A DNA stretch of 64,000 bases. It comes from Micromonospora thermarum. Its GTDB lineage: Bacteria; Actinomycetota; Actinomycetes; Mycobacteriales; Micromonosporaceae. Under the pieces are notes generated by a model. That model searched no databases, had not been told where the DNA came from, and saw only the letters and a list, made by a program, of their open reading frames with translations. The translations under genes were made by a program, and so were the position numbers. The DNA lies in the NCBI RefSeq assembly GCF_012034245.1, contig NZ_JAATEO010000011.1:124001-188000 (forward strand). Reading direction: 5' to 3'. This document shows, in pieces, positions 1 through 64,000 of this stretch (position 1 is its first letter; every line of letters begins with the position of its first letter).

Positions 1-570
1 GTCGATGCCGAGCGACAGGAGCAGTGAGTTCGCCAGGCCGAAGCGCTCGTTGAAGATGAACTTCCACGCGAAGGCGCTGACGAACGCCGGCACCGCCCAC
101 GGCAGCACCAGCAGCACCCGGTAGAGGCCACGGCCCCACATCGGGCGGTTGAGCATCACGGCCAGGCCGAGCCCGAGGCCGTAGTGGAAGGCGACGCCGA
201 CGAAGGTCCAGATCAGCGTGATGCCGGTCCACTCCCAGAACTTTCCGACCTCGCCGGAGAGGACCTTCAGGTAGTTGTCGAGGCCGACGACCTCCCACTT
301 GTTGGGGTTGTCCTTGCAGACCTCGCTGCCGGTGATCGACTTGGTGCAGATCTCCGCCACCTGGTTGGCCTCGGTGAGGTTGGTGAAGGAGAGCCAGACC
401 CCGCGGAAGAGCGGGTAGAAGATCAGAACCGCCAGGACGATGACGACGGGCAGGACCATCGCCCAGGCGTACCAGTGCTTGTCCCAGCTTCGACGCAGCC
501 GGGACGGTGGTGCGGAGCGGCGGCCGGACGGCGCGGACGCTGGCGCCGGCTCGGCTGTCACAGTGCGCAT
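1..570 (-). CDS. Sugar ABC transporter permease, MalF type (partial, cut by window edge)
   Basis: This is an inner-membrane permease subunit of a carbohydrate ABC importer (binding-protein-dependent, MalF/UgpA type). The first 190 residues are visible. They hold a short basic cytoplasmic N-terminus, TM1 (about residues 38-58, WYAWAMVLPVVIVLAVLIFYP), an extracytoplasmic loop with two cysteines, and two more hydrophobic stretches ending in VLPWAVPAFVSAFAWKFIF, typical of the family. The EAA loop that contacts the ATPase would lie beyond the left edge. The ATG at 570 has an AGGAG about 11 bases upstream. It follows the binding-protein gene on the same strand after a 110-base gap that contains a strong hairpin, so the two probably share a transcript. 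Confidence 0.9.
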   Translation of the reverse strand, partial: MRTVTAEPAPASAPSGRRSAPPSRLRRSWDKHWYAWAMVLPVVIVLAVLIFYPLFRGVWLSFTNLTEANQVAEICTKSITGSEVCKDNPNKWEVVGLDNYLKVLSGEVGKFWEWTGITLIWTFVGVAFHYGLGLGLAVMLNRPMWGRGLYRVLLVLPWAVPAFVSAFAWKFIFNERFGLANSLLLSLGID

Positions 571-596
571 ATCAGCTGTGCTCCTACGGGAGTGAG

Positions 597-639
597 CCGG
601 CAGGGCCGGCGACCGGTCACGGTCGCGCGGCCCTGCCGG
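597..639 (-). other. Intercistronic hairpin between binding-protein and permease genes
   Basis: A perfect 11-bp outer stem (597-607 with 629-639) encloses a perfect 7-bp inner stem (609-615 with 620-626) and a 4-base loop. It lies between the stop of the solute-binding protein gene and the permease start. Such structures commonly protect the 3' end of the abundant binding-protein mRNA and reduce read-through into the permease. That role is inferred; the fold itself is visible in the bases. Confidence 0.7.
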
Positions 640-680
640 GTGCCGAATTGGTCGCCGGCCGCTGCCAGCGCCGACTCAGG

Positions 681-1982
681 TCAGAGACCGTACGAGGTGA
701 CGACCTCTGCCTTGTACTTCTTGGCGACGGCGTCGAGCGCGGCCTTCGGGTCCTTGTTCTGGATCAGGACCTCGGTGGCCATCTGGTCCAGCGGGCCGAA
801 GAACTGACCGGCCTCGGGGATCCACGGGCGGGCCACGGCGGCCTCGACGACCGGCTGGTACGCCGCCACGATCGGGTTGTTCTTCACCGCGTCGAGGTTG
901 TACGCCGACTTGCGGGTCGGCAGCAGGCCGAGCTTCTCGGAGAGGAAGGCCTGCGACTCGGCGGAGCTCATGAACTTCACGAAGGCGACGGCCGCGTCGA
1001 TCTTCTCCTGCGGCATGCCGGACCAGATCGTGTAGTTGTGGCCGCCGACCGGGCCACCCGCCTTGGCGGAGCCGGCCGGGACCGGGGCGATGCCCAGGTT
1101 CTCCAGGCCACCGAAGGCCGGCGCCGACTTGACGTTGTTGACCTCCCACGGACCGTTGATGATCATGGCGACCTTCTTCTCCTTGAAGAGGGTCATCATC
1201 GTGCCGTAGGAGTCGTTGGCGGACGGCTTGGCGGCCGCGCCGCTGGCGATGAGGTCCTTGGCGATCTTCAGCCCGGCGACGTTCTGGTCCGAGCCGACGG
1301 TGATCTTCTTGGACTGGACGTCGACCACGTCGCCGCCCTCGCCGTACATGAACGGCAGCATGAAGTAGCCGGCCGGGTTGATGTAGAGGCCCTCGGCGCC
1401 GGTCTTCTGCTTGATGGTCTGGGCGGCGGTCTTCAGCTCGGCCCAGGTCTTCGGCGGGGTGGAGATGCCGGCCTTGGTCAGCAGCTCCTTGTTGTACATG
1501 AGCGACAGCGTGTCGGTGACCTGCGGGACGCCGTACGTCTTGCCGTCGTACTTGTTCGACGAGAGCGGGGTCTCCAGGAAGTCCGACTCGTCGGCGAGCA
1601 GCTCCGAGCCGTCCAGCGCGTACAGGTAGCCGAGCGAGGCGAACTCCGGCACCCAGGCCACCTCGGCCCGCAGGATGTCCGGCGCGCCCGTCTTGGCCTG
1701 CGCGGCGGTCTTGAACTTGTTCTGGGCCTCACCGAACGGGACCGACTGGTAGTTGATCTTGACGTTCGGGTAGGTCTGGTTGAACTTGGCGATCAGCTCC
1801 TGGAACGCCGGACCCTCGTTCTTCGGGTCGGACGTGTCCCACCAGGTCAGTTCGGCCTTGAGGGCTGCGGGATCCGCCTTCGGCTGCTCCTCCGACTTCT
1901 TGTCCTCCCCGCCGCAGGCGGCGAGGGCGAGAGCAAGGGTGGTGGAGGCGAGAACGGCGATCCCCTTGGCTGTGCGACGCAT
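681..1982 (-). CDS. Extracellular sugar-binding lipoprotein, MalE-like (433 aa)
   Basis: This is a substrate-capture lipoprotein for a maltose/maltodextrin or alpha-glucoside ABC importer (SBP_bac_1 cluster). The N-terminus MRRTAKGIAVLAS is followed by a hydrophobic core and the lipobox LALAAC, so C23 would be lipidated. The mature part carries family features: LTWWDTSD at the start, a FKEKKVAMIINGPWEV block near the hinge and the WSGMPQEK region. The ATG at 1982 is preferred over an upstream in-frame start at 2027 because it gives a proper lipoprotein signal and has AGGAG just upstream. Divergent to the LacI regulator and next to a GH13 glucosidase, it most likely binds maltodextrins or another alpha-glucoside; the exact sugar cannot be read from sequence. 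Confidence 0.93.
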   Translation of the reverse strand: MRRTAKGIAVLASTTLALALAACGGEDKKSEEQPKADPAALKAELTWWDTSDPKNEGPAFQELIAKFNQTYPNVKINYQSVPFGEAQNKFKTAAQAKTGAPDILRAEVAWVPEFASLGYLYALDGSELLADESDFLETPLSSNKYDGKTYGVPQVTDTLSLMYNKELLTKAGISTPPKTWAELKTAAQTIKQKTGAEGLYINPAGYFMLPFMYGEGGDVVDVQSKKITVGSDQNVAGLKIAKDLIASGAAAKPSANDSYGTMMTLFKEKKVAMIINGPWEVNNVKSAPAFGGLENLGIAPVPAGSAKAGGPVGGHNYTIWSGMPQEKIDAAVAFVKFMSSAESQAFLSEKLGLLPTRKSAYNLDAVKNNPIVAAYQPVVEAAVARPWIPEAGQFFGPLDQMATEVLIQNKDPKAALDAVAKKYKAEVVTSYGL

Positions 1983-2332
1983 GTTCGCTCCTAGATTGCC
2001 TGCCGGGTATCGGCGGGACAGTAGCAAGAAGTTTCCGGATTAGAAACCCCTTGCGAACGCCCTTGCAACAACCGATCCCGTCTTGTCATCTGACGATCCC
2101 TCGCTTGGGGCCTTTGGGACAAACCGCACCCGCTGAAGGTGTCCCAGATCCCACCTCGGTGACCACCGCGAGACCCTGTGTCACCTGCCCGTCCTCGATC
2201 GGCCACCGCCGGGGCACCCTCGGCGCCGCCCCGGCGGCGAGCGACCACGCCCGCGAAGGATCACTCCTGCTCGAACGTGCAAGAACTTGCGGGCCACTGC
2301 GCAAGAACCACTCAGTGAGCTACAGTGCCGCC
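1983..2332. promoter_or_regulatory. Divergent control region between binding-protein and lacI genes, with CTTGC/GCAAG operators
   Basis: This 350-base gene-free stretch holds two clusters of likely LacI-family operator half-sites. On the binding-protein side, CTTGCGA (2050-2056) and CTTGCAA (2062-2068) form a direct repeat spaced 12 bases start to start. On the lacI side, GCAAG-AA-CTTGC (2279-2290) is an inverted repeat followed by TGCGCAAG (2298-2305). The same motif recurs as a perfect palindrome ahead of the glucosidase gene. From memory it resembles the CTTGCAG repeats described at Streptomyces malE promoters. This implies repression of the transporter and self-regulation of lacI. Confidence 0.65.
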
Positions 2333-3409
2333 ATGCGCGCTCGACTGTCCGACATCGCCCAACAGGCCGAAGTCAGCGAGGCCACGGTGTCGCGGGTGCT
2401 CAACGACCGCCCCGGGGTGGCCCCCGAGACCCGGCAGGCCGTCCTGACCGCCCTCGACGTGCTCGGCTACGAGCGCCCGGCCCGGCTGCGCAAGCGCAGC
2501 GCCGGCCTGGTCGGCCTGGTCGTCCCGGAGCTCGACAACCCGATCTTCCCGGCCTTCGCGCAGATCATCGAGTCCGCGCTGGCCCCCACCGGCTACACCC
2601 CGGTGCTGTGCACGCAGACCCCGGGCGGCGTCCGCGAGGACGAGTACGTGGAGATGCTGCTGGACCGCCAGGTCTCGGGCATCATCTTCGTCTCCGGCCT
2701 GCACGCCGACACCGCCGCCGACCACGACCGGTACCGCGCGCTGACCGCCCGGCCGCTGCCGGTCGTCATGATCAACGGGTACGCCTCGGGCATCCCGGCG
2801 CCCTTCGTCTCCTGCGACGACCGGGAGGCGGCCGACCTGGCCGTCGCACACCTGGCCGCGCTGGGGCACCGGCGGATCGGCCTGATCACCGGGCCGGACC
2901 GGTTCGTCCCGGTGCAGCGCAAGGTCACCGGCTACAAGGCCGCGATGAAGCGTCTCGGCGTGTCCGACGACGAGCTGGCCGAGCTGACCGAGCTCTCCCT
3001 GTTCGGGGTGGAGGGCGGCGAGGCCGCCGCCGCCCGGCTGCTCGACCGCGGCGTCACCGGCATCGTCTGCGGCTCCGACCTCATGGCGCTCGGCGCGATC
3101 CGGGCCGCCCGCCAGCGGGGCCTGTCCGTTCCGGACGACCTGTCCGTCGTCGGGTACGACGACTCCCCGCTGATGGCGTTCACCGACCCGCCGCTGACCA
3201 CTATGCGCCAGCCGGTGGCCGCGATGGCGGTGGCCGCCGTCCGCGCCCTGGTCGACGAGATCAACGGGCACGCCGCTCCCCACTCGGAGTACCTGTTCCG
3301 TCCTGAGCTGGTGGTTCGCGGCTCGACCGCCGTCGCCCGGGCGGCCGCCGCCGACGGCGGCCCCAAGCGGCAGCGCCCGGCGCCGTCCGCCCTGGCCGTC
3401 TCGGCCTGA
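2333..3409 (+). CDS. LacI-family transcriptional regulator (358 aa)
   Basis: This is a sugar-responsive DNA-binding repressor. Residues 1-50 form the LacI helix-turn-helix and hinge (RLSDIAQQAEVSEATVSRVLNDRPGV). Residues 60-340 form the periplasmic-binding-like effector domain (GLVVPELDNPIFPAFAQIIE, GYDDSPLMAFTDPPLTT). The ATG at 2333 starts directly at the HTH; a GTG at 2315 is also in frame, and the longer upstream reading is not credible for this family. It is divergent from the binding-protein operon and upstream of the GH13 gene, with matching operators ahead of all three, so it is the probable local regulator of alpha-glucoside use (MalR/AglR-like). The inducer is not known. Confidence 0.93.
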   Translation: MRARLSDIAQQAEVSEATVSRVLNDRPGVAPETRQAVLTALDVLGYERPARLRKRSAGLVGLVVPELDNPIFPAFAQIIESALAPTGYTPVLCTQTPGGVREDEYVEMLLDRQVSGIIFVSGLHADTAADHDRYRALTARPLPVVMINGYASGIPAPFVSCDDREAADLAVAHLAALGHRRIGLITGPDRFVPVQRKVTGYKAAMKRLGVSDDELAELTELSLFGVEGGEAAAARLLDRGVTGIVCGSDLMALGAIRAARQRGLSVPDDLSVVGYDDSPLMAFTDPPLTTMRQPVAAMAVAAVRALVDEINGHAAPHSEYLFRPELVVRGSTAVARAAAADGGPKRQRPAPSALAVSA

Positions 3410-3423
3410 CCCGTCGCCGTACC

Positions 3424-3451
3424 CGGCCGGACCGTTCCCGCGGTCCGGCCG
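3424..3451 (+). terminator. Hairpin terminator after lacI
   Basis: A perfect 11-bp stem (3424-3434 with 3441-3451) and a 6-base loop lie 15 bases after the lacI stop. No U-run follows, as is common in actinomycetes. Confidence 0.65.
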
Positions 3452-3516
3452 TCGCCGTCCCGTGCGGTCACCGCCGGTCCGTCCTCGGCCCGGGTACGGC
3501 GTGACGGCCGTCATCT

Positions 3517-3545
3517 CTTGCGCAAGGAATGCTTGACTCTTGCAG
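3517..3545. promoter_or_regulatory. LacI-type operator ahead of the GH13 gene
   Basis: The perfect 10-bp palindrome CTTGCGCAAG (3517-3526) is followed by CTTGCAG (3539-3545), 90 bases before the glucosidase start. A TTGACT (3533-3538) between them could be a -35 box, in which case repressor binding would block the promoter. The motif matches the half-sites at 2050-2068 and 2279-2305. Confidence 0.65.
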
Positions 3546-3634
3546 TCGGGGAACGGCACCCTTGACAGACGTCCGCGCTCCCATCACCCCGCGTGGACCC
3601 CGCCGTCCCGCGCCACAGAACGGGGAACGCCTCG

Positions 3635-5269
3635 ATGACCCCCAGCAACCCCACCCCGCTGACCTCCGACGACGACTGGTGGCGCTCCGCGGTCGTCTAC
3701 CAGGTCTACGTCCGCAGCTTCGCCGACTCGAACGGCGACGGCATCGGCGACCTGCAGGGGATCCGGCAGCGCCTGCCGTACCTGCGCGACCTCGGGGTGG
3801 ACGCGCTCTGGCTGACGCCCTTCTACACCTCACCGATGATCGACGGCGGGTACGACGTCGCCGACTACCGGGACGTCGACCCCATGTTCGGCACCCTCAC
3901 CGACTTCGACGAGATGATCACCGACGCCCACGCCCTGGGCCTGCGGATCATCGTCGACCTGGTACCGAACCACACCTCCAGCCGGCACGTCTGGTTCCAG
4001 GCCGCGCTGGCCGCCGGCCCCGGTTCCCCGGAACGCGAGCGCTACCTGTTCGCCGAGGGCAAGGGCGCGAACGGCGAGCTGCCCCCGAACGACTGGGAGA
4101 GCATCTTCGGCGGCCCCGCCTGGACGCGGGTCGAGGACGGCCAGTGGTACCTGCACCTGTTCGACCCGGCCCAGCCCGACCTGAACTGGCGCCACCCGGA
4201 GGTCCGCGCCGAGTTCGAGGACGTGCTCCGGTTCTGGCTGGACCGCGGGGTCGACGGCTTCCGGATCGACGTGGCCCACGGGATGATCAAGGCCGAAGGG
4301 CTGCCGGACGTCGGCTTCAGCAGCATGACCACCGGCCAGCGCCAGGTCGAGCTGCTCGGCAAGGGTCGCCTGCCGTACTTCGACCAGGACGAGGTCCACG
4401 ACATCTACCGCTCCTGGCGCCCGATCCTGGACAGCTACCCGGGTGGCCGGATGGCGGTCGCCGAGGCCTGGGCCGAGACGCCGCAGCGGCTGGCCCGCTA
4501 CATCGGCCCGGACGAGCTGCACCAGGCCTTCAGCTTCGACTTCCTCGACGCCACCTGGACGGCCGACTCGTTCCGCAAGGTCGTCGACACCGCACTGGCC
4601 GAGTCGACCATCGTCGGCGCTCCGACCACCTGGGTCCTCTCCAACCACGACAAGCAGCGGCACGTCACCCGCTACGGGGACGGCCCCGAGGGGCTGCGCC
4701 GTGCCCGCGCGGCGACGCTGCTGATGCTCGCGCTGCCCGGCTGCGCCTACCTCTACCAGGGCGAGGAGCTGGGCCTGCCGGAGGTGCTCGACCTGCCGGA
4801 CGAGCTGCGCCAGGACCCCGCGTTCCTGCGGACCGGCGAGAGCCGGGACGGCTGCCGGGTGCCGATCCCGTGGAGCGGCGAGCTGGCCCCGTACGGCTTC
4901 GGGCCCGAAGGCTGCGAGCTGAGCTGGCTGCCGGCCCCCGCGACCTGGCGGGAGCTGTCGGTCGCCGCCCAGAGCGGCGTGCCCGGCTCGACGCTGGAGC
5001 TGTACCGCGCGGCACTGCGGATCCGCCGGACGCACCCGGCGCTGTCCGCCGCCGCCTCCGGGATCACCTGGCTGGAGACCGAGCCGGGCGTGCTCGCCTT
5101 CACCCGCACCGCCGGTGACACCGTGCTGACCTGCGTGGTGAACATCAGCGGCGCGCCGGCCCTGATCGACGGGTACGGCGACCCGGTCGTCGCCAGCGAG
5201 ACGCTCACCCGTCAGGGCTCCGCCCACGTGCTCCCGGTCGACGCCGCCGCCTGGTTCGAACGGCGCTGA
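3635..5269 (+). CDS. GH13 alpha-glucosidase / oligo-1,6-glucosidase type (544 aa)
   Basis: This cytoplasmic glycoside hydrolase of family 13 hydrolyses the alpha-glucosides imported by the adjacent ABC system. All four conserved GH13 regions are visible: DLVPNHTS (108-115), [10 protein letters not shown] with nucleophile D212, AEAW with acid/base E277, and LSNHD with transition-state D339. A calcium-site-like loop [10 protein letters not shown] (31-40) and the QPDLNW motif (180-185) are typical of the oligo-1,6-glucosidase/alpha-glucosidase subgroup. There is no signal peptide. The ATG at 3635 has GGGGA 8 bases upstream. Linkage preference (alpha-1,4 or alpha-1,6) is uncertain. Confidence 0.93.
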
Positions 5270-5361
5270 GCGGGTAAGCCCACATCGACCTGGTCGTCCG
5301 TCGTGCTCCGCGCCGCCGGGCGACTGGGCAACCGACCCCTTGTGGTGGGGGGTGAGGTGGC

Positions 5362-5397
5362 GCCGGCGCCTCGGGAATTCGTTCCCGGGGCGCCGGT
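5362..5397. terminator. Long hairpin with TTCG tetraloop
   Basis: A 16-bp stem (5362-5377 with 5382-5397, two G-T pairs) is capped by a stable TTCG tetraloop. It lies between the convergent GH13 gene and the following minus-strand gene, so it can serve as a terminator for either strand. No T-run is present. Confidence 0.7.
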
Positions 5398-5473
5398 GTC
5401 CATCCACGACGCGCGTCGATGCGTCGAAGCGCGCACGAGTCGCGGCGGCGGCACGGCGACCGCCAGCCCGGGG

Positions 5474-5917
5474 TCAGCCGCCGGCACCCGGGAGCCGGGC
5501 CGCGATGCGGCCGAAGCCCGCCCGCAGCTCGGCCTCGGTCGGCGGCGCCGCCGGACCGGTCCGCCGGTCCCGCTCGGCCGCCGCCTCCAGTTCCTCGTCG
5601 ATCGTGTCCTCGTAGTCGCCGTACAGGTCGGCGCTGTCGACCTGCGCCGCCTCGTCCTCGGCGGCGATCTGGGCGGCGGCGATCTCGCTACGGATCTCGT
5701 CGACCGAGACGGCGGGCAGCAGCGGCTCGACGACCGCCATCAACTGCTCCTCCGCGACGACCGCCTCGGCGAGGGCCAGCGCGTGCCCACGCTCGTACGG
5801 GCCGCAGACCACCGGCTCCCACTCGTCGGCGTCGCCGAGCGGACCGAAGGTGATGATCCACGGCAGGTCGAGCATCGGCGAGTCGTCCGGCAGGTCGAGT
5901 GTCACGAGAGCGCCCAC
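5474..5917 (-). CDS. Conserved hypothetical protein (147 aa)
   Basis: I do not recognise a named family. The protein is acidic and soluble with no signal or membrane segment. The N-terminal half (LPWIITFGPLGDADEWEPVVCGPYERGHALALAEAVVA) looks like a small alpha/beta fold. The C-terminal half is Ala/Glu-rich and probably helical, ending in LRAGFGRIAARLPGAGG. It faces the SRPBCC and GntR genes in the same direction but is separated from them by about 70 bases. The type seems common among actinomycetes, though that is recollection only. Confidence 0.7.
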   Translation of the reverse strand: MGALVTLDLPDDSPMLDLPWIITFGPLGDADEWEPVVCGPYERGHALALAEAVVAEEQLMAVVEPLLPAVSVDEIRSEIAAAQIAAEDEAAQVDSADLYGDYEDTIDEELEAAAERDRRTGPAAPPTEAELRAGFGRIAARLPGAGG

Positions 5918-5986
5918 CCGCCCATCATCGTCCGGGCAGGGAGCGCGACGTGCCCGGTTCGCCGGCCTCGTCGCTTGTTCGGGGTG

Positions 5987-6643
5987 TCACATGATCGACT
6001 CTGTGCCGGCGGCGAGCGGCGTCCAGCGGGCGGCCCAGACCCGCTCCAGGTGGGCCGCCCCGGCGTCGTCGATGCCGTACGCGCTGACCGTCAGGCTGAC
6101 CGGGCCCGGCTCCGGATCGTCCAGCGGGCGCTCGGCCGTCGCCGCCAGCAACCGGCCGTCGGGATCGACCACGATCCGCTGTCGCGGGCTGTGGAACCAC
6201 TCCTCGGTCGACCCGGCCGTCCCGAGCACCGCCATCAGGTCGCGACCCGTCCCCGTGCCGGTCAGGTAGGCCGTCCGGCGCTGGCCCTCCGGCCGGCACT
6301 CGAGCAGGAAGCGCAGCTGGGCGAAGAACGTGCGCCAGCCCTCCGCGATCGCCTGCTGCTCGGCGGCCGCGGCGTCGTCGGCCGGGGCCGGCAGTACGGC
6401 GCTCAGCCGGGTCACGTCGCCGTCGGGGTCGAGCCGCAGCTCCGAGCCGTCGGACATCGAGATCCGGTCCGGTGGCCGGGGTGTCGCGTGGTCGACGAAG
6501 ATGAACCGGATCTCGTCGTCGAGCCCGTCGTAATCCCAGCCGAACCACTGCCGGATCTCCTCGGGCACGGTCAGGGCCGACCAGACCCGCTCCGGCGGTG
6601 CGTGCACGCTCGTCTCGACGAGGGTGCCGTCCGAGTCGGTCAT
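5987..6643 (-). CDS. SRPBCC (AHSA1/START-like) domain protein (218 aa)
   Basis: This is a small hydrophobic-ligand-binding fold of the SRPBCC superfamily. The N-terminal signature is clear (VETSVHAPPERVWSALTVPEEIRQWFGWDYDGLDDEIRF), followed by a predicted helix with GWRTFFAQLRFLLE. No catalytic residues can be assigned; such proteins often act as chaperone-like, ligand-binding or stress-response partners. It lies 30 bases downstream of a short GntR regulator on the same strand and could be its target. The last third (from about residue 150) seems to be an extra segment beyond the usual 150-residue domain. Confidence 0.8.
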   Translation of the reverse strand: MTDSDGTLVETSVHAPPERVWSALTVPEEIRQWFGWDYDGLDDEIRFIFVDHATPRPPDRISMSDGSELRLDPDGDVTRLSAVLPAPADDAAAAEQQAIAEGWRTFFAQLRFLLECRPEGQRRTAYLTGTGTGRDLMAVLGTAGSTEEWFHSPRQRIVVDPDGRLLAATAERPLDDPEPGPVSLTVSAYGIDDAGAAHLERVWAARWTPLAAGTESIM

Positions 6644-6673
6644 CGATGTCCTCCTGCCTCGACGCGGGCGCGG

Positions 6674-7039
6674 TCAGCCGGTTCGTGCCTCGATCGCGGC
6701 CCGGACCAGGCCGAGCGCCGTCTCCGGCGCCACCCCCAGCCGGGCCGCCTCCACCGCGTACTCGCCCGCGGCCCGCTGCAACCGGTCCGTCGCATCATCG
6801 CGGCCGGGTGCGACAACCGTGCCGTGCCGGCCCCGGGTCTCCACCAGCCCGGCCGCCTCCAGCTCCCGGTACGCCCGGGCCACCGTGTTGACCGCCAGGC
6901 CGAGGTCCGCGGCGAGCTGGCGGACCGTGGGCAGCCGCGTGCCGACCGGCAGCCGACCGTCCCCCACCTGCTCCGCGATCCGCGCACGCACCTGCTCGTA
7001 CGGCGGCACCGACGAGCGCGGGTCGATCAGGATCCGCAC
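6674..7039 (-). CDS. Short GntR-family regulator, YtrA type (121 aa)
   Basis: This is a DNA-binding regulator with an N-terminal winged helix (PYEQVRARIAEQVGDGRLPVGTRLPTVRQLAADLGLAVNTVARAYRELEAAGLVETRGRHGTVV) and a short C-terminal helical tail, the layout of the YtrA subgroup that often controls ABC transporters or membrane proteins. The GTG at 7039 is chosen because GGGAGG precedes it. It lies 21 bases after the yihY-like gene and 30 bases before the SRPBCC gene, suggesting a three-gene unit. Confidence 0.9.
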   Translation of the reverse strand: MRILIDPRSSVPPYEQVRARIAEQVGDGRLPVGTRLPTVRQLAADLGLAVNTVARAYRELEAAGLVETRGRHGTVVAPGRDDATDRLQRAAGEYAVEAARLGVAPETALGLVRAAIEARTG

Positions 7040-7060
7040 GTGTGCCCTCCCTTTCCCCGT

Positions 7061-7984
7061 TCAGCCGGCCCCACCCGGGGTTCCGGGCTCGATCTCCTCG
7101 TCCAGGTCGACCGGTACCGGCCCCTCCGCCAGGTCCACCACCCGCCCCCGCTGGCTGGTCGCGGCCAGGGCCGCGCCGAACAGCACGAGCTGGTTGAGCA
7201 GGTACAGGTAGAGCAGCAGGCCCACCGCGCCGGCCACCACCGTGTACGCCGGGTTCCGCTCGGTCCGCACCACGTAGTAGCGCCCCACGGTGTTGAGCAG
7301 CGTGATGCCGACCGCCACCAGCAGCACGACCGGACGCAGCCGGACCCGGCTGATCCGCAGCCGCGGCACCGCCACCAGCAGCAGGGTGGCGAGCACCATG
7401 TTCACCAGTATGCTGAGCACCGCGCTGACGGTGGTCAGACCGACGGAACCGGTGCTGCGCAGCAGGAAGCGCAGGAGTGCCTCCAGCGTGTCGACGGCGG
7501 CCACCGAGACGCCGAGCAGCACGAAGACGATCAACAGCACGCCGAGGTCGACCAGCCGGCGGACGACCAGGTTGCCCGGCTGCTGGTTGAGGCCGTACAT
7601 GAGCCGCTGCGAGGACCGGATCGCCTCCACCCACCCGATCCCGGTGAACGCGAGGATGACCAGGCCGACCACCCCGACCGTGCCGCTGTCCTCGGCGATC
7701 TGCACCGGGTCGAGGAACGGCAGGTTCTCCCGGAGGAAGTCGGCCGCCGCCGCGCTGACCTCGTCGTTGTCCTCCAGGATCGCGCCGAAGACGGAGTACG
7801 CGACCAGGGCGAGCGCGAACACCGCGAAGAAGCCGTAGTAGGCGATCGCGGCGGCCAGCCGGCCGCCGAGCAGGTCGGTGTAGAGCACGCCGGCCCGCCA
7901 CACGTGGTCGAAGGCGTCGGAGCGGCGGCGGGCGGCGTCGATCCGCGCACCGATGGTCGCCTCGACGCGCCCGAACACGTTCAC
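7061..7984 (-). CDS. YihY/BrkB family inner-membrane protein (307 aa)
   Basis: An integral membrane protein of the YihY/virulence factor BrkB family (formerly mis-named ribonuclease BN), with about six membrane segments beginning near residue 43 (GGRLAAAIAYYGFFAVFALALVAYSVFG). The conserved AIAYYGFFA, GWVEAIRSSQRLMYG and NTVGRYYVVRTERNPAYTVVAGAVGLLLYLYL blocks identify the family. The cytoplasmic C-terminus is acidic. Biochemical function is not established for the family. It is the first gene of a likely unit with the downstream GntR and SRPBCC genes. Confidence 0.9.
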   Translation of the reverse strand: MNVFGRVEATIGARIDAARRRSDAFDHVWRAGVLYTDLLGGRLAAAIAYYGFFAVFALALVAYSVFGAILEDNDEVSAAAADFLRENLPFLDPVQIAEDSGTVGVVGLVILAFTGIGWVEAIRSSQRLMYGLNQQPGNLVVRRLVDLGVLLIVFVLLGVSVAAVDTLEALLRFLLRSTGSVGLTTVSAVLSILVNMVLATLLLVAVPRLRISRVRLRPVVLLVAVGITLLNTVGRYYVVRTERNPAYTVVAGAVGLLLYLYLLNQLVLFGAALAATSQRGRVVDLAEGPVPVDLDEEIEPGTPGGAG

Positions 7985-8038
7985 GCCGTCATCCTCGCCG
8001 ATCTCCCGCCCGCGCGGGGTGAACCGACCGCCGCCGTG

Positions 8039-8617
8039 TCAGCCGCCGAGTCGGAAGTCCCGACGCGGCTGCCACCGCGCCTGCCCGCTGTGCGAGAAGA
8101 GGGTGAACGCCTCCACCTCGAACATCGCCGAGAAGTCGGCCAGGTCCTCGTACACCTTGTCCAGCGCCTCCGGCACGACATCCTGCGCGACGGTGACGTG
8201 CGGGTGGTACGGGAAGCGCGTCTCGCGGTGCAGCTCGGGCGCGGCGCGGATCGCGGCGGCGAGCAGCTCGCACTCGCTGATCCCGGCGGCCACCGCCACG
8301 AACACCACCTGGGTGACCGGCCGGAACGTGCCGGTGCCCCGCAGGTGCAGGGTGAACGGCAGGTGGGCGGCGGCGACCGCGTCGAGGTGCCGCTCGACGG
8401 CCGGGAGCGTGACGACCGGGATCTCGGTCGGCCCGAGCAGCGTCACGTGCGCCGGGACGGCCTGCGGGTCACCGGCCTCCACGCGGCGCCGGGTGAGCAT
8501 GCTGCCCCACGGCTCGGGGATGTCCACGGCGATGCCGATCTGGATGGTGCCGTCGGACGCCGGCGCCCCGTCCCCTTGATCCACGCTCCGCGCCACCCCT
8601 CCGGCCACCGACTCCAC
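8039..8617 (-). CDS. 2H phosphoesterase, LigT / 2'-5' RNA ligase family (192 aa)
   Basis: A 2H-superfamily phosphoesterase with both catalytic HxT motifs in view: HVTLLGP (about residue 51) and HPHVTVAQ (about residue 135). Relatives are annotated as 2'-5' RNA ligases or cyclic phosphodiesterases acting on RNA ends or cyclic nucleotides; the physiological substrate is unknown. The first 20 residues are non-conserved, so a start nearer the IQIGIAVDIPEPW segment is possible. It lies 27 bases downstream of trpS on the same strand. Confidence 0.85.
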   Translation of the reverse strand: MESVAGGVARSVDQGDGAPASDGTIQIGIAVDIPEPWGSMLTRRRVEAGDPQAVPAHVTLLGPTEIPVVTLPAVERHLDAVAAAHLPFTLHLRGTGTFRPVTQVVFVAVAAGISECELLAAAIRAAPELHRETRFPYHPHVTVAQDVVPEALDKVYEDLADFSAMFEVEAFTLFSHSGQARWQPRRDFRLGG

Positions 8618-8644
8618 GACCCACCCGTACCGTCGGCCGCGGCG

Positions 8645-9703
<1,059 letters not shown>

Positions 9704-10726
9704 TCATGACGGGCCGGTGGGTCGTCCACGCCCGGCCGGCGTGGGGGCGGTGACCGCGCGCCGGGGCTCGGGCAGGCGCGCGGCGGAGACGGCGACGCGG
9801 GCGACCCGGCGCCCGTCGAGGGCGAGCACCCGCAGCGACCAGCCGGCGGTTGGCTCGTCCCGCGGGGGCCCGCCGCCGGCCGGCTCGGCGGCCACCGGCA
9901 CCTCGTCGCCGACCACCGGCAGCCGCCCCAACGACGCCATCACAAACCCGCCGACCGTCTCGTACGGGCCGGTCGGCAGGGCGACCCCGGTGCGCTCGGC
10001 GAAGTCGGCGAGGTTCAGCCGGCCGTCCACCATGGCGGGAAGGCCGGAGGTCGTGGGTTCCGGCGGACCGTCGTACTCGTCGTGGAGCTCCCCGACCAGC
10101 TCCTCGATCAGGTCCTCGCACGTGACGATGCCGGCGGTGCCGCCGTACTCGTCGACCACCACCGCGAGGTGGTGCCCCTCCCGGCGCATCTCGGTCAGGG
10201 CCGCGAGCACGCGCTTGCTGCCGGGCAGCCGTTTGACCTCGCGGGTCAGCTCGCCCACCGTGGTGCAGGGGTCCTGGTCCGGCCGCAGCAGCACGTCGCG
10301 CAGATGCACGAAGCCGACCACGTCGTCGTGGGTGCCGTCGACCACCGGGTAGCGGGTGTGGGTCTCCAGCCGCACCAGCCGCTCCGCCTCGGCGATGGTC
10401 AGCGCGGCGGAGAGGAAGACCACCTCGGTGCGCGGCATCATCACCTCGCGGACGAGGCTCGCGCCGGCCACCAGCACCTCGTCGATGATCCGCCGCTCGA
10501 CCGGGTCCAGCACGGTGGCCGCGGCGACCAGGTCCCGCAGCTCGTCCTCGCTGATCCGTTCCCGACCGGACGCGGGGCTGGCCCCGAGCAGGTCGGTGAC
10601 CAGCCGGGTCGCGCCGGTGGCGGCGCGGACCACAACGCGGGCGACCGCCCGGGCGACCGGCCCGGGTTCGCGGCGGGGCCGGCCCCGCGCTCGACGCCGG
10701 AGCCCGGGACCGCCCGCTTCCCGCAT
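9704..10726 (-). CDS. CorC/HlyC-type CBS-domain protein without DUF21 (340 aa)
   Basis: A member of the hemolysin/CorC group: a pair of CBS domains (REVMMPRTEVVFLSA... through YPVVDGTHDDVVGFVHLRDVLL and HHLAVVVDEYGGTAGIVTCEDLIEELVGE) followed by a CorC_HlyC C-terminal domain (VDGRLNLADFAERTGV...TVGGFVMASLGRLP). The usual N-terminal DUF21/CNNM membrane domain is absent, as in Escherichia coli CorC, so it is probably soluble or partner-bound. Relatives are linked to divalent-metal efflux and homeostasis. The ATG at 10726 has no Shine-Dalgarno but has TACCAT 7 bases upstream, compatible with a leaderless transcript; a TTG at 10783 is less likely. Confidence 0.85.
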   Translation of the reverse strand: MREAGGPGLRRRARGRPRREPGPVARAVARVVVRAATGATRLVTDLLGASPASGRERISEDELRDLVAAATVLDPVERRIIDEVLVAGASLVREVMMPRTEVVFLSAALTIAEAERLVRLETHTRYPVVDGTHDDVVGFVHLRDVLLRPDQDPCTTVGELTREVKRLPGSKRVLAALTEMRREGHHLAVVVDEYGGTAGIVTCEDLIEELVGELHDEYDGPPEPTTSGLPAMVDGRLNLADFAERTGVALPTGPYETVGGFVMASLGRLPVVGDEVPVAAEPAGGGPPRDEPTAGWSLRVLALDGRRVARVAVSAARLPEPRRAVTAPTPAGRGRPTGPS

Positions 10727-10901
10727 GAGAAGGATGGTAGACACCGCCGTCGCGGGAAACGCCCTATGTTCGACTCTGTTCAATCGTGAAAGGTTATGAT
10801 GGAATGAGCGAGGGCCGAGGGTGCAGCGCGCCCACCGGCGGCAGCCGTAGGGTGATCACCGAGCGGCCGCCGGCGCGGCGGCCAGGCAGGAGGAGACCGA
10901 C

Positions 10902-11885
10902 GTGAAACTGCTCGTCACCGGCGGCGCCGGCTTCATCGGCAGCGTGGTGACCCGGATGCTGCTCGACGCCGGCCACGAGGTCGTCGTCCTGGACGACCTG
11001 CGGACGGGCCACCGCGTGGCGCTCGCGCCCGAGGCCACGCACGTCGAGATCCCGCTCCACCACGTGGCGCAGGTGCTCACCCCCGACGCGGGCTTCGACG
11101 GCGTGCTGCACTTCGCCGCCCTGATCGCCGCCGGCGAGTCGATGGTGAAGCCCGAGCTGTACTGGCACAACAACGTCACCGGCTCGCTCGCCCTGATCGA
11201 CGCGGTCCGTGCCGCCGGCGTGCCGAAGCTGGTCTTCTCCTCCACCGCCGCCGTCTACGGCAACCCGACCGAGCTGCCGATCCCGGAGACCGCGGTCACC
11301 GCACCCACCAACACGTACGGGGCCACCAAGCTCACCGTCGACATGGCGCTCACCTCCGAGGCGATCGGGCACGGCCTCGCCGCCGTCTCGCTGCGCTACT
11401 TCAACGTCGCCGGCGCGCACCTGGACGGCGACGTGGCCCTCGGCGAGCGGCACGACCCGGAGACCCACCTCATCCCCATCGCCCTCGACGTGGCCGCCGG
11501 CCGGCGGGAGAAGCTCCAGCTCTTCGGCGACGACTACCCCACCGTCGACGGCACCTGCGTCCGCGACTACATCCACGTCGCCGACCTGGCCCGCGCCCAC
11601 CTGCTCGCGCTCGACGCGGCCGTGGCCGGCCAGCACCGCGTCTACAACCTCGGCAACGGCAACGGCTTCACCAACCGCCAGGTGGTCGAGGTCGTCCGCG
11701 AGGTCACCGGCCACCCGCTCCCGGTCGAGGTCGCGCCGCGCCGCGAGGGCGACCCCGCCGAGCTGGTGGCCTCCTCCGACCTGGCCCGGGCGGAGCTGGG
11801 CTGGGTGCCCGCCAAGCCGACGCTGCACGACATGGTCCGCGACGCCTGGACCTTCTACCGCACCCACGTCCTGGAGGAGGCGTGA
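10902..11885 (+). CDS. galE: UDP-glucose 4-epimerase (327 aa)
   Basis: A cytoplasmic short-chain dehydrogenase-type epimerase that interconverts UDP-glucose and UDP-galactose in the Leloir pathway. The NAD-binding GGAGFIGS motif (7-14), the FSSTAAVYG segment with catalytic S114 and the YGATK motif with Y139 and K143 are intact. The GTG start is fixed by AGGAGG close upstream. A TATGAT (10795-10800) in the gap is a possible -10 box. The 3' end overlaps galK by 4 bases (GTGA), so the two are translationally coupled. Confidence 0.95.
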   Translation: MKLLVTGGAGFIGSVVTRMLLDAGHEVVVLDDLRTGHRVALAPEATHVEIPLHHVAQVLTPDAGFDGVLHFAALIAAGESMVKPELYWHNNVTGSLALIDAVRAAGVPKLVFSSTAAVYGNPTELPIPETAVTAPTNTYGATKLTVDMALTSEAIGHGLAAVSLRYFNVAGAHLDGDVALGERHDPETHLIPIALDVAAGRREKLQLFGDDYPTVDGTCVRDYIHVADLARAHLLALDAAVAGQHRVYNLGNGNGFTNRQVVEVVREVTGHPLPVEVAPRREGDPAELVASSDLARAELGWVPAKPTLHDMVRDAWTFYRTHVLEEA

Positions 11886-13090
11886 CCGGTCCGTCCGACC
11901 TGGCCGCCCCCGCCGACGTCACGGCCGGTGCCACCGCCGACGTCGCGGCCCGCGCCACCGCCGGCTTCCGCTCCCGGTACGCCGCCGAGCCGGCGGGCCG
12001 CTGGGCGGCTCCCGGCCGGGTCAACCTGATCGGCGAGCACACCGACTACAACGACGGCTACGTGCTCCCGTTCGCGCTGCCGCTGCGTACCGTGGTCGCC
12101 GCCGCGACGCGCGAGGACGAGAGCTGGACGGTCTGCTCGGAGCTCGACGACGACCCGGTGGAGTTCGGGCCGGACGCGGCCGACGAGCCGGGCCGGGTGA
12201 CCGGCTGGGCCGCGTACGTGGCCGGGGTGGTGTGGGCGCTGCGGGACGCCGGGTACGCCGTGCCCGGCGCCCGGCTGGCGATCGCCTCCGACGTGCCGCT
12301 CGGCTCCGGGCTCTCCTCCTCGGCGGCCCTGGAGGCCGCCGTGCTGGCGGCCCTGGTCGATCTGGGCGGTCTCGACCTGCCCGCCGAGAAACAACCACGG
12401 CTCGCGCAGCGGGCCGAGAACCGCTACGTCGGCGCACCGACCGGGATCATGGACCAGTCGGCGGCGATCCGCTGCCGGGCCGGGCACGCGCTGTTCCTGG
12501 ACTGCCGCGACGAGTCGGTCGAGCACATCCCGTTCGACCTGGACGACGCCGGGCTGGCCGTGCTCGTCGTCGACAGCCGGGCACCCCACCGGCACGCCGA
12601 CGGCGAGTACGCGGCCCGCCGGCGCTCGTGCGAGCGGGCCGCCGCCGCGCTCGGGGTGCCCGCCCTGCGCGACGTGGCCGTCGCCGACCTCGACGCCGCA
12701 CTCGACCGGCTGCCCGACGACGAGACCCGCCGCCGGGTACGCCACGTCGTCACCGAGGACCAGCGGGTTCTCGACACGGCCGCGCTCCTGCGCGCCGGCC
12801 GGGTCCGCGAGATCGGGCCGCTGCTCACCGCCTCGCACGCGTCCATGCGGGACGACTTCGAGATCACCGTCCCGGAGATCGACACCGCGGTGGAGGCCGC
12901 GCTGGCCGCCGGGTCGCTGGGCGCCCGGATGACCGGCGGCGGCTTCGGCGGCTGCGTCCTCGCCCTGGTCGACGCCGGCCGCGCCGACGCCGTCGCGGAC
13001 GCCGTCCGGGACGCGTACGCCGAGCGCGGCTTCACCGCCCCCGGCACGGTCACCGTCCTCCCCGCCGCCGGTGCCACCCGTCTGGGGTGA
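11882..13090 (+). CDS. galK: Galactokinase (402 aa)
   Basis: A GHMP-family kinase that phosphorylates galactose at C1. The galactokinase signature GRVNLIGEHTDYNDGYVLP (45-63) and the ATP-binding PLGSGLSSSAALEAA motif (about 140) are intact, as is the GGGFGGCVLALV third motif. It overlaps galE, forming a galEK unit; galT is not in this window. The N-terminal 25 residues (Ala/Thr-rich) are longer than in most galactokinases, and the GTG start rests on the overlap with galE. Confidence 0.95.
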   Translation: MTGPSDLAAPADVTAGATADVAARATAGFRSRYAAEPAGRWAAPGRVNLIGEHTDYNDGYVLPFALPLRTVVAAATREDESWTVCSELDDDPVEFGPDAADEPGRVTGWAAYVAGVVWALRDAGYAVPGARLAIASDVPLGSGLSSSAALEAAVLAALVDLGGLDLPAEKQPRLAQRAENRYVGAPTGIMDQSAAIRCRAGHALFLDCRDESVEHIPFDLDDAGLAVLVVDSRAPHRHADGEYAARRRSCERAAAALGVPALRDVAVADLDAALDRLPDDETRRRVRHVVTEDQRVLDTAALLRAGRVREIGPLLTASHASMRDDFEITVPEIDTAVEAALAAGSLGARMTGGGFGGCVLALVDAGRADAVADAVRDAYAERGFTAPGTVTVLPAAGATRLG

Positions 13091-13138
13091 ACAGAGGGCG
13101 GGTGCCGCAGGCTCCGCCCCATGATCGCGCCGCAACGC

Positions 13139-13178
13139 GGACGTGGTGGCCTCGCGGCTGCGTGAGGCCGCTACGTCC
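13139..13178. terminator. Bidirectional hairpin between galK and cysN
   Basis: A two-part stem: 13139-13144 pairs with 13173-13178, then, after a small internal loop, 13148-13156 pairs with 13161-13169 around a GCTG loop. It sits between convergent genes and so fits a shared terminator. Confidence 0.6.
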
Positions 13179-13220
13179 CGATTCGAGGGCGATCGCGCGG
13201 GGCACCGATCCCGCCGGGCG

Positions 13221-14525
13221 TCAGCCCGCTTCGACGATCATGCCGGCGCCGACCGTCCGGTTCGTCGTCTCGTCGATGATCACGAAACCGCCGGTGGTGC
13301 GGTTGCGGCGGTACTCGTCGGCGAGCAGCGGGACCGTCGTCCGCAGCCGGACCCGGCCGATCTCGTTGAGCTTCAACTCCCCCGCCGACTCGTCGCGGTG
13401 CAGCGAGTTGATGTCCAGCCGGTAGTGCAGGCCACGGACGATCGCCCGCGCCGACCGGGTGGTGTGCTTGATCGCGTACTTGCCGCCGACCTGGAGCGGG
13501 CGGGTCTCGTCCATCCAGCAGACCATCGCCTCGATGTCCTGGGCGACGGCCGGCGCGTTGTTCGGCCGGCAGATCATGTCGCCCCGGGAGATGTCGATCT
13601 CGTCGGCCAGGCGTACGGTCACCGACATCGGCGGGAACGCCTCCGCGACCGGCCCGTCGGCGGTCTCCACGGCGGCGATCCGGCTGGTGAAGCCCGACGG
13701 CAGCACCATCACCTCGTCGCCCGGCTTGAGCACGCCCGAGGCGACCTGGCCGGCGTACCCCCGGTAGTCGGTGACGGTGATCGACTGCGGGCGGATCACG
13801 TACTGCACCGGGAAGCGCACGTCGACCAGGTTGCGGTCACTGGCGATGTGCACCCGCTCCAGGTGGTGCAGCAGCGACGGCCCCTCGTACCAGGGCATGT
13901 TCGCCGAGCGGGAGACGATGTTGTCACCCTTCAGCGCGGAGATCGGCACCACGGTCAGGTCGGGCACCTCGAGCTTCGCGGCGAACGCGGTGAACTCGTC
14001 GGCGATCCGCTCGAACACCTCCTGCGACCAGTCCACCAGGTCCATCTTGTTGACGCAGAGGACCAGGTGCGGCACCCGCAGCAGGGAGCAGAGGAACGCG
14101 TGCCGGCGGGACTGCTCAACCAGACCCTTGCGGGCGTCGACCAGGATCAGCGCCAGGTCGGCCGTCGAGGCCCCGGTGACCATGTTCCGGGTGTACTGGA
14201 TGTGCCCGGGGGTGTCGGCGATGATGAACTTCCGCCGCGGGGTGGCGAAGTAGCGGTACGCCACGTCGATGGTGATGCCCTGCTCGCGTTCGGCCCGCAG
14301 ACCGTCGGTGAGCAGCGCGAGGTTCGTGTACTCGTCGCCCCGGGCCGCGCTGACCGCCTCCACCGCGGCGAGCTGGTCGGTGAAGAGCGACTTCGTGTCG
14401 TACAGCAGCCGGCCGATCAGGGTCGACTTGCCGTCGTCCACGCTGCCGGCGGTGGCGAACCGCAGCAGGTCCATCGGGCGGGCCGCCGTGTCGGACCCGA
14501 CCGGCGCGATCGTCTCGGTGGTCAT
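13221..14525 (-). CDS. cysN: Sulfate adenylyltransferase subunit 1 (GTPase) (434 aa)
   Basis: The GTPase subunit of ATP sulfurylase, which makes adenosine 5'-phosphosulfate. It has the elongation-factor-like G domain with P-loop GSVDDGKSTLIGRLLYD, DTPGH and NKMDLVDW, followed by two EF-Tu-like beta barrels. Length fits a stand-alone CysN without the APS kinase (CysC) fusion seen in some actinomycetes. The ATG overlaps the cysD stop (ATGA), so the two are coupled in an operon. Confidence 0.96.
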   Translation of the reverse strand: MTTETIAPVGSDTAARPMDLLRFATAGSVDDGKSTLIGRLLYDTKSLFTDQLAAVEAVSAARGDEYTNLALLTDGLRAEREQGITIDVAYRYFATPRRKFIIADTPGHIQYTRNMVTGASTADLALILVDARKGLVEQSRRHAFLCSLLRVPHLVLCVNKMDLVDWSQEVFERIADEFTAFAAKLEVPDLTVVPISALKGDNIVSRSANMPWYEGPSLLHHLERVHIASDRNLVDVRFPVQYVIRPQSITVTDYRGYAGQVASGVLKPGDEVMVLPSGFTSRIAAVETADGPVAEAFPPMSVTVRLADEIDISRGDMICRPNNAPAVAQDIEAMVCWMDETRPLQVGGKYAIKHTTRSARAIVRGLHYRLDINSLHRDESAGELKLNEIGRVRLRTTVPLLADEYRRNRTTGGFVIIDETTNRTVGAGMIVEAG

Positions 14526-15436
14526 CAGAAGTAGCCCTCCCGCTTGCGGTCCTCCATCGCGGCCTCGCTGACCCGGTCGTCACCGCGGGTCGCGCCACGC
14601 TCGGTGATCCGGGTGGCCGCCACCTCCTCGATGACCTTCTCCACCGTGTCGGCGTCCGAGCGGACCGCCGCCGTGCAGGACGCGTCGCCCACCGTCCGGT
14701 AGCGCACCCGGGCCTTGAACCGCTCCTCCCCCGCGCGGGGGCGGAAGAACTCGTTGACCGCGTACAGCATCCCGTCGCGTTCGATCACCTCGCGCTCGTG
14801 CGCGTAGTAGATCGACGGCAGCTCGATCCGCTCGCGGGCGATGTAGTGCCACACGTCCAGCTCGGTCCAGTTGGACAGCGGGAACACCCGGATCGACTCG
14901 CCGGGGTGGTGCCGGCCGTTGTAGAGCGACCACAGCTCGGGACGCTGGTTCTTCGGGTCCCACTGGCCGAACTCGTCGCGGAAGCTGAACACCCGCTCCT
15001 TGGCCCGGGCCTTCTCCTCGTCGCGGCGGGCCCCGCCGAAGAGCGCGTCGAAGCGGTGCTTCTCGACCGCGTCCAGCAGCACCGGGGTCTGGATCCGGTT
15101 GCGCATCCCGTCGGCCGACTCGCGGACCAGGCCGCTGGCCAGGGCCTCCGGCACGCTCGCCACGACGAGTTGCAGGCCCAGCTCGTCGACGCGCCGGTCC
15201 CGGTAGTCCAGGACCTCGGGGAAGTTGTGCCCGGTGTCGACGTGCATGACCGGGAAGGGGATGTTGGCCGGCGCGAACGCCTTCTGCGCCAGCCGGAGCA
15301 TGACGATCGAGTCCTTGCCCCCGGAGAAGAGCAGTACCGGCCGCTCCATCTCGGCAACCACCTCGCGCATCACGAAGATGCTCTCGGCCTCCAGCGCGTC
15401 GAGGTGGGACACCTGGTACGCGGCCGTGGTGGTCAT
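14525..15436 (-). CDS. cysD: Sulfate adenylyltransferase subunit 2 (303 aa)
   Basis: The catalytic subunit of ATP sulfurylase, a PP-loop (PAPS-reductase-like) adenylyltransferase. The PP-loop LLFSGGKDSIVMLRLAQKAF lies near residue 35, with HVDTGHNFPEVLDYRD next to it and the C-terminal RYRTVGDASCTAAV block typical of CysD. It is encoded between the cysQ-like gene (67-base gap) and cysN (4-base overlap). Confidence 0.96.
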   Translation of the reverse strand: MTTTAAYQVSHLDALEAESIFVMREVVAEMERPVLLFSGGKDSIVMLRLAQKAFAPANIPFPVMHVDTGHNFPEVLDYRDRRVDELGLQLVVASVPEALASGLVRESADGMRNRIQTPVLLDAVEKHRFDALFGGARRDEEKARAKERVFSFRDEFGQWDPKNQRPELWSLYNGRHHPGESIRVFPLSNWTELDVWHYIARERIELPSIYYAHEREVIERDGMLYAVNEFFRPRAGEERFKARVRYRTVGDASCTAAVRSDADTVEKVIEEVAATRITERGATRGDDRVSEAAMEDRKREGYF

Positions 15437-15503
15437 GACACCGACTCGATTCGCACGCTCATTTCCAGACCTTTCCGGTCGGGCATGTCAAGAACAGCAG
15501 CGC

Positions 15504-16343
15504 TCAGGCTACCCCGGAATGTCGCTGCAACGCCGCAAGCAACCGACTGGCGAGATCCTTCCGGCAGACCAGCAGGTCCGGCAGGCGCGGATCCGCCTCG
15601 TTGTATTTCAGCGCAGATCCGTCGATCCGGGAAGCGTGCAGCCCGGTGGCCGTCGCCACAGCCACCGGCGCGGCCGAATCCCACTCGTACTGGCCGCCCG
15701 CGTGGATGTACGCGTCCACCTCACCGGTGACCACCGCCGCGATCTTCGCGCCCGCCGATCCCATCGGCACCAGGTGCGCGCCGACCTCCTCGGCCAGATC
15801 GGTGAGGAACACCGGCGGCCGGCTCCGGCTCGCCGCCAGCCGGATCGTCCGCGCGCCACCCGAGGTCGCCGCCTCCAGCGTCATCGGCGGGTACGCCGGC
15901 GGGTAGTCCGTCCCCAGCACCCGGTGCTGCGCCGGCAGCCCGACCGCACCGGCCACGAGCCCGTGCGGGGTGGGGGCGTTCCGCGCCCAGAGCGCCACGT
16001 GCACCGCCCAGTCCGAACGCCCCTCCTCGGCGAACTCGCGGGTGCCGTCCAGCGGATCGATGATCCACACCCGGTCGGCCGTCAGCCGGGACACCGCCCC
16101 CTCGCTGACCTCCGCCGCCCAGGCCAGCCGCGACCCCTCGTCCTCCTCCGACAGGACCGCGTCACCCGGCCGCCACTTCGCCAGCTCCGTACGGATCAGG
16201 TCGTGCGAGACCTTGTCACCGGCCGACTTCAGGGCACCCGCGTCGGCGAACCCCATCTCGGCCCGCAGAGCGAGCAGCGCCTGACCGGCCCGGGCGGCCA
16301 GCCAGCGGGCGAACGCCCCGTCGATCATCGGAGGACTGCCCAT
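15504..16343 (-). CDS. cysQ: 3'(2'),5'-bisphosphate nucleotidase, CysQ-like (279 aa)
   Basis: A lithium-sensitive phosphatase of the inositol-monophosphatase fold that removes PAP or PAPS formed in sulfate metabolism. The metal-site motifs are in place: SEEDEG, WIIDPLDGTREF and the C-terminal WDSAAPVAVA. Being first in a run with cysD and cysN supports the sulfur role over inositol phosphatase. The ATG at 16343 is chosen because GGGAG precedes it; an internal ATG at 16328 and longer upstream readings are less supported. Confidence 0.9.
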   Translation of the reverse strand: MGSPPMIDGAFARWLAARAGQALLALRAEMGFADAGALKSAGDKVSHDLIRTELAKWRPGDAVLSEEDEGSRLAWAAEVSEGAVSRLTADRVWIIDPLDGTREFAEEGRSDWAVHVALWARNAPTPHGLVAGAVGLPAQHRVLGTDYPPAYPPMTLEAATSGGARTIRLAASRSRPPVFLTDLAEEVGAHLVPMGSAGAKIAAVVTGEVDAYIHAGGQYEWDSAAPVAVATATGLHASRIDGSALKYNEADPRLPDLLVCRKDLASRLLAALQRHSGVA

Positions 16344-16473
16344 CACCCTGCTCCCGTCGCCGCACCCGCGATCCGCGCCGCCCCGGCCGAGCCTGCCCGC
16401 CGCCGCGCCACGCCCCAAAAGGCGCAGACTACCCGGCCCGACCCGCACGCCGGCCCCGCGCCATCACCTCCGG

Positions 16474-16546
16474 CGCGATCTTGCACTTTGTGCCCCTGGA
16501 ACGCGAAGTTCGTCCACTATGTCGAGGCAGAAAGTGCAAGATCGCG
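16474..16546. repeat. Long imperfect palindromic intergenic element
   Basis: Arms of 21 bases (16474-16494 and 16526-16546) pair with a single mismatch and start and end on the same CGCGATCTTGCAC core. The 31-base loop contains a small GAAC/GTTC hairpin. It lies in the non-coding gap between cysQ and pth. I recall similar sequences scattered between genes in Micromonospora, but copy number cannot be checked here. It could also act as a terminator for pth. Confidence 0.65.
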
Positions 16547-16562
16547 GGGCGAAGCGCGGGGC

Positions 16563-17153
16563 TCAGGCCCCGTGGTACAGGTTCTGCGTCGGCTCCACAC
16601 CCCGGACGATCACCGACTCCACCACATCCACGGCCCGGTCCACCAGGAAATCCAGCTCCTTGCGCTCGACCGCGCCGAAATCCGACAGGACGAAGTCCGC
16701 CGGATCCTGCCGCCCCGGCGGCCGGCCGATCCCGAACCGCACCCGGACATACTCCTTCGTGCCCAGCGACTTCGTCGTCGACCGCAGGCCGTTGTGCCCG
16801 CCCTCGCCACCGCCGCACTTCACCCGCACCTGGCCGTACGGGATGTCCAGCTCGTCGTGGACGGCGACCACCTGCGCCGGCGGCACCTTGTAGAACTGCG
16901 CCAGGCTCGCCACCGGCCCGCCCGACAGGTTCATGTACGTCAACGGCTTGACCAGCACCAACCGCGGGCCGCCGAACCCCAGCCGCCCCTCGGCGACCTC
17001 CGCCATCGCCCGCTTGTGCCGCCCGAACTTCGCCCCCACCCGGCTCGCGAGCAGGTCGGCCACCATGAAACCGACGTTGTGCCGGTTGCCGGCGTACTCC
17101 CGACCGGGGTTGCCCAGGCCGACCACCAGCCACGGCCCCGTCTCGTCCGTCAC
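16563..17153 (-). CDS. pth: Peptidyl-tRNA hydrolase (196 aa)
   Basis: Cytoplasmic esterase that recycles peptidyl-tRNAs released from stalled ribosomes. The N-terminal signature [21 protein letters not shown] contains the conserved N and catalytic H, and the central [14 protein letters not shown] and [26 protein letters not shown] blocks are intact. GTG start at 17153. It is located just downstream of the L25 gene, the usual actinobacterial pairing. Confidence 0.97.
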
Positions 17154-17227
17154 CGTCCGTTCCTTCCCGCTCTCGTCCGGCGGACCACCGCCGCTCGTCG
17201 CCGTCCCCGCACCCGCCCCGATACGCC

Positions 17228-17261
17228 GACAGGCGCCCCCGAAGGAACGGGGACGCCTGTC
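17228..17261 (-). terminator. Hairpin terminator after rplY
   Basis: A 14-bp stem with one mismatch (17228-17241 with 17248-17261) and a 6-base loop lies 17 bases beyond the rplY stop in the direction of transcription. It may terminate or attenuate read-through into pth. Confidence 0.7.
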
Positions 17262-17278
17262 GTTGCGCAGTGGACCGG

Positions 17279-17980
17279 TCAGGCCTCGGTCTTCGCCTCG
17301 GCGGTCTCCTCGCCCTCGGCGGCCGGAGCGCCGCCCTCGGCACCCTCGGAGGACTCGGTCTCCTCGCCGACCTCGGCCTCGGCCTCCTCGGTGGCCTCCA
17401 CGACCTCGGGCAGCGTGGCCTCGAGCTGCTCGGCGGTCGGCGCGGCGGTCACCGCGGCGACCGTCAGCTCCGGGTCGGCGGCCAGCTCGACGCCGGCCGG
17501 CAGCTCGACGTCGGACGCGGTCACCTGGTTGCCCGCCTCCAGGCCCTCGATGGACGCCTCGAGGTGGTCCGGCACCTTGGTGGCGTCGGCGGTCACCGAC
17601 AGGGTGTCGTGGTCGTGCACGATCAGGGTGTCCTTCGCGGCCTCGCCGACCAGCTGGACCGGGACCTCGACGGTCACCTTCTCGCCCCGGCGGACGAGCA
17701 GCAGGTCGACGTGCTCGAACGTGTCCTTGATCGGGTCACGCTGGATCGCCTTCGGCAGCGCCAGCACCTGGGTGCCGTCACTCACCTCGATCGCGAAGAG
17801 CTGGTTCGCGCCGCCCTTGCGGATCGCGGCCGCGAACTCACGCGCCGGAAGCGCGATGTGCTTGGGCTTCTCGCCGTGGCCGTACAGCACGGCGGGCACC
17901 TTGCCGGCCCGGCGGGTACGACGGGCACCACCCTTGCCGAACTCGGTACGGGGCTCGGCGCTGATCTTTACCTCGGACAC
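17279..17980 (-). CDS. rplY: 50S ribosomal protein L25/general stress protein Ctc (233 aa)
   Basis: Binds 5S rRNA in the large subunit. The N-terminal L25 beta barrel ([46 protein letters not shown]) is followed by the TL5/Ctc C-terminal domain (ITV-type beta segments, residues 95-180). The tail is an acidic Glu/Ala-rich extension, as is common in actinobacteria. The upstream gap of 257 bases separates it from prs, so it probably has its own promoter. Confidence 0.95.
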
Positions 17981-18198
17981 GGGGAAACTCCTGATGCTTC
18001 GCGGCGCTTGTCGTCTGGCGGTGCTGGGCGAGGGGCTCGCTGGGGCTCATGCGTCATGAACGACTGCCCGGAGCACCGCGTCGATGACGGCGCTCCGTGC
18101 GGTCCTGAGTCAGCGGCCCGCAGGGCACCCTCGCCGTGGCAACCGCACCAGTCTACCCGAGCGAATTCTGCGCTCTCCGGCAGTCCCCTTGTCAGCGT

Positions 18199-18224
18199 CC
18201 CCGCCGCCGCGCACGGCGGCGGGG
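18199..18224 (-). terminator. Hairpin terminator after prs
   Basis: A perfect 11-bp GC-only stem (18199-18209 with 18214-18224) with a 4-base loop lies 14 bases past the prs stop codon in the direction of transcription. Confidence 0.7.
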
Positions 18225-18237
18225 AAAGCCGCGTGGT

Positions 18238-19218
18238 TCAGCTCAAACCACCGAAAAGGGTGGTCACCGAACCGTCGTCGAACACCTCACGGATCGCCCG
18301 CGCCAGCAGCGGCGCGATCGACAGCACGGTGATCTTGTCGAGCTGCTTCTCCGGCGGCAGCGGCAGCGTGTTGGTCACCACGACCTCACTGATCGGGCTG
18401 TTCTTCAACCGCTCGGTCGCCGGGTCCGACAGCAACGCGTGGGTCGACGCCACGATGATCTCCGCAGCGCCCGACGCCTTGAGGATGTCGGCCGCCTTGG
18501 TGATCGTGCCACCGGTGTCGATCATGTCGTCGACGATCAGGCAGACGCGACCCTCGACCTCACCGACCACCCGGTTCGCCACCACCTGGTTCGGCTTCGA
18601 GGGATCCCGGGTCTTGTGGATGAACGCCAGCGGGCAGCCACCCAGCCGGTCGGTCCACCGCTCGGCCACCCGCACCCGGCCCGAGTCCGGCGCCACCACC
18701 GTCATCGGCCGACCCGCGTACCGGCGCTCCACGTACTCCGCCAGGACGTCCATCGCGAACAGGTGGTCCACCGGCCCGTCGAAGAAGCCCTGGATCTGAG
18801 CGGTGTGCAGGTCGACCGTGAGGATCCGGTTCGCGCCGGCCGTCTTCAACAGGTCCGCGATAAGCCGGGCCGAGATCGGCTCCCGACCCCGGTGCTTCTT
18901 GTCCTGCCGCGAGTACGGGTAGAACGGCAGGACCACGGTGATCCGCTTGGCCGAACCGCGCTTCAGGGCGTCGATCATGATCAGGGTCTCCATGACCCAG
19001 GTGTTGACCCCGTGCGTCACGGACTGCACCACGAAGGCGTCCGAACCACGCACCGAGTCCTTGTAGCGTACGAAGATCTCACCGTTGGCGAAGTCGTACG
19101 CGTCGGCCGGCGTCGGCGCGACACCGAGCACCTCGCCGATCTCCTTCGCCAACTCTGGAAAGCCACGCCCGGAGAAGAGCATCAGGCTCTTGCGGTTTTC
19201 GGCGACGATGCTGCCCAT
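18238..19218 (-). CDS. prs: Ribose-phosphate pyrophosphokinase (326 aa)
   Basis: Makes PRPP from ribose 5-phosphate and ATP for nucleotide, histidine and tryptophan synthesis. Class I family signatures are clear: FANGEIFVRY, PYSRQDKKHRGREPISARLIADLL, the LTVDLHTAQIQGFFD block and the PRPP loop VDDMIDTGGTITKA. It follows glmU after 56 bases on the same strand, the standard actinobacterial glmU-prs pair. Confidence 0.97.
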   Translation of the reverse strand: MGSIVAENRKSLMLFSGRGFPELAKEIGEVLGVAPTPADAYDFANGEIFVRYKDSVRGSDAFVVQSVTHGVNTWVMETLIMIDALKRGSAKRITVVLPFYPYSRQDKKHRGREPISARLIADLLKTAGANRILTVDLHTAQIQGFFDGPVDHLFAMDVLAEYVERRYAGRPMTVVAPDSGRVRVAERWTDRLGGCPLAFIHKTRDPSKPNQVVANRVVGEVEGRVCLIVDDMIDTGGTITKAADILKASGAAEIIVASTHALLSDPATERLKNSPISEVVVTNTLPLPPEKQLDKITVLSIAPLLARAIREVFDDGSVTTLFGGLS

Positions 19219-19274
19219 GGCCCGTCTGCTCCCGTAGGTCGGTGGTGCCCGGCACGGTGGTGGTGGGCCGGGGA

Positions 19275-20810
19275 CTATTCGGTTGCAGTATCTCCCGCGC
19301 CGGGCGCCCCGCCCACCGGCTCGGCATCCCCGTGGATTGCCTCACCTTCACTTGCCGGCAAGCCGGGCGCCACCGCACCCTCACCGCGCCGGGCCCGCTC
19401 GGCCGCCTCCGCGGCCGCCGTGCCGGCCCGCCGCTTGAGCACCCAGCCCTCGATGTTGCGCTGCCGCGCCCGGGCCACACCCATCGCGCCGGCGGGCACG
19501 TCGTCGACGATCACCGAACCCGCCGCCGTGTACGCGCCGTCGCCCACCACGACCGGCGCGACGAACATGTTGTCGGCACCGGTACGGGCGTGACTGCCGA
19601 TGACCGTGCGGTGCTTGTGCACCCCGTCGTAGTTGACGAACACCGTCGCCGCGCCGATGTTGCTCTGCTCACCGATCGAGGCGTCCCCGACGTACGTCAG
19701 GTGCGGCACCTTCGACCCGGCGCCGATCTCCGAGTTCTTCACCTCGACGAACGTGCCGACCTTGGCCTTCTCCGCCAGCCGCGCCGCCGGCCGCAGGTAC
19801 GCGTACGGGCCGACGCTGGCCTTCGGGCCGATCTCCGCACCCACCGCGTGGCTGCGCACCACCGTGGCGCCCTGCCCGACCACCGTGTCCACCAGCGTGA
19901 CATCCGGCCCGACCACCGCGCCGGAGCCGACCACCGTCGCGCCCTGGAGCTGCGTGTTCTGGTCGACCACCGCGTCCCGGTCCAGCGCCACGGTCACGTC
20001 GATCCACGTGGTCTCCGGGTCGAGCAGGCTGACCCCGGTGCGCATCCAGGCCTCGTTCACCCGGTCGCGCAGCAGCCGCCGCAGCGCGGCCAGCTCGACC
20101 CGGTCGTTGCAGCCCAGCGTCTCCACGTGGTCCGCCGCCACGTGCACCGCCACCGGCTCACCGGCCGACCGCAGCAGGCCGAAGACGTCGGTCAGGTACT
20201 CCTCGCCCTGCTCGTTGTCGGTGGAGAGCTTGCCGAGCGCGTCCCGCAGCCGCACCGCGTCGAACGCGTAGATGCCCGCGTTGATCTCCCGGATCTCCCG
20301 CTGGGCGGGCGTGGCGTCCCGCTGCTCCACGATCTGCTGGAGCCGGCCGTCGGCGTCGCGCACGATCCGGCCGAGCCCCGTCGGGTCGGGCACCTCCGCG
20401 GCGAGCACGGTCGCCGCCGCACCCTCCCGCTCGTGCGCCTCGACGAGCGCACCGACCGTCTCCGGACGCAGCAGCGGCACGTCGCCGTTGATCACCACCA
20501 CGGTGCCGGTGGCCTCCGGGACCGCGTCCAGCGCGATCCGGACCGCGTGCCCCGTGCCGAGCTGCTCGGCCTGGAGCACCGGCGTGGCCTGCGGGGCGAT
20601 CTCGGCGAGGTGCGCGCGGACCTGGTCGGCGCCGTGGCCCACGACGACCACCGTGCGGTCCGCGCCGAGCGGTGCGGCCGCGCTCAGCACGTGGCCGACG
20701 AGCGTGCGGCCGAGCAGCGGGTGCAGCACCTTCGGCAGCGCGGACTTCATCCGCTTGCCCTCGCCGGCGGCTAGCACGACGACGGTGCGGAGATGGGGCG
20801 GCTGGGACAC
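19275..20810 (-). CDS. glmU: Bifunctional GlmU: GlcN-1-P acetyltransferase/GlcNAc-1-P uridyltransferase (511 aa)
   Basis: Catalyses the last two steps to UDP-GlcNAc, the precursor of peptidoglycan and of any GlcNAc polymer made by the GT2 protein encoded at 40.2 kb. The N-terminal uridyltransferase domain carries [11 protein letters not shown], and the C-terminal half is a left-handed beta helix with hexapeptide repeats ([16 protein letters not shown]...). The last 50 residues form an extended Ala/Glu-rich tail, usual in actinobacterial GlmU. Confidence 0.97.
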
Positions 20811-20883
20811 GACGTGGCTCCCGTCGGGACGGCGACAGTCTCGCGGCCATGCTAACCAGACATCATCCGCGGATGAGGAGAAG

Positions 20884-20954
20884 CTCCCGGGAGAGGATTC
20901 GAACCCCTACAATCAGGACCAAAACCTGACGTCCTGCCATTAGACGACCCGGGA
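20884..20954 (-). tRNA. tRNA-Gln (TTG anticodon)
   Basis: Read on the minus strand, the acceptor arms TCCCGGG (20954-20948) and CCCGGGA (20891-20885) pair perfectly, with G as discriminator at 20884. The anticodon arm TCAGG-TTTTGGT-CCTGA gives anticodon TTG, and the T arm carries GGGGTTCGAATCC. CCA is not encoded. A TTTAGA lies just upstream as a possible -10 box. Confidence 0.95.
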
Positions 20955-20999
20955 CGGTCTAAAACGGGCAAAGCCAAACACCTGTCGGACGCCTATACC

Positions 21000-21743
21000 T
21001 TAGCGTCCTCGGCTCGGATCCTCATCGGCCATTCCTTTCATGATCCCTTCGATCTTCCAGTACAGGTGTCGCGACTGCGGGACCTCGACGCTCAGACAGC
21101 CCCGATAGCCCTCGCCCGTATTCCGCCGCACGCTGGCCGGGCGGTGGCGCTTGAGCGACGTTGGCTGGAAGCAACCCGGGGAAACGCCCACCACTTCGGC
21201 CCACCAGATGACCGCCGCCGCGGCGTCGGCGCTCTCGTGGATGCTCACCCGGTACCGCAGCGCCTCGCGGCGAACGCCCATCTCCTCCAGGAAGCGCAGG
21301 AACAGCGCTATCAACATCGGATCGCTGTTCACGAAGCGGACCCGGCAGTCGTGAGGTCGCCACGGTTTCGCCTTGGTTCCCTCGGCCCAGTACATGGCCG
21401 CGCCCACCATCACCAACTCGCGATGCCGCAACCGCTTGACCCACGCAGCCGCTCTGGCCACCGCCTCGGCACGGGCGGCGTCCCGCGCGGCCCGGTGCTC
21501 CGCCCAGAGTGCATCGGTCATGACCTTCGAATGGGCCTGCCGACGGGCTCGGACCTCCGCCTCGTCCCGCTCGAGCGGCAGGTGCCCGATCCACCGCCAG
21601 GCGGTCGACCGTGCCACGCCGACCCGACGCGCGATCTCTGGAACCGTGCAACCGGCGCGGCGCAGTCGCAGCGCCTCCTGGTAGAGCGGTGAGGCTGCGG
21701 CCCGCGGCCCGATCGGCGGTTGCGGGGCGAGCGGATCTGTCAT
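21000..21743 (-). CDS. HTH plus LAGLIDADG-like protein beside tRNA-Gln (247 aa)
   Basis: No named family is certain. Residues about 20-50 form a resolvase-type helix-turn-helix (ALRLRRAGCTVPEIARRVGVARSTAWRWI), followed by a basic helical linker. The second half (VGAAMYWAEGTK, RVRFVNSDPMLIALFLRFLEEMGV, RYRVSIHES and a final SRHLYWKIEGIMKG) looks like a degenerate LAGLIDADG homing-endonuclease fold, the fold also used by WhiA-type regulators. The gene ends 46 bases from tRNA-Gln. Start ATG at 21743 lacks a clear Shine-Dalgarno; a GTG at 21779 is an alternative. It could be a DNA-binding regulator or a domesticated endonuclease. Confidence 0.7.
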   Translation of the reverse strand: MTDPLAPQPPIGPRAAASPLYQEALRLRRAGCTVPEIARRVGVARSTAWRWIGHLPLERDEAEVRARRQAHSKVMTDALWAEHRAARDAARAEAVARAAAWVKRLRHRELVMVGAAMYWAEGTKAKPWRPHDCRVRFVNSDPMLIALFLRFLEEMGVRREALRYRVSIHESADAAAAVIWWAEVVGVSPGCFQPTSLKRHRPASVRRNTGEGYRGCLSVEVPQSRHLYWKIEGIMKGMADEDPSRGR

Positions 21744-21824
21744 GGCTAGCAAATTAGAACGGGCGTACGACGAGACCACGCATTCATTCGCGACTCTGTC
21801 CCGTGCGCGTGCGGCCCACCCAAG

Positions 21825-21838
21825 TTACGGTGACGTAA
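21825..21838. promoter_or_regulatory. Inverted-repeat operator ahead of the desaturase gene
   Basis: TTACG-GTGA-CGTAA forms a 14-base interrupted palindrome about 38 bases before the desaturase start, where a repressor would overlap the promoter. The TetR regulator encoded right after the desaturase is the natural candidate to bind it. Confidence 0.55.
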
Positions 21839-21875
21839 GCGTAGCTCGTGATCTCCGTCCCCTCTGCGAGGTGCC

Positions 21876-22835
21876 ATGTCGACCGCTCTCGTCGAACCCT
21901 CCTCGACCGGCCCGAAGCCCCTCACCCAGGGCACCCAGTCCCGCGGAATCCTCATCGCACTCTGGGTGTTCGTGGTCGTCCCGTTCGTGGCCCTGGTCGC
22001 CGCCGTCCCGGTCGCCGGGGGTGGCTGGCTGAGCTGGACGGACGTGGCGATCGCCGGCTTCTGGTACGTGGTTTCCGGGCTCGGCATCACGGTCGGCTAC
22101 CACCGCTACTTCACCCACGGCTCCTTCAAGGCAACCCGGCCACTGCGGGTCGGGCTCGCCGCCGCCGGCTCGCTGGCCGTGCAGGGCGAGATCATCCAGT
22201 GGGTCGCCGACCACCGCCGGCACCACGCCTTCTCCGACCTGGAGGGTGACCCGCACTCACCGTGGCGGTTCGGCGCGACCGTCCGCGGGTTGACGAAGGG
22301 CCTGTTCCACGCGCACATTGGTTGGCTGTTCAACCGGGAGCTGTCCAACCGGAAACGCTTCGCACCGGATCTGATCGCCGACCGCGACATCAACCGGGTC
22401 GACCGGTTCTTCCCGGCGCTCGTGGCGGTGTCGGTGCTCGGTCCCGCGGCCATGGGCGGGCTGTTCACCTGGTCCTGGCAGGGCGCGCTGACCGCGTTCT
22501 TCTGGGGCGGTCTGGTGCGCATCGCGCTGCTGCACCACGTGACCTGGTCGATCAACTCGGTCTGCCACGTGTACGGCGAGCGCCCGTTCGCGATGCGCCA
22601 GGGGGACCGGGCGGCCAACTTCTGGCCGCTGGCGATCCTGTCCTTCGGCGAGAGCTGGCACAACCTGCACCACGCCGATCCCACCAGCGCGCGACACGGC
22701 GTACTGCCGGGCCAGGTGGACATCTCGGCCCGGGTGATCTGGCTGTTCGAGAAGCTGGGCGCGGCCCGGGACGTGCGCTGGCCGAAGCCCGAGCGGATCG
22801 CGGCCAAGCTGGTGAGGGCGGACGCCGAGCGGTAA
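21876..22835 (+). CDS. Acyl-CoA / fatty-acid delta-9 desaturase (319 aa)
   Basis: A membrane di-iron desaturase that introduces a double bond into saturated acyl chains, adjusting membrane fluidity. The three histidine boxes are all visible: HRYFTH (about residue 75), HRRHH (about 112) and HNLHH (about 265). About four membrane segments surround them, the first near residues 27-47. Length is typical for the bacterial acyl-CoA desaturase (OLE1-type) family. It is followed by a TetR gene after 94 bases on the same strand. Confidence 0.95.
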   Translation: MSTALVEPSSTGPKPLTQGTQSRGILIALWVFVVVPFVALVAAVPVAGGGWLSWTDVAIAGFWYVVSGLGITVGYHRYFTHGSFKATRPLRVGLAAAGSLAVQGEIIQWVADHRRHHAFSDLEGDPHSPWRFGATVRGLTKGLFHAHIGWLFNRELSNRKRFAPDLIADRDINRVDRFFPALVAVSVLGPAAMGGLFTWSWQGALTAFFWGGLVRIALLHHVTWSINSVCHVYGERPFAMRQGDRAANFWPLAILSFGESWHNLHHADPTSARHGVLPGQVDISARVIWLFEKLGAARDVRWPKPERIAAKLVRADAER

Positions 22836-22929
22836 CCGGGCGGTAGCGGGCCACGTTACCTGGCAGTATGGCCGGGTGACCGGCTCCATCCCACGACAGG
22901 GCGTCACCGAGCGCCGACGAGGTGACGAG

Positions 22930-23613
22930 ATGACTGACGCCCCGGGCGGTGACGGTACGGCCGGCCGCCGCCGGGCGGTGCCGGCGTCCGGCAAGACGTC
23001 ACGCGTACGCATGTCCGCGGCGCAGCGGCGCGAGCAGTTGATCTCGATCGCCCGGCAGATCTTCGCCGAGCGCGGGTTCGACGCCACGTCCATCGAGGAG
23101 GTGGCGTCGCGGGCCAAGGTCTCCAAGCCGGTGGTGTACGAGCACTTCGGCGGCAAGGAGGGGCTGTACGCGGTCGTGGTGGATCGGGAGGTCCGCAGCC
23201 TGCTGGACCGGATCACCACCGCGTTGACCGCCGGCCACCCGCGGGAGCTGCTGGAGCAGGCGGCGCTGACCCTGCTCACGTACATCGAGGAGGAGACCAG
23301 CGGGTTCCGGGTGCTGGTCCGGGAGTCGCCGCTGATGGCGACGACGGGGAACTTCAGCAGCGTGTTGAACGACGTCGCCCACCAGGTGGAGCACATCCTG
23401 GGCGCCGAGTTCTCCAGCCGGGGGTACGACCCGAAGCTCGCCGAGCTCTACGCGCAGGCGCTGGTGGGGATGGTGGCGTTGACCGGCCGGTGGTGGCTGG
23501 AGGTCCGCAAGCCGCGCAAGGAGACGGTGGCGGCGCACCTGGTGAACCTGGCCTGGAACGGCCTGTCGCACCTGGAGGCGAAGCCGGGCCTGATCACCGT
23601 ACGGAAACGGTGA
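22930..23613 (+). CDS. TetR/AcrR-family regulator (227 aa)
   Basis: The DNA-binding domain spans about residues 35-85 (REQLISIARQIFAERGFDATSIEEVASRAKVSKPVVYEHFGGKEGLYAVVV), followed by a helical ligand-binding domain. ATG at 22930 is supported by GAGG about 9 bases upstream; a longer in-frame reading from 22876 lacks such a site. Its position directly after the desaturase suggests that it controls fatty-acid desaturation, with the inverted repeat at 21825-21838 as the candidate operator. The ligand is unknown; acyl-CoA is an inference. Confidence 0.92.
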   Translation: MTDAPGGDGTAGRRRAVPASGKTSRVRMSAAQRREQLISIARQIFAERGFDATSIEEVASRAKVSKPVVYEHFGGKEGLYAVVVDREVRSLLDRITTALTAGHPRELLEQAALTLLTYIEEETSGFRVLVRESPLMATTGNFSSVLNDVAHQVEHILGAEFSSRGYDPKLAELYAQALVGMVALTGRWWLEVRKPRKETVAAHLVNLAWNGLSHLEAKPGLITVRKR

Positions 23614-23614
23614 G

Positions 23615-24088
23615 TCAGGGGCGCGGAGCGCCGATCGGGTGGTTGCGGTGGCGCCGCACCTCCTCGGCGTGCTCAGGGGTGCCGACCTTGTCGTACAGGC
23701 CGGTCCCGAGCAGGATCAGCCCGAAGATCATCGAGATGATGACGGTCGACATCGAGAAGTTGAGGAAGTTGGCCGGGGTCTGCAGCACCGACATCATGAG
23801 GATGCTGGTGACGAGGAAGACGATCCCGGCGGTGAGGTTCATGTAGTGGCCGAGGTTGCCGCGCCGGGACGCCCCCACCAGCAGGAAGGCGCCGAAGACG
23901 ACCGAGGCCAGGGAGAACGCGAGGTTGGTGCGGAGCCCCAGCACCCAGTGGCTGCCGCGGCCGAAGAGCGGCTCGCCGAGCGTCACCACGACGCCCCAGA
24001 CGCCGAAGACGAGGATGTAGAGGCCGATCAGCCCGGAGAGGACCCGGTAGATCGGCCGCGCCGGATGGTTCAAAGGAAAGTGCGCCAC
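23615..24088 (-). CDS. DUF4383 membrane protein, copy 1 (157 aa)
   Basis: A small membrane protein with four hydrophobic segments. The N-terminal AHFPLNHPARPIYRVLSGLIGLYILVFGVWG block is nearly the same as in the neighbouring gene at 24411-24866, so the two are tandem paralogues. GTG at 24088 follows GGAGGGGCC. Function of the DUF4383 family is unknown. The C-terminus is cytoplasmic and His/Arg/Glu-containing (EHAEEVRRHRNHP). It converges with the TetR gene with only a 1-base gap. Confidence 0.87.
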   Translation of the reverse strand: MAHFPLNHPARPIYRVLSGLIGLYILVFGVWGVVVTLGEPLFGRGSHWVLGLRTNLAFSLASVVFGAFLLVGASRRGNLGHYMNLTAGIVFLVTSILMMSVLQTPANFLNFSMSTVIISMIFGLILLGTGLYDKVGTPEHAEEVRRHRNHPIGAPRP

Positions 24089-24189
24089 GGCCCCTCCACC
24101 CGAATGACGACATTCAGGAGGATTGTCACCCGCACGAGCGGCCCACGTACCCCGAATCACGAGTCAGGGCATCACGCCCGCACCGACCC

Positions 24190-24300
24190 GCGGACCGCAA
24201 CCACCTCAGATCCCCAACCCACCCGCTCGTGCGTGCGGACCGCAACCATTTCAGATCCCCCACCCACCGGGCAGCAAGGCGCGGACCGCCACCACGACAG
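24190..24300. repeat. Two and a half imperfect tandem repeats of about 45 bases
   Basis: Copies beginning GCGGACCGCAACCA at 24190 and 24235, and a degraded copy GCGGACCGCCACCA at 24281, are spaced 45 and 46 bases apart. The first two also share a CAGATCCCC...CCCACC segment. They lie in the gap between the two DUF4383 genes, which is otherwise gene-free (24089-24410). Confidence 0.75.
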
Positions 24301-24373
24301 GTTCTCGCCGGAGCCCGACCCGCGGAGGGATCAAGCCTGACCGCCCGGAGCGGGTCGGGCTCCGGCGAGAACC
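24300..24373. repeat. Perfect 23-bp inverted repeat with 28-base loop
   Basis: 24300-24322 and 24351-24373 are exact reverse complements. A third partial copy of the right arm (GCTCCGGCGAGAACC) follows at 24389-24403. It sits directly next to the tandem repeats and upstream of DUF4383 copy 1; it may terminate copy 2 or be a mobile or repeated element. Confidence 0.8.
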
Positions 24374-24410
24374 CCCACCGCAACCAAAGCTCCGGCGAGA
24401 ACCGAAACGC

Positions 24411-24866
24411 TCAGAGCACCAGCCGAGCCTTCTGCCAGGCTTCCTTCTCCTCGTCGGTGCCGACCTTGCCGTACATGCCGACCATGAGGAGCACGAGGCC
24501 GACCACCATCAGCACGATGACGGTGGCGACGGTGAAGTTGAAGATGTTCGCCTCGGTCCGGATGAAGGCGAGCCCGGCCAGGCTCAGCGCCATGATGAGG
24601 TACGCCAGCCACTGGTTGATCACCACGTCGAGGTTGCGACCGATGACAGTGCCGGCCAGGACGGCACCGCCGAGCAGCAGGCTGAGCAGCGAGAAGCCGA
24701 CGTTCGTGCCCTGGCCGATGACGGTGGTGTCGTCCTGGGCGAGGACCTCGTTGCCGGCGCTGGCGATGAGGCCGAGCACGCCGAAGGCGACCAGGTACAG
24801 ACCGGTCAGCCCGCCGATCGCCCGGTAGATCGGCCGCGCGGGGTGGTTGACGGGGGTGTGGGCCAT
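24411..24866 (-). CDS. DUF4383 membrane protein, copy 2 (151 aa)
   Basis: Paralogue of the gene at 23615-24088, with the same MAH-(P)-NHPARPIYR start and the same four-segment layout (GGLTGLYLVAFGVLGLIAS, NVGFSLLSLLLGGAVLAGTVIG, WLAYLIMALSLAGLAFI and VATVIVLMVVGLVLLMVGMYGKVG). GGAGA precedes the ATG at 24866; upstream in-frame sequence is non-conserved. Function is unknown. The duplicated pair is separated by a repeat-rich spacer, so the two copies are likely transcribed separately. Confidence 0.87.
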   Translation of the reverse strand: MAHTPVNHPARPIYRAIGGLTGLYLVAFGVLGLIASAGNEVLAQDDTTVIGQGTNVGFSLLSLLLGGAVLAGTVIGRNLDVVINQWLAYLIMALSLAGLAFIRTEANIFNFTVATVIVLMVVGLVLLMVGMYGKVGTDEEKEAWQKARLVL

Positions 24867-24969
24867 CTCTGAGTCTCCAACGACGAACGGAAGAGGGTCG
24901 CCGGTGATTCTCCCGCATGTCCCGGTGTGACGCCGCACACGGCCCCGCCGGTCGTGGCGGAGGCGACCG

Positions 24970-26769
<1,800 letters not shown>

Positions 26770-27062
26770 TATCCCACCTCTCATGATCAAGGCGTCCCGG
26801 TGCCGGTGGGCACCTGGGGACGCCTGGGCTCCCAGGGTACGCGGAGCGGCCTGCCGGCCCGTCACGCCGTGACGCTTCGTGCCGGCCCTCGCTTCCGGGC
26901 CGCACCCGTCGAGCGGCGCAGCCGCCGGCCCGACGCAGGTCAACGACCCGGGGACGGACGCTGTTCCCTCGATCAACTCGAGATCGTTGGTATCGGCGGG
27001 CCCGGACGGCCGGGATGCCGCGATGCCGGCGGCATCGAGTCGAACAAGGCGGCAGCGGTGGG

Positions 27063-28010
27063 TCAGACGATCCGGGCGCCGGCGACCGGGCCGTGGGCGA
27101 GGCGGGCCTCCCGGCACACGCCGGCCGCCTCCAGCTCGGCGGCGACGCGGCCGGCGTCGGCCTCGTCGGCGGCCAGGAAGACGCAGGTGGGACCGGACCC
27201 GGAGACGATGCCGGCGAGCGCGCCCGCCGCCTCCCCCGCCTTGAGCGTGGCGGCCAGGGACGGACGCAGGGAGAGGGCGGCGTCCTGGAGGTCGTTGCCG
27301 AGGGCGGCGGCGAGCACCCGGGGGTCCCGCTGGCGCAGCGCGGCGAGCAGCGTGTCGGTGCTGCCGAGGGGCGCGCCGGCGGACCCGGCGTCGCGGAGCC
27401 GGTCGAGTTCCCGGTACGCGGCGGGGGTGGACAGGCCACCGTCGGCGATCGCGACGACCCAGTGCCAGGAGGTGGGGCGGGCCAGCACCGGGCTGACCGC
27501 CTCGCCCCGGCCGGTGCCGAGCGCGGTGCCGCCGTGGATCAGGAACGGCACGTCGGAGCCGAGGTCGGCGGCGATGCCGGCCAGCTCGTCGCGGGACAAC
27601 CCGGTGCCCCACAGTGCGTCGCAGGCGACCAGCGCGGCGGCGGCGTCGGCGCTGCCCCCGGCCAGGCCGCCGGCGAGCGGGATGTGCTTGCGCAGGTGCA
27701 GCCGGGCGTGCGGGAGGACGCCCGCGTAGCCGGCGAGGGCGTGCGCGGCCCGGATGACCAGGTTGGTGTCGTCCAGGGCCAGCTCGCCGGTGCCCTCGCC
27801 CTCCATTGTCAGAGTGAGGGTGTCGCCGCGCCGGGCGGTCAGCTCGTCGTAGATGGAGATCGCGTGGTAGACGGTGTTCAGCTCGTGGTAGCCGTCGCGG
27901 CGCAGCGGCCCCACCCCGAGGTGCAGGTTGACCTTGGCGGGCACCTTCACCCGTACCGGCCCGCTGACACCGCGCGGCTCGTCGTCGTCCGGTCGCCAGG
28001 CCTCGGTCAC
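27063..28010 (-). CDS. ispE: 4-diphosphocytidyl-2-C-methyl-D-erythritol kinase (315 aa)
   Basis: A GHMP kinase of the MEP isoprenoid pathway, phosphorylating CDP-ME at the 2-hydroxyl. N-terminal VKVPAKVNLHLGVGPLRRDGYHEL and the ATP-binding PLAGGLAGGSADAAAALVA motif (near residue 110) are diagnostic, together with the third motif GIVSGSGPTCVFLA. It follows rsmA by 126 bases in the same direction. Confidence 0.96.
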   Translation of the reverse strand: MTEAWRPDDDEPRGVSGPVRVKVPAKVNLHLGVGPLRRDGYHELNTVYHAISIYDELTARRGDTLTLTMEGEGTGELALDDTNLVIRAAHALAGYAGVLPHARLHLRKHIPLAGGLAGGSADAAAALVACDALWGTGLSRDELAGIAADLGSDVPFLIHGGTALGTGRGEAVSPVLARPTSWHWVVAIADGGLSTPAAYRELDRLRDAGSAGAPLGSTDTLLAALRQRDPRVLAAALGNDLQDAALSLRPSLAATLKAGEAAGALAGIVSGSGPTCVFLAADEADAGRVAAELEAAGVCREARLAHGPVAGARIV

Positions 28011-28136
28011 GGGATCAGGCCCCGGACGAGCGGCCGGATGTCGAACGGCTTGGTCACGATCAGCTCCTCGGCGGAGTCGGCCGGCTGGGGGCGGCGTACG
28101 CGTACTCGTGGGCCCGGGGGCGGGCCCGGCGCCAGC

Positions 28137-29006
28137 CTAGCGGGCGGCGGGTGCGGCGGCCGGGGCCGACGCGGCGATGGCGGCGAACTGCTCGACGGTG
28201 AGTGACTCCCCGCGCGCGCCCGGGTCCACCCCGGCGGCGGTGAGGGCCTCGGTGGCCCGGTCGGCGCCGCCGGCCCAGCCGGCGAGGGCCGCGCGGAGGG
28301 TCTTGCGACGCTGCGCGAACGCCGCGTCCACCACGGCGAACACCCGCTCCCGGGGTACGTCGGGGCGCGGCGGCTCGCGGCGGGTGAAGGCGACGAGCCC
28401 GGAGTCGACGTTCGGCACCGGCCAGAACACGTTGGGTGGCACCTTCCCGGCGGCGCGGGCGCGGGCGTACCAGGCCAGCTTGACGGACGGGACGCCGTAC
28501 ACCTTGGAGCCGGGACCGGCGACCAGCCGGTCGGCGACCTCCTTCTGCACCATGACGAGGCCGTGCCGCAGGGTGGGCAGTTCGGCGAGCAGGTGCAGCA
28601 CCACCGGCACGGCGACGTTGTACGGCAGGTTGGCCACCAGCGCGGTCGGTGCCGGCTCGGCGAGGTCGGCGGCGGTGACCCGCAGCGCGTCGGCGTGGTG
28701 CACGGTGAGCCGTTCCGCGTCGGGGCCGGCGTGCCGGGCGGCGGTCTCGGGCAGGGCGCCGGCCAGCATCGGGTCGATCTCCACGGCGTGCACGTGCGCG
28801 GCGACCGGGAGCAGCGCCAGCGTGAGGGAGCCGAGCCCGGGCCCGACCTCCAGCGCCACGTCGTCGGGAGCCAGCCCGGCGGTGGTGACGATCCGGCGGA
28901 CCGTGTTGGGGTCGTGCACGAAGTTCTGGCCGAGCTTCTTGGTGGGCGCGACGCCGAGACGGGCGGCGAGGTCCCGGATCTCCGCCGGGCCGAGGAGACC
29001 GGTCAC
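28137..29006 (-). CDS. rsmA: 16S rRNA dimethyladenosine transferase (289 aa)
   Basis: Methylates A1518 and A1519 near the 3' end of 16S rRNA (KsgA). Family signatures include [18 protein letters not shown], the SAM-binding [14 protein letters not shown] and the catalytic [11 protein letters not shown] (motif IV). The GTG at 29006 is used because the upstream reading has no family similarity and would run into the hairpin region. Conserved neighbour of tatD and ispE. Confidence 0.95.
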
Positions 29007-29041
29007 GCCCCGTAGCGTATGCGGGGCGGGCCCGGTGATTG

Positions 29042-29078
29042 GAAGGGACCCGTCACCTACCGGGGTACCCGTCCCTTC
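29042..29078 (-). terminator. Possible hairpin at the tatD stop
   Basis: GAAGGGAC (29042-29049) pairs with GTCCCTTC (29071-29078) around a 21-base loop and touches the tatD stop codon. It could attenuate read-through into rsmA. Confidence 0.4.
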
Positions 29079-29985
29079 ACCACGGCCCGAAGGCGCGGTC
29101 ACCGGTTGCGGAGATGGCGGCGCACAGGTCGTCCAGGTCCGCGCCGGTCGTCGTGGCGAGGGAGCGGACGGTGAGCGGGATCAGGTACGACGCGTTCGGC
29201 CGGCCGCGGTGCGGCATCGGCGTGAGGTACGGCGCGTCGGTCTCCACGAGGATCTGGTCCAGTGGGGTCAGCGCGGCGGCCTCGCGGAGCGCACCGGCGC
29301 TGCCGAAGGTGACGGTGCCGGCGAAGCTCAGCAGGTAGCCGCGGCGGACGCACTCGCGGGCGAAGTCCGCGTCGCCGGAGAAGCAGTGCAGCACCACCGT
29401 GTCCGGGGCGCCCTCGTCGTCGAGGATCCGCAGCACGTCGGCGTGTGCCTCCCGGTCGTGGATGACCAGGGTCTTGCCGTACCGCTTCGCGATGGCGATG
29501 TGGGCGCGGAAGCTCTCCTCCTGCGCGGCGCGGCCCTCGTCGCCGGTGCGGTAGAAATCCATGCCGGTCTCGCCGATGCCGCGTACCCGGTCCTGGGCCG
29601 CGAGGGTCTCGATCGCGCGCAGCGCGTCGTCCAGATCGGACAGACGGGGCGCCTCGTTGGGGTGCAGTGCGACGGTGGCGACGACCGCCGGGTACTTCTG
29701 GGCGACGTCCGCGCCCCACCGGGACGAGTCGACGTCGACGCCCACCTGCACCAGCCGGTCGACGCCGACGGCGGCGGCCACCTCGACCGCCCGCGCGACC
29801 GGGTCGTCGACCGGGCCGCCGCCGGGGACGCCGGCCTCGCTGACCGTGATGTCGAGGTGGGTGTGGCTGTCCAGCACCGGGCGGGGCAGCGGCTCGGGCG
29901 GCGCGGGGAACTCGCCGGCGCGCCGGGCGGCCCGTTTGCTTCGCGATTCGGTCGGCTCGGTCGTCTGTTCGGTCGGCTCGTTCAT
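29077..29985 (-). CDS. tatD: TatD family metal-dependent hydrolase/DNase (302 aa)
   Basis: An amidohydrolase-fold nuclease of the TatD family. Metal ligands are visible in DSHTHLD (residues about 41-47), [26 protein letters not shown] and [10 protein letters not shown]. The N-terminal 35 residues (Thr/Glu/Arg-rich) precede the fold. Start ATG at 29985; a GTG immediately before it is also possible and no strong ribosome site is seen. It heads the tatD-rsmA-ispE-ABC-F run. Confidence 0.94.
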
Positions 29986-30184
29986 CACCCAAAGGATCAC
30001 ACACTGACGCGGTCCACCCAGGCGCCACCCGATGTTCACCTCTGCTACGCCGTACGCGCTTAGCGTCGCACGGTGAATGAGCATCGCGTACGGGAGGCGA
30101 CACCGTGAGCGATCATGTCGAGAGACCCGGGCGGGCCGGCAGCGTGGCGCCGCGCGTCGCCGCCGAGCGGAGCGAGGTGAGGGC

Positions 30185-31432
30185 GTGAGCATCACCCCCC
30201 AGGCCAGCGGAGCCGCCGGTGAGCGGACCGGGCTGCGCGTCGCGTACGGCGGTGCGGTGTACCCCGCGGAGGAGATCGCCCGCGGCGCGGCGTACGAGCT
30301 GTTCAGCGCGGACGAGGTGACGGGCTTCGAATGGGCGCCCCGCCCGGGGTCGGCGCTGCCGTGGCGCCGGTTCGTGCACGCCACCGAGGTCGCGGCGGTC
30401 CACGGCGCCTCCGAGCCGGCCGAGGAGGCGGAGGCGCCGCTGCTGGTGCCGCTGCACCGAGAGCGGGGGTGGGCGGCCGTGCACCACCTCTCCCAGCAGC
30501 CGCAGGCCGCCGACGACCCGCTGCTCGCGGCGGTCCGGCGGTCGGCGGTGATCCGGCGCGGCACCCGGATGGTGAAGATCCTGTCGGCCCGGCAGCTCGC
30601 CGGTTACGTGCGGGGCTGGCTGCCGCACGGCTTCTGCTTCCGGGAGTACGACGTCGCGCACCTGCGCACCCCGGCGGCGACGGCGGTGCTGCGCGGCGAC
30701 GGCGCGGGGACGCCGGACGGCGCCGACATCACGTACGCGCTGCGCTGGCGGGCTGCCGACCCGGCGGACTACGACGTGCCGGTCGGCGCGGAGCACCGGG
30801 GGCTGACCGCGCTGGCGCCCCGGGACCGGCTGGGCGCGGCGGTGCTCGGCACCGGGTTCGTCCCCAGCAGCAACCAGTTGGTGCCGGAGTTCATCACCCG
30901 GGACTTCGCGGACCTGCCGATGCCGGCGAACGCCACCCTGCTCGCGTACCCGGCGGACGGCAGCGAGGTGGTGCTGTACACGTACCAGGCGGAGCAGCGG
31001 GGGTGGCTGCGGATGGTGGGCCCGCAGTGGCGGCACCTGCTGGCCGCGGTGCCCGGTGTGTCGCCGGACCAGGAGTACGTCCCGACCGGGGAGGCGCCCC
31101 GCTCCACCCAGTTGGTCGGCGGCTACGGCGGAGGCGACTACGAGGCGGTCTCCGACATGCCCGGCGGCTTCCGGGTGCTGGCGATGACCCGGGCGGCCCG
31201 GTACCCGGTCGACTCGGCGACCCGCCGGGTGCGGTTCGCGCGGTGGCGGGGCGTGCCGTGCCTGGTGCTGCGGGAGGAGGCCGGCTGGCTGCGGCTGCGG
31301 CTGTGCCGGCCGAGCCCGGAGGCGGTGGCCACGACCGGCGCGCAGTGCCACGAGCGGGGCGTCTACGAGACGTGGGCGCCGGGCACCGAGGTGACCGACG
31401 ACCAGGTGGTGGACCACCCGTACGTGCTCTGA
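30185..31432 (+). CDS. Conserved hypothetical protein (415 aa)
   Basis: I do not recognise the family. The protein is soluble and lacks a signal peptide. It contains several Tyr/Trp/Arg-rich beta-type segments (FEWAPRPGSALPWRRFVHATEV, ATLLAYPADGSEVVLYTYQAEQRGWLRMVGPQWRHLL, RFARWRGVPCLVLREEAGWLRLRLC), suggesting repeated SH3-like or beta-barrel modules. GTG at 30185 follows GAGGTGAGG; a longer reading from 30077 is basic and unlikely. It stands on the plus strand inside an otherwise minus-strand housekeeping block, with its own promoter region presumably in 29986-30184. Confidence 0.8.
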   Translation: MSITPQASGAAGERTGLRVAYGGAVYPAEEIARGAAYELFSADEVTGFEWAPRPGSALPWRRFVHATEVAAVHGASEPAEEAEAPLLVPLHRERGWAAVHHLSQQPQAADDPLLAAVRRSAVIRRGTRMVKILSARQLAGYVRGWLPHGFCFREYDVAHLRTPAATAVLRGDGAGTPDGADITYALRWRAADPADYDVPVGAEHRGLTALAPRDRLGAAVLGTGFVPSSNQLVPEFITRDFADLPMPANATLLAYPADGSEVVLYTYQAEQRGWLRMVGPQWRHLLAAVPGVSPDQEYVPTGEAPRSTQLVGGYGGGDYEAVSDMPGGFRVLAMTRAARYPVDSATRRVRFARWRGVPCLVLREEAGWLRLRLCRPSPEAVATTGAQCHERGVYETWAPGTEVTDDQVVDHPYVL

Positions 31433-31520
31433 GGTCGCGCACCGGCCGCCGGCGCATACCGGTTCGCGGCACGGGAATGCGCCCGGGGACCGATGAGGGA
31501 GCGCGACCTCGGGAGAGAGC

Positions 31521-32372
31521 ATGCCGTTCATCACCGTGGGGATGGAGAACTCCGCCCCCATCGACCTGTACTACGAGGACCACGGCTCGGGTCAGCCGAT
31601 CGTGCTGATCCACGGGTTCCCGTTCAACGGCGCGACGTGGGAGAAACAGACCGGGCCGCTGCTGGCCGCCGGATACCGGACGATCACGTACGACCGGCGC
31701 GGTTTCGGCAACTCGGCGCAGCCGGTGTTCGGGTACGACTACGACACGTTCGCCGCCGACCTGGACGTGCTGATGACGGAGCTGGACCTGCGGAACGTGA
31801 TCCTGGTGGGTCACTCCATGGGCACCGGCGAGGTGACCCGCTACCTGGGCGCGTACGGCTCGGACCGGGTGCAGCGGGCCGTGTTGCTCGCACCGTTGGC
31901 GCCGTTCCTGTTGCAGACCGCCGACAACCCGGAGGGCGTCGAGAAGAGCCTGTTCGAGGGCTTCCAGAAGGCGATCATCGAGGACCGGTTCGCGTACCTG
32001 ACCCAGTTCTGCAACGCGTTCTTCAACTACCAGGAGAACAAGGGGAAGCTGGTCAGCGAGGAGGCGTTCCGGGCGCACTGGGAGATCGGCGCGCGGGCCT
32101 CGGCGAAGGGCACCCATGACTGTGTGGACGCCTGGCAGACGGACTTCCGCGGCGACCTGCCGAACATCGACGTGCCGGTGCTGATCGTGCAGGGTGACAA
32201 GGACGCGGTCCTGCCGTACCCGAAGACCGGCGCGCGACTCCAGCCGATGCTGCCGGGCAGCCAGTTGATCACGCTGAAGGGCGCCCCGCACGGCACCCCG
32301 TGGACCAACGCGCCGGAGGTTAACCAGGCGATCATGGAGTTCATCGGCGCGCCGACGATGGCCCGCGCCTGA
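31521..32372 (+). CDS. Alpha/beta hydrolase, non-heme haloperoxidase-like (283 aa)
   Basis: Alpha/beta-hydrolase fold with the oxyanion HGFPFNG segment (about residue 33), nucleophile elbow GHSMG (about 97), acid VPVLIVQGDKD region and catalytic His in GAPHGTPWT. The order and the HGFPFNGATWEKQ start resemble non-heme chloroperoxidases and related esterases/lactonases. The substrate cannot be assigned. GGGAGAG precedes the ATG. It is transcribed with, or next to, the 415-residue hypothetical gene (88-base gap), opposite to metG. Confidence 0.88.
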   Translation: MPFITVGMENSAPIDLYYEDHGSGQPIVLIHGFPFNGATWEKQTGPLLAAGYRTITYDRRGFGNSAQPVFGYDYDTFAADLDVLMTELDLRNVILVGHSMGTGEVTRYLGAYGSDRVQRAVLLAPLAPFLLQTADNPEGVEKSLFEGFQKAIIEDRFAYLTQFCNAFFNYQENKGKLVSEEAFRAHWEIGARASAKGTHDCVDAWQTDFRGDLPNIDVPVLIVQGDKDAVLPYPKTGARLQPMLPGSQLITLKGAPHGTPWTNAPEVNQAIMEFIGAPTMARA

Positions 32373-32463
32373 GCGGGCCCACCACTCGGCGGGCGCGCGC
32401 AGACCGCGGCCACGCTGACACGGTGCGGCCCCGGGCTCACGAGGCCCCGGGGCCGTGCCGTCG

Positions 32464-34266
32464 TCAGCCGGCGAGCCGGGCCAGCTCCTCGTCCACGATC
32501 GACGGGTCGAGCTTGCGGAACACCGGCTTGGGGGCGGCCAGCGGCCGGCCCACCTCCAGCGGCGCCGACTCCCAGCGCGCCCCGACCGTGTAGTCACCGG
32601 TCAGCACCGGGTACGCCGGGCCGCCGTCGAGGTCCTCGACCTGCTCGATCACCGGCATCGGCGCGTGGACGCCGGTGCCGCCCAGCAACTCGTGGATCTT
32701 CTGCGCCGAGTGTGGCAGGAACGGGGTGAGCAGCGTGTTCGCGTCGCTGACCACCTGGAGGGCAACGTGCAGGATGGTGCCCATGCGGGGCTTGTCAGCC
32801 TCGTCCTTGAGCTTCCACGGGGCCTGCTCGGACAGGTAGCGGTTGGCCTCGGCGACGACCTTCATCGCCTCGCCGATGGCCTGCTTCTGCCGGTGCTTGC
32901 CGATCAGCTCGCCGACCGTCGCGAAGCCGGCGCGCGCCACCGCGAGCAGCGCCTCGTCGGCCTCGGTGAGCCCGGCCGGGTCGACCGGCGGGATCGCGCC
33001 GAAGTTCTTCGCGGCCATCGAGATGGACCGGTTGACCAGGTTGCCCCAGCCGGCGACCAGCTCGTCGTTGTTACGGCGGAGGAACTCGGCCCAGGTGAAG
33101 TCGGTGTCGTTGCTCTCCGGACCGGCGACGGCGATGAAGTAGCGCAGCGCGTCGGCGTCGTACCGGTCGAGGAAGTCGCGGACGTAGATGACCACCTTGC
33201 GGGACGAGGAGAACTTGCGCCCCTCCATGGTCAGGAACTCGCTGGAGACCACCTCGGTCGGCAGGTTCAGCCGGCCCAGCTCGCCGGGCTGCCCGTCGCG
33301 CGCGCCCTCGCCGGAGTAGCCGGACAGCAGGGCGGGCCAGATCACCGAGTGGAAGACGATGTTGTCCTTGCCCATGAAGTAGTAGCCGCGGGCGTCCTTG
33401 CCCTCCCCGTCGGCGGACCACCACCTGCGCCACGCCTCCGGGTCGCCGGAGCGGCGGGCCCACTCGATCGAGGCGGACAGGTAGCCGATGACCGCGTCGA
33501 ACCAGACGTAGATGCGCTTGTCCGCCCGGTCCCGCCAGCCGTCGAGCGGGATCGGGACGCCCCACTCCAGGTCGCGCGTGATGGCCCGGGGCTGGAGGTC
33601 GTCGAGCAGGTTCTTCGAGAAGCGCAGCACGTTGGGCCGCCAGCCCTCGCGGGTGGCCAGCCACTGCCGCAGCACGTCGGCCAGGGCCGGCAGGTCCAGG
33701 AAGAAGTGCTCGGTCTCGACGAACTTCGGCGTCTCCCCGTTGATCTTCGACCTGGGGTTGATCAGGTCGATCGGGTCGAGCTGGTTGCCGCAGTTGTCGC
33801 ACTGGTCACCGCGGGCGCTCTCGTAGCCGCAGATGGGGCAGGTGCCCTCGATGTAGCGGTCGGGCAGGGTCCGGCCGGTGGACGGCGAGATCGCGCCCAT
33901 GGTGGTCTTCGGCACGATGTAGCCGTTGCGGTGCATCCCCTCGAACAACTCCTGCACCACCGCGTAGTGGTTGCGGGTGGTGGTGCGGGTGAACAGGTCG
34001 TACGACAGCCCGAGGCCGTGCAGGTCCTCGACGATCACCCGGTTGTAGCGGTCGGCGAGCTCGCGGGGGGTGACCCCCTCGGCGTCGGCCTGCACCTGGA
34101 TCGGCGTGCCGTGCTCGTCGGTGCCGGAGACCATGAGCACGTCGTGGCCGGCCATGCGCATGTACCGGGCGAAGACGTCGGAGGGAACGCCGAAACCGGA
34201 GACATGGCCGATGTGGCGCGGGCCGTTGGCGTAGGGCCAGGCAACCGCCGCGAGAACGTGACTCAT
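32464..34266 (-). CDS. metG: Methionyl-tRNA synthetase (600 aa)
   Basis: Class I synthetase charging initiator and elongator tRNA-Met. HIGH motif as RHIGH (17-21), zinc knuckle [17 protein letters not shown] (about 141-157) and KMSKS-type loop KFSSSRK (about 350). It lacks the C-terminal tRNA-binding EMAP domain, as in the shorter actinobacterial form. The much longer open frame upstream is a GC-rich artefact; ATG at 34266 fits the family start [16 protein letters not shown]. Confidence 0.97.
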
Positions 34267-34455
34267 GACCAGCAAGCCTAGTGACCCGCGCGGGACGGCT
34301 GCGAACCAATAGGGCGCGAGTCGGTCACCCGGTGCGCCGGTCCGCCGGCCGGCTGACCCCGGGCCGACCGGCAGGCCCGAAAGGCCACCTGTCATCCGAT
34401 TTGTCCCCCGACACGCGGGCCAGCATGCCCGGCGAGACGCACGGAGCGGTGTGCA

Positions 34456-35343
34456 ATGGACACCGTGAGTGGCAGACGAGCCGACGAGCGTCCGTCCGGC
34501 CCGCCGGCCGGCGGCCGCCACGACCCCGCCGGACCACCACGCGGGAGCGCGGTGGCGCCGCACCCGCGGCCGGTACCGGCCGCACCGCCGGAGGCGGAGC
34601 CCGCCGTCGAGGTCGAGCCGACCACCGGGGCGCCGCTCGACGCGCTGCCACGTCGCGTCCCGGTGCGCCAGCCGCGCCGGCTGCGCCGCGGCCGCTCCCG
34701 GACCGGGGGTACGCCGGACGGCGAGGAGTCCTGGGCGCCGATCGAGGAGGTGCACTGGGACGGCACGCCGGTCAAGCCGGAACCGGAGCCCGAGCGCACC
34801 CGGTCGCCGCGGTTCGAGCGGTGGCGGCGACGGGTCCGCCGGCCCGCGCACCCGCCCGACCCGCTGCCCGGCCTGGCCACACTGGTGGCCCTCAGCCTGG
34901 TGGCGGCGTTCTTCGCCTGGGTGAGCGCGGCCCCGCTGTGGCTCGCGGTCGGGCACTCCACGTCCGGCCGCGTGGTGATCGACGACTGCACCGGCGGCGG
35001 GCTCACCCAGCGCTGTCGCGGCACCTTCCTCGCCACCGAGGCCCGGTGGGTCGCGCACGGGGTGAGGGTGAGCGGGGTGCCCGCGGAACGGGCGACGCCC
35101 GGCAGTTGGGTGGCGGCCCGGATGACCGGCCCGGACGCCAGCACCGCGTACGTCGACGCCGGAGCCGCCGCGCACCTGCGCTGGCTGCTCGGCCTGCTGA
35201 CGGTGACCGGCTGCGGCGCCGGGATCGCCCGCTGGACCGGGGCCACGCGGCTGGCCGACCGCCGCGCCCGCCGCTGTGCGATCGCCGCCTCGGCAGCCGG
35301 CCCGTTCCTCATCACGGTCGGCTTCCTCGCCGCCGCCTGGTAG
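34456..35343 (+). CDS. Hypothetical membrane protein (295 aa)
   Basis: Not recognised. A long Pro/Arg-rich cytoplasmic N-terminus (about 1-135) precedes a membrane segment ([26 protein letters not shown]), an extracytoplasmic part with two cysteines ([14 protein letters not shown]) that could form a disulfide, and two C-terminal membrane segments ([38 protein letters not shown]). The extracytoplasmic stretch VIDDCTGG...[12 protein letters not shown] looks like a small beta domain. It lies between divergent metG and convergent rsmI. Confidence 0.75.
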
Positions 35344-35370
35344 GCGAAGGAAGGGTCCCTCCTTGCACCC

Positions 35371-36219
35371 TCAGCGGTGGACCACGTCATAGACCTCGCG
35401 GCGGCGCAGGCCGTACTCGGCGGCGACCTCGGTGACCGCGTCGCGACGGGACCTGCCGGCCGCCTCCCGCTCGGCGACCGCGGCGCGCAGCGTGTCGTCG
35501 TCGGGCCGCTCGGCGGTGACCGGTGGCGCGCCGGCCACCACCAGCGTGATCTCGCCGCGCGGCTCGCCCTCGGCGGCCCACTCGGCCAACTGCCCGAGCG
35601 GGCGCCGGAGCACCTCCTCGTACGTCTTGGTCAGTTCGCGGCAGAGCGCGGCGGGCCGGTCGGGGCCGAACGCGGCGGCCAGGTCGGCCAGGGCGCCGGT
35701 GATCCGGTGCGGCGCCTCGAAGAAGACCAGCGTGCGCTCCTCGGTGGCGAGCGCGCGGAGCCGGGACCGGCGGGCGGCGGGGGTACGCGGCAGGAAGCCC
35801 TCGAAGCAGAACCGGTCGCTGGGCAACCCGGAGAGGGCCAGCGCCGTGGTGACCGCGCTGGGACCGGGCGCGGCGGTGACCGGCACCCCCGCGTCCAGCG
35901 CCGCCCGGACCAGCCGGTAACCGGGGTCGGAGACGCTCGGCATGCCACCGTCGGTCACGAGGGCGACCACGTACCCGGCGACGAGCACGTCGACCAGTTC
36001 CGGCGTACGCCGCTCCTCGTTGCCCTCGAAGTACGAGACGATCCGCCCGGGCACGGTCACGTCGAGGTCCCGGGCGAGGCGGGTGAGCCGCCGGGTGTCC
36101 TCCGCGGCCACCACGTCGGCGGCCTCGAGCACCTCGCGGAAGCGGGCCGACGCGTCGGCCGGGTTCCCGAGCGGCGCGCCGAGGAGGATCAGGCGTCCGA
36201 CATCGGACTTTTCACCCAC
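35371..36219 (-). CDS. rsmI: 16S rRNA (cytidine-1402-2'-O)-methyltransferase (282 aa)
   Basis: A tetrapyrrole-methylase-fold enzyme acting on C1402 of 16S rRNA. The signature GRLILLGAPLGNPADASARF begins the domain, with EDTRRL, VALVTDGGMPSVSDPG and FCFEGFLPR following. GTG at 36219 has AGGAG 9 bases upstream and fits the usual family start; ATG at 36237 lacks a ribosome site. Divergent from the mannosyltransferase gene (84-base gap). Confidence 0.95.
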   Translation of the reverse strand: MGEKSDVGRLILLGAPLGNPADASARFREVLEAADVVAAEDTRRLTRLARDLDVTVPGRIVSYFEGNEERRTPELVDVLVAGYVVALVTDGGMPSVSDPGYRLVRAALDAGVPVTAAPGPSAVTTALALSGLPSDRFCFEGFLPRTPAARRSRLRALATEERTLVFFEAPHRITGALADLAAAFGPDRPAALCRELTKTYEEVLRRPLGQLAEWAAEGEPRGEITLVVAGAPPVTAERPDDDTLRAAVAEREAAGRSRRDAVTEVAAEYGLRRREVYDVVHR

Positions 36220-36303
36220 GAGACGGCGCTCCTTCATCGACGGCGGTAGGGATTGTTGGGACGACGGCCGCCACCGGCCACCTTCGCAGCCTACGATCGC
36301 GGG

Positions 36304-37992
36304 GTGACTCAGGCGTCGACAGCGCACCCCGCCGGCCAGGCCGAGCCGGAGCACGCCGCTCCCGAGGACCGGGACCAGGCACCCGGCGACCGGAACGGCG
36401 ACGTCCCCGGCGTGGTCCGGCGCCGGCTCGCCACCGTCGACGCCCACCTCGACGGGCGGTCCTGGCTGGCGACCGCGGTGATCGTCGCGATCGCGGCGAT
36501 CCTGCGCTTCCTCAACCTCAGCCACCCGCCGGGCAAGGTCTTCGACGAGGTCTACTACGCCCGCGACGCGTGGGGCCTGGTCGACAAGGGCGTCGAGTGG
36601 AACTACAAGGACGGCGGCCCGTCGTACGTGGTCCACCCGCCGCTCGGCAAGTGGCTGATCGGGCTCGGCGAGTGGGCCTTCGGATACTCCGACGCCGAGC
36701 ACCGCCTCTCGGCCGCCGGGCACCTGGTCACCACCGCCCCGGAGTTCGCCTGGCGGTTCTCGGCGGCGGTCGTCGGGACGCTGTCCGTGCTGCTGCTGGT
36801 GCGGATCGCCCGGCGGTTGTTCCGGTCGACCGTGCTGGCCTGCGCCGCCGGCCTGCTGCTCGCCCTCGACGGGTTCCACCTGGTGCTGTCGCGCACCGCG
36901 CTGCTCGACATCTTCCTGCTCTTCTTCGTGCTGGCCGCCTTCGGCGCGCTGGTGCTCGACCGGGACGCCCGCCGGCGCCGCTGGGCCCGGGCACTGGAGG
37001 CCGGGCTGGACCCGGCCCGGCCCGGTCGCGCCGGCCGCCCCCCGGGTGGCTGGCGGAACTGGCCGTGGTGGCGGCTGGCGGCCGGGGTGCTGTTCGGCTG
37101 CGCCTGCGCCGTGAAGTGGAGCGCCCTGTACTTCCTGCCGGCGTTCGCGCTGCTGGTGATCCTCTGGGAGGTCGGCGTGCGCCGCTCGGCGGGGGCACGC
37201 CGGCCCTGGCGGGACACCCTGCTCGACGAGGTGCCCTGGCTCGTGCTGGCCGGGCTGCTGATGGTGGTCACGTACGTGGCCACCTGGTCCGGCTGGCTGC
37301 TGGGGGACGAGGGCTACTACCGGGTGATCGACGCGCAACGGTGGCCGAACGCCCCGCTGAGCGACACCCCGGTGATCGGGGCGCTCGCCAACCTGATCGA
37401 GTACCACAAGGCCGCGTACGGCTTCCACGCCCAGCTGGACGACCCGCACAAGTACCAGTCGTGGCCGTGGCAGTGGCTGCTGCTGGGCCGGCCGGTCGCC
37501 TTCTACTGGTCCGGTGACGGGTCCTGCGGGGCGGCGAGCTGCGCCTCCGAGGTCCTGCTGCTCGGCACTCCCCTGCTCTGGTGGTCGTTCCTGCCGGCCC
37601 TGGTCGCGCTGGCCTGGCTGGGCCTCGCCCGGCGGGACTGGCGCGCCGGGGCGATCCTGCTGTGCGTGGCCGCCGGCCTGCTGCCGTGGTTCTGGTTCGC
37701 CGTCGACGGCGGGCGCACGATGTTCTCCTTCTACACCGCGCCGACGCTGCCGTTCCTGGTGCTGGCGGTGACGTACGTGCTGGGGGCGATCGTCGGCCCG
37801 CCCGACCCGGCCGGGGACGCCGCGGCGCGGGAGGCCAGCCGGGACCGCCGGCTCGTCGGCGGCGTCATCGCCGGGGCGTACGTGCTGCTGGTGGCGCTCT
37901 GCTTCGCGTACTTCTATCCGCTCTTCGTCGGCGAGACGATCCCGTACGCCGACTGGTCCAACCGGATGTGGCTGGACGGCCGCTGGATCTGA
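36304..37992 (+). CDS. pmt: Dolichyl-phosphate-mannose-type protein O-mannosyltransferase (562 aa)
   Basis: A GT39 integral membrane enzyme that transfers mannose from polyprenyl-phosphate-mannose to Ser/Thr of secreted proteins. The hallmark acidic pair appears as FDEVYYARDAW (about residues 80-90), followed by roughly ten membrane segments, and the C-terminal YPLFVGETIPYADWSNRMWLDGRWI is typical of actinobacterial Pmt. GTG at 36304 opens the frame. Secreted Thr/Ser/Pro-rich proteins encoded nearby (for example 39657-40247) could be substrates; that is inference. Confidence 0.94.
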   Translation: MTQASTAHPAGQAEPEHAAPEDRDQAPGDRNGDVPGVVRRRLATVDAHLDGRSWLATAVIVAIAAILRFLNLSHPPGKVFDEVYYARDAWGLVDKGVEWNYKDGGPSYVVHPPLGKWLIGLGEWAFGYSDAEHRLSAAGHLVTTAPEFAWRFSAAVVGTLSVLLLVRIARRLFRSTVLACAAGLLLALDGFHLVLSRTALLDIFLLFFVLAAFGALVLDRDARRRRWARALEAGLDPARPGRAGRPPGGWRNWPWWRLAAGVLFGCACAVKWSALYFLPAFALLVILWEVGVRRSAGARRPWRDTLLDEVPWLVLAGLLMVVTYVATWSGWLLGDEGYYRVIDAQRWPNAPLSDTPVIGALANLIEYHKAAYGFHAQLDDPHKYQSWPWQWLLLGRPVAFYWSGDGSCGAASCASEVLLLGTPLLWWSFLPALVALAWLGLARRDWRAGAILLCVAAGLLPWFWFAVDGGRTMFSFYTAPTLPFLVLAVTYVLGAIVGPPDPAGDAAAREASRDRRLVGGVIAGAYVLLVALCFAYFYPLFVGETIPYADWSNRMWLDGRWI

Positions 37993-38002
37993 CCGGCGAC
38001 GA

Positions 38003-38036
38003 TGTCGTGTCCGGCGGCACGCCGCCGGACACGACA
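38003..38036 (+). terminator. Perfect 15-bp hairpin after pmt
   Basis: 38003-38017 and 38022-38036 are exact reverse complements around a 4-base CACG loop, 11 bases past the pmt stop. Confidence 0.75.
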
Positions 38037-38052
38037 CGGTCGGATGACGGGA

Positions 38053-38085
38053 AAAGGGCCCGCACGCGCTGCGTGCGGGCCCTTT
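38053..38085 (+). terminator. Second perfect 15-bp hairpin ending in TTTC
   Basis: 38053-38067 pairs exactly with 38071-38085 around GCT. An AAA before and TTT after make it the more classical intrinsic terminator of this tandem pair. Confidence 0.8.
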
Positions 38086-38440
38086 CACGTAGACGCGCGC
38101 CCCGATCGCCTGCCACGGGGGAAGCGGGCGATTGGAGCGCGCAGGGAGAGCTTAACCAGCCCGGAGCAGCGGCACAACGGGTCGACTCGGGTCAGATTTC
38201 CGACCGACGCCACGCCGGACAAGTGGTTTACCTGCGACAGGTGACGGTCCGTCAGCCGACGGCCACGTGACGAGACGGTTAACGCGAGACGGTGCGAATC
38301 GGACCGGTCGGCCGAGCCGGCGACGGATTCCCGCCGTGTATCGATGGATTTAACATCCTCGTCATCCCCTGTGGGGTCCGCCGGCACTCGGCACGACTGC
38401 ACTGTCGGCCGACCCCCCGACCGATCGGATGGAGTACGCG

Positions 38441-39094
38441 ATGACCCGCACCCTCCGCTGGCTCGGTGGCCTTGTGGCCGCCGCCACCCTCTCGACCCTC
38501 GGCCTCGCCGCTCCGGCGCGTGCGGCGACGATCTCGGTGCCGCTGCGCACGCTCGTCGCCGACCTGCCCGTCGCGTCCGAGGTACGCACCGGGTACTCCC
38601 GCGACCTGTTCCCGCACTGGATCGACGCCGACGGGGACGGCTGCAACACCCGGTACGAGGTGCTGATCGCCGAGGCCACCACCAGCCCGTCGGTCGGCTC
38701 CGGCTGCTACCTGTCCGGCGGTCGCTGGTACTCCTACTACGACGCCGCCTACTGGACCAACCCATCCGATCTCGACATCGACCACCTGGTGCCGCTCGCG
38801 GAGGCCTGGGACTCGGGCGCCCGCAACTGGACGACCTCCCGCCGGCAGTCGTTCGCCAACGACCTCGGCGACGCGCGGTCGCTGGTGGCGGTGACCGACA
38901 ACGTCAACCAGGCCAAGGGCGACCAGGATCCGGCGACCTGGCTGCCGACGTACGAGAAGTGCCGCTACGTCCGGGAGTGGGCGGCGGTGAAGACCCGCTG
39001 GCGGCTGAGCGTGGACAGCGTCGAGAAGAACACGCTGACCAGTTGGGCCAACTCCTGCTCGAACGTTACGGTCACCGTGACCCACGCGTACTGA
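38441..39094 (+). CDS. Secreted HNH-type nuclease, DUF1524 (217 aa)
   Basis: A predicted secreted endonuclease. A Sec signal peptide spans residues 1-28 (MTRTLRW...ALA-type end PARA), with mature protein starting ATISVPLRTL. The DUF1524/HNH core is clear: DADGDGCNTRYEVL, the metal-binding DLDIDHLVPLAEAWDSGA and LVAVTDNVNQAKGDQDPATWLP. Four cysteines in the mature part may pair. ATG at 38441 is preceded by GGAG. Likely role is extracellular nucleic-acid degradation for nutrition or defence. It is followed after 19 bases by an unrelated MmcQ/YjbR gene. Confidence 0.92.
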   Translation: MTRTLRWLGGLVAAATLSTLGLAAPARAATISVPLRTLVADLPVASEVRTGYSRDLFPHWIDADGDGCNTRYEVLIAEATTSPSVGSGCYLSGGRWYSYYDAAYWTNPSDLDIDHLVPLAEAWDSGARNWTTSRRQSFANDLGDARSLVAVTDNVNQAKGDQDPATWLPTYEKCRYVREWAAVKTRWRLSVDSVEKNTLTSWANSCSNVTVTVTHAY

Positions 39095-39113
39095 CCGGGG
39101 AGGGGCGAGGCGG

Positions 39114-39491
39114 ATGGCCCTGCTGGAGCGCGTACGCGCCATCTGCCTCGCCCTGCCCGAGGTCACCGAGCGGCCCAGCCACGGCTCGCCGACCTGGTTC
39201 GTCCGCGGAAAGAGCGTCTTCGTCACGTTGCACGCCGACGGCCACCACGCCGACGACTTCCCGCACCTGTGGTGCGCCGCCCCGCCGGGCGCCCAGGAGG
39301 CGCTCACCGCGGCCGACCCCGGCCGCTTCTTCCGGCCACCCTATGTGGGCGGTCGCGGTTGGCTCGGCGTGCGCCTGGACGGGCCGGTGGACTGGCCGGA
39401 GATCGCCGAGCTGTGCGAGGACGCGTACCGGGTGATCGCCCCGCGGCGGCTCGTCGCCCTCCTCGACGACGGCGCGGCCGACCGGGGATGA
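39114..39491 (+). CDS. MmcQ/YjbR family protein (125 aa)
   Basis: A small CyaY-like fold DNA-binding-type protein. Family hallmarks are the N-terminal LPEVTERPSHGSPTWFVRGKSVFVTLH and C-terminal PPYVGGRGWLGVRLDG..DWPEIAELCEDAYRVIAPRRL. Biochemical role is unknown; MmcQ was linked to mitomycin resistance clusters but most homologues are uncharacterised. A GGAGG-rich ribosome site precedes the ATG. Confidence 0.9.
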   Translation: MALLERVRAICLALPEVTERPSHGSPTWFVRGKSVFVTLHADGHHADDFPHLWCAAPPGAQEALTAADPGRFFRPPYVGGRGWLGVRLDGPVDWPEIAELCEDAYRVIAPRRLVALLDDGAADRG

Positions 39492-39656
39492 AAGCCCTCG
39501 CACGCCGAATGTCCCATCCTGGGCTTGCTGGGCCGTTTGTCGCCGTCTGCGCCTGATCCGCCCGGGATTCGGTATTTTCACATTCCGAAGACAAGGTGCC
39601 GGAGGGCTCCGGAGAAGCGGACATAAGGCACCTACCGCCCCTCTAGCCTCGGCCGG

Positions 39657-40247
39657 GTGGCCGCTCACATTCACCATCACCAGACGCCGTACGTCCCCCT
39701 CGGAACGCCCGGCCGCAGCGCCGGTCAGCCCGTGACCGCCCCGGTGTTCGTCGACGTCACCGGACGGCGGCACCGCCTCGTCCGCCTCTGCGGGCTCCTC
39801 GTCGCCGCCGGGTCCCTCGTGTACATCCCGCTCGTCGCGACGGCCGTCCTACCTGGACCGGCCGCCCCGTACGGCGGTTCGGCACCCGCGGACGGCCGCT
39901 CGTTCCTGGCGGCGGCCGACCAGCCGTCGGTCCCGCCCGGCGAGGCCGACGTGCTGCTGGATCCGCTCGACGCTCCGCCCGCCGAGACGGCACCGGTCGT
40001 CGAGACCGAACCACCCGGACGGCCACCGGCACCCGTGGACGCACCGGTGGACCGGGGGCCCGATCCGGCCCCCCCGCCACCCGCCCCGCAGGCCATGCCC
40101 ACACCCGGCGGACCGGCCACCGTTCCGCCGACCAACCCGGAGCCCGCCCCACCGCCGTCGCCCTCGCCGACGGGCACCCCGCCCTCGCCGTCGCCGTCCC
40201 CGCCCGCCACGGACCTCCTCGACCCGGTCGGACGGTGGCCCGCCTGA
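39657..40247 (+). CDS. Pro-rich membrane-anchored extracellular protein (196 aa)
   Basis: Not a recognised family. A cytoplasmic N-terminus with HIHHHQ and an Arg patch precedes one membrane segment (LVRLCGLLVAAGSLVYIPLVATAVL, about 43-67). The rest is a long Pro/Ala/Thr/Ser-rich, low-complexity extracytoplasmic stalk ending PSPTGTPPSPSPSPPATD. Its stop codon overlaps the start of the trifunctional glycosyltransferase gene (TGATG), so the two are translated together. It may be a wall-spanning partner or scaffold for that enzyme and a possible O-mannosylation target. Confidence 0.75.
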   Translation: MAAHIHHHQTPYVPLGTPGRSAGQPVTAPVFVDVTGRRHRLVRLCGLLVAAGSLVYIPLVATAVLPGPAAPYGGSAPADGRSFLAAADQPSVPPGEADVLLDPLDAPPAETAPVVETEPPGRPPAPVDAPVDRGPDPAPPPPAPQAMPTPGGPATVPPTNPEPAPPPSPSPTGTPPSPSPSPPATDLLDPVGRWPA

Positions 40248-43200
40248 TGGCCCGTACCACGCTCGCCGCGTCGCCCTCCCGCCGGCGGCGCCCCGCCCGC
40301 CCCGGGCTCCGGACCGGCTGGACGGTCTGGTCGACGCTGTTCACGGTCCTGCTCTGCGTGCTGTTCGTCGAGGCGTACGCGAACTCCGAGTTCGTCCCCG
40401 ACCACGTCCGGGAGAGCGGCGGCCAGGCGCAGGTGCCCGCGGGGATCCGGTCCGGCGGCCCGGTGATCGACACCACCGAGGGGCGGGCGACCTCGTACCG
40501 GATGTCACCGCGCACCATCGCCCTCACCTTCGACGACGGCCCGGATCCGGTGTGGACACCGAAGGTCCTCGACCTGCTGCGCCGGCACCGGGCCGAGGCG
40601 ACGTTCTTCGTGGTCGGCAGCCAGGTGGCCCGCCACCCCGGGCTCACCCGGCGGATCGCCACCGAGGGCCACGAACTGGGTGTGCACAGCTTCAGCCACC
40701 CGGACCTGACGGTGCTGCCAGCCTGGCAGCGGCGGTTGGAGTACTCGCAGACCCAGCAGGCCATCGTGAGCACCGCCGGGGTCCGGACCAACCTGCTGCG
40801 CTTCCCGTACTCGTCCATGCCGCAGGCGATCGACGACAAGGCGTGGGCGGCGATCCGGGAGGCCGGCGACCTCGGCTACCTGACGGCGGTGAACGACACG
40901 GACAGCCGGGACTGGTCGCGACCCGGCCCCGAGGCCATGGTCCGCAACATGACGCCGCCGCCCGGACAGGGCGCGGTGGTCCTGCTGCACGACGCGGGCG
41001 GTGACCGGTCGCAGACCCTGGCCGCCCTGGACCGGTTCATCCCGATGATGACGGCCCGGGGATACCGGTTCACGACCATCAGCGACGGCGTCGACCGGGC
41101 GATGGCAACCGACGAGGAGGGGGCCGGACCGGTCGCGGGGAACGCACCGGTCTCCGGCCTCGAACGCTGGCGCGGCGGATCGGTCGTCCTGGCCGTGACC
41201 ATCGCCGACCTGTTCCTCGCGGCGCTGCGGTGGCTCTTCCTGCTGGTCGGCCTCCTGATGCTCGCCCGTACGCTGCTGCTGCTCGTCCTCGCCGGCCGAC
41301 ACGCGCGACGCCGGCGGTCGCGGCGCTGGCCGTGGGGTCCGCCGGTCACCGAACCGGTGTCGATCATCGTGCCGGCCTACAACGAGCAGGCGGGGATCGT
41401 GGCCACCGTCCGGTCGCTGGCCGACGGGGACCACCGGGGCATCGAGGTCATCGTCGTGGACGACGGGTCGACCGATGGGACCGCCGACCTGGTGGAAGCA
41501 CTCGGCCTGCCGAACGTCCAGGTCGTCCGCAAGCCCAACGGCGGCAAGCCGAGCGCCCTGAACACCGGGATCGCACACGCCCGGCACGAGATCATCGTGA
41601 TGGTCGACGGGGACACCGTGTTCGAACGCGACTCGGTCCGCCGGCTCATCGAGCCGTTCGCCGACCCCTCGGTGGGGGCGGTCGCCGGCAACGTCAAGGT
41701 CGCCAACCGCACGGGGCTGCTCGGGCGGTGGCAGCACATCGAGTACGTGATCGGCTTCAACCTGGACCGCCGGCTGTACGAGACGCTCGGCTGCATGCCC
41801 ACCGTCCCGGGCGCGATCGCGGCGTTCCGCCGTCGCGCGCTGCTCGCCGCCGGCGGCATGAGCGACGACACGCTGGCCGAGGACACCGACATCACCATGG
41901 CCGTCCTGCGGGCCGGTTGGCGGGTCGTGTACGAGGAGCGGGCCCGGGCCTGGACCGAGGCGCCCTCCTCGCTGGGGCAACTGTGGCGCCAGCGCTACCG
42001 CTGGAGCTACGGCACCATGCAGGCGATGTGGAAGCACCGCCGGGCGGTGTTCGACCGCGGTGCCTCGGGTCGCTTCGGCCGGTTCGGCCTGCCGGTGCTC
42101 GCACTGTTCGGGGTGGTGCTGCCCCTGCTGGGCCCGGTCCTGGACCTGATGGCCCTCTACGGGCTCGTCTTCCTCGGCGCCACGGAGACGGCCGTCGCGT
42201 GGGTGGCGATGCTGGCGGTCCAGGCGCTCACCGCACTGGTGGCCTTCCGGCTCGACCGGGAGCGGATCGCTCCGCTGTGGTCGCTGCCGGTGCAGCAGTT
42301 CGCGTACCGGCAACTGATGTACCTGGTGCTGGTCCGCTCGACGGTCACCGCGCTGACCGGGACGCGCCTGCGATGGCGGAAGCTGAAGCGCGCCGGCGAC
42401 CCGGCGGTCGGAGCACCCCGGGACCCGGTCGCGGCCGGGGGCGGCCGGGACCGATGGTTCGACCTGCTGCGCTCGGTAGCCCTGGCCCGGGTGATCGTCT
42501 ACCACATGTTCGGCTTCGCCTGGATGAGCTGGGCCTTCCCCGCCATGGGCGTCATGTTCGCCCTCGGTGGCTCACTGATGGCCCGATCGCTCGACCGGTC
42601 ACCCACCGGTGCGGTGAACGACCGCCTCCGGCGGCTCCTTCCCGCGCTCTGGGTGATGGGAGCCGTCGTCGTACCGGTGATGATCTGGCACGGCTGGTCC
42701 GACCGGCCGGCCTGGCCCGCGCTGCTGACCTGGGTGTTTCCGCTCGCCGAGCCGCCCGGCAGCGACTGGGCCCGGGACGTCACCGGTGTGCTGTGGTACC
42801 TGGTCGCGTTCCTCTGGCTGGTCCTGCTCTCCCCCGTACTGCTCGGGTTCTACCGGCGGTGGCCGCTGCCGACCGCGCTCCTCCCGCTCGCCGTCGTCGT
42901 GATCCTGCAGACCGCGACGCCGTCGCTCGGGCGCGCGGTCGTCGACTCGGTGGCGATCGACCTGGCCACGTTCGGGGCCTGCTGGATCGCCGGCTTCGCC
43001 CACCGCGACGGCCATCTGCGCCGGATCCCGTGGGCCGCCGTGGTGGCCCTGGCCGGTGTCTGCGCGGCGGGCGCGGTGGGCTGGGTCTGGACGCACCCGG
43101 AGGCCGGGTTCGACCTCAACGAGATTCCGGTCGCTCAGGCGTTCTACTCGCTCGGCTTCGCGCTGGTGCTGCTGCGGATGGCACCGCGGCTGGCCTGGCT

Positions 43201-43537
43201 GCGCCGGGTACGGCCACTCGACGGGCTGGTCACCACGCTCAACAGCCGTGCCCTGACCGTCTACCTGTGGCACAACGCGGCGATCGCGGTCTGTTTCGTC
43301 GTCGGCAACCAGGTCGACGCCTGGGAATTCGGGAAGATTGGTTACCTGGCGGTGGCGCTGGCGATCCTCGCCGTGGTCGTCGTGCTGCTCGGCTGGGTCG
43401 AGGACGTCAGCGCCAAGCGGAGACCTACCCTGGCCCCGTGGCGGACCCGGGCGACGCCGACGCCGGGGCGGCCACTTCCGGCCCGCGTACCGGAGCCGGC
43501 ACCGCCGCCCCGGCGACGGACGACTGTGGGGCGCTGA
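40247..43537 (+). CDS. Trifunctional NodB deacetylase-GT2 glycosyltransferase-acyltransferase 3 (1096 aa)
   Basis: One chain carries three enzymes. After TM1 (about 27-45), an extracytoplasmic NodB/CE4 deacetylase (about 85-285) shows TFDDGPD (94-100) and the metal pair H147/H151 in GVHSFSH. Two TMs (about 313-350) lead to a cytoplasmic processive GT2 domain (368-600) with DDG (405-407), DGD (454-456), AED (544-546) and QRYRW (582-586). After more TMs (613-700) comes an acyltransferase-3 domain (732-1075) with FDLLRSVALARVIVYHM and about ten TMs. The first two modules match MatB-type bifunctional proteins that make poly-beta-1,6-GlcNAc in Streptomyces; the third would acylate the product. The exact polymer is unknown. 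Confidence 0.92.
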   Translation: MARTTLAASPSRRRRPARPGLRTGWTVWSTLFTVLLCVLFVEAYANSEFVPDHVRESGGQAQVPAGIRSGGPVIDTTEGRATSYRMSPRTIALTFDDGPDPVWTPKVLDLLRRHRAEATFFVVGSQVARHPGLTRRIATEGHELGVHSFSHPDLTVLPAWQRRLEYSQTQQAIVSTAGVRTNLLRFPYSSMPQAIDDKAWAAIREAGDLGYLTAVNDTDSRDWSRPGPEAMVRNMTPPPGQGAVVLLHDAGGDRSQTLAALDRFIPMMTARGYRFTTISDGVDRAMATDEEGAGPVAGNAPVSGLERWRGGSVVLAVTIADLFLAALRWLFLLVGLLMLARTLLLLVLAGRHARRRRSRRWPWGPPVTEPVSIIVPAYNEQAGIVATVRSLADGDHRGIEVIVVDDGSTDGTADLVEALGLPNVQVVRKPNGGKPSALNTGIAHARHEIIVMVDGDTVFERDSVRRLIEPFADPSVGAVAGNVKVANRTGLLGRWQHIEYVIGFNLDRRLYETLGCMPTVPGAIAAFRRRALLAAGGMSDDTLAEDTDITMAVLRAGWRVVYEERARAWTEAPSSLGQLWRQRYRWSYGTMQAMWKHRRAVFDRGASGRFGRFGLPVLALFGVVLPLLGPVLDLMALYGLVFLGATETAVAWVAMLAVQALTALVAFRLDRERIAPLWSLPVQQFAYRQLMYLVLVRSTVTALTGTRLRWRKLKRAGDPAVGAPRDPVAAGGGRDRWFDLLRSVALARVIVYHMFGFAWMSWAFPAMGVMFALGGSLMARSLDRSPTGAVNDRLRRLLPALWVMGAVVVPVMIWHGWSDRPAWPALLTWVFPLAEPPGSDWARDVTGVLWYLVAFLWLVLLSPVLLGFYRRWPLPTALLPLAVVVILQTATPSLGRAVVDSVAIDLATFGACWIAGFAHRDGHLRRIPWAAVVALAGVCAAGAVGWVWTHPEAGFDLNEIPVAQAFYSLGFALVLLRMAPRLAWLRRVRPLDGLVTTLNSRALTVYLWHNAAIAVCFVVGNQVDAWEFGKIGYLAVALAILAVVVVLLGWVEDVSAKRRPTLAPWRTRATPTPGRPLPARVPEPAPPPRRRTTVGR

Positions 43538-43538
43538 G

Positions 43539-43575
43539 GACGGCGGCGTCGTCCCGCTCGGGCGACGCCGCCGTC
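43539..43575. terminator. Bidirectional hairpin terminator
   Basis: A 13-bp perfect stem (43539-43551 with 43563-43575), then a bulged T and 3 more pairs around a GCTC loop. It lies between the convergent trifunctional gene and the following minus-strand gene. Confidence 0.75.
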
Positions 43576-43579
43576 CGGG

Positions 43580-43849
43580 TCAGATGGGCCTCGGCTGCCG
43601 GGGCAGCCAGCCCATGAACCGGTCCTGCAGCGACGTGCCGGCCGGCGGCGGCAGGTCCTGGGTGGCGGCGGCGAGGCAGGACCCGAGGTACACGGCCAGC
43701 ATGCCGCGATCGAGTCGGTACTCCCTCAGCAGCAGGTCGCGCTTCGGCTCGCACGGCCAGTCGGCGCCACAGGTTCCACAGGTCCATTCGGGAGGGGACG
43801 GGGCATGTTCCCCCGCCGTGGACAACGGGGATTCCGCAGCACCGGTCAT
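43580..43849 (-). CDS. Small Cys-rich hypothetical protein (89 aa)
   Basis: Not recognised. A short disordered N-terminus precedes WTCGTCGADWPCEPKRDLLLREYRLDRGMLAVYLGSCL. The CxxC plus third and fourth Cys could bind zinc or iron; the rest is probably two helices. GGGAG precedes the ATG at 43849, which is preferred over an upstream start at 43924. Similar short proteins seem common in Micromonosporaceae, but that is recollection. Confidence 0.75.
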   Translation of the reverse strand: MTGAAESPLSTAGEHAPSPPEWTCGTCGADWPCEPKRDLLLREYRLDRGMLAVYLGSCLAAATQDLPPPAGTSLQDRFMGWLPRQPRPI

Positions 43850-43991
43850 CGCGCTCCCTCTCGCAGCCGCGTCTCGACCCGGCCCAGGGCAGTTGCCATC
43901 GCCAGTGGACGGCCCTCGCACCACCGGGTACCGGCCCGTTCAGCGCCGCGAAACGCTCCGGCGTTACAGGGTTGCGGTACGTTGACCGACC

Positions 43992-44078
43992 ATGGTCGTC
44001 GACAAGCTGACGGTGGACCGGGTGCCCGCCGGGCGGGAGCGCGTCACGTCGTACCTGTCCGGGAGCTCCGATGCGTGA
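43992..44078 (+). CDS. Possible 28-codon upstream ORF coupled to the PPTase gene
   Basis: ATG at 43992 opens MVVDKLTVDRVPAGRERVTSYLSGSSDA and its TGA (44076-44078) lies just inside the next gene, whose ATG is at 44071. The close overlap would allow translational coupling. No ribosome site is obvious, and the peptide has no known relative, so it may simply be non-coding leader. Confidence 0.3.
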   Translation: MVVDKLTVDRVPAGRERVTSYLSGSSDA

Positions 44079-44727
44079 CCTGCTGCCACCGGTGGTCGCG
44101 GTCGTGGTGGCCGAGTCCGCCGACTGGGTGGGCGACCTGCTGCCCGCCGAGCTGGCCTGCCTCGGCGAACGCGCGGTCGAGAGCCGGCGGCGTGACTTCA
44201 CCGCCGGCCGCGTCTGCGCCCGGCGTGCCATCGCCGCGCTCGGCCTGCCGCCGACCGCGGTGCCGGCCGCAGCCGACCGCGCACCGGTCTGGCCGGCCGG
44301 GGTGGTCGGCGCGATCACCCACACCCGCGGCTACTGCGCCGCCGCGGTCGCCCGCGCCGGGGAGGTCCGGTCCGTCGGCCTCGACGCCGAACAGCACAAG
44401 GACCTCACCCCGGGGGTACGCCGCGCGATCCTCCTGGACGAGGAGGAGGATCACCTGGCGCGGCTGCCGGTGGGCGTCTCCTGGCCGGCGGTCGTGTTCA
44501 GCGCCAAGGAGACGGTCTACAAGGTGTGGAACCCGCTGGTCGGCACCTGGCTGGACTTCCACGACGCGCATGTGGAACTGGACCCGGAGGCCGGGACGTT
44601 CACCGCCCGGATCGCCCCCGCCCGGGTGGCCGACGCCCCGGTCGTCGACCCGCCGGCCGTCATCTCCGGCCGCTTCGCCGTCGAGCCGGCGCTGGTCCGC
44701 ACCGCGGCCGTCCTGCATCCGGAGTGA
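44071..44727 (+). CDS. 4'-phosphopantetheinyl transferase, Sfp/EntD type (218 aa)
   Basis: Transfers the phosphopantetheine arm of CoA to carrier proteins of polyketide or nonribosomal peptide synthases (or fatty-acid synthase). The three PPTase motifs are in view: VVGAITHTRGYCAA, SVGLDAEQH with metal-binding D and E, and FSAKETVYKVWNP. No carrier-protein gene lies in the window, so it is probably a global activator for clusters elsewhere. GGGAG precedes the ATG. Confidence 0.93.
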   Translation: MRDLLPPVVAVVVAESADWVGDLLPAELACLGERAVESRRRDFTAGRVCARRAIAALGLPPTAVPAAADRAPVWPAGVVGAITHTRGYCAAAVARAGEVRSVGLDAEQHKDLTPGVRRAILLDEEEDHLARLPVGVSWPAVVFSAKETVYKVWNPLVGTWLDFHDAHVELDPEAGTFTARIAPARVADAPVVDPPAVISGRFAVEPALVRTAAVLHPE

Positions 44728-44800
44728 CCGTCCCTTCACGTTTCCCGAAGCGCGAGGGGGACCCTGGTGCCTCGGATCTTCGTCCGGTGGCCGGTCCCAC

Positions 44801-45274
44801 CTAGGTTTCGACCGCGACGGAGACCGGGCCGACGCGGAGGACGCCGTCGTCCAGTGGTGTGCAGCGGACGCCGCCCTTGCGGCGCAGCGCACGGAACGCG
44901 CCCGGACCGATCGTGACGTCCATCCACGCGCAGGGGTTCGCCGGGCGGTTCACCTGGAGCCGGACCGGCCCGTCACCCGAGTCGAGCGTGAGCACCGAGC
45001 CGACCAGGTCGTCCACCCCGATGCCGGCGGTGAGGATGTTCCGCCGTACCTGCACCAGGTCCACGCCCGGCGGCAGCGACTCCCGGGCGATCACCGTGAC
45101 GCTCGCGTTGCGGTGCGCCGGCTTGCCGAAGTAGCGGTCACCCACGATGCCCAGGCCGGCCCGGAGGTGCACCTCGTCGACGAGTTCGCCGGGCGGCGCG
45201 GGCGCCGGACCGTCCGCGGGCCGGCCCACGTAGCGGTGCACGGGCGAGGCCAGCAACTGGACGATCTCGGGCAC
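44801..45274 (-). CDS. MOSC-domain protein (157 aa)
   Basis: A MOSC domain, related to the C-terminal domain of molybdenum-cofactor sulfurases and to YiiM-type reductases. The fold is marked by GLGIVGDRYFGK, VTVIARESL, QVRRNILTAGIGVDDLVG and PCAWMDVTIGPG, where the conserved Cys is kept. Stand-alone MOSC proteins are thought to handle sulfur or molybdopterin ligands; its partner is not visible. The GTG at 45274 fits the family N-terminus; the longer reading from 45442 does not. Confidence 0.85.
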   Translation of the reverse strand: MPEIVQLLASPVHRYVGRPADGPAPAPPGELVDEVHLRAGLGIVGDRYFGKPAHRNASVTVIARESLPPGVDLVQVRRNILTAGIGVDDLVGSVLTLDSGDGPVRLQVNRPANPCAWMDVTIGPGAFRALRRKGGVRCTPLDDGVLRVGPVSVAVET

Positions 45275-45628
45275 GCCGCCGAGTCTACGAAGGGATCCCG
45301 GCGCGTCCCTGGCGTTCCGCAATACCACGCCTCCGCCGACGTCGGGTCGCAGCGCCGGCCCGAGAGGCGACGGGCACCCCGCCTCGGCCGGATAATCCTT
45401 CCGGGATGGTGTCGAGACGGATGACCGCGGCGTCGACTCCACCTGAAGATCGCGCCGCTTCAGCTGGAAGGCCCCATCCGGGCGCCGTGGAGGGCACCGG
45501 CGTGACGCACCTCACGTATCGGGTGCGCCGGGACGGATGAGGCCGGCCCGTTTCACCTCCCTGCTGACGGGGACGCGTGCCACGGGGCGGGGAACTACCC
45601 TGTCCGCCGCGCCGACAGGGGAGGCGAC
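45275..45628. other. 354-base gap with possible stress-sigma promoter
   Basis: No coding frame found. Near its end GTTT (45550-45553), a 15-base spacer and GGGGAC (45569-45574) resemble a SigB-type actinobacterial promoter, 55 bases ahead of the small CsbD-like gene. The match is weak. Confidence 0.35.
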
Positions 45629-45820
45629 ATGAGCGTGGAGCGGGCGACCGACAACATCGAGCAGCTCGCCGGCCCGGCTCGGGCCCGGATGGGCGACTTG
45701 AACCGGAACGAGCGGTCCGAGGCGGAACGGGTACGGAAGCACGACGAGATCCGCGGCCAACGGCCGGGCGAGCACGTCCAGGAGGACGCCCGGGACACCC
45801 CGGACAACTTCACCACCTGA
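45629..45820 (+). CDS. Small CsbD-like stress protein (63 aa)
   Basis: A short, highly charged, probably partly disordered protein (VERATDNIEQLAGPARARMGDLNRNERSEAERVRKHDEIRGQ...EHVQEDARDT). Layout resembles CsbD-family general-stress proteins (DNIEQLAGPARARMGD in place of the usual AEKVAGKVKEAVG), although the match is moderate. GGGAGGCGAC precedes the ATG. It lies close to another small stress-type gene (DUF2188). Confidence 0.65.
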   Translation: MSVERATDNIEQLAGPARARMGDLNRNERSEAERVRKHDEIRGQRPGEHVQEDARDTPDNFTT

Positions 45821-45876
45821 TCTTCGTCGCTCGATGGCCGCCTCCGGTGCCCCGGGGCGGCCATCGGTCCTGAGGT

Positions 45877-46018
45877 GGCGACCTGGACACGCGGGTGGCG
45901 GCGGCGACCGCGCGAGGGTTGGAGCCGGCGAAGCGGGAGACGTACGAGAACGGCGTACGGAAGATCACGTACGTCGATCCGACGGCAACGAGTCGGCTTC
46001 GGCGGAGCCCCGCTCTGA
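45877..46018 (+). pseudogene. Decayed 3' fragment of a VOC/glyoxalase-family gene
   Basis: In one frame the bases read DLDTRVAAATARGLEP..RETYENGVRKITYVDP and then lose similarity. Two single-base deletions restore the expected DGNE-VGFGGAP tail typical of vicinal-oxygen-chelate (glyoxalase/bleomycin resistance) proteins, ending at TGA 46016-46018. The first two thirds of the gene are missing, and no start is present. It therefore looks like a relic left by a deletion, between two small stress-type genes. Confidence 0.65.
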
Positions 46019-46107
46019 CGTACGACTGACCTCTTGGGACGTTTCAGGCACCCACGATCTCGGGCAGATATTCGTGACCGACCATGCCGACCAGGGAGGC
46101 CACGACC

Positions 46108-46338
46108 ATGGCAAAGGGCGACATCGAGACGTACCCGCAGGACGGCCAGTGGAAGAACCGTCCCGAGGGCAACAAGCGTGCGAGCAGCGTGCACGACACC
46201 AAGGCGGAGGCGGAGGCCACCGGCCGGGAGATGGCCAAGCAGCGCGACGCCGAGCACGTAATCAAGAAGCAGGACGGCACCATCGGCGAGAAGAACACCT
46301 ACCCCCGCAGCCGCGACCCCCGCGAGATCCCCGGCTGA
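46108..46338 (+). CDS. DUF2188 small protein (76 aa)
   Basis: A small basic/acidic protein of the DUF2188 type: a WK-N-PEGN-RASSVHDTKAEAEATGREMAKQRDAEHVIKKQDGTIGEKNTYP core gives a compact beta-beta-alpha-beta module of unknown function. GGGAGG precedes the ATG at 46108. GTTTC (46041-46045) followed by GGGCAG (46062-46067) upstream is a weak stress-type promoter match. It is followed by a very strong terminator. Confidence 0.85.
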   Translation: MAKGDIETYPQDGQWKNRPEGNKRASSVHDTKAEAEATGREMAKQRDAEHVIKKQDGTIGEKNTYPRSRDPREIPG

Positions 46339-46349
46339 GCCGCTTGCAC

Positions 46350-46391
46350 CGGCAAGGGCCGTCTTCCCGCTCGGGAAGACGGCCCTTGCCG
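46350..46391 (+). terminator. Perfect 19-bp hairpin terminator
   Basis: 46350-46368 and 46373-46391 are exact reverse complements around a GCTC loop, just past the DUF2188 stop. It is among the longest perfect stems in the window. Confidence 0.85.
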
Positions 46392-46491
46392 TTACGGGTG
46401 GGTGTCGGTGGTGCCTACGAAGATCCGGACATGGGTGCGACCGCCTCGGACTACACGTGGTTCTCGGCTGGTTGAGGGCGACTGACCCGGC

Positions 46492-49026
46492 TCACCGCAC
46501 CGTCACCGCGACCGTCTCGCTGGGCTGACTCTCGGTGGTGTCGTCGGTGGTGGTGACTCGGAACTCGTACCGGTGGCCCTCGACCAGCAGCACGGCAGTC
46601 GACTGGGTCTCGGTCACCGAATTCTGGTCGGCCCGCCACGCCTCCCCGGCGGTCGCGTCCCGTAGGTACACCCGGTAGGCGAACCCGGGACCGGCCGACT
46701 GCCAGCTCAGTCGCACCTCGTCGGAGCCGGCCGCCGTCGCGACGAGCCCGGTCGGGGTGGGCAGTTGGGGCGTTGCCCGGACGGGTTCGCTCAAGGGGCC
46801 GGGACCGGCCTGGTTGACCGCGGCCACCGCGAACTCGTACTCGTGGCCGTTGCGCAGCAGCGCGATGGTGGCCCGGTCGCCCTGCACGGGCACCTTCTCC
46901 TCGGTGAACTCCCGCTCCCGTGCGGTGAGGTCGCGCCGGTAGACCCGGTGCCACCCGCCCGGCACCGACGACCGCCAGGTCAACTCGACGCTGCCCACCC
47001 CGGCCTTGGCCCGTAGGTCGCGCGGCGCGACCTGGGGCGGGGTGAACCGGGCACGGACCCGCACCGGGGCGGAGAGGGCCCCCTCGCCGCCGCTGTTGAC
47101 CGCGCTCACCGCGAACTCGTGCTCGTGGTCGTGTTCGAGGTGCAGGGCGAGGTGCTCGGGCTGGGTGTCCAGCGAGGGCATGTCGAGGCGGGTCTGCTTC
47201 CGGGTGAGGTCCCGGCGGTAGACCCGGTAGGAGATGCCCGACCCCAGCGTCTTCCAGGTCACCCGTACGTTCCCGTCGGTCAGTGGAACGGCGGTGAGCC
47301 CGGCGGGCGGGGCGGGCGGGGTGACGAAGGCGGTCGCCCGGGCTGGCGCCGAGGGTGGGCTGTTCCCGCCGCCGCCGACCGCGACCAGGGTGAACTCGTA
47401 CGTCCGGGCGTGCCACAGCGACCGCACGGTGGCGCTGGTGCCGATGTAGGTGCCGACCAGCGTCGCGTCCGGCCGGCCCTCGGTGATGTCGCGCCGGTAC
47501 ACCCGGAACACCTGGACGAACGGCAGCGGATCCCAGCTCAACGCGACGTCCCCGGCGACCCCGGCCACCGCGCGCAGGCCGCCGGGAGGCGGTGGCGGCG
47601 GCACCGTGGCCGTCATCCGGGCCACCGGCGACGGCGGGCTCTCGCCACGCTGCCCGACGGTGGTCACCTGGAACTCGTATTCGTGGCCGTTGACCAGGAA
47701 ATCGGCAGACCAGCGGGTCGCGGTCGTCGGCTCGCCGAGCCGGACGAAGTGGGTCTGTCCGGCGGTGACGTCGCGCCGGTGCACCTGGTGCCGCAGCTCG
47801 TCGTCGGCTCGCCCCGCGCGCCAGGCCAGGTCGGCGTTCCCGGCACCCTGGGCCACGGCGGTCAGCTCCTCCGGTGCCGGCGGCAGGTCCCGCCGGTCCG
47901 GCCGGCGGCGCGGCCAGTCGGCCTCCACGAAGCGCGGCCGGTAGACGGCGGCGTCGGCGTACGTGACCGCGTCGTCGAAGTTGTTGACGTTGTACGAGAT
48001 CAACAGCTTGCCGGGCCTGGCCAGCTCCGGGTGCAGGTCGGCGTCGTAGACGATGTGCCCGGCCGCGTTCTCCGGTGCCCGGTACAGGTAGTCGGGCCCC
48101 TCGAACGGCCCGGTCGGTCCGGCCGCGGAGTACGCCACCAGCTCGGCGCTGAGCGCCAGGTTGTTCTCGTGGGTGACGAGCACGTACCGCCCGCCGACCC
48201 GCTGCACCCCGTACGCTGTGCCGACGCCGCTCAGCACACGGGCCGAGGCGGCGACCTGCGGCACCCAGGTGGTGCCGGTCCAGAACTCCCACGCGCCGCT
48301 CAGGTCGTCACCGGCGATCCGGGCGACGTGCGCGAACTTCGCCTCGCCGGCCGCCTCGGTGCCGTACACGTAGGTGTGCCCGCCGTCCCGCAGTAGGGCG
48401 GAGCCCCAGGAGATCCGGTCGTCGAGCGGCAACGGTCGGACCCCGGTCGGGGTGAGCGCCGGCAGCGTGAAGGTGGCCAGCGCGGTGCCCATCAGGACGT
48501 GGTCCAGCGGCCCGGCGCCGGTGCGGCGGTAGCGGTTGACCAGCACCTGGAGCGTCTCGCCGACGACCTGGGCGTCGCCGATCCAGTAGAACTGGCCGGC
48601 CGCCGGCGGCGGCACCAGCGACGCCGGCACCTCGGCCGTGCCGCCGTGCACGGTCTCGCGCAGCTCGTCGCCCTGCTGCACCACGGCCGAGTTGTGGATG
48701 AACGGCGCGGTGCGCGGTCGCGAGCCGTCCGCGTTGACGGCGCCGAGGAACGTGTCGGAGAAGAGCCAGAGGATGCGGCCGTCGGGAAGCCGTACCGACG
48801 CCGTCCGGTCGGCGCCGCTCCACTGGCCGGAGGCGTCGCCGTAGGTGTCGAAAAGGGCGGTGAGCCGGGCCGCCGCGATGCCGCCGCCCTGCTGCGGCGA
48901 CCGCGGAACGGCCGCAGCCAAGGCAGCAGCCAGGGCCGCCACCAGGCAGATCGCGTACAGGACGAGCGGCCAACGGGCCTGTCGGCGTGCGCCGCGCCGC
49001 CCCGGGCCGGAGTCGGCCACCGTCAC
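46492..49026 (-). CDS. Membrane-anchored protein with five fibronectin III domains (844 aa)
   Basis: An N-terminal membrane anchor (PLVLYAICLVAALAAALAAAV, about 20-40) is followed by an extracytoplasmic domain of about 330 residues that resembles DUF4185/glycosidase-like beta propellers (FDTYGDASGQWSGADRTASVRLPDGRILWLFSDTFLG, HNSAVVQ, FYWIGDAQV, NNLALSAELVAYSA). Five fibronectin type III domains follow, starting near residues 383, 475, 572, 665 and 755. Each carries a YRVYRRDLT-like strand. The arrangement suggests a cell-surface carbohydrate-binding or hydrolytic protein with FN3 spacers. No LPXTG motif is seen. GTG start at 49026. Confidence 0.85.
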   Translation of the reverse strand: MTVADSGPGRRGARRQARWPLVLYAICLVAALAAALAAAVPRSPQQGGGIAAARLTALFDTYGDASGQWSGADRTASVRLPDGRILWLFSDTFLGAVNADGSRPRTAPFIHNSAVVQQGDELRETVHGGTAEVPASLVPPPAAGQFYWIGDAQVVGETLQVLVNRYRRTGAGPLDHVLMGTALATFTLPALTPTGVRPLPLDDRISWGSALLRDGGHTYVYGTEAAGEAKFAHVARIAGDDLSGAWEFWTGTTWVPQVAASARVLSGVGTAYGVQRVGGRYVLVTHENNLALSAELVAYSAAGPTGPFEGPDYLYRAPENAAGHIVYDADLHPELARPGKLLISYNVNNFDDAVTYADAAVYRPRFVEADWPRRRPDRRDLPPAPEELTAVAQGAGNADLAWRAGRADDELRHQVHRRDVTAGQTHFVRLGEPTTATRWSADFLVNGHEYEFQVTTVGQRGESPPSPVARMTATVPPPPPPGGLRAVAGVAGDVALSWDPLPFVQVFRVYRRDITEGRPDATLVGTYIGTSATVRSLWHARTYEFTLVAVGGGGNSPPSAPARATAFVTPPAPPAGLTAVPLTDGNVRVTWKTLGSGISYRVYRRDLTRKQTRLDMPSLDTQPEHLALHLEHDHEHEFAVSAVNSGGEGALSAPVRVRARFTPPQVAPRDLRAKAGVGSVELTWRSSVPGGWHRVYRRDLTAREREFTEEKVPVQGDRATIALLRNGHEYEFAVAAVNQAGPGPLSEPVRATPQLPTPTGLVATAAGSDEVRLSWQSAGPGFAYRVYLRDATAGEAWRADQNSVTETQSTAVLLVEGHRYEFRVTTTDDTTESQPSETVAVTVR

Positions 49027-49276
49027 CAGAAACCCCCGTCTACTGGTTATTCGTCCCGCAGAGTGCCATGACCTCCGGTTGCGGCGGTAGCGGTCGGACG
49101 GGTGGATTCCGGTTCAGTGTCCACTGTGCGGCCTACGAACTGGGCTGCACGGTTCACCACGAGCAGGGGCTGATCCACCTGACGATGCATCTCTGCCGCG
49201 GCCGGATCAGCTCGCGATCGGCTCCATCGAGCCCCGGGTCGGCAACTGCTGCCCTTCTCTGTTGTACAAGATCAGA

Positions 49277-49309
49277 AAAGGCCGCCTCCCACAACGGGAA
49301 ACGGCCTTT
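49277..49309 (-). terminator. Terminator of tRNA-Ala
   Basis: On the minus strand AAAGGCCG and CGGCCTTT (49302-49309 with 49277-49284) pair around a loop with an inner CCC/GGG stem, followed by a T-run (TTTTC). It lies right after the 3' end of tRNA-Ala. Confidence 0.8.
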
Positions 49310-49317
49310 GAGCTGGG

Positions 49318-49391
49318 TGGAGCTGAGGGGATTTGAACCCCTGACCCCCTCGATGCGAACGAGGTGCGCTACCGGTCTGCGCCACAGCCCC
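49318..49391 (-). tRNA. tRNA-Ala (CGC anticodon)
   Basis: Minus-strand acceptor GGGGCTG pairs with CAGCTCC (one G-T pair) and A is the discriminator at 49318. The anticodon arm CCTCG-TTCGCAT-CGAGG gives anticodon CGC, and the T arm is GGGGTTCAAATCCCC. CCA is not encoded. It is the gene after the sepX/glpR cluster, as in other actinomycetes. Confidence 0.95.
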
Positions 49392-49513
49392 TCCGCCGGC
49401 GTGCCGGCGTCGGTCCCACCCGGCATTCACCGGGCGGGCCGGCGACAAGGCTAACAGGTCACCGGCCCTCCCCGCGAATCACCCCCGGCGCGCCGGAATC
49501 CCGTCATGATCCA

Positions 49514-49580
49514 CGCGACTTACCGGAAGTCGCGGTGTCCAGCGGAGGACTCGGACACCGCGACTTCCCGGAAGTTGCGC
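49514..49580. repeat. Nested palindromic intergenic element
   Basis: CGCGACTT-ACCGG-AAGTCGCG (49514-49534) and CGCGACTT-CCCGG-AAGTTGCG (49561-49581, one mismatch) are two small hairpins. Between them a longer perfect 16-bp pair (49525-49540 with 49553-49568) encloses a 12-base loop, so the two small hairpins and the long one are mutually exclusive folds. It lies between tRNA-Ala and sepX/glpR and looks like a repeated mobile-type element of this genus. Confidence 0.7.
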
Positions 49581-49628
49581 GCTCGCCCGGCCCCGCCCGG
49601 AGACCTGGCCGTGCCGACGCCGGCACGA

Positions 49629-50426
49629 TCAGGCCGAGTGGGTGCCGCGGCCGGACTGGTAGGGGCGGCCGCGGAGGCCACCCGTACGCCGGTAGGAGAC
49701 CGTGCCCCCACTCGCCGCCGCCGGCAGGTCGGCCGGACGGTCCAGGCCCATCGCGGTACGCCGGACGGCCTCCCGCTGGGCCGCCAACCGGCGCTGCGCC
49801 TCCCTGCGGGCCGCCGCGCGGCGGGCCTGCTCACGACGCACCTCGGCCTGGCGGGCGGCCAGCCAGGCGGCCTCGCGGGCCTGCGCGCGCCGGCGCCGCT
49901 GGTCGGTGAGCGCGTGGGAGCGCAGGTGCACGACGTACACGATGAGGAGCGTGCCGGTGACCGCGAAGCTGATCCAGAAGCCGGGGCCCACCACCAGCAC
50001 GCCGACCAGCTCGACCGTGTTGAGCAGCAGCAGCGCGGCGAGCACCCGGCGGCGCCGGTAGACGGCCGGGGTGTGGTGGCGGTGGCGCGGCGGGCGACGG
50101 CGGGCGGCCCCGGCGGCGCGGCCGGCCGGCGGAGCCGTCCGCAGCCGGTCCGATCGACGGGACGGTGCGGGCGGCGCCGAGACGGGCGCGGTGAGGCGTC
50201 CCGACCCGGAATCCTCACTCAATGTGACGATGAGGGCACGCGGCGGGTTCACCGGACGGTGACCGGGGACAGTACGACGCCGCCGGCGGCGCTGGAGCAC
50301 CCGCGCCGTCGACTGCGCCCGCTCCGCCGCCAGCCGCTCGGTGGCGTCGTACCGGCGGACCAGCGCCGGCGCGAGGGCGAGCAGGCCGGCGGCGGCGAGG
50401 ACGGCGAGGAGCACCGACGTCGGCAC
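49629..50426 (-). CDS. sepX: Divisome membrane protein SepX/GlpR-like (265 aa)
   Basis: Probable membrane protein of the actinobacterial division machinery. An N-terminal membrane segment (VLLAVLAAAGLLALAPALV) is followed by the motif RRYDATERL and a basic cytoplasmic linker, then two central membrane segments (VLAALLLLNTVELVGVLVV and FWISFAVTGTLLIVYVVHL) and a long Ala/Arg/Gln coiled-coil-like C-terminus. This layout and the galU-moeA-rimJ neighbourhood match SepX of Streptomyces and GlpR, the receptor for the gephyrin-like Glp of Corynebacterium. GTG at 50426 follows GGGAGGGG. Confidence 0.72.
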   Translation of the reverse strand: MPTSVLLAVLAAAGLLALAPALVRRYDATERLAAERAQSTARVLQRRRRRRTVPGHRPVNPPRALIVTLSEDSGSGRLTAPVSAPPAPSRRSDRLRTAPPAGRAAGAARRRPPRHRHHTPAVYRRRRVLAALLLLNTVELVGVLVVGPGFWISFAVTGTLLIVYVVHLRSHALTDQRRRRAQAREAAWLAARQAEVRREQARRAAARREAQRRLAAQREAVRRTAMGLDRPADLPAAASGGTVSYRRTGGLRGRPYQSGRGTHSA

Positions 50427-50610
50427 CCTCACCCCTCCCGTCACCGAGTTCGGAGCAACCGCCACCCGACCGCAGGATCTTTCACCGATCAGCCTCGGGG
50501 GCGAGGATCGTACGGGCGGGCCGCGCTTGCCGCAGCTTGCAGTTACCTGAGGTTACGGGCGGTCGTGCCTGATAGTGACACGCCGCGCCGATCGTCACGG
50601 GTGCGACAGT

Positions 50611-51258
50611 TCACCCGGTTGCGGCGCGCAGCCGGTGCCAGCGGGCCGACAACCCGCCCTCGGCGGCGACCTCCTCGCTGGTCATCGCGTACCCGATGTG
50701 GTCACGCCACGCACCGTCGATGTGCATGTAGCGCACGTGGTACGCCTCCTCGCGGAAGCCCAGTTTCTCCACCACCCGCCGGGACGGCCGGTTCTCCGGG
50801 CGGATGTTGACCTCGACCCGGTGCAGCCCGCCGGGGCCGAACGCGTGGTCGACGGCGAGGGCCAGCGCGGTCGGGATGAGGCCGCGGCCGGCCACCCGGG
50901 AGTCCACCCAGTAGCCGACGTAGCCGGAGCAGAACGCCCGGCGCACGATGCTGCCGATGTTGAGGTGCCCGACGAGACTCTCTCGACCGCTCTCGCGCAG
51001 GCAGACCGCGAACGGCATGCCCTCGCCGAGGCGCGCGGAGCGGCGCTGGTCGCGGTGGACCCAGCGGAAGGCGGCGGGCGAGTTCAGCTCGTGCCAGCTG
51101 CCGGGCAGGGACGACTCCCAGGGTGCGAGCCAGGCCTCGTTGGCGCGGCGCACCTCGGACCAGGCCGCGGCGTCGGAGCGCCGGTACGGCCGCAGCAGCA
51201 CCGGACCGTCCGCGAGTACGACCGGCCAGCCGGGCGTACGGCGTCCCAGAAGGCTCAC
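50611..51258 (-). CDS. rimJ: GNAT acetyltransferase, RimJ/RimL type (215 aa)
   Basis: An N-acetyltransferase of the ribosomal-protein Ala-acetyltransferase group. GNAT hallmarks include LLRPYRRSDAAAWSEVRRANEAWLAPWE, VGHLNIGSIVRRAFCSGYVGYWVDSRVAGRGLIPTALALAVDHAF with the acetyl-CoA R/Q-x-x-G-x-G/A equivalent, and HRVEVNIRPENRPSRRVVEKLGFR. GTG at 51258 has GGAGG 9 bases upstream. It lies between moeA/glp and sepX/glpR; its substrate here is not known. Confidence 0.9.
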   Translation of the reverse strand: MSLLGRRTPGWPVVLADGPVLLRPYRRSDAAAWSEVRRANEAWLAPWESSLPGSWHELNSPAAFRWVHRDQRRSARLGEGMPFAVCLRESGRESLVGHLNIGSIVRRAFCSGYVGYWVDSRVAGRGLIPTALALAVDHAFGPGGLHRVEVNIRPENRPSRRVVEKLGFREEAYHVRYMHIDGAWRDHIGYAMTSEEVAAEGGLSARWHRLRAATG

Positions 51259-51301
51259 CCGGCCGATCCTCCGCCGGAGAAGCGGCCCAGGGCAAGCAGA
51301 C

Positions 51302-52615
51302 TCATCGACGCCGGTCCAACAGCAACACGTCCACGGTGGACCCGGCGGCGGCCGTGGTGACCCGCTCGCCGAGCACCATCAGCCCGTTCGCCTCGGCCAG
51401 GCCGGAGAGCGTCAGCGGCCCGCCGCGCAGCGGCTGGACCGTGTAGCCGCCGCCGCGCCGTTCGGCGACGTGCGCCGGGCGGAACTCGCGCAGCCCGGCC
51501 GGTGAGGAGATGGTCTCCAGCAGGTGGGCGCGGACGCTGGGCCGGAACACCGGCTCCGCCCCGGCGAGCAGGTTGATCGCGGGCCGGGCCAGCACCTCGA
51601 ACCCGATCAGCGCGGCAGCCGGCTCGCCGGGCAGGCAGACCACCGGCACCTCCTCGGGGCCGACGGTGCCGAAGCCGAGCGCGGTGCCCGGGTAGAGCGC
51701 CACCTCGGTGAAGGTCACCGGCCCGGCCCGGCTGCCCTCGCGGCGGGACAGGATGCGCCGGACCATGTCGCCCGGCCCCATGCCGGTGCCGCCGGTGGTG
51801 ATGATGAGGTCGGCGCGCAGCGTCTGGTCCTCCAGCAGGCCGCGCAGCCCCTCCGGGTCGTCGTCGCAGATGCCCACCCGGTACGCGAGTGCCCCCACCT
51901 CGGCAGCGGCGGCCGTCAGCGCGTGCGAGTTGACGTCGACGACCTGGCCGGGCTGGCTGCCCCGGCCCACCTCGACGAGTTCGTCGCCGGTGGCCACGAT
52001 GACCACCCGGGGGCTGGGGCGGACCACCACGTGCCCGATGCCGGTGGCGGCGAGCACCGCCACCAGCGCCGGGGAGACGTACGTGCCGGCGCGGGCGAGC
52101 GGGGTGCCGGCGGGCAGTTCCTCACCGGCCTTGCGGACGCCGTACCCCCGCTTGGGGGCGCGGTGGATCTCCACCGCGGCCATGCCCTGGTCGGTCCACT
52201 CCACCGGGACCACCACGTCCGCGCCGATCGGCAGGGGCGCCCCGGCGGCGACGGAGAAGCACGCCCCGGGGGTGAGCCGGACCGGGCGCCAGCTCGCGGC
52301 GCCCAGGTCACCGACCACGTTGAGCCGGACGGCGCGCCCGCCCGGCGAACCGGCCTGGGCCGGGACGTACCCCACGCCCCGGCCGCCACCGGCGATGTCC
52401 TCCCAGCGCGCCGCGTACCCGTCCACCGCCGCCTGGTCGAAGGCGGGGAAGGAGTGCGGCGCCACGACGTCCTCGGCAAGCACGTTGCCGTACGCCTGGG
52501 TGAGGTCGAGGTCGAGCGGAGGCAGCGCGCGTAACCTGCGCAGCACACTGCCCAGGTAGTCGGCGAGCGGCGTCAACTCGTTCGCGGCCGCCTCGGCGTC
52601 GGCCGTCGCGGTCAT
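51302..52615 (-). CDS. glp: MoeA-like protein, probable gephyrin-like divisome factor Glp (437 aa)
   Basis: A full-length MoeA/gephyrin-E family protein: domain II (YGNVLAEDVVAPHSFPAFDQAAVDGYAAR), domain III (VVIVATGDELVEVG, TTGGTGMGPGDMVRRIL) and domain IV (GEPAAALIGFEVLARPAINLLAG). By sequence it is a molybdopterin molybdotransferase, but its place between galU and rimJ/sepX matches the paralogue Glp, which links to GlpR in corynebacterial division. Both roles remain possible. ATG at 52615 overlaps the galU stop (ATGA), so translation is coupled. Confidence 0.85.
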   Translation of the reverse strand: MTATADAEAAANELTPLADYLGSVLRRLRALPPLDLDLTQAYGNVLAEDVVAPHSFPAFDQAAVDGYAARWEDIAGGGRGVGYVPAQAGSPGGRAVRLNVVGDLGAASWRPVRLTPGACFSVAAGAPLPIGADVVVPVEWTDQGMAAVEIHRAPKRGYGVRKAGEELPAGTPLARAGTYVSPALVAVLAATGIGHVVVRPSPRVVIVATGDELVEVGRGSQPGQVVDVNSHALTAAAAEVGALAYRVGICDDDPEGLRGLLEDQTLRADLIITTGGTGMGPGDMVRRILSRREGSRAGPVTFTEVALYPGTALGFGTVGPEEVPVVCLPGEPAAALIGFEVLARPAINLLAGAEPVFRPSVRAHLLETISSPAGLREFRPAHVAERRGGGYTVQPLRGGPLTLSGLAEANGLMVLGERVTTAAAGSTVDVLLLDRRR

Positions 52616-53568
52616 GTACTCGGACCGCCCGACGCGTCGGAGTTGACGAACTCGGCGAGCCACTTGCGGAACTCGGCGCCCAGGTCGTCGCGCTCGACGG
52701 CGATCTGCACGACGGTCTGGAGGTAGCCCAGCGGCATGCCGGTGTCGTAGCGGGTGCCTCGGTAGACGATCGCGTGGACCGGCACCCCCTCGGTGCGCAG
52801 CAGCTCCATCGCGTCGGTGAGCTGGATCTCGCCGCCGCTGCCCGGCTCCGTACGACGGATCGCGTCGAAGATGCGCCCGGGCAGCACGTAGCGCCCGAGC
52901 ACGGCGAGGTTGCTCGGGGCGTCCTCCGGCTTCGGCTTCTCCACCATGCCGGTCACCTTGACGACCTCGCCGATGTCGGTCAGCTCCGCCTCGGCCGGCT
53001 CGACGGACGCGATGCCGTACCGCGTGGTCTCGGCCGGGTCGACCTCGAAGAAGGCCAGCACGACGCCGCCGGTGCGGGCCTGAAGCTCCAGCATGGCCGG
53101 CAGCAGCGGCTCGGACTGCTTGACGAACTCGTCGCCGAGCAGCACCGCGAAGGGCTGGTCGCCGACGTGCGACTCGGCGTACCCGACGGCGTGGCCGAGG
53201 CCCAGCTGCTCCGGCTGCCGGCAGGTGTAGATGGCGGCCAGCTCCTCGGTCCGCTTGACGGCAGCCAGCAGCTCCGGCTTCTTCGCGAGCCGCTCCTCCA
53301 GGTCGGGGCGGCGGTCGAAGTGGTCCACCATCGACGTCTTGCCCCGCCCGGTGATCAGCAGGACGTCGTTGAGGCCGGCCTGGGTGGCCTCCTCGACGAT
53401 GTACTGCAGCACCGGCCGGTCGACCACCGGGAGCAGCTCCTTGGGCACGGCCTTCGTGGCCGGCAGGAACCGGGTGGCGAGTCCGGCGGCCGGGATGACG
53501 GCCTTGACCGCGCGGGGACGACCGGTCGCGGCGGCCGTCGTTGAGGGGTTCGCTGAGTGCTCCGACAT
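52612..53568 (-). CDS. galU: UTP-glucose-1-phosphate uridylyltransferase (318 aa)
   Basis: Makes UDP-glucose, the substrate of GalE and of cell-wall and glycan synthesis. The nucleotidyltransferase signature KAVIPAAGLATRFLPATKAVPKELLPVVD begins near residue 22, with LLGDEFV and ALELLRTEGVPVHAIVYRGTRYDTGMPLGYLQ following. It heads the galU-glp-rimJ-sepX run. Confidence 0.97.
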   Translation of the reverse strand: MSEHSANPSTTAAATGRPRAVKAVIPAAGLATRFLPATKAVPKELLPVVDRPVLQYIVEEATQAGLNDVLLITGRGKTSMVDHFDRRPDLEERLAKKPELLAAVKRTEELAAIYTCRQPEQLGLGHAVGYAESHVGDQPFAVLLGDEFVKQSEPLLPAMLELQARTGGVVLAFFEVDPAETTRYGIASVEPAEAELTDIGEVVKVTGMVEKPKPEDAPSNLAVLGRYVLPGRIFDAIRRTEPGSGGEIQLTDAMELLRTEGVPVHAIVYRGTRYDTGMPLGYLQTVVQIAVERDDLGAEFRKWLAEFVNSDASGGPST

Positions 53569-53577
53569 GTCGCGAGA

Positions 53578-55782
53578 CTATCGGCCACGGCTCTGCCGTG
53601 GCGGGTGAGGACCGGAAGACGCGCCGCCGCCGGGGGCGGCCAGCCCCGGCTCGGGCGCGCCGTCGACGGCGGGCAGTTCGCGGTGGGCACCCGCCCGGGG
53701 CAGACCGTCGTCCGGGGTGACCGCGCCGGCCGGCACCGGGATCTCCCGGACCGGTGGGGCGGCGCGGGTCACGGCGGCGACCCGCCAGGTGTCCCGCCCG
53801 CCGGCCTTCGCCGCGTACAACGCCTCGTCGGCGGCGTCGAGCACCTGCTGCCCGGTGCTGCCGTGGTCCGGGTAGACGGCGATGCCGATGGAGACGGTCA
53901 CCGGCACCAGGACCGGCGTACCCGGCCCGTCCACGGTGATCGGCGTGCCCCGGATCGCGGCGGCGAGCCGTTCCGCCACGATGGTCGCGCCCCGGGCGTC
54001 GGTCTCCGGCAGCAGCACCACGAACTCCTCGCCGCCCTGCCGGAACGCGAGGTCCACCTCGCGGATCTCGCCGCGTACCCGGCGGGCGAACTCGGCGAGC
54101 ACCGTGTCCCCGGCGGTGTGCCCGTAGGTGTCGTTCACGTTCTTGAAGCGGTCCAGGTCGAGGGCGAGGACGCTGAGCATCCGGCCGAACCGGCTGGCCC
54201 GCTCCACCTCCCGGCGGATCGACTCCCGCAGGTAGCGGTAGTTCCAGAGGCCGGTGAGCGGGTCGGTCAGCGACAGCCGCTGGGCCTCCTCGTGGACCCG
54301 CACGTTGTCCACCGCCACGGCCGCGTGGCCGGCGAAGGTGCGTAGCGTGACCAGGTCGTCGTCGTCGAACTCGTCGCCGCCGAGCCGGTCGTAGAGGGCC
54401 AGCACACCGAGCGCGGTCGTGGGGGCGTCCGCCACGCCGGCCGGCCGGGCGGCGCTGTCGGGACGCACGCCGCCGGCGTCCGCCGGGGCCGCGAACGGCA
54501 CCGCGATGTACGTGCGGCAACGCGGCTCCCCCGGCGGTACGGCGGACGGCTCCACCCGGCCACGACGCGGTTCCCCGGTCACCGCGACCGCACCCACCAC
54601 ACCGCTGCCCAGCGGCACCCGCACCGGTCCGGGCGGGTCGTCGGGGCCGGCCAGCCCCTCGGTGGCCTGGGCGACCAGCGCCCCACCGGCGTCCACCAGC
54701 AGCACCGCCCCGGCCCGGGCCCCGGTGGCCGCGATCGCGCTGTGCAGGATCACCCGCAGGATGCGGTGCAGGTCGTGGGTGCTGGCCAGGGTGTCGCCCA
54801 GCACCGCCAGGTGCCCGCGCAGCTGGTCCCGGCTGCTGGTCAGGGCGGCCACGTACGTGCCGGTCTCCCGGGTCATCCGGTTGAACGCCCCGGCCAGCCG
54901 CCCGAGTTCGTCGCGGCTGCGCACCGGCACCCGCGCGGTCAGGTCGCCCCGGGCGACCCGGTCCACCGCGCCGGCCAGCTCCACCAGCGGCCGGGTGGTC
55001 ACCCGGGCCAGCCGCCACGCGGCGGCCACCGCCAGCAGGGCGGCCAGCAGCACGGCGGCGACCAGGGCCGCGTACAGGCCGGGCGGCTGGTCGCTGGGGA
55101 CCGACAGCACCAGCGGCAGCGGCTGCCCGTCCGACGGGCCGACCCGGCGCACGTACCGGCCGTCGGCGGTGCCGGCGACCCGCTCGCCGTCCAGCCCGCC
55201 GGCGGCGGCGAGCACCGTGTCGCGTACCCCGGCCGACTCGGTGGTGTGGCGGAGCCGGACCGGCGTCCCGGGGCCGTCGAGCAGCGTGACCGCCACCCCG
55301 GTGACCGCCGCGAGCCGCGCCACGAACGCCGGGTCTACCGGCTGCGCGGCGGTGACCGTGCCCAGCGGCGCCCCGGCGGCGTCCCGCAGGTCCACCCGGG
55401 CGGCCAGGGCCCGCAGCGGCCCGGCGGCCGGGACGCCGGCCGAGCAGTCCCGCCAGGGGGTCGGGGGCGCGCCCGTGGTGGCGTGGACGACACCGCCCGC
55501 GACGTCGGTGACCAGCACGGCGGCGGCCAGCCCGCGACTGACCACCTGACCGGCCGCGGCGGCGCGGTCCTCGGTGAGGGCCACCGCGTCGGCGGCGGCC
55601 CGGAGCTGTTGGCAGAGGGCGTCGACCGAGGTGCGCACGGCGGCGGCGGCCACCGCGAGCCGCTCGGTGGACCGGCTGCGGTCGACCGCCGCCACGGCGG
55701 ACCCCACGAAGAACGCCCCGACCAGGACCGGGCCGAGCACCACCGTCAGGAAGGCTGCGGTCAGGCGCCCGCGCAGTGTCAC
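53578..55782 (-). CDS. Membrane diguanylate cyclase with HAMP, GAF and GGDEF domains (734 aa)
   Basis: Predicted sensor that makes cyclic di-GMP. TM1 (about 6-30), an extracytoplasmic sensor region (about 30-250), TM2 (about 253-275), HAMP (RVTTRPLVELAGAVDRVARGDLTARV), a GAF domain (about 345-500) and a GGDEF domain (about 505-670) with active-site GGEEF and an upstream I-site REVD. A coincidental GGDEF pentapeptide lies in the GAF part (LYDRLGGDEFDDDD) and is not the active site. The Pro/Gly-rich tail is disordered. GTG at 55782 follows GGGGGGA; a longer reading from 55839 is less likely. Confidence 0.93.
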   Translation of the reverse strand: MTLRGRLTAAFLTVVLGPVLVGAFFVGSAVAAVDRSRSTERLAVAAAAVRTSVDALCQQLRAAADAVALTEDRAAAAGQVVSRGLAAAVLVTDVAGGVVHATTGAPPTPWRDCSAGVPAAGPLRALAARVDLRDAAGAPLGTVTAAQPVDPAFVARLAAVTGVAVTLLDGPGTPVRLRHTTESAGVRDTVLAAAGGLDGERVAGTADGRYVRRVGPSDGQPLPLVLSVPSDQPPGLYAALVAAVLLAALLAVAAAWRLARVTTRPLVELAGAVDRVARGDLTARVPVRSRDELGRLAGAFNRMTRETGTYVAALTSSRDQLRGHLAVLGDTLASTHDLHRILRVILHSAIAATGARAGAVLLVDAGGALVAQATEGLAGPDDPPGPVRVPLGSGVVGAVAVTGEPRRGRVEPSAVPPGEPRCRTYIAVPFAAPADAGGVRPDSAARPAGVADAPTTALGVLALYDRLGGDEFDDDDLVTLRTFAGHAAVAVDNVRVHEEAQRLSLTDPLTGLWNYRYLRESIRREVERASRFGRMLSVLALDLDRFKNVNDTYGHTAGDTVLAEFARRVRGEIREVDLAFRQGGEEFVVLLPETDARGATIVAERLAAAIRGTPITVDGPGTPVLVPVTVSIGIAVYPDHGSTGQQVLDAADEALYAAKAGGRDTWRVAAVTRAAPPVREIPVPAGAVTPDDGLPRAGAHRELPAVDGAPEPGLAAPGGGASSGPHPPRQSRGR

Positions 55783-55867
55783 TCGGTCCCCCCGGAACTT
55801 CGCCGGCCGATGCTTGCGATGCTGGCACAGAGCCACCACATGACCAGCGTTGCGTCAGGAGTGTTGC

Positions 55868-56497
55868 GTGCCGGATTTTTCTGATGAAGCGGAAGTGACC
55901 CCTGGTGCGAAGCGGGATACGCGGGTCGCGCTGCTCGCCCGCCGCCGGGCGCTGACCCCTGCGGAGCTGGCGGACGCCGCCGGGCGCGTCCAGGCCGAGC
56001 TGGTGGCTCTGGTACGCCGGCTGCGCCCGCGCCGGATGACCGCGTACGTGCCGGTGGCCTCCGAACCGGGTGGCCCGGACCTGCCGGCGGTGCTGGACGC
56101 GGCGCTGCCGACGGGCGCCGAACTGCTGCTCCCGGTGCTGCGCGACGACCTCGACCTGGACTGGGCGCCGTGGACCGGGCCGGACGCGCTGGTGGCCGCC
56201 GGGCGGGGGATGCGGGAGCCGACCTGGCCCCGGCTCGGCGTGACCGCCGTGGCCGAGGCCGAGCTGGTGGTGGTGCCGGCGCTGGCCGTGGACCGCCGGG
56301 GCGTTCGGCTGGGCCGGGGCGGCGGCTCGTACGACCGCGCGCTCGCCCGGGTCCCGGCGACCGCGCTGACCGTGGTGCCGCTGCACGACGGAGAGCTGGT
56401 CGGCGAGCTGCCCGCCGAGCCGCACGACCGCCCGGTCCGCGCGGTGGTCACCCCGGGGGACGGCCTGCGTACGCTGGACGCCGCCCGGCCGGCGTGA
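55868..56497 (+). CDS. fthC: 5-formyltetrahydrofolate cyclo-ligase (209 aa)
   Basis: Converts 5-formyl-THF to 5,10-methenyl-THF with ATP. Family marks are AKRDTRVALLARRRALT (ATP/folate basic segment), VASEPGGPDL, LLLPVLRDDLDLDWA and the signature RLGRGGGSYDRALAR. GTG at 55868 has AGGAG 7 bases upstream and removes a non-conserved extension starting at 55850. Divergent from the diguanylate cyclase, in the conserved vicinity of galU. Confidence 0.94.
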   Translation: MPDFSDEAEVTPGAKRDTRVALLARRRALTPAELADAAGRVQAELVALVRRLRPRRMTAYVPVASEPGGPDLPAVLDAALPTGAELLLPVLRDDLDLDWAPWTGPDALVAAGRGMREPTWPRLGVTAVAEAELVVVPALAVDRRGVRLGRGGGSYDRALARVPATALTVVPLHDGELVGELPAEPHDRPVRAVVTPGDGLRTLDAARPA

Positions 56498-56616
56498 GCC
56501 CGGCGCCGGCAGGTGTCGCGCCCCACACTTCCGCTGGACGAATCCGGGGCGATGACGCACCATTGGCACTCGAAGACGTCGAGTGCCAACCGGCCGGACC
56601 AGAACCGGAGGAGAAC

Positions 56617-56955
56617 GTGCCCACGTACCAGTACGCCTGCACCGCGTGCGGCCACCAGCTCGAGGCGGTGCAGTCCTTCTCTGACGAGCCGCTGACCGAG
56701 TGCCCGGCGTGTGAGGGGCGGCTGCGGAAGCTCTTCAACTCCGTCGGCATCGTGTTCAAGGGCTCGGGCTTCTACCGCACCGACTCCCGCTCCTCCGGGT
56801 CCGGCTCCGACTCCGGCACCACCGCCAGCAAGCCCGCCGCGAGCAGCGACTCGGGCTCGTCGTCCAGCTCGTCGACGTCCGCGTCCTCGTCGTCGAACGG
56901 CTCCTCCGGCGGCTCCACCAAGGCCCCGGCCGCGAGCGGCGCCAGCTCCTCCTGA
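56617..56955 (+). CDS. FmdB-type zinc-ribbon protein (112 aa)
   Basis: Small putative regulatory protein: an N-terminal FmdB zinc ribbon (VPTYQYACTACGHQLEAVQSFSDEPLTECPACEG-LRKLFNSVGIVFKGSGFYRTD) with two CxxC pairs, followed by a long Ser/Gly/Ala low-complexity tail. GTG at 56617 has GGAGG close upstream. Located next to fthC on the same strand. Confidence 0.9.
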   Translation: MPTYQYACTACGHQLEAVQSFSDEPLTECPACEGRLRKLFNSVGIVFKGSGFYRTDSRSSGSGSDSGTTASKPAASSDSGSSSSSSTSASSSSNGSSGGSTKAPAASGASSS

Positions 56956-56963
56956 CGTACCAA

Positions 56964-56997
56964 GAAGGGCCCCCGGTCGTTGTACCCGGGGCCCTTC
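56964..56997 (+). terminator. Hairpin terminator after the FmdB-type gene
   Basis: A 10-bp stem (56964-56973 with 56988-56997) plus a weaker inner pairing lies 9 bases past the stop. It is also upstream of the convergent small gene's stop at 57012 and may serve both. Confidence 0.6.
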
Positions 56998-57011
56998 GTC
57001 ACGCCTGACGG

Positions 57012-57188
57012 TCAGTCCCAGTGCGGCGGGCGCTGCTCCAGCAGCCAATCGTCGTTGCCTCCGGAGCGCTCGCCCCAGCCGCGGTCGGTGTCGTCGGTGG
57101 TCTGATCGGGCAGCATCACCAAGTCGTCGTCGCTCAGGTCGACGAGCCGGTCGTCGTCGCCGCGCGTCCCAGGGTCCTCGGTGCTCAC
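57012..57188 (-). CDS. Small acidic hypothetical protein (58 aa)
   Basis: Not recognised. Highly acidic (DDDRLVDLSDDDLVMLPDQTTDDTDRG) with an aromatic tail NDDWLLEQRPPHWD. GTG at 57188 lacks a strong ribosome site. The compact, distinctive ends, and position between convergent genes make a real gene likely but not proven. Confidence 0.55.
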   Translation of the reverse strand: MSTEDPGTRGDDDRLVDLSDDDLVMLPDQTTDDTDRGWGERSGGNDDWLLEQRPPHWD

Positions 57189-57294
57189 GAGCGGCAAGAC
57201 TAGCGCAGCGAGGTGTCCGCGCCGGTGCGCCGATCCGGGGGCCACAGCGCGCGCCGGACGCCGGACGGCCGGTGCGTTGGTAGCGTCGGACGGC

Positions 57295-57627
57295 GTGACG
57301 ACCCCCGGCAGCTCCCCGGACGACTACTGGCGGCGGCCCGGCCCGAGCGCCGACGGTCCACCCCCGGACCAGACCGGCACCGCACCGCAGCAGCCGGCAC
57401 CGGCCGGCGGGTACGCCGGTCCCCCGCCGACCACGCCGCCCCCGAGCGGCTGGCGCCCGCCCCTGCACGTGCAGCCACCGCCGCCCCGGCAGCTGCCCCG
57501 GCAGGACATGGCCGAACTCGACCTCGCCGAGCAGCGGGCGCAGCGCGTCACCTGGACGGTGGGCGCCGTGGCCGGCGTGCTGCTCCTGGTGCTGATGTGC
57601 CTGCTCTGCTCGCGGCTGATCTTCTGA
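57295..57627 (+). CDS. Pro-rich tail-anchored membrane protein (110 aa)
   Basis: Not recognised. About 80 residues of Pro/Gly/Gln-rich, disordered cytoplasmic sequence followed by a basic/acidic MAELDLAEQRAQRVTW segment and one C-terminal membrane helix (VGAVAGVLLLVLMCLLCSRLIF). GTG start at 57295. Such tail-anchored proteins often serve as localisation adaptors. It converges on the DUF2231 gene across a 15-bp tandem repeat. Confidence 0.65.
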   Translation: MTTPGSSPDDYWRRPGPSADGPPPDQTGTAPQQPAPAGGYAGPPPTTPPPSGWRPPLHVQPPPPRQLPRQDMAELDLAEQRAQRVTWTVGAVAGVLLLVLMCLLCSRLIF

Positions 57628-57686
57628 CGCCGCGTCAAAGGGTGCCGCGTCAGGCGGTGCCGCGTCAGGCGGTGCCGCGTCAGAGG
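57627..57686. repeat. Four tandem 15-bp repeats between convergent genes
   Basis: The unit GTGCCGCGTCAGGCG occurs at 57642-57656 and 57657-57671, with variants before (from about 57627) and after (57672-57686). The last copy includes the stop codon of the minus-strand DUF2231 gene (57680-57682), so the repeat number may shift the 3' ends. Confidence 0.8.
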
Positions 57687-58162
57687 GTGTTGCCCCAGAC
57701 GGCCTCGGCGCCGCTGTGCCCGGTGAGGTAGACGTAGACGAGGCTGGCACCGGCCAGCACGACCACCACCACCGACAGCGCCGGCGTCACCCAGAACGGC
57801 AGGTTCGGGACGCGCGGGTGGCCGCTGGTCACCACGAGCAGCACGACGGCGGCGATGGCGAGCGGAAGCACGTACCGGAAGGTGAGGTCGCCGTACCGGG
57901 AGTGCTCGAAGATCTGATCGACGATCGGCCCCTGGAGCCCGCGAGCCACGAACACGTCGGTCAGTTCCTCGCCGGACTGCACCGCGACCCACGCCGTGAT
58001 CGGCGCCACCACCGCCAGCAGCACGATCGCCCAGTCGATGCGGGACCGGAACCGGGGCAGCGCCACGTACGCGATCGACAGCAGCGCGAGCAGGGGCACG
58101 AACACGACCACCGCGTGCACCACCAGCGCATGCGCCGGTAGACCCAGGATCTCCTTGAACAT
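57680..58162 (-). CDS. DUF2231 membrane protein (160 aa)
   Basis: A small membrane protein with four membrane segments (ALVVHAVVVFVPLLALLSIAYVAL; WAIVLLAVVAPITAWVAVQSG; YVLPLAIAAVVLLVV; VTPALSVVVVVLAGASLVYVYLTGHSG). The His in LPAHALVVH and the terminal GHSGAEAVWG are conserved marks of the DUF2231 family, whose role is unknown, though some members bind heme. ATG at 58162 has GGAGGTG upstream. Confidence 0.85.
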   Translation of the reverse strand: MFKEILGLPAHALVVHAVVVFVPLLALLSIAYVALPRFRSRIDWAIVLLAVVAPITAWVAVQSGEELTDVFVARGLQGPIVDQIFEHSRYGDLTFRYVLPLAIAAVVLLVVTSGHPRVPNLPFWVTPALSVVVVVLAGASLVYVYLTGHSGAEAVWGNTL

Positions 58163-58272
58163 CGGCACCTCCGGCAGGGAGCGATCGCGGGAGGTCAGCC
58201 TACGGTGCGCCGGCCCGCCCGCCCAGGGACTCTCACCGGGGCTACACGCGCACCCGGTCCGGCCGGTTCACA

Positions 58273-58288
58273 ATGTTTCCGGAAACAT
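58273..58288. promoter_or_regulatory. Perfect 16-bp palindrome ahead of fur-like gene
   Basis: ATGTTTCCGGAAACAT reads the same on both strands. It lies 73 bases before the Fur start and about 110 bases before the divergent DUF2231 gene. It is the most AT-rich short palindrome of the region and a good candidate operator; it does not match the canonical Fur box. Confidence 0.65.
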
Positions 58289-58361
58289 CCCGGCTGTGGT
58301 CGGGGCCACCCGGCTCCAGCGCTCGGTTGTCGACCCACCTCCCGCGTGCTGTCATTGGCAC

Positions 58362-58790
58362 ATGTCCACGGGTGAGGAGCTGCTCCGGTCGAAGGGCCTT
58401 CGGGTCACGCGGCCGCGCCTCGCCGTCCTCGACGTGCTCGCCGCCGGCGGCCACCTCGAGGTGGACGAGATCACCCGGCGAGTCCGGGAGCGCCTCGACT
58501 CCGTCTCCACCCAGGCGGTCTACGACGTGCTGGGCGCGCTGTCCCGGGCCGGGCTGTCCCGCCGGATCGAGCCCGCCGGCAGTCCCGCCCGTTACGAGGC
58601 GCGCGTCGGCGACAACCACCACCACGTGGTCTGCCGGGGCTGCGGCGAGATCGCCGACATCGACTGCACCGTCGGCAGCGCGCCCTGCCTCGACCCGCAC
58701 ACCGCCCACGGCTTCGAGGTGGACGAGGCGGAAGTGACCTTCTGGGGCCTCTGCCCCACCTGCCAGGCCCGGCGCTCCGCCGACGAGTGA
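58362..58790 (+). CDS. Fur-family metalloregulator (142 aa)
   Basis: Winged-helix regulator: DNA-binding part (LRSKGLRVTRPRLAVLDVLAAGGHLEVDEITRRVRERLDSVSTQAVYDVLGALSRAGLSRRI), then metal sites NHHHVVCRGCGEIADIDC and the C-terminal CPTC zinc pair. The DNHHHVVC signature fits Fur/PerR/CatR-like proteins of actinobacteria, often linked to catalase, but no katG neighbour is present. ATG at 58362. The palindrome at 58273-58288 could be its operator. Confidence 0.92.
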   Translation: MSTGEELLRSKGLRVTRPRLAVLDVLAAGGHLEVDEITRRVRERLDSVSTQAVYDVLGALSRAGLSRRIEPAGSPARYEARVGDNHHHVVCRGCGEIADIDCTVGSAPCLDPHTAHGFEVDEAEVTFWGLCPTCQARRSADE

Positions 58791-58834
58791 CCGCACCCCC
58801 GGCCGGGCGTTCCCGGTCGTGGCACTCTTGATCG

Positions 58835-59704
58835 GTGGACTCCGACGACGTAGGCCTCTTCGGCCCCGGTTCGGTCACCTGGAAGGTGCACGAGGAACCG
58901 GTCCTGATCGTCGCCGGCCTGCGCTCGCTCTACCTTCAGGCCCTGCATCCGAGGGCGATGACCGGGGTGGCGCAGAACAGCAACTACCGGTCGGACGCCT
59001 GGGGCCGCCTGGTCCGCACCGCCACCTATGTGGGGACCACGATCTACGGCACGACCGCCGAGGCGGAGGAGGCCGGGCGGCGGCTGCGCCGACTGCACGG
59101 GCGGATGCGCGCCACCGACCCGTTCACCGGCGAGGAGTTCCGGATCGACGACCCCGACCTGCTGCGGTGGGTGCACGTCACCGAGGTGGAGTCGTTCCTC
59201 GACACCGCACGCCGGGCGGGGGTGCGGTTGAGCGCCGACGAGATCGACGGCTACTACACCGAGCAGCGGCGGGCGGCCGCCCTGGTCGGCCTGGACCCGG
59301 AGACCGTCCCGGGAACGGCAGCCGACGTGGCGGCGTACTACCGCACGATCCGGCCCGAGCTGCGGATGACCCGCGAGGCGGCCGAGACCGCGCTGTTCCT
59401 CACCGCCCCACCGGTGCCGTGGAAGCTCAGCCTGCCGGCCCGGGTCGGGCTCACCCTCGGGCCGCCCCGCTGGGCGTACCTCGGCATCGCCGGGACGGCG
59501 CTCGCACTGCTGCCCGCCTGGGCCCGGCGGATGTACGGCGGGCTGGGCCTGCCCACCACCGCGCTCTCCGCCGACCTGACCGTACGTGCGCTGCGGCTGG
59601 CGCTGGCGGCGGTGCCCCGCCGGTGGCGGGAGGGGCCGATGCAGCAGGCCGCCAAGGAGCGGGCCGCCCGGCTCGCCGACGCCCCGCTGCCGAACAAGGC
59701 CTAG
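58835..59704 (+). CDS. MpaB/DUF2236-family oxygenase-like protein (289 aa)
   Basis: Member of the DUF2236 family (MpaB oxygenases and latex-clearing-protein relatives) that bind heme b. Family blocks: VHEEPVLIVAGLRSLYLQALHPRAMTGVAQNSNYRSDAWGRLVRTATYVGTTIYG, RATDPFTGEEF, LLRWVHVTEVESFLDTARRAGV and the helical C-terminus. Substrate unknown; secondary metabolism or lipid degradation are inferred from relatives. GTG start at 58835. Its stop overlaps the convergent nuclease gene by 4 bases. Confidence 0.88.
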   Translation: MDSDDVGLFGPGSVTWKVHEEPVLIVAGLRSLYLQALHPRAMTGVAQNSNYRSDAWGRLVRTATYVGTTIYGTTAEAEEAGRRLRRLHGRMRATDPFTGEEFRIDDPDLLRWVHVTEVESFLDTARRAGVRLSADEIDGYYTEQRRAAALVGLDPETVPGTAADVAAYYRTIRPELRMTREAAETALFLTAPPVPWKLSLPARVGLTLGPPRWAYLGIAGTALALLPAWARRMYGGLGLPTTALSADLTVRALRLALAAVPRRWREGPMQQAAKERAARLADAPLPNKA

Positions 59705-60600
59705 GTGCGTCCCTCGACGGCCGCCCAGGGGTCCTTGCCCGGTATCTCGGCCCCCGCCGGGCAGGTGCGCCGGTAGTCGCACCAGCCGCAGCGCGGCCCC
59801 GGCGTGGCCGGGAAGGCCTGGTCCGGGTCGCCGCCGTCGGCGACCGCACGCTCGGCGGCCATGATGTCCCGGGCGGTCTCCTCGGCGCGGCCGAGCTGCC
59901 GGGCGAGCGATTCCGTGGTGTGCTCGTGCGCGGCGACCGTACCGGTCGGCAGGTGGTGCAGCTCCACCCGGTGGCAGGGGCGGCGGAAGGTCCGCTCGGC
60001 CGCGTACGCGTAGAGCGCCAGCGCCTGCGAGCCGCGCGCGTCGTCGGCGTCCAGCCCGGCGCGGCCGGTCTTGTAGTCCACGATGACGAGTTCCGGGCCG
60101 GCCGGCCCGGGGCGGGAGTCGATGCGGTCGGCGCGGCCGTTGAACGCCAGCACCCCCGTCTTCACCGCGACCACCCGCTCCACACCGATGGGGTCGGTGT
60201 CGGGGTCGAGCGTCGCCACGTACGCCTCGAGCCAGCCCAGCGCCCGCCGGTACGCGGCCCGCTCCTGCTCGTCGTCCCGGTAGCCGTCGCGGACCCAGGT
60301 GCCCTTGAGCAGCGTGGCGAGCACCTCCGGGCGGCGGCGCTCGACGGGCAGCGCGTACCAGTTCTTCAGTGCGGTGTGGACACTGGCGCCCAGCGAGTTG
60401 TGCGCCCAGGGTGGCCCCTTCGGCGGGGCCGGCCGGTCCACGTAGGAGTAGCGGTAACGCCGCGGGCAGTCGACGTACGCCCCGAGCTTGCTGGGGGTGC
60501 AGACGAACAGCCGCTCGGGCATGCCCTCGAAGCCGAGCTGCTCGGGCTCGGCGCCCCGGGGTCGCGGCGGGGAGGTGGAAGGTCGGCCGGGTCGTCGCAC
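59701..60600 (-). CDS. RecB-like PD-(D/E)XK exonuclease with Fe-S cysteines, Cas4-like (299 aa)
   Basis: Nuclease domain of the RecB/Cas4 type. The N-terminal CPRRYRYSYVD and C-terminal GPRCGWCDYRRTCPAG supply four cysteines in the spacing of AddB/Cas4 iron-sulfur nucleases. The catalytic motif II/III ELVIVDYKTGR and QALALYAYAAE (QxxxY) lie between. It is stand-alone: no helicase or cas genes are nearby, so it is more likely a repair nuclease than a CRISPR component. Start at 60600 (basic, Pro-rich extension) may be up to 30 residues too early; MPERLFVCTPSKLGAY is an alternative. Confidence 0.9.
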   Translation of the reverse strand: MRRPGRPSTSPPRPRGAEPEQLGFEGMPERLFVCTPSKLGAYVDCPRRYRYSYVDRPAPPKGPPWAHNSLGASVHTALKNWYALPVERRRPEVLATLLKGTWVRDGYRDDEQERAAYRRALGWLEAYVATLDPDTDPIGVERVVAVKTGVLAFNGRADRIDSRPGPAGPELVIVDYKTGRAGLDADDARGSQALALYAYAAERTFRRPCHRVELHHLPTGTVAAHEHTTESLARQLGRAEETARDIMAAERAVADGGDPDQAFPATPGPRCGWCDYRRTCPAGAEIPGKDPWAAVEGRT

Positions 60601-60631
60601 ACCGCGATCCTGCCACCCGACTGCGACAGGA

Positions 60632-61246
60632 TCAGCCCATGGTCTGGTACTGGCTCACGAACGCGGCCACCGCGTCGGCGATGAGCTGCACCGCGATCGC
60701 GGCCAGCAGCAGACCGGCGATCCGGGTCAGCACCTCGATGCCGCCGGGGCGCAGGATCTTCACGATCCCGCCGGAGAAGCGCAGCACCACCCAGACCGCG
60801 AGCATCACCGCGACGATGGCGGCCGCGATGGCGCCGTAGTCGGCCGCGCCGTCGGCCTGCTGGACGAAGAGCATCGTGGCCACGATGGCGCCGGGGCCGG
60901 CGAGGAGCGGGGTGCCCAGCGGCACCAGGGCGATGTTGGAGGTGGCCTGCTGGCTGGGGTCGTCCGCCTTGCCGGTGAGCAGCTCCAGGGCGACGAGCAC
61001 GAGCAGCAGGCCACCGGCGGCCTGGAGCGCGGGCAGGTCCACGTGCAGGTAGTCGAGCAGGGTCTGCCCGGCCACCGCGAAGATCACGATGACGCCGAGC
61101 GCCAGCGCCACGGCCTGCCAGGCCGCCCGGTTCCGGTCCCGGGCCGGCAGCGGCCCGGTCAGCGCCAGGAAGATGGGCATCATGCCCGGCGGGTCGACGA
61201 TCACCAGCAGGGTCACGAAGGCCTCGCCGAAGAGCTTGAAATCCAC
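60632..61246 (-). CDS. MarC-family membrane protein (204 aa)
   Basis: An integral membrane protein of the MarC/UPF0056 family with six membrane segments, beginning LFGEAFVTLLVIVDPPGMMPIFLALTG; the DPPG and GPGAIVATMLF motifs are family marks. Transport role is unproven. ATG start. It stands alone, 31 bases upstream of the nuclease gene on the same strand. Confidence 0.93.
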   Translation of the reverse strand: MDFKLFGEAFVTLLVIVDPPGMMPIFLALTGPLPARDRNRAAWQAVALALGVIVIFAVAGQTLLDYLHVDLPALQAAGGLLLVLVALELLTGKADDPSQQATSNIALVPLGTPLLAGPGAIVATMLFVQQADGAADYGAIAAAIVAVMLAVWVVLRFSGGIVKILRPGGIEVLTRIAGLLLAAIAVQLIADAVAAFVSQYQTMG

Positions 61247-61286
61247 CGGATCAACCTAGCCGCGCCACCCGGGGCGGAAACCCGGA

Positions 61287-62141
61287 TCACCCGGAAGCGA
61301 CCTCGGTCACCCCGGCGGCGGCGATCCGCTCGTACGCCTCGACGTCGGTGGTGAACGCACCCAGGCGGACCGTCTTGTGGGTGCCGTGGAAGTCCGACGA
61401 TCCGGTCGCCAGCAGGTCCAGCTCGGCGGCGAGGGCGCGGACGTGCGCCCGCTCCGCCGGCGAGTGGTCCTCGTGGTCGGCCTCCAGCCCCACCAGCCCG
61501 GCGGCGGCGAGGTCCGCGATCAGCTCGTCGGGCACGATGCGTCCCCGCCGGGTGGCGCGCGGATGCGCGAAGACCGGGACACCCCCGGCCGCGAGGACCA
61601 GCCGGACCGCGTGGAAGACCTCGATGTCCTCCTTCGGCAGCCGGTACCGCTCGCCCAACCAGTCCGGGCCGAACGCCTCGGTCGTGGTCGCGACCAGCCC
61701 GGCCCGGATGAGCGCCTGGGCGATGTGCGGCCGGCCGACCGTCCCGCCGCCCGCCCCGGCGAGGATCTCCGACCAGCTCACCTCGATGCCGTCGGCCTGG
61801 AGCAGGCGGACGATCCGCTCACCGCGCTCCTCCCGCGCGAGACGCACCCGGGCCAGCTCCGCGACCAGGTCCGGGTGGTCCGGGTCGAAGAGGTACGCGA
61901 GCAGGTGCAGCGGCACGGCCGGCTCCTCGCCGTACCACCGGCAGGACAACTCGGCGCCGCGCACCAGGCGCAGTCCGGACGGCAACGCGCGGACGGCGGG
62001 TTCCCAACCCGCGGTGGTGTCGTGGTCGGTGATCGCGAGCACGTCGAGGCCGGCCTCCGCCGCCGCCCGGACCAGCTCGGCCGGGGTGAGGGTACCGTCG
62101 CTGGCGGTGGAGTGGGCGTGCAGGTCGATCCGCGGGCTCAT
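61287..62141 (-). CDS. PHP-domain phosphoesterase, RNase AM/YciV type (284 aa)
   Basis: PHP metal-dependent phosphoesterase. The metal motifs RIDLHAHSTASDGTLTPAELV, ITDHDTTAGW, the E in RGAELSC, PVFAHPRA and TGSSDFHG (final D/H) are intact. Relatives act on 3',5'-bisnucleotides (nucleoside phosphate phosphatase) and on 5' ends of rRNA. Length matches. 40 bases separate it from marC and 34 from the next upstream gene on the same strand. Confidence 0.9.
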   Translation of the reverse strand: MSPRIDLHAHSTASDGTLTPAELVRAAAEAGLDVLAITDHDTTAGWEPAVRALPSGLRLVRGAELSCRWYGEEPAVPLHLLAYLFDPDHPDLVAELARVRLAREERGERIVRLLQADGIEVSWSEILAGAGGGTVGRPHIAQALIRAGLVATTTEAFGPDWLGERYRLPKEDIEVFHAVRLVLAAGGVPVFAHPRATRRGRIVPDELIADLAAAGLVGLEADHEDHSPAERAHVRALAAELDLLATGSSDFHGTHKTVRLGAFTTDVEAYERIAAAGVTEVASG

Positions 62142-62175
62142 CGCCTGAAGCTACCGGGCGAGCGGATCGGCCTGC

Positions 62176-63426
62176 TCAGAAGCCGGTGCCGGCGACCGGC
62201 AGCGGGCGGACGTCGGCGGGTACGCCGGCCAGCGGCTCACTCGGCACGGCCTGCCCCGCCAGGACCTGCTCGGGGTCGACCCGGGCGAGACGGCTGCCGT
62301 CGACCACGTGGACGGCCGCGTCCGGGGTCCAGGCGGCGGGCCCGGTCAGGGCCGGCCCGGCCGGACGGGCCACCGGCGCGCCTCCCATCCGGTCCAGGTC
62401 CACCAGGAGGGCACCGCTCTCGCCGTTCACCAGCAACCAGCGCCCGTCTGGTGACACCGCGCCCCGACCGTCGTCGGCGAGCACGGGACCGCAGCCGGTC
62501 CGCACCACGGTCAGCGCCTTCGCCGGGTCGAGCAACGCGAGGCACGGCCGGCGCGGCGTACCGGCGAGGACCTGGCCGACGACCAGCCCGTCCGGGCGTA
62601 CGCCGTAGACGTGGCGCGTACCCGCGCCGCCCTCCGTCGCCGTCCTGCCCGTCACCGGGTCCCACAGGCCGTGACCACCGCGCTTCGCGTGCAGCCGCAG
62701 CAGAACCTCGTCGCCGACGAAGCCGACCGGCGCCGCCCCGGCCGGCAGGGGGTGCCGGGCCACGGTCATGACCTGGTTGTTGACGATGCTTCCCTTGATC
62801 AGCTCGCCGCCCTCCCGCCAGGCGACCAGGCGCCCGTCGCGGGACAGCGCGATCTCGGCCGCACCGGCGAGCAGCACCTGCGCGACACCGTTCGGCCGCA
62901 CGACCCACAGCGAGCGGCCGGCCGGCGACGGGGTACCGACGAGCAGCCAACCGGCGGCGTCGGGCGACCGCTGGGCACGCTCGACGGCTCCCACGCCGGT
63001 CAGCCTCACCTGCCGCTCGGTGGTGGTGAGAAGCACGTCGCCGACGATCAGGTCGACCGCCGCTGGCTCGGCCGGCGCGGGGAACGGGAGCGCCGGGGTC
63101 AGGGCGGGCCGTCCGGAGTCCTCGGGGTCGCCGAGGACGACGACGGCGGGACCGGGGACGGAGGTGTCGCGGACGAGCTGCATGATCCCCGTGCTGACGG
63201 TCACCGTGGTGACCGCGGCCAGGGCCAGGCCGACGGCCGTACGGCGGCGCTGCGCCCGCTGGCCCCGCCGGATGGCGACGTCGGCGTGGTCGGCGGCGAG
63301 CAGGCGCGGCTCGGCGACCTGCCGGGTGAGGGTCTCCCGCACCGCCTGCTCCAGCTCGTCCCGCGTCACGCCTGTTGGACGCGCCGGAGGCGCGGTCAGG
63401 TTGTCACGAGGACGGGCGGCGTTCAC
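62176..63426 (-). CDS. Membrane protein with beta-propeller-like extracellular part, coupled to a sigma factor (416 aa)
   Basis: The N-terminus (about 1-62, helical, RDELEQAVRETLTRQVAEPRLLAADHADVAIRRGQRAQRRRT) is cytoplasmic and is followed by a membrane segment (AVGLALAAVTTVTVSTGIMQLV) and about 320 residues with repeated DG-WLLV, GRLVAW-type strands that look like a WD40/TolB-like beta propeller. The GTG start overlaps the sigma-factor stop (GTGA). This pairing suggests an anti-sigma factor or sensor for it; no zinc-finger ZAS motif was seen. Confidence 0.8.
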   Translation of the reverse strand: MNAARPRDNLTAPPARPTGVTRDELEQAVRETLTRQVAEPRLLAADHADVAIRRGQRAQRRRTAVGLALAAVTTVTVSTGIMQLVRDTSVPGPAVVVLGDPEDSGRPALTPALPFPAPAEPAAVDLIVGDVLLTTTERQVRLTGVGAVERAQRSPDAAGWLLVGTPSPAGRSLWVVRPNGVAQVLLAGAAEIALSRDGRLVAWREGGELIKGSIVNNQVMTVARHPLPAGAAPVGFVGDEVLLRLHAKRGGHGLWDPVTGRTATEGGAGTRHVYGVRPDGLVVGQVLAGTPRRPCLALLDPAKALTVVRTGCGPVLADDGRGAVSPDGRWLLVNGESGALLVDLDRMGGAPVARPAGPALTGPAAWTPDAAVHVVDGSRLARVDPEQVLAGQAVPSEPLAGVPADVRPLPVAGTGF

Positions 63427-64000
63427 CGGTCCTCCGTGGGCGGCGCGCCGGCCTGCGACGCCCGCACGCCGGTGCGCGGCGCCTCGGCGGGCGTCGCCGC
63501 AGCGGGGGTACGGGACGACCGCTGCCGCAGCGTCGACGGCTCGGCGGGGAGGTCGGCGGCGGCGACCCCCATCCGCCGCCGCAGCGTGGTCAGGGCACGG
63601 GAGGTCTGGCTCTTCACCGTGCCGGGCGAGATGTCGAGCAGGGCGGCGGTCTGGGCCTCGGACATGTCCTCGTAGAACCGCAGCACCAGCACCGCGCGCT
63701 GGCGGGCCGGGAGTTCGTTCAGGTGCCGCCACAGCAGGTCCCGGTCGAGCTGCTGTTCGATCTCGTCGACCCCGGCGCGCTCGGGCAGCACCTCGGTCGG
63801 CCGTTCACCGTGCCAGCGCCGCCGCCACCAGCTGGTCGACGTGTTGATCATGACCCGCCGGGCGTACGGCTCGACGGCCTCGATGCCACCCAGCCGCTTC
63901 CAGGCCAGGTACGTCTTGGTCAGCGCGGTCTGGAGCAGGTCCTCGGCGGTGGCCCAGTCACCGGCGAGCAGGTACGCGGTCCGCAGCAGCGCGCCCGAGC
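63423..64000 (-). CDS. SigE-family ECF RNA polymerase sigma factor (partial, cut by window edge)
   Basis: Sigma-70 family protein of the actinobacterial SigE subgroup. The visible part includes region 2 (GALLRTAYLLAGDWATAEDLLQTALTKTYLAWKRLGGIEAVEPYARRVMINTSTSWWRRRW) and region 4 (LNELPARQRAVLVLRFYEDMSEAQTAALLDISPGTVKSQTSRALTTLRRRMG), followed by a disordered Pro/Ala-rich tail of about 50 residues. The N-terminus lies beyond the right edge. The downstream beta-propeller gene overlaps by 4 bases. Confidence 0.92.
   Translation of the reverse strand, partial: SGALLRTAYLLAGDWATAEDLLQTALTKTYLAWKRLGGIEAVEPYARRVMINTSTSWWRRRWHGERPTEVLPERAGVDEIEQQLDRDLLWRHLNELPARQRAVLVLRFYEDMSEAQTAALLDISPGTVKSQTSRALTTLRRRMGVAAADLPAEPSTLRQRSSRTPAAATPAEAPRTGVRASQAGAPPTEDR

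Follow-up and report, generated by a model that had tools for sequence, protein, structure and literature searches.

A single gene of Micromonospora thermarum encodes a NodB/CE4 deacetylase, a GT2 synthase and an acyltransferase-3 (AT3) domain in one chain, and its start overlaps the end of a MatA-like gene. The two genes probably form a mat-type locus: at a single place in the membrane, the MatA-like protein and the fusion would build a PNAG-like polymer, pass it outward, remove part of its N-acetyl groups and O-acylate it. The fusion is also present in other actinomycetes and corresponds to matB joined to the AT3 gene that is separate in Streptomyces, and one membrane protein here appears to cover jobs that are split over two or three proteins in better-studied relatives.

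The fusion gene and its MatA-like neighbour

Within the window (the whole stretch of 64,000 nucleotides that was analysed), the two genes and the parts of the fusion lie as follows:

39657..40247, + strand: MatA-like gene, 196 aa (motif, profile, gene order)
40247..43537, + strand: fusion gene, NodB/CE4 deacetylase, GT2 synthase and acyltransferase-3, 1096 aa
40310..40381, + strand: N-terminal transmembrane helix, residues 22-45 (hydropathy; model, of low confidence there)
40502..41101, + strand: deacetylase domain, about residues 86-285, predicted on the extracellular side of the membrane (Pfam, structural match)
41156..41317, + strand: long transmembrane helix, residues 304-357, taken as the outside-to-inside passage (hydropathy, model)
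41354..42013, + strand: GT2 synthase domain, residues 370-589, predicted cytosolic (Pfam; PgaC_IcaA as top NCBIfam model; structural match)
42062..42358, + strand: C-terminal membrane helices of the synthase, residues 606-704 (hydropathy, model)
42359..42445, + strand: flexible linker, residues 705-733 (pLDDT <50 over 706-733)
42452..43387, + strand: acyltransferase-3 domain, residues 736-1047 (Pfam PF01757; motifs)

The open frame of the fusion gene is unbroken from the ATG at 40247 to the stop at 43537, and a GTG at 40235, 12 bases before this ATG, is a possible alternative start. Third-position GC is high (0.88-0.97) in a single frame in all 300-base bins inside the gene, which argues against a frameshift joining separate genes; taken with the recurrence of the fusion in other genomes, it rules out the assembly or frameshift artefact against which the initial annotation had cautioned. 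All three Pfam families are matched by each of the 16 fused proteins of alignment A1, on which the statements of residue invariance below are based, and these matches and the invariant residues agree with the NodB, GT2 and AT3 domains with motifs that had been described in a single chain. The fusion is a real single gene in which the main catalytic motifs of the three domains are kept. A plasmid search with the fusion gave 19 records, none with at least 80% query coverage. The host is a soil actinomycete.

The TGA of the MatA-like gene overlaps the ATG of the fusion by one base. Its product has a PVFVDVTGRR motif in the N-terminal part, one likely transmembrane helix and a Pro-rich tail; no Pfam domain was found in it. 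A motif of this type is encoded ahead of the synthase in 64 of the best 80 related loci listed, and a profile built from these 64 finds a MatA-like gene in eight of the other 16, once weakly, so that such a gene precedes the synthase in 72 of the best 80; in the remaining eight of these the synthase frame starts near a contig edge. In 61 of the 64 motif loci among the best 80, the synthase frame has a start codon between -7 and +2 relative to the MatA stop, a condition that random positions satisfy in 16.5% of 3200 draws. The overlap points to translational coupling of the two genes. The MatA-type assignment is based on a short motif and a profile shared with the genes that precede the synthase in S. 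griseus and in Micromonosporaceae, a level of homology that counts somewhat against the mat-type reading. A MatA-like gene upstream of a NodB-GT2 fusion in turn indicates a mat (mycelial aggregation) locus.

Domains and membrane topology

The deacetylase matches Pfam Polysacc_deac_1 over residues 86-206 (3.4e-33), and its predicted structure superposes on the Bc1960 deacetylase (4l1g; Z 26.4, rmsd 2.1, 207 residues), CE4 structures in general being matched by the fusion model at Z 21-26. Invariant in the 16 fused proteins are D96 D97, H147, H151, R185, D217, D219, D222 W223 and H248 D249, which we take to be the metal and catalytic motifs of CE4 enzymes, so that both the fold and these residues are in place. 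The domain is closest to the NodB, PdaB and PgdA types and resembles enzymes with beta-1,4 substrates, and it scores below the cut-off of the NodB equivalog TIGR04243 (134.3 bits, cut-off 240).

Residues 372-532 match Pfam Glycos_transf_2 (8.5e-34), and D405 D406, D454xD456, E545 D546 and Q582 R583 x R585 W586, presumably the named motifs of such synthases, are likewise invariant. The top NCBIfam match of the synthase is the PgaC/IcaA equivalog TIGR03937, at 188.4 bits and so below its cut-off of 422.3; the NodC equivalog TIGR04242 gives 90.5 bits (cut-off 550) and the CelA model 56. As the synthase stays under the PgaC/IcaA cut-off, a beta-1,6 linkage is carried over by analogy from MatB. Together with its flanking helices the synthase superposes on hyaluronan synthase 8snc (Z 33.0, rmsd 2.9, 371 residues), and this part of the model also superposes on cellulose synthases; hyaluronan and cellulose synthases export their own chain. 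The membrane helices given by hydropathy and the structure model agree with the topology initially proposed, in which the deacetylase is predicted outside and the synthase inside.

The AT3 domain, whose presence in residues 732-1075 the initial annotation had singled out for checking, was found there by Pfam (Acyl_transf_3, PF01757; residues 736-1047, 3.8e-22, 79.2 bits against a gathering cut-off of 31). Three named AT3 motifs, R-X10-H, RXXR and FXXXXXL (PMC9833829), are invariant in the 16 fused proteins as R742-X10-H753, R793xxR796 and F771X5L777. The SXXXY of TMH9, a further conserved region that the same source does not call absolutely conserved, is absent from the AT3 domain of the fusion, in which Ala1002 replaces Ser and Tyr1006 is kept, both invariant in the 16 proteins. 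No IcaC-named family stood among the NCBIfam matches listed for this part, the sole one being VanT at chance level (E 0.16), and two marginal phmmer matches to tweety homologs in the PDB are taken as chance. Modelled alone without an alignment, the AT3 part reaches a mean pLDDT of 54, and the full-model structure searches, with deacetylase and synthase matches in all 50 rows listed for each, barely probe it. The linker before it varies in sequence and length among the fused groups.

Distribution, gene order and trees

The fusion is present in 15 of the best 80 related named loci listed, from Micromonosporaceae, Streptomyces, Saccharomonospora and one MAG, and in at least eight of 41 Micromonospora genomes (as many as 18 candidates were scored in each of these, and the first 12 per genome in a 61-genome family survey); outside Micromonosporaceae the distribution rests on the best 80 loci. 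In eight of these 80, from Streptomyces and Kitasatospora, the same kind of AT3 is a separate gene 3' of the synthase, its match starting 60-147 bases past the synthase stop; one S. griseus locus reads LysR regulator, MatA-like gene, MatB-like gene, AT3. Two genomes of the family also carry matA, matB and a separate AT3 in this order, and in one of them the AT3 match starts no more than five bases before the synthase frame ends. Altogether 23 of the best 80 loci have the AT3 either fused to the synthase or next to it. The other 57 have no AT3 in the stretch fetched around the synthase, which suggests that the core system can do without acylation.

Among 61 evenly drawn Micromonosporaceae genomes, an AT3 of at least 50% identity occurs in at least 11 of the 21 that have a synthase of at least 60% and in at least one of the 40 others (p 8e-6), both cut-offs having been picked after the list was seen. 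When the five genomes whose pair is fused, adjacent or broken in frame are set aside, the counts are at least six of 16 and at least one of 40 (p 0.0014).

In trees of the core (60 of 90 distinct sequences, 30 two-domain rows having been thinned by hand) and of the AT3 (31 and 40 rows, duplicates removed), the fused forms make up three groups, interspersed with relatives that have a split AT3 or none. An AU test rejected a single origin, modelled as a branch with all 16 fused cores on the same side (p 1e-65; 46 of the 90 core rows, quick tree, the constrained group being named after the first tree was seen). As the trees are unrooted, three gains of the fusion are not distinguished from one gain with later splits, and repeated independent fusion is suggested rather than proven. 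The open-access literature, in the text accessible, yielded no fusion of synthase, deacetylase and AT3, which is weak evidence for absence.

The proposed polymer and role of the acyltransferase

In Streptomyces the mat locus is known for its part in pellet formation, and in S. lividans it produces PNAG, according to antibody staining and sensitivity to dispersin B and periodate, the signal being gone in matA or matB mutants (PMC5972031). Judged by its profile matches, the fusion has the NodB deacetylase and PgaC-like GT2 of MatB. It thus resembles the MatA-MatB pair (SCO2963-SCO2962) and SCO2961 of S. coelicolor and S. lividans, where NodB and GT2 likewise share one protein, with a coupled upstream membrane protein and an adjoining IcaC-like AT3 (PMC4391728, PMC5972031), SCO2961 being an icaC orthologue according to PMC5972031. 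Whereas SCO2961 is a separate gene, the AT3 here is the C-terminal third of the polypeptide, attached through a linker for which disorder is predicted.

If matB was in this way fused to the acyltransferase gene that comes next in Streptomyces, the GT2 domain and the MatA-like protein would polymerise GlcNAc from UDP-GlcNAc in the cytosol and the growing chain would be threaded outward via the synthase's own membrane helices. The deacetylase domain would strip some N-acetyl groups outside, and the AT3 domain would take an acyl group, most likely acetyl or succinyl, from cytosolic acyl-CoA and transfer it to hydroxyl groups of that chain as it emerges. The covalent tether would set the AT3 beside the chain exit and may stand in for the SGNH partner domain on which some AT3 enzymes depend; the product may serve in hyphal aggregation or adhesion. 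The initial annotation had drawn the MatB comparison, which the domain content and the MatA-like gene bear out, and its acylated, deacetylated GlcNAc polymer remains likely; it had overlooked the MatA-like gene itself, the AT3 as a fused SCO2961-type neighbour and the recurrence in actinomycetes.

Other systems share parts of this arrangement. Staphylococcal IcaADBC also has a synthase, a deacetylase, an AT3 (IcaC) and a small membrane helper (IcaD), but as four separate proteins, whereas here three activities lie in one chain beside a MatA-like helper. Gram-negative GT domains are fused to PgaB-type deacetylases, in a source whose accessible text mentions no acyltransferase (PMC7112194). In OafB and OatA the AT3 is covalently tied to a partner acting on glycan outside the membrane, as it is here, but there the partner is an SGNH domain, to which the last step of acylation is ascribed, whereas in this protein the partner is the synthase-deacetylase, the source of the acceptor chain.

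It is rather unlikely that the AT3 works on another surface glycan or lipid and that fusion only secures co-expression and co-location. In five genomes of the family, members of the same wider AT3 subfamily lie in a fetched stretch of 6 kb that contains no match to the synthase, so that their acceptor need not be a PNAG-like polymer; yet the AT3 is fused or adjacent to the synthase in the 23 loci of the best 80, is fused in three tree groups, and the separate AT3 that the genome of this window also has lies apart from the mat-linked ones in the trees.

A beta-1,4 chitosan-like product, deacetylated and acylated all the same, is improbable. The deacetylase types nearest to the fusion would suit it, and a similar statement is made on MatB in PMC5972031, but the same source reports that the MatAB product is dispersin B-sensitive and that calcofluor staining is unaltered in a matAB mutant. 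The ranking of PgaC_IcaA above NodC and CelA also stands against it.

The AT3 might instead aid passage of the chain across the membrane without acylating it. This is quite improbable, given the three motifs kept in 16 of 16 aligned fused proteins, the 57 of the best 80 relatives without a local AT3, and a synthase superposing on enzymes that export their own chain. The idea goes back to IcaC, first held to be a PNAG transporter; a 2022 review (PMC9558356) treats the question of whether it is that or an O-succinyltransferase as an outstanding problem, and its placement against IcaAD, acylating emerging PNAG directly, is speculation in a 2023 paper (PMC9833829). Repeated fusion of an IcaC-type AT3 to a synthase would, if true, imply that the AT3 acts on the nascent chain leaving the synthase. 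We offer tentatively, at somewhat less than an even chance, the wider reading that an IcaC-type AT3 was fused more than once to a PNAG synthase-deacetylase, acts on the nascent chain without an SGNH domain, and that IcaC is a chain-coupled O-acyltransferase and not an exporter. The fusion and MatA would then suffice for partly deacetylated, O-acylated PNAG. In this natural covalent version the acyltransferase part alone can be removed or mutated and the polymer read out, which makes an IcaC-type role on PNAG directly testable. The mat-type locus is also extended to Micromonosporaceae and Saccharomonospora.

In the Nod-factor comparison of the initial annotation only NodX would be a fair parallel, since NodX is presumably an AT3 protein and NodL presumably is not. 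A short lipo-chito-oligosaccharide signal is hardly credible as the product, even with NodX and the sub-threshold NodB and NodC matches in its favour, given a synthase nearest PgaC/IcaA (188 bits against 90 for NodC), neighbours identified near the fusion (PMT, HNH, YjbR, PPTase) that are not nod-like, and the PNAG-like polymer yielded by the nearest studied system, MatAB (PMC5972031).

The fusion gene and its mat-type neighbourhood

The gene at 40247-43537 (+) is one open frame of 1096 codons plus a stop, and its codon-position GC content keeps the same pattern throughout, which argues against joined frames and bears out the single chain proposed in the initial annotation. The three domains read there are also matched by Pfam, in the order polysaccharide deacetylase (NodB), family 2 glycosyltransferase (GT2) and acyltransferase-3 (AT3). 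The best NCBIfam match is PgaC_IcaA (2e-55, below its cut-off); for the deacetylase, NodB and PdaB rank next, each under cut-off. That reading was right about the domains and overlooked the coupled gene directly upstream, which is listed here with other features of the window.

20883-20954, minus strand, tRNA-Gln (TTG)
36253-37992, plus strand, protein O-mannosyltransferase (PMT) gene, upstream of the mat locus
39657-40247, plus strand, MatA-like gene with a PVFVDVTGRR motif, directly upstream of the fusion
44071-44727, plus strand, 4'-phosphopantetheinyl transferase gene, downstream of the fusion
49316-49391, minus strand, tRNA-Ala (CGC)

The upstream gene closes with TGATG, in which its stop and the start of the fusion share one base. 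No Pfam domain was found in its product, in which PVFVDVTGRR stands ahead of a hydrophobic stretch. Among the best 80 relatives from named genomes, a motif-bearing gene precedes the synthase in 64 loci, and a profile of the motif region picks up such a gene in 8 of the 16 others (seven at E 4e-6 or better; L019 weakly, at 0.0033); the last 8 loci lie at a contig edge, their synthase frames opening no more than 270 bases from the beginning of the locus. For 61 of the 64 motif loci, the synthase frame offers a start codon at -7 to +2 relative to the MatA stop (the exceptions being 38, 86 and 150 bases further on), a spacing found under random placement in 16.5% of 3200 draws. In a Streptomyces griseus locus (L088) the order is LysR regulator, MatA-like gene, NodB-GT2 gene and AT3 gene. 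As this fits the mat order in two published accounts (PMC4391728, PMC5972031), we call the upstream gene MatA-like, by gene order and motif, the S. coelicolor gene being compared by description only. The mat regulator of the 2015 paper (PMC4391728) is given there as IclR-type, unlike the LysR-type one of the S. griseus locus.

The site beside the PMT gene is shared with relatives: 22 of 57 AT3-free loci and one fused locus (L009) also have a PMT match ahead of the synthase. The phosphopantetheinyl transferase gene likewise has matches next to the fusion in the loci L009, L010 and L014. A small protein at 38429-39094 (+) has GmrSD_C/HNH nuclease similarity and an apparent signal peptide, and a large predicted protein near the locus (46492-49026, -), which could be a surface protein, contains five fibronectin type III stretches together with parts that resemble DUF5005/DUF4185.

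Predicted topology and likely product

The full-length model (mean pLDDT 81.3, pTM 0.56) is trusted for the predicted domains and not for their mutual placement. In structural superposition, hyaluronan synthase matches the synthase part (Z 33.0) and CE4 enzymes match the deacetylase part (Z up to 26.4). The basic stretch RLRWRKLKR before the linker suggests that the linker is cytosolic. Together with the cytosolic N-terminus of the AT3 proteins Oac and OafB, described in PMC9833829, this allows a putative path in which the chain would start in the cytosol, place the deacetylase outside, and return to the inside for the synthase and the linker; in the AT3 that follows, acyl-CoA would enter from inside and the acceptor side would lie outside.

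MatAB of S. lividans makes a PNAG-like polymer (PMC5972031), the AT3 adjoining MatB is likened to IcaC by the same group (PMC4391728, PMC5972031), and AT3 proteins are thought to pass acyl groups through the membrane to sugars (PMC9558356). From these precedents, the fusion would produce a PNAG-like polymer, partly deacetylated and O-acylated, with the acyl group unspecified. An AT3 carried on the synthase is the arrangement that PMC9833829 imagines for IcaC placed on IcaAD. The fusion is a new variant of the mat/ica kind and not a separate kind. Each domain singly and the two-domain MatB are already known; the three-domain chain is named nowhere in the literature examined.

Distribution of fused, split and AT3-free forms

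The fusion is real, conserved and uncommon. Among the best 80 relatives, AT3 is in the synthase frame in 15 loci (eight Micromonospora, one Micromonosporaceae isolate, three Streptomyces, two Saccharomonospora and one metagenome bin) and in a separate frame just 3' of it in 8; none was found within the fetched stretch in 57, the downstream flank being under 4 kb in five of these. S. flaveus and S. beijiangensis have one fused and one split copy each. The survey of Micromonosporaceae that the initial annotation had proposed finds the fusion recurring, in 8 of 41 genomes of the genus among the matches listed; 14 of the 41 have no match at 1e-80. Across 61 family genomes, again among the matches listed, two have it intact (the window's own and G019, where the match coincides in position with that of M. 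pattaloongensis), one has a frame-broken version (G068), two have a separate AT3 next to the synthase and pointing the same way (G026, G042) and one has an AT3 beside it in the opposite direction (G049). In the G068 region (L124, G068:C1:2983500-2989500), of matA-matB-AT3 order, the synthase parts lie in different frames, through either sequencing error or decay. The window's own genome has a second, two-domain MatB-like synthase, 57% identical (G000:C45:301608-303578; L002, L132); a further MatA-like gene precedes it, and the 7.5 kb fetched there show no AT3 match.

An AT3 of the subfamily (50% identity or above) is listed in 11 of 21 family genomes with a close synthase (60% or more) versus 1 of 40 others, or 6 of 16 versus 1 of 40 once fused, adjacent and broken pairs are removed, with cut-offs set after the fact and genome kinship uncorrected. 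Five mat-type AT3 genes (L125, L126, L127, L129, L130) lie in fetched stretches of 6 kb that show no synthase match; their genomes carry a two-domain synthase elsewhere.

Origin of the fusion

In a synthase-core tree (60 rows, quick method) the fused forms make three groups: Saccharomonospora with the metagenome bin; Streptomyces, adjoining split Streptomyces forms and including L101, which has no AT3 within its 3.7 kb; and Micromonospora, amid AT3-free forms. The same groups emerge from an AT3 tree of 40 rows, whose starred branches force at least three changes. In that tree the frame-broken copy and two split ones sit among the Micromonospora fusions, in a group of 13 rows with support of 94/97. 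The inner order of this group is unsettled, which leaves room for the M. pattaloongensis fusion to be distinct from the nine others there. The linkers, 18 to 75 residues between fixed motifs, differ in sequence from group to group. This pattern is consistent with matB and an old AT3 neighbour having fused more than once; there may instead have been a single fusion with later splits. In L123 (G042:C1:5026500-5032500) the synthase and AT3 frames overlap slightly, by a few bases, with the AT3 match starting in the final five bases of the synthase frame, a possible intermediate to fusion.
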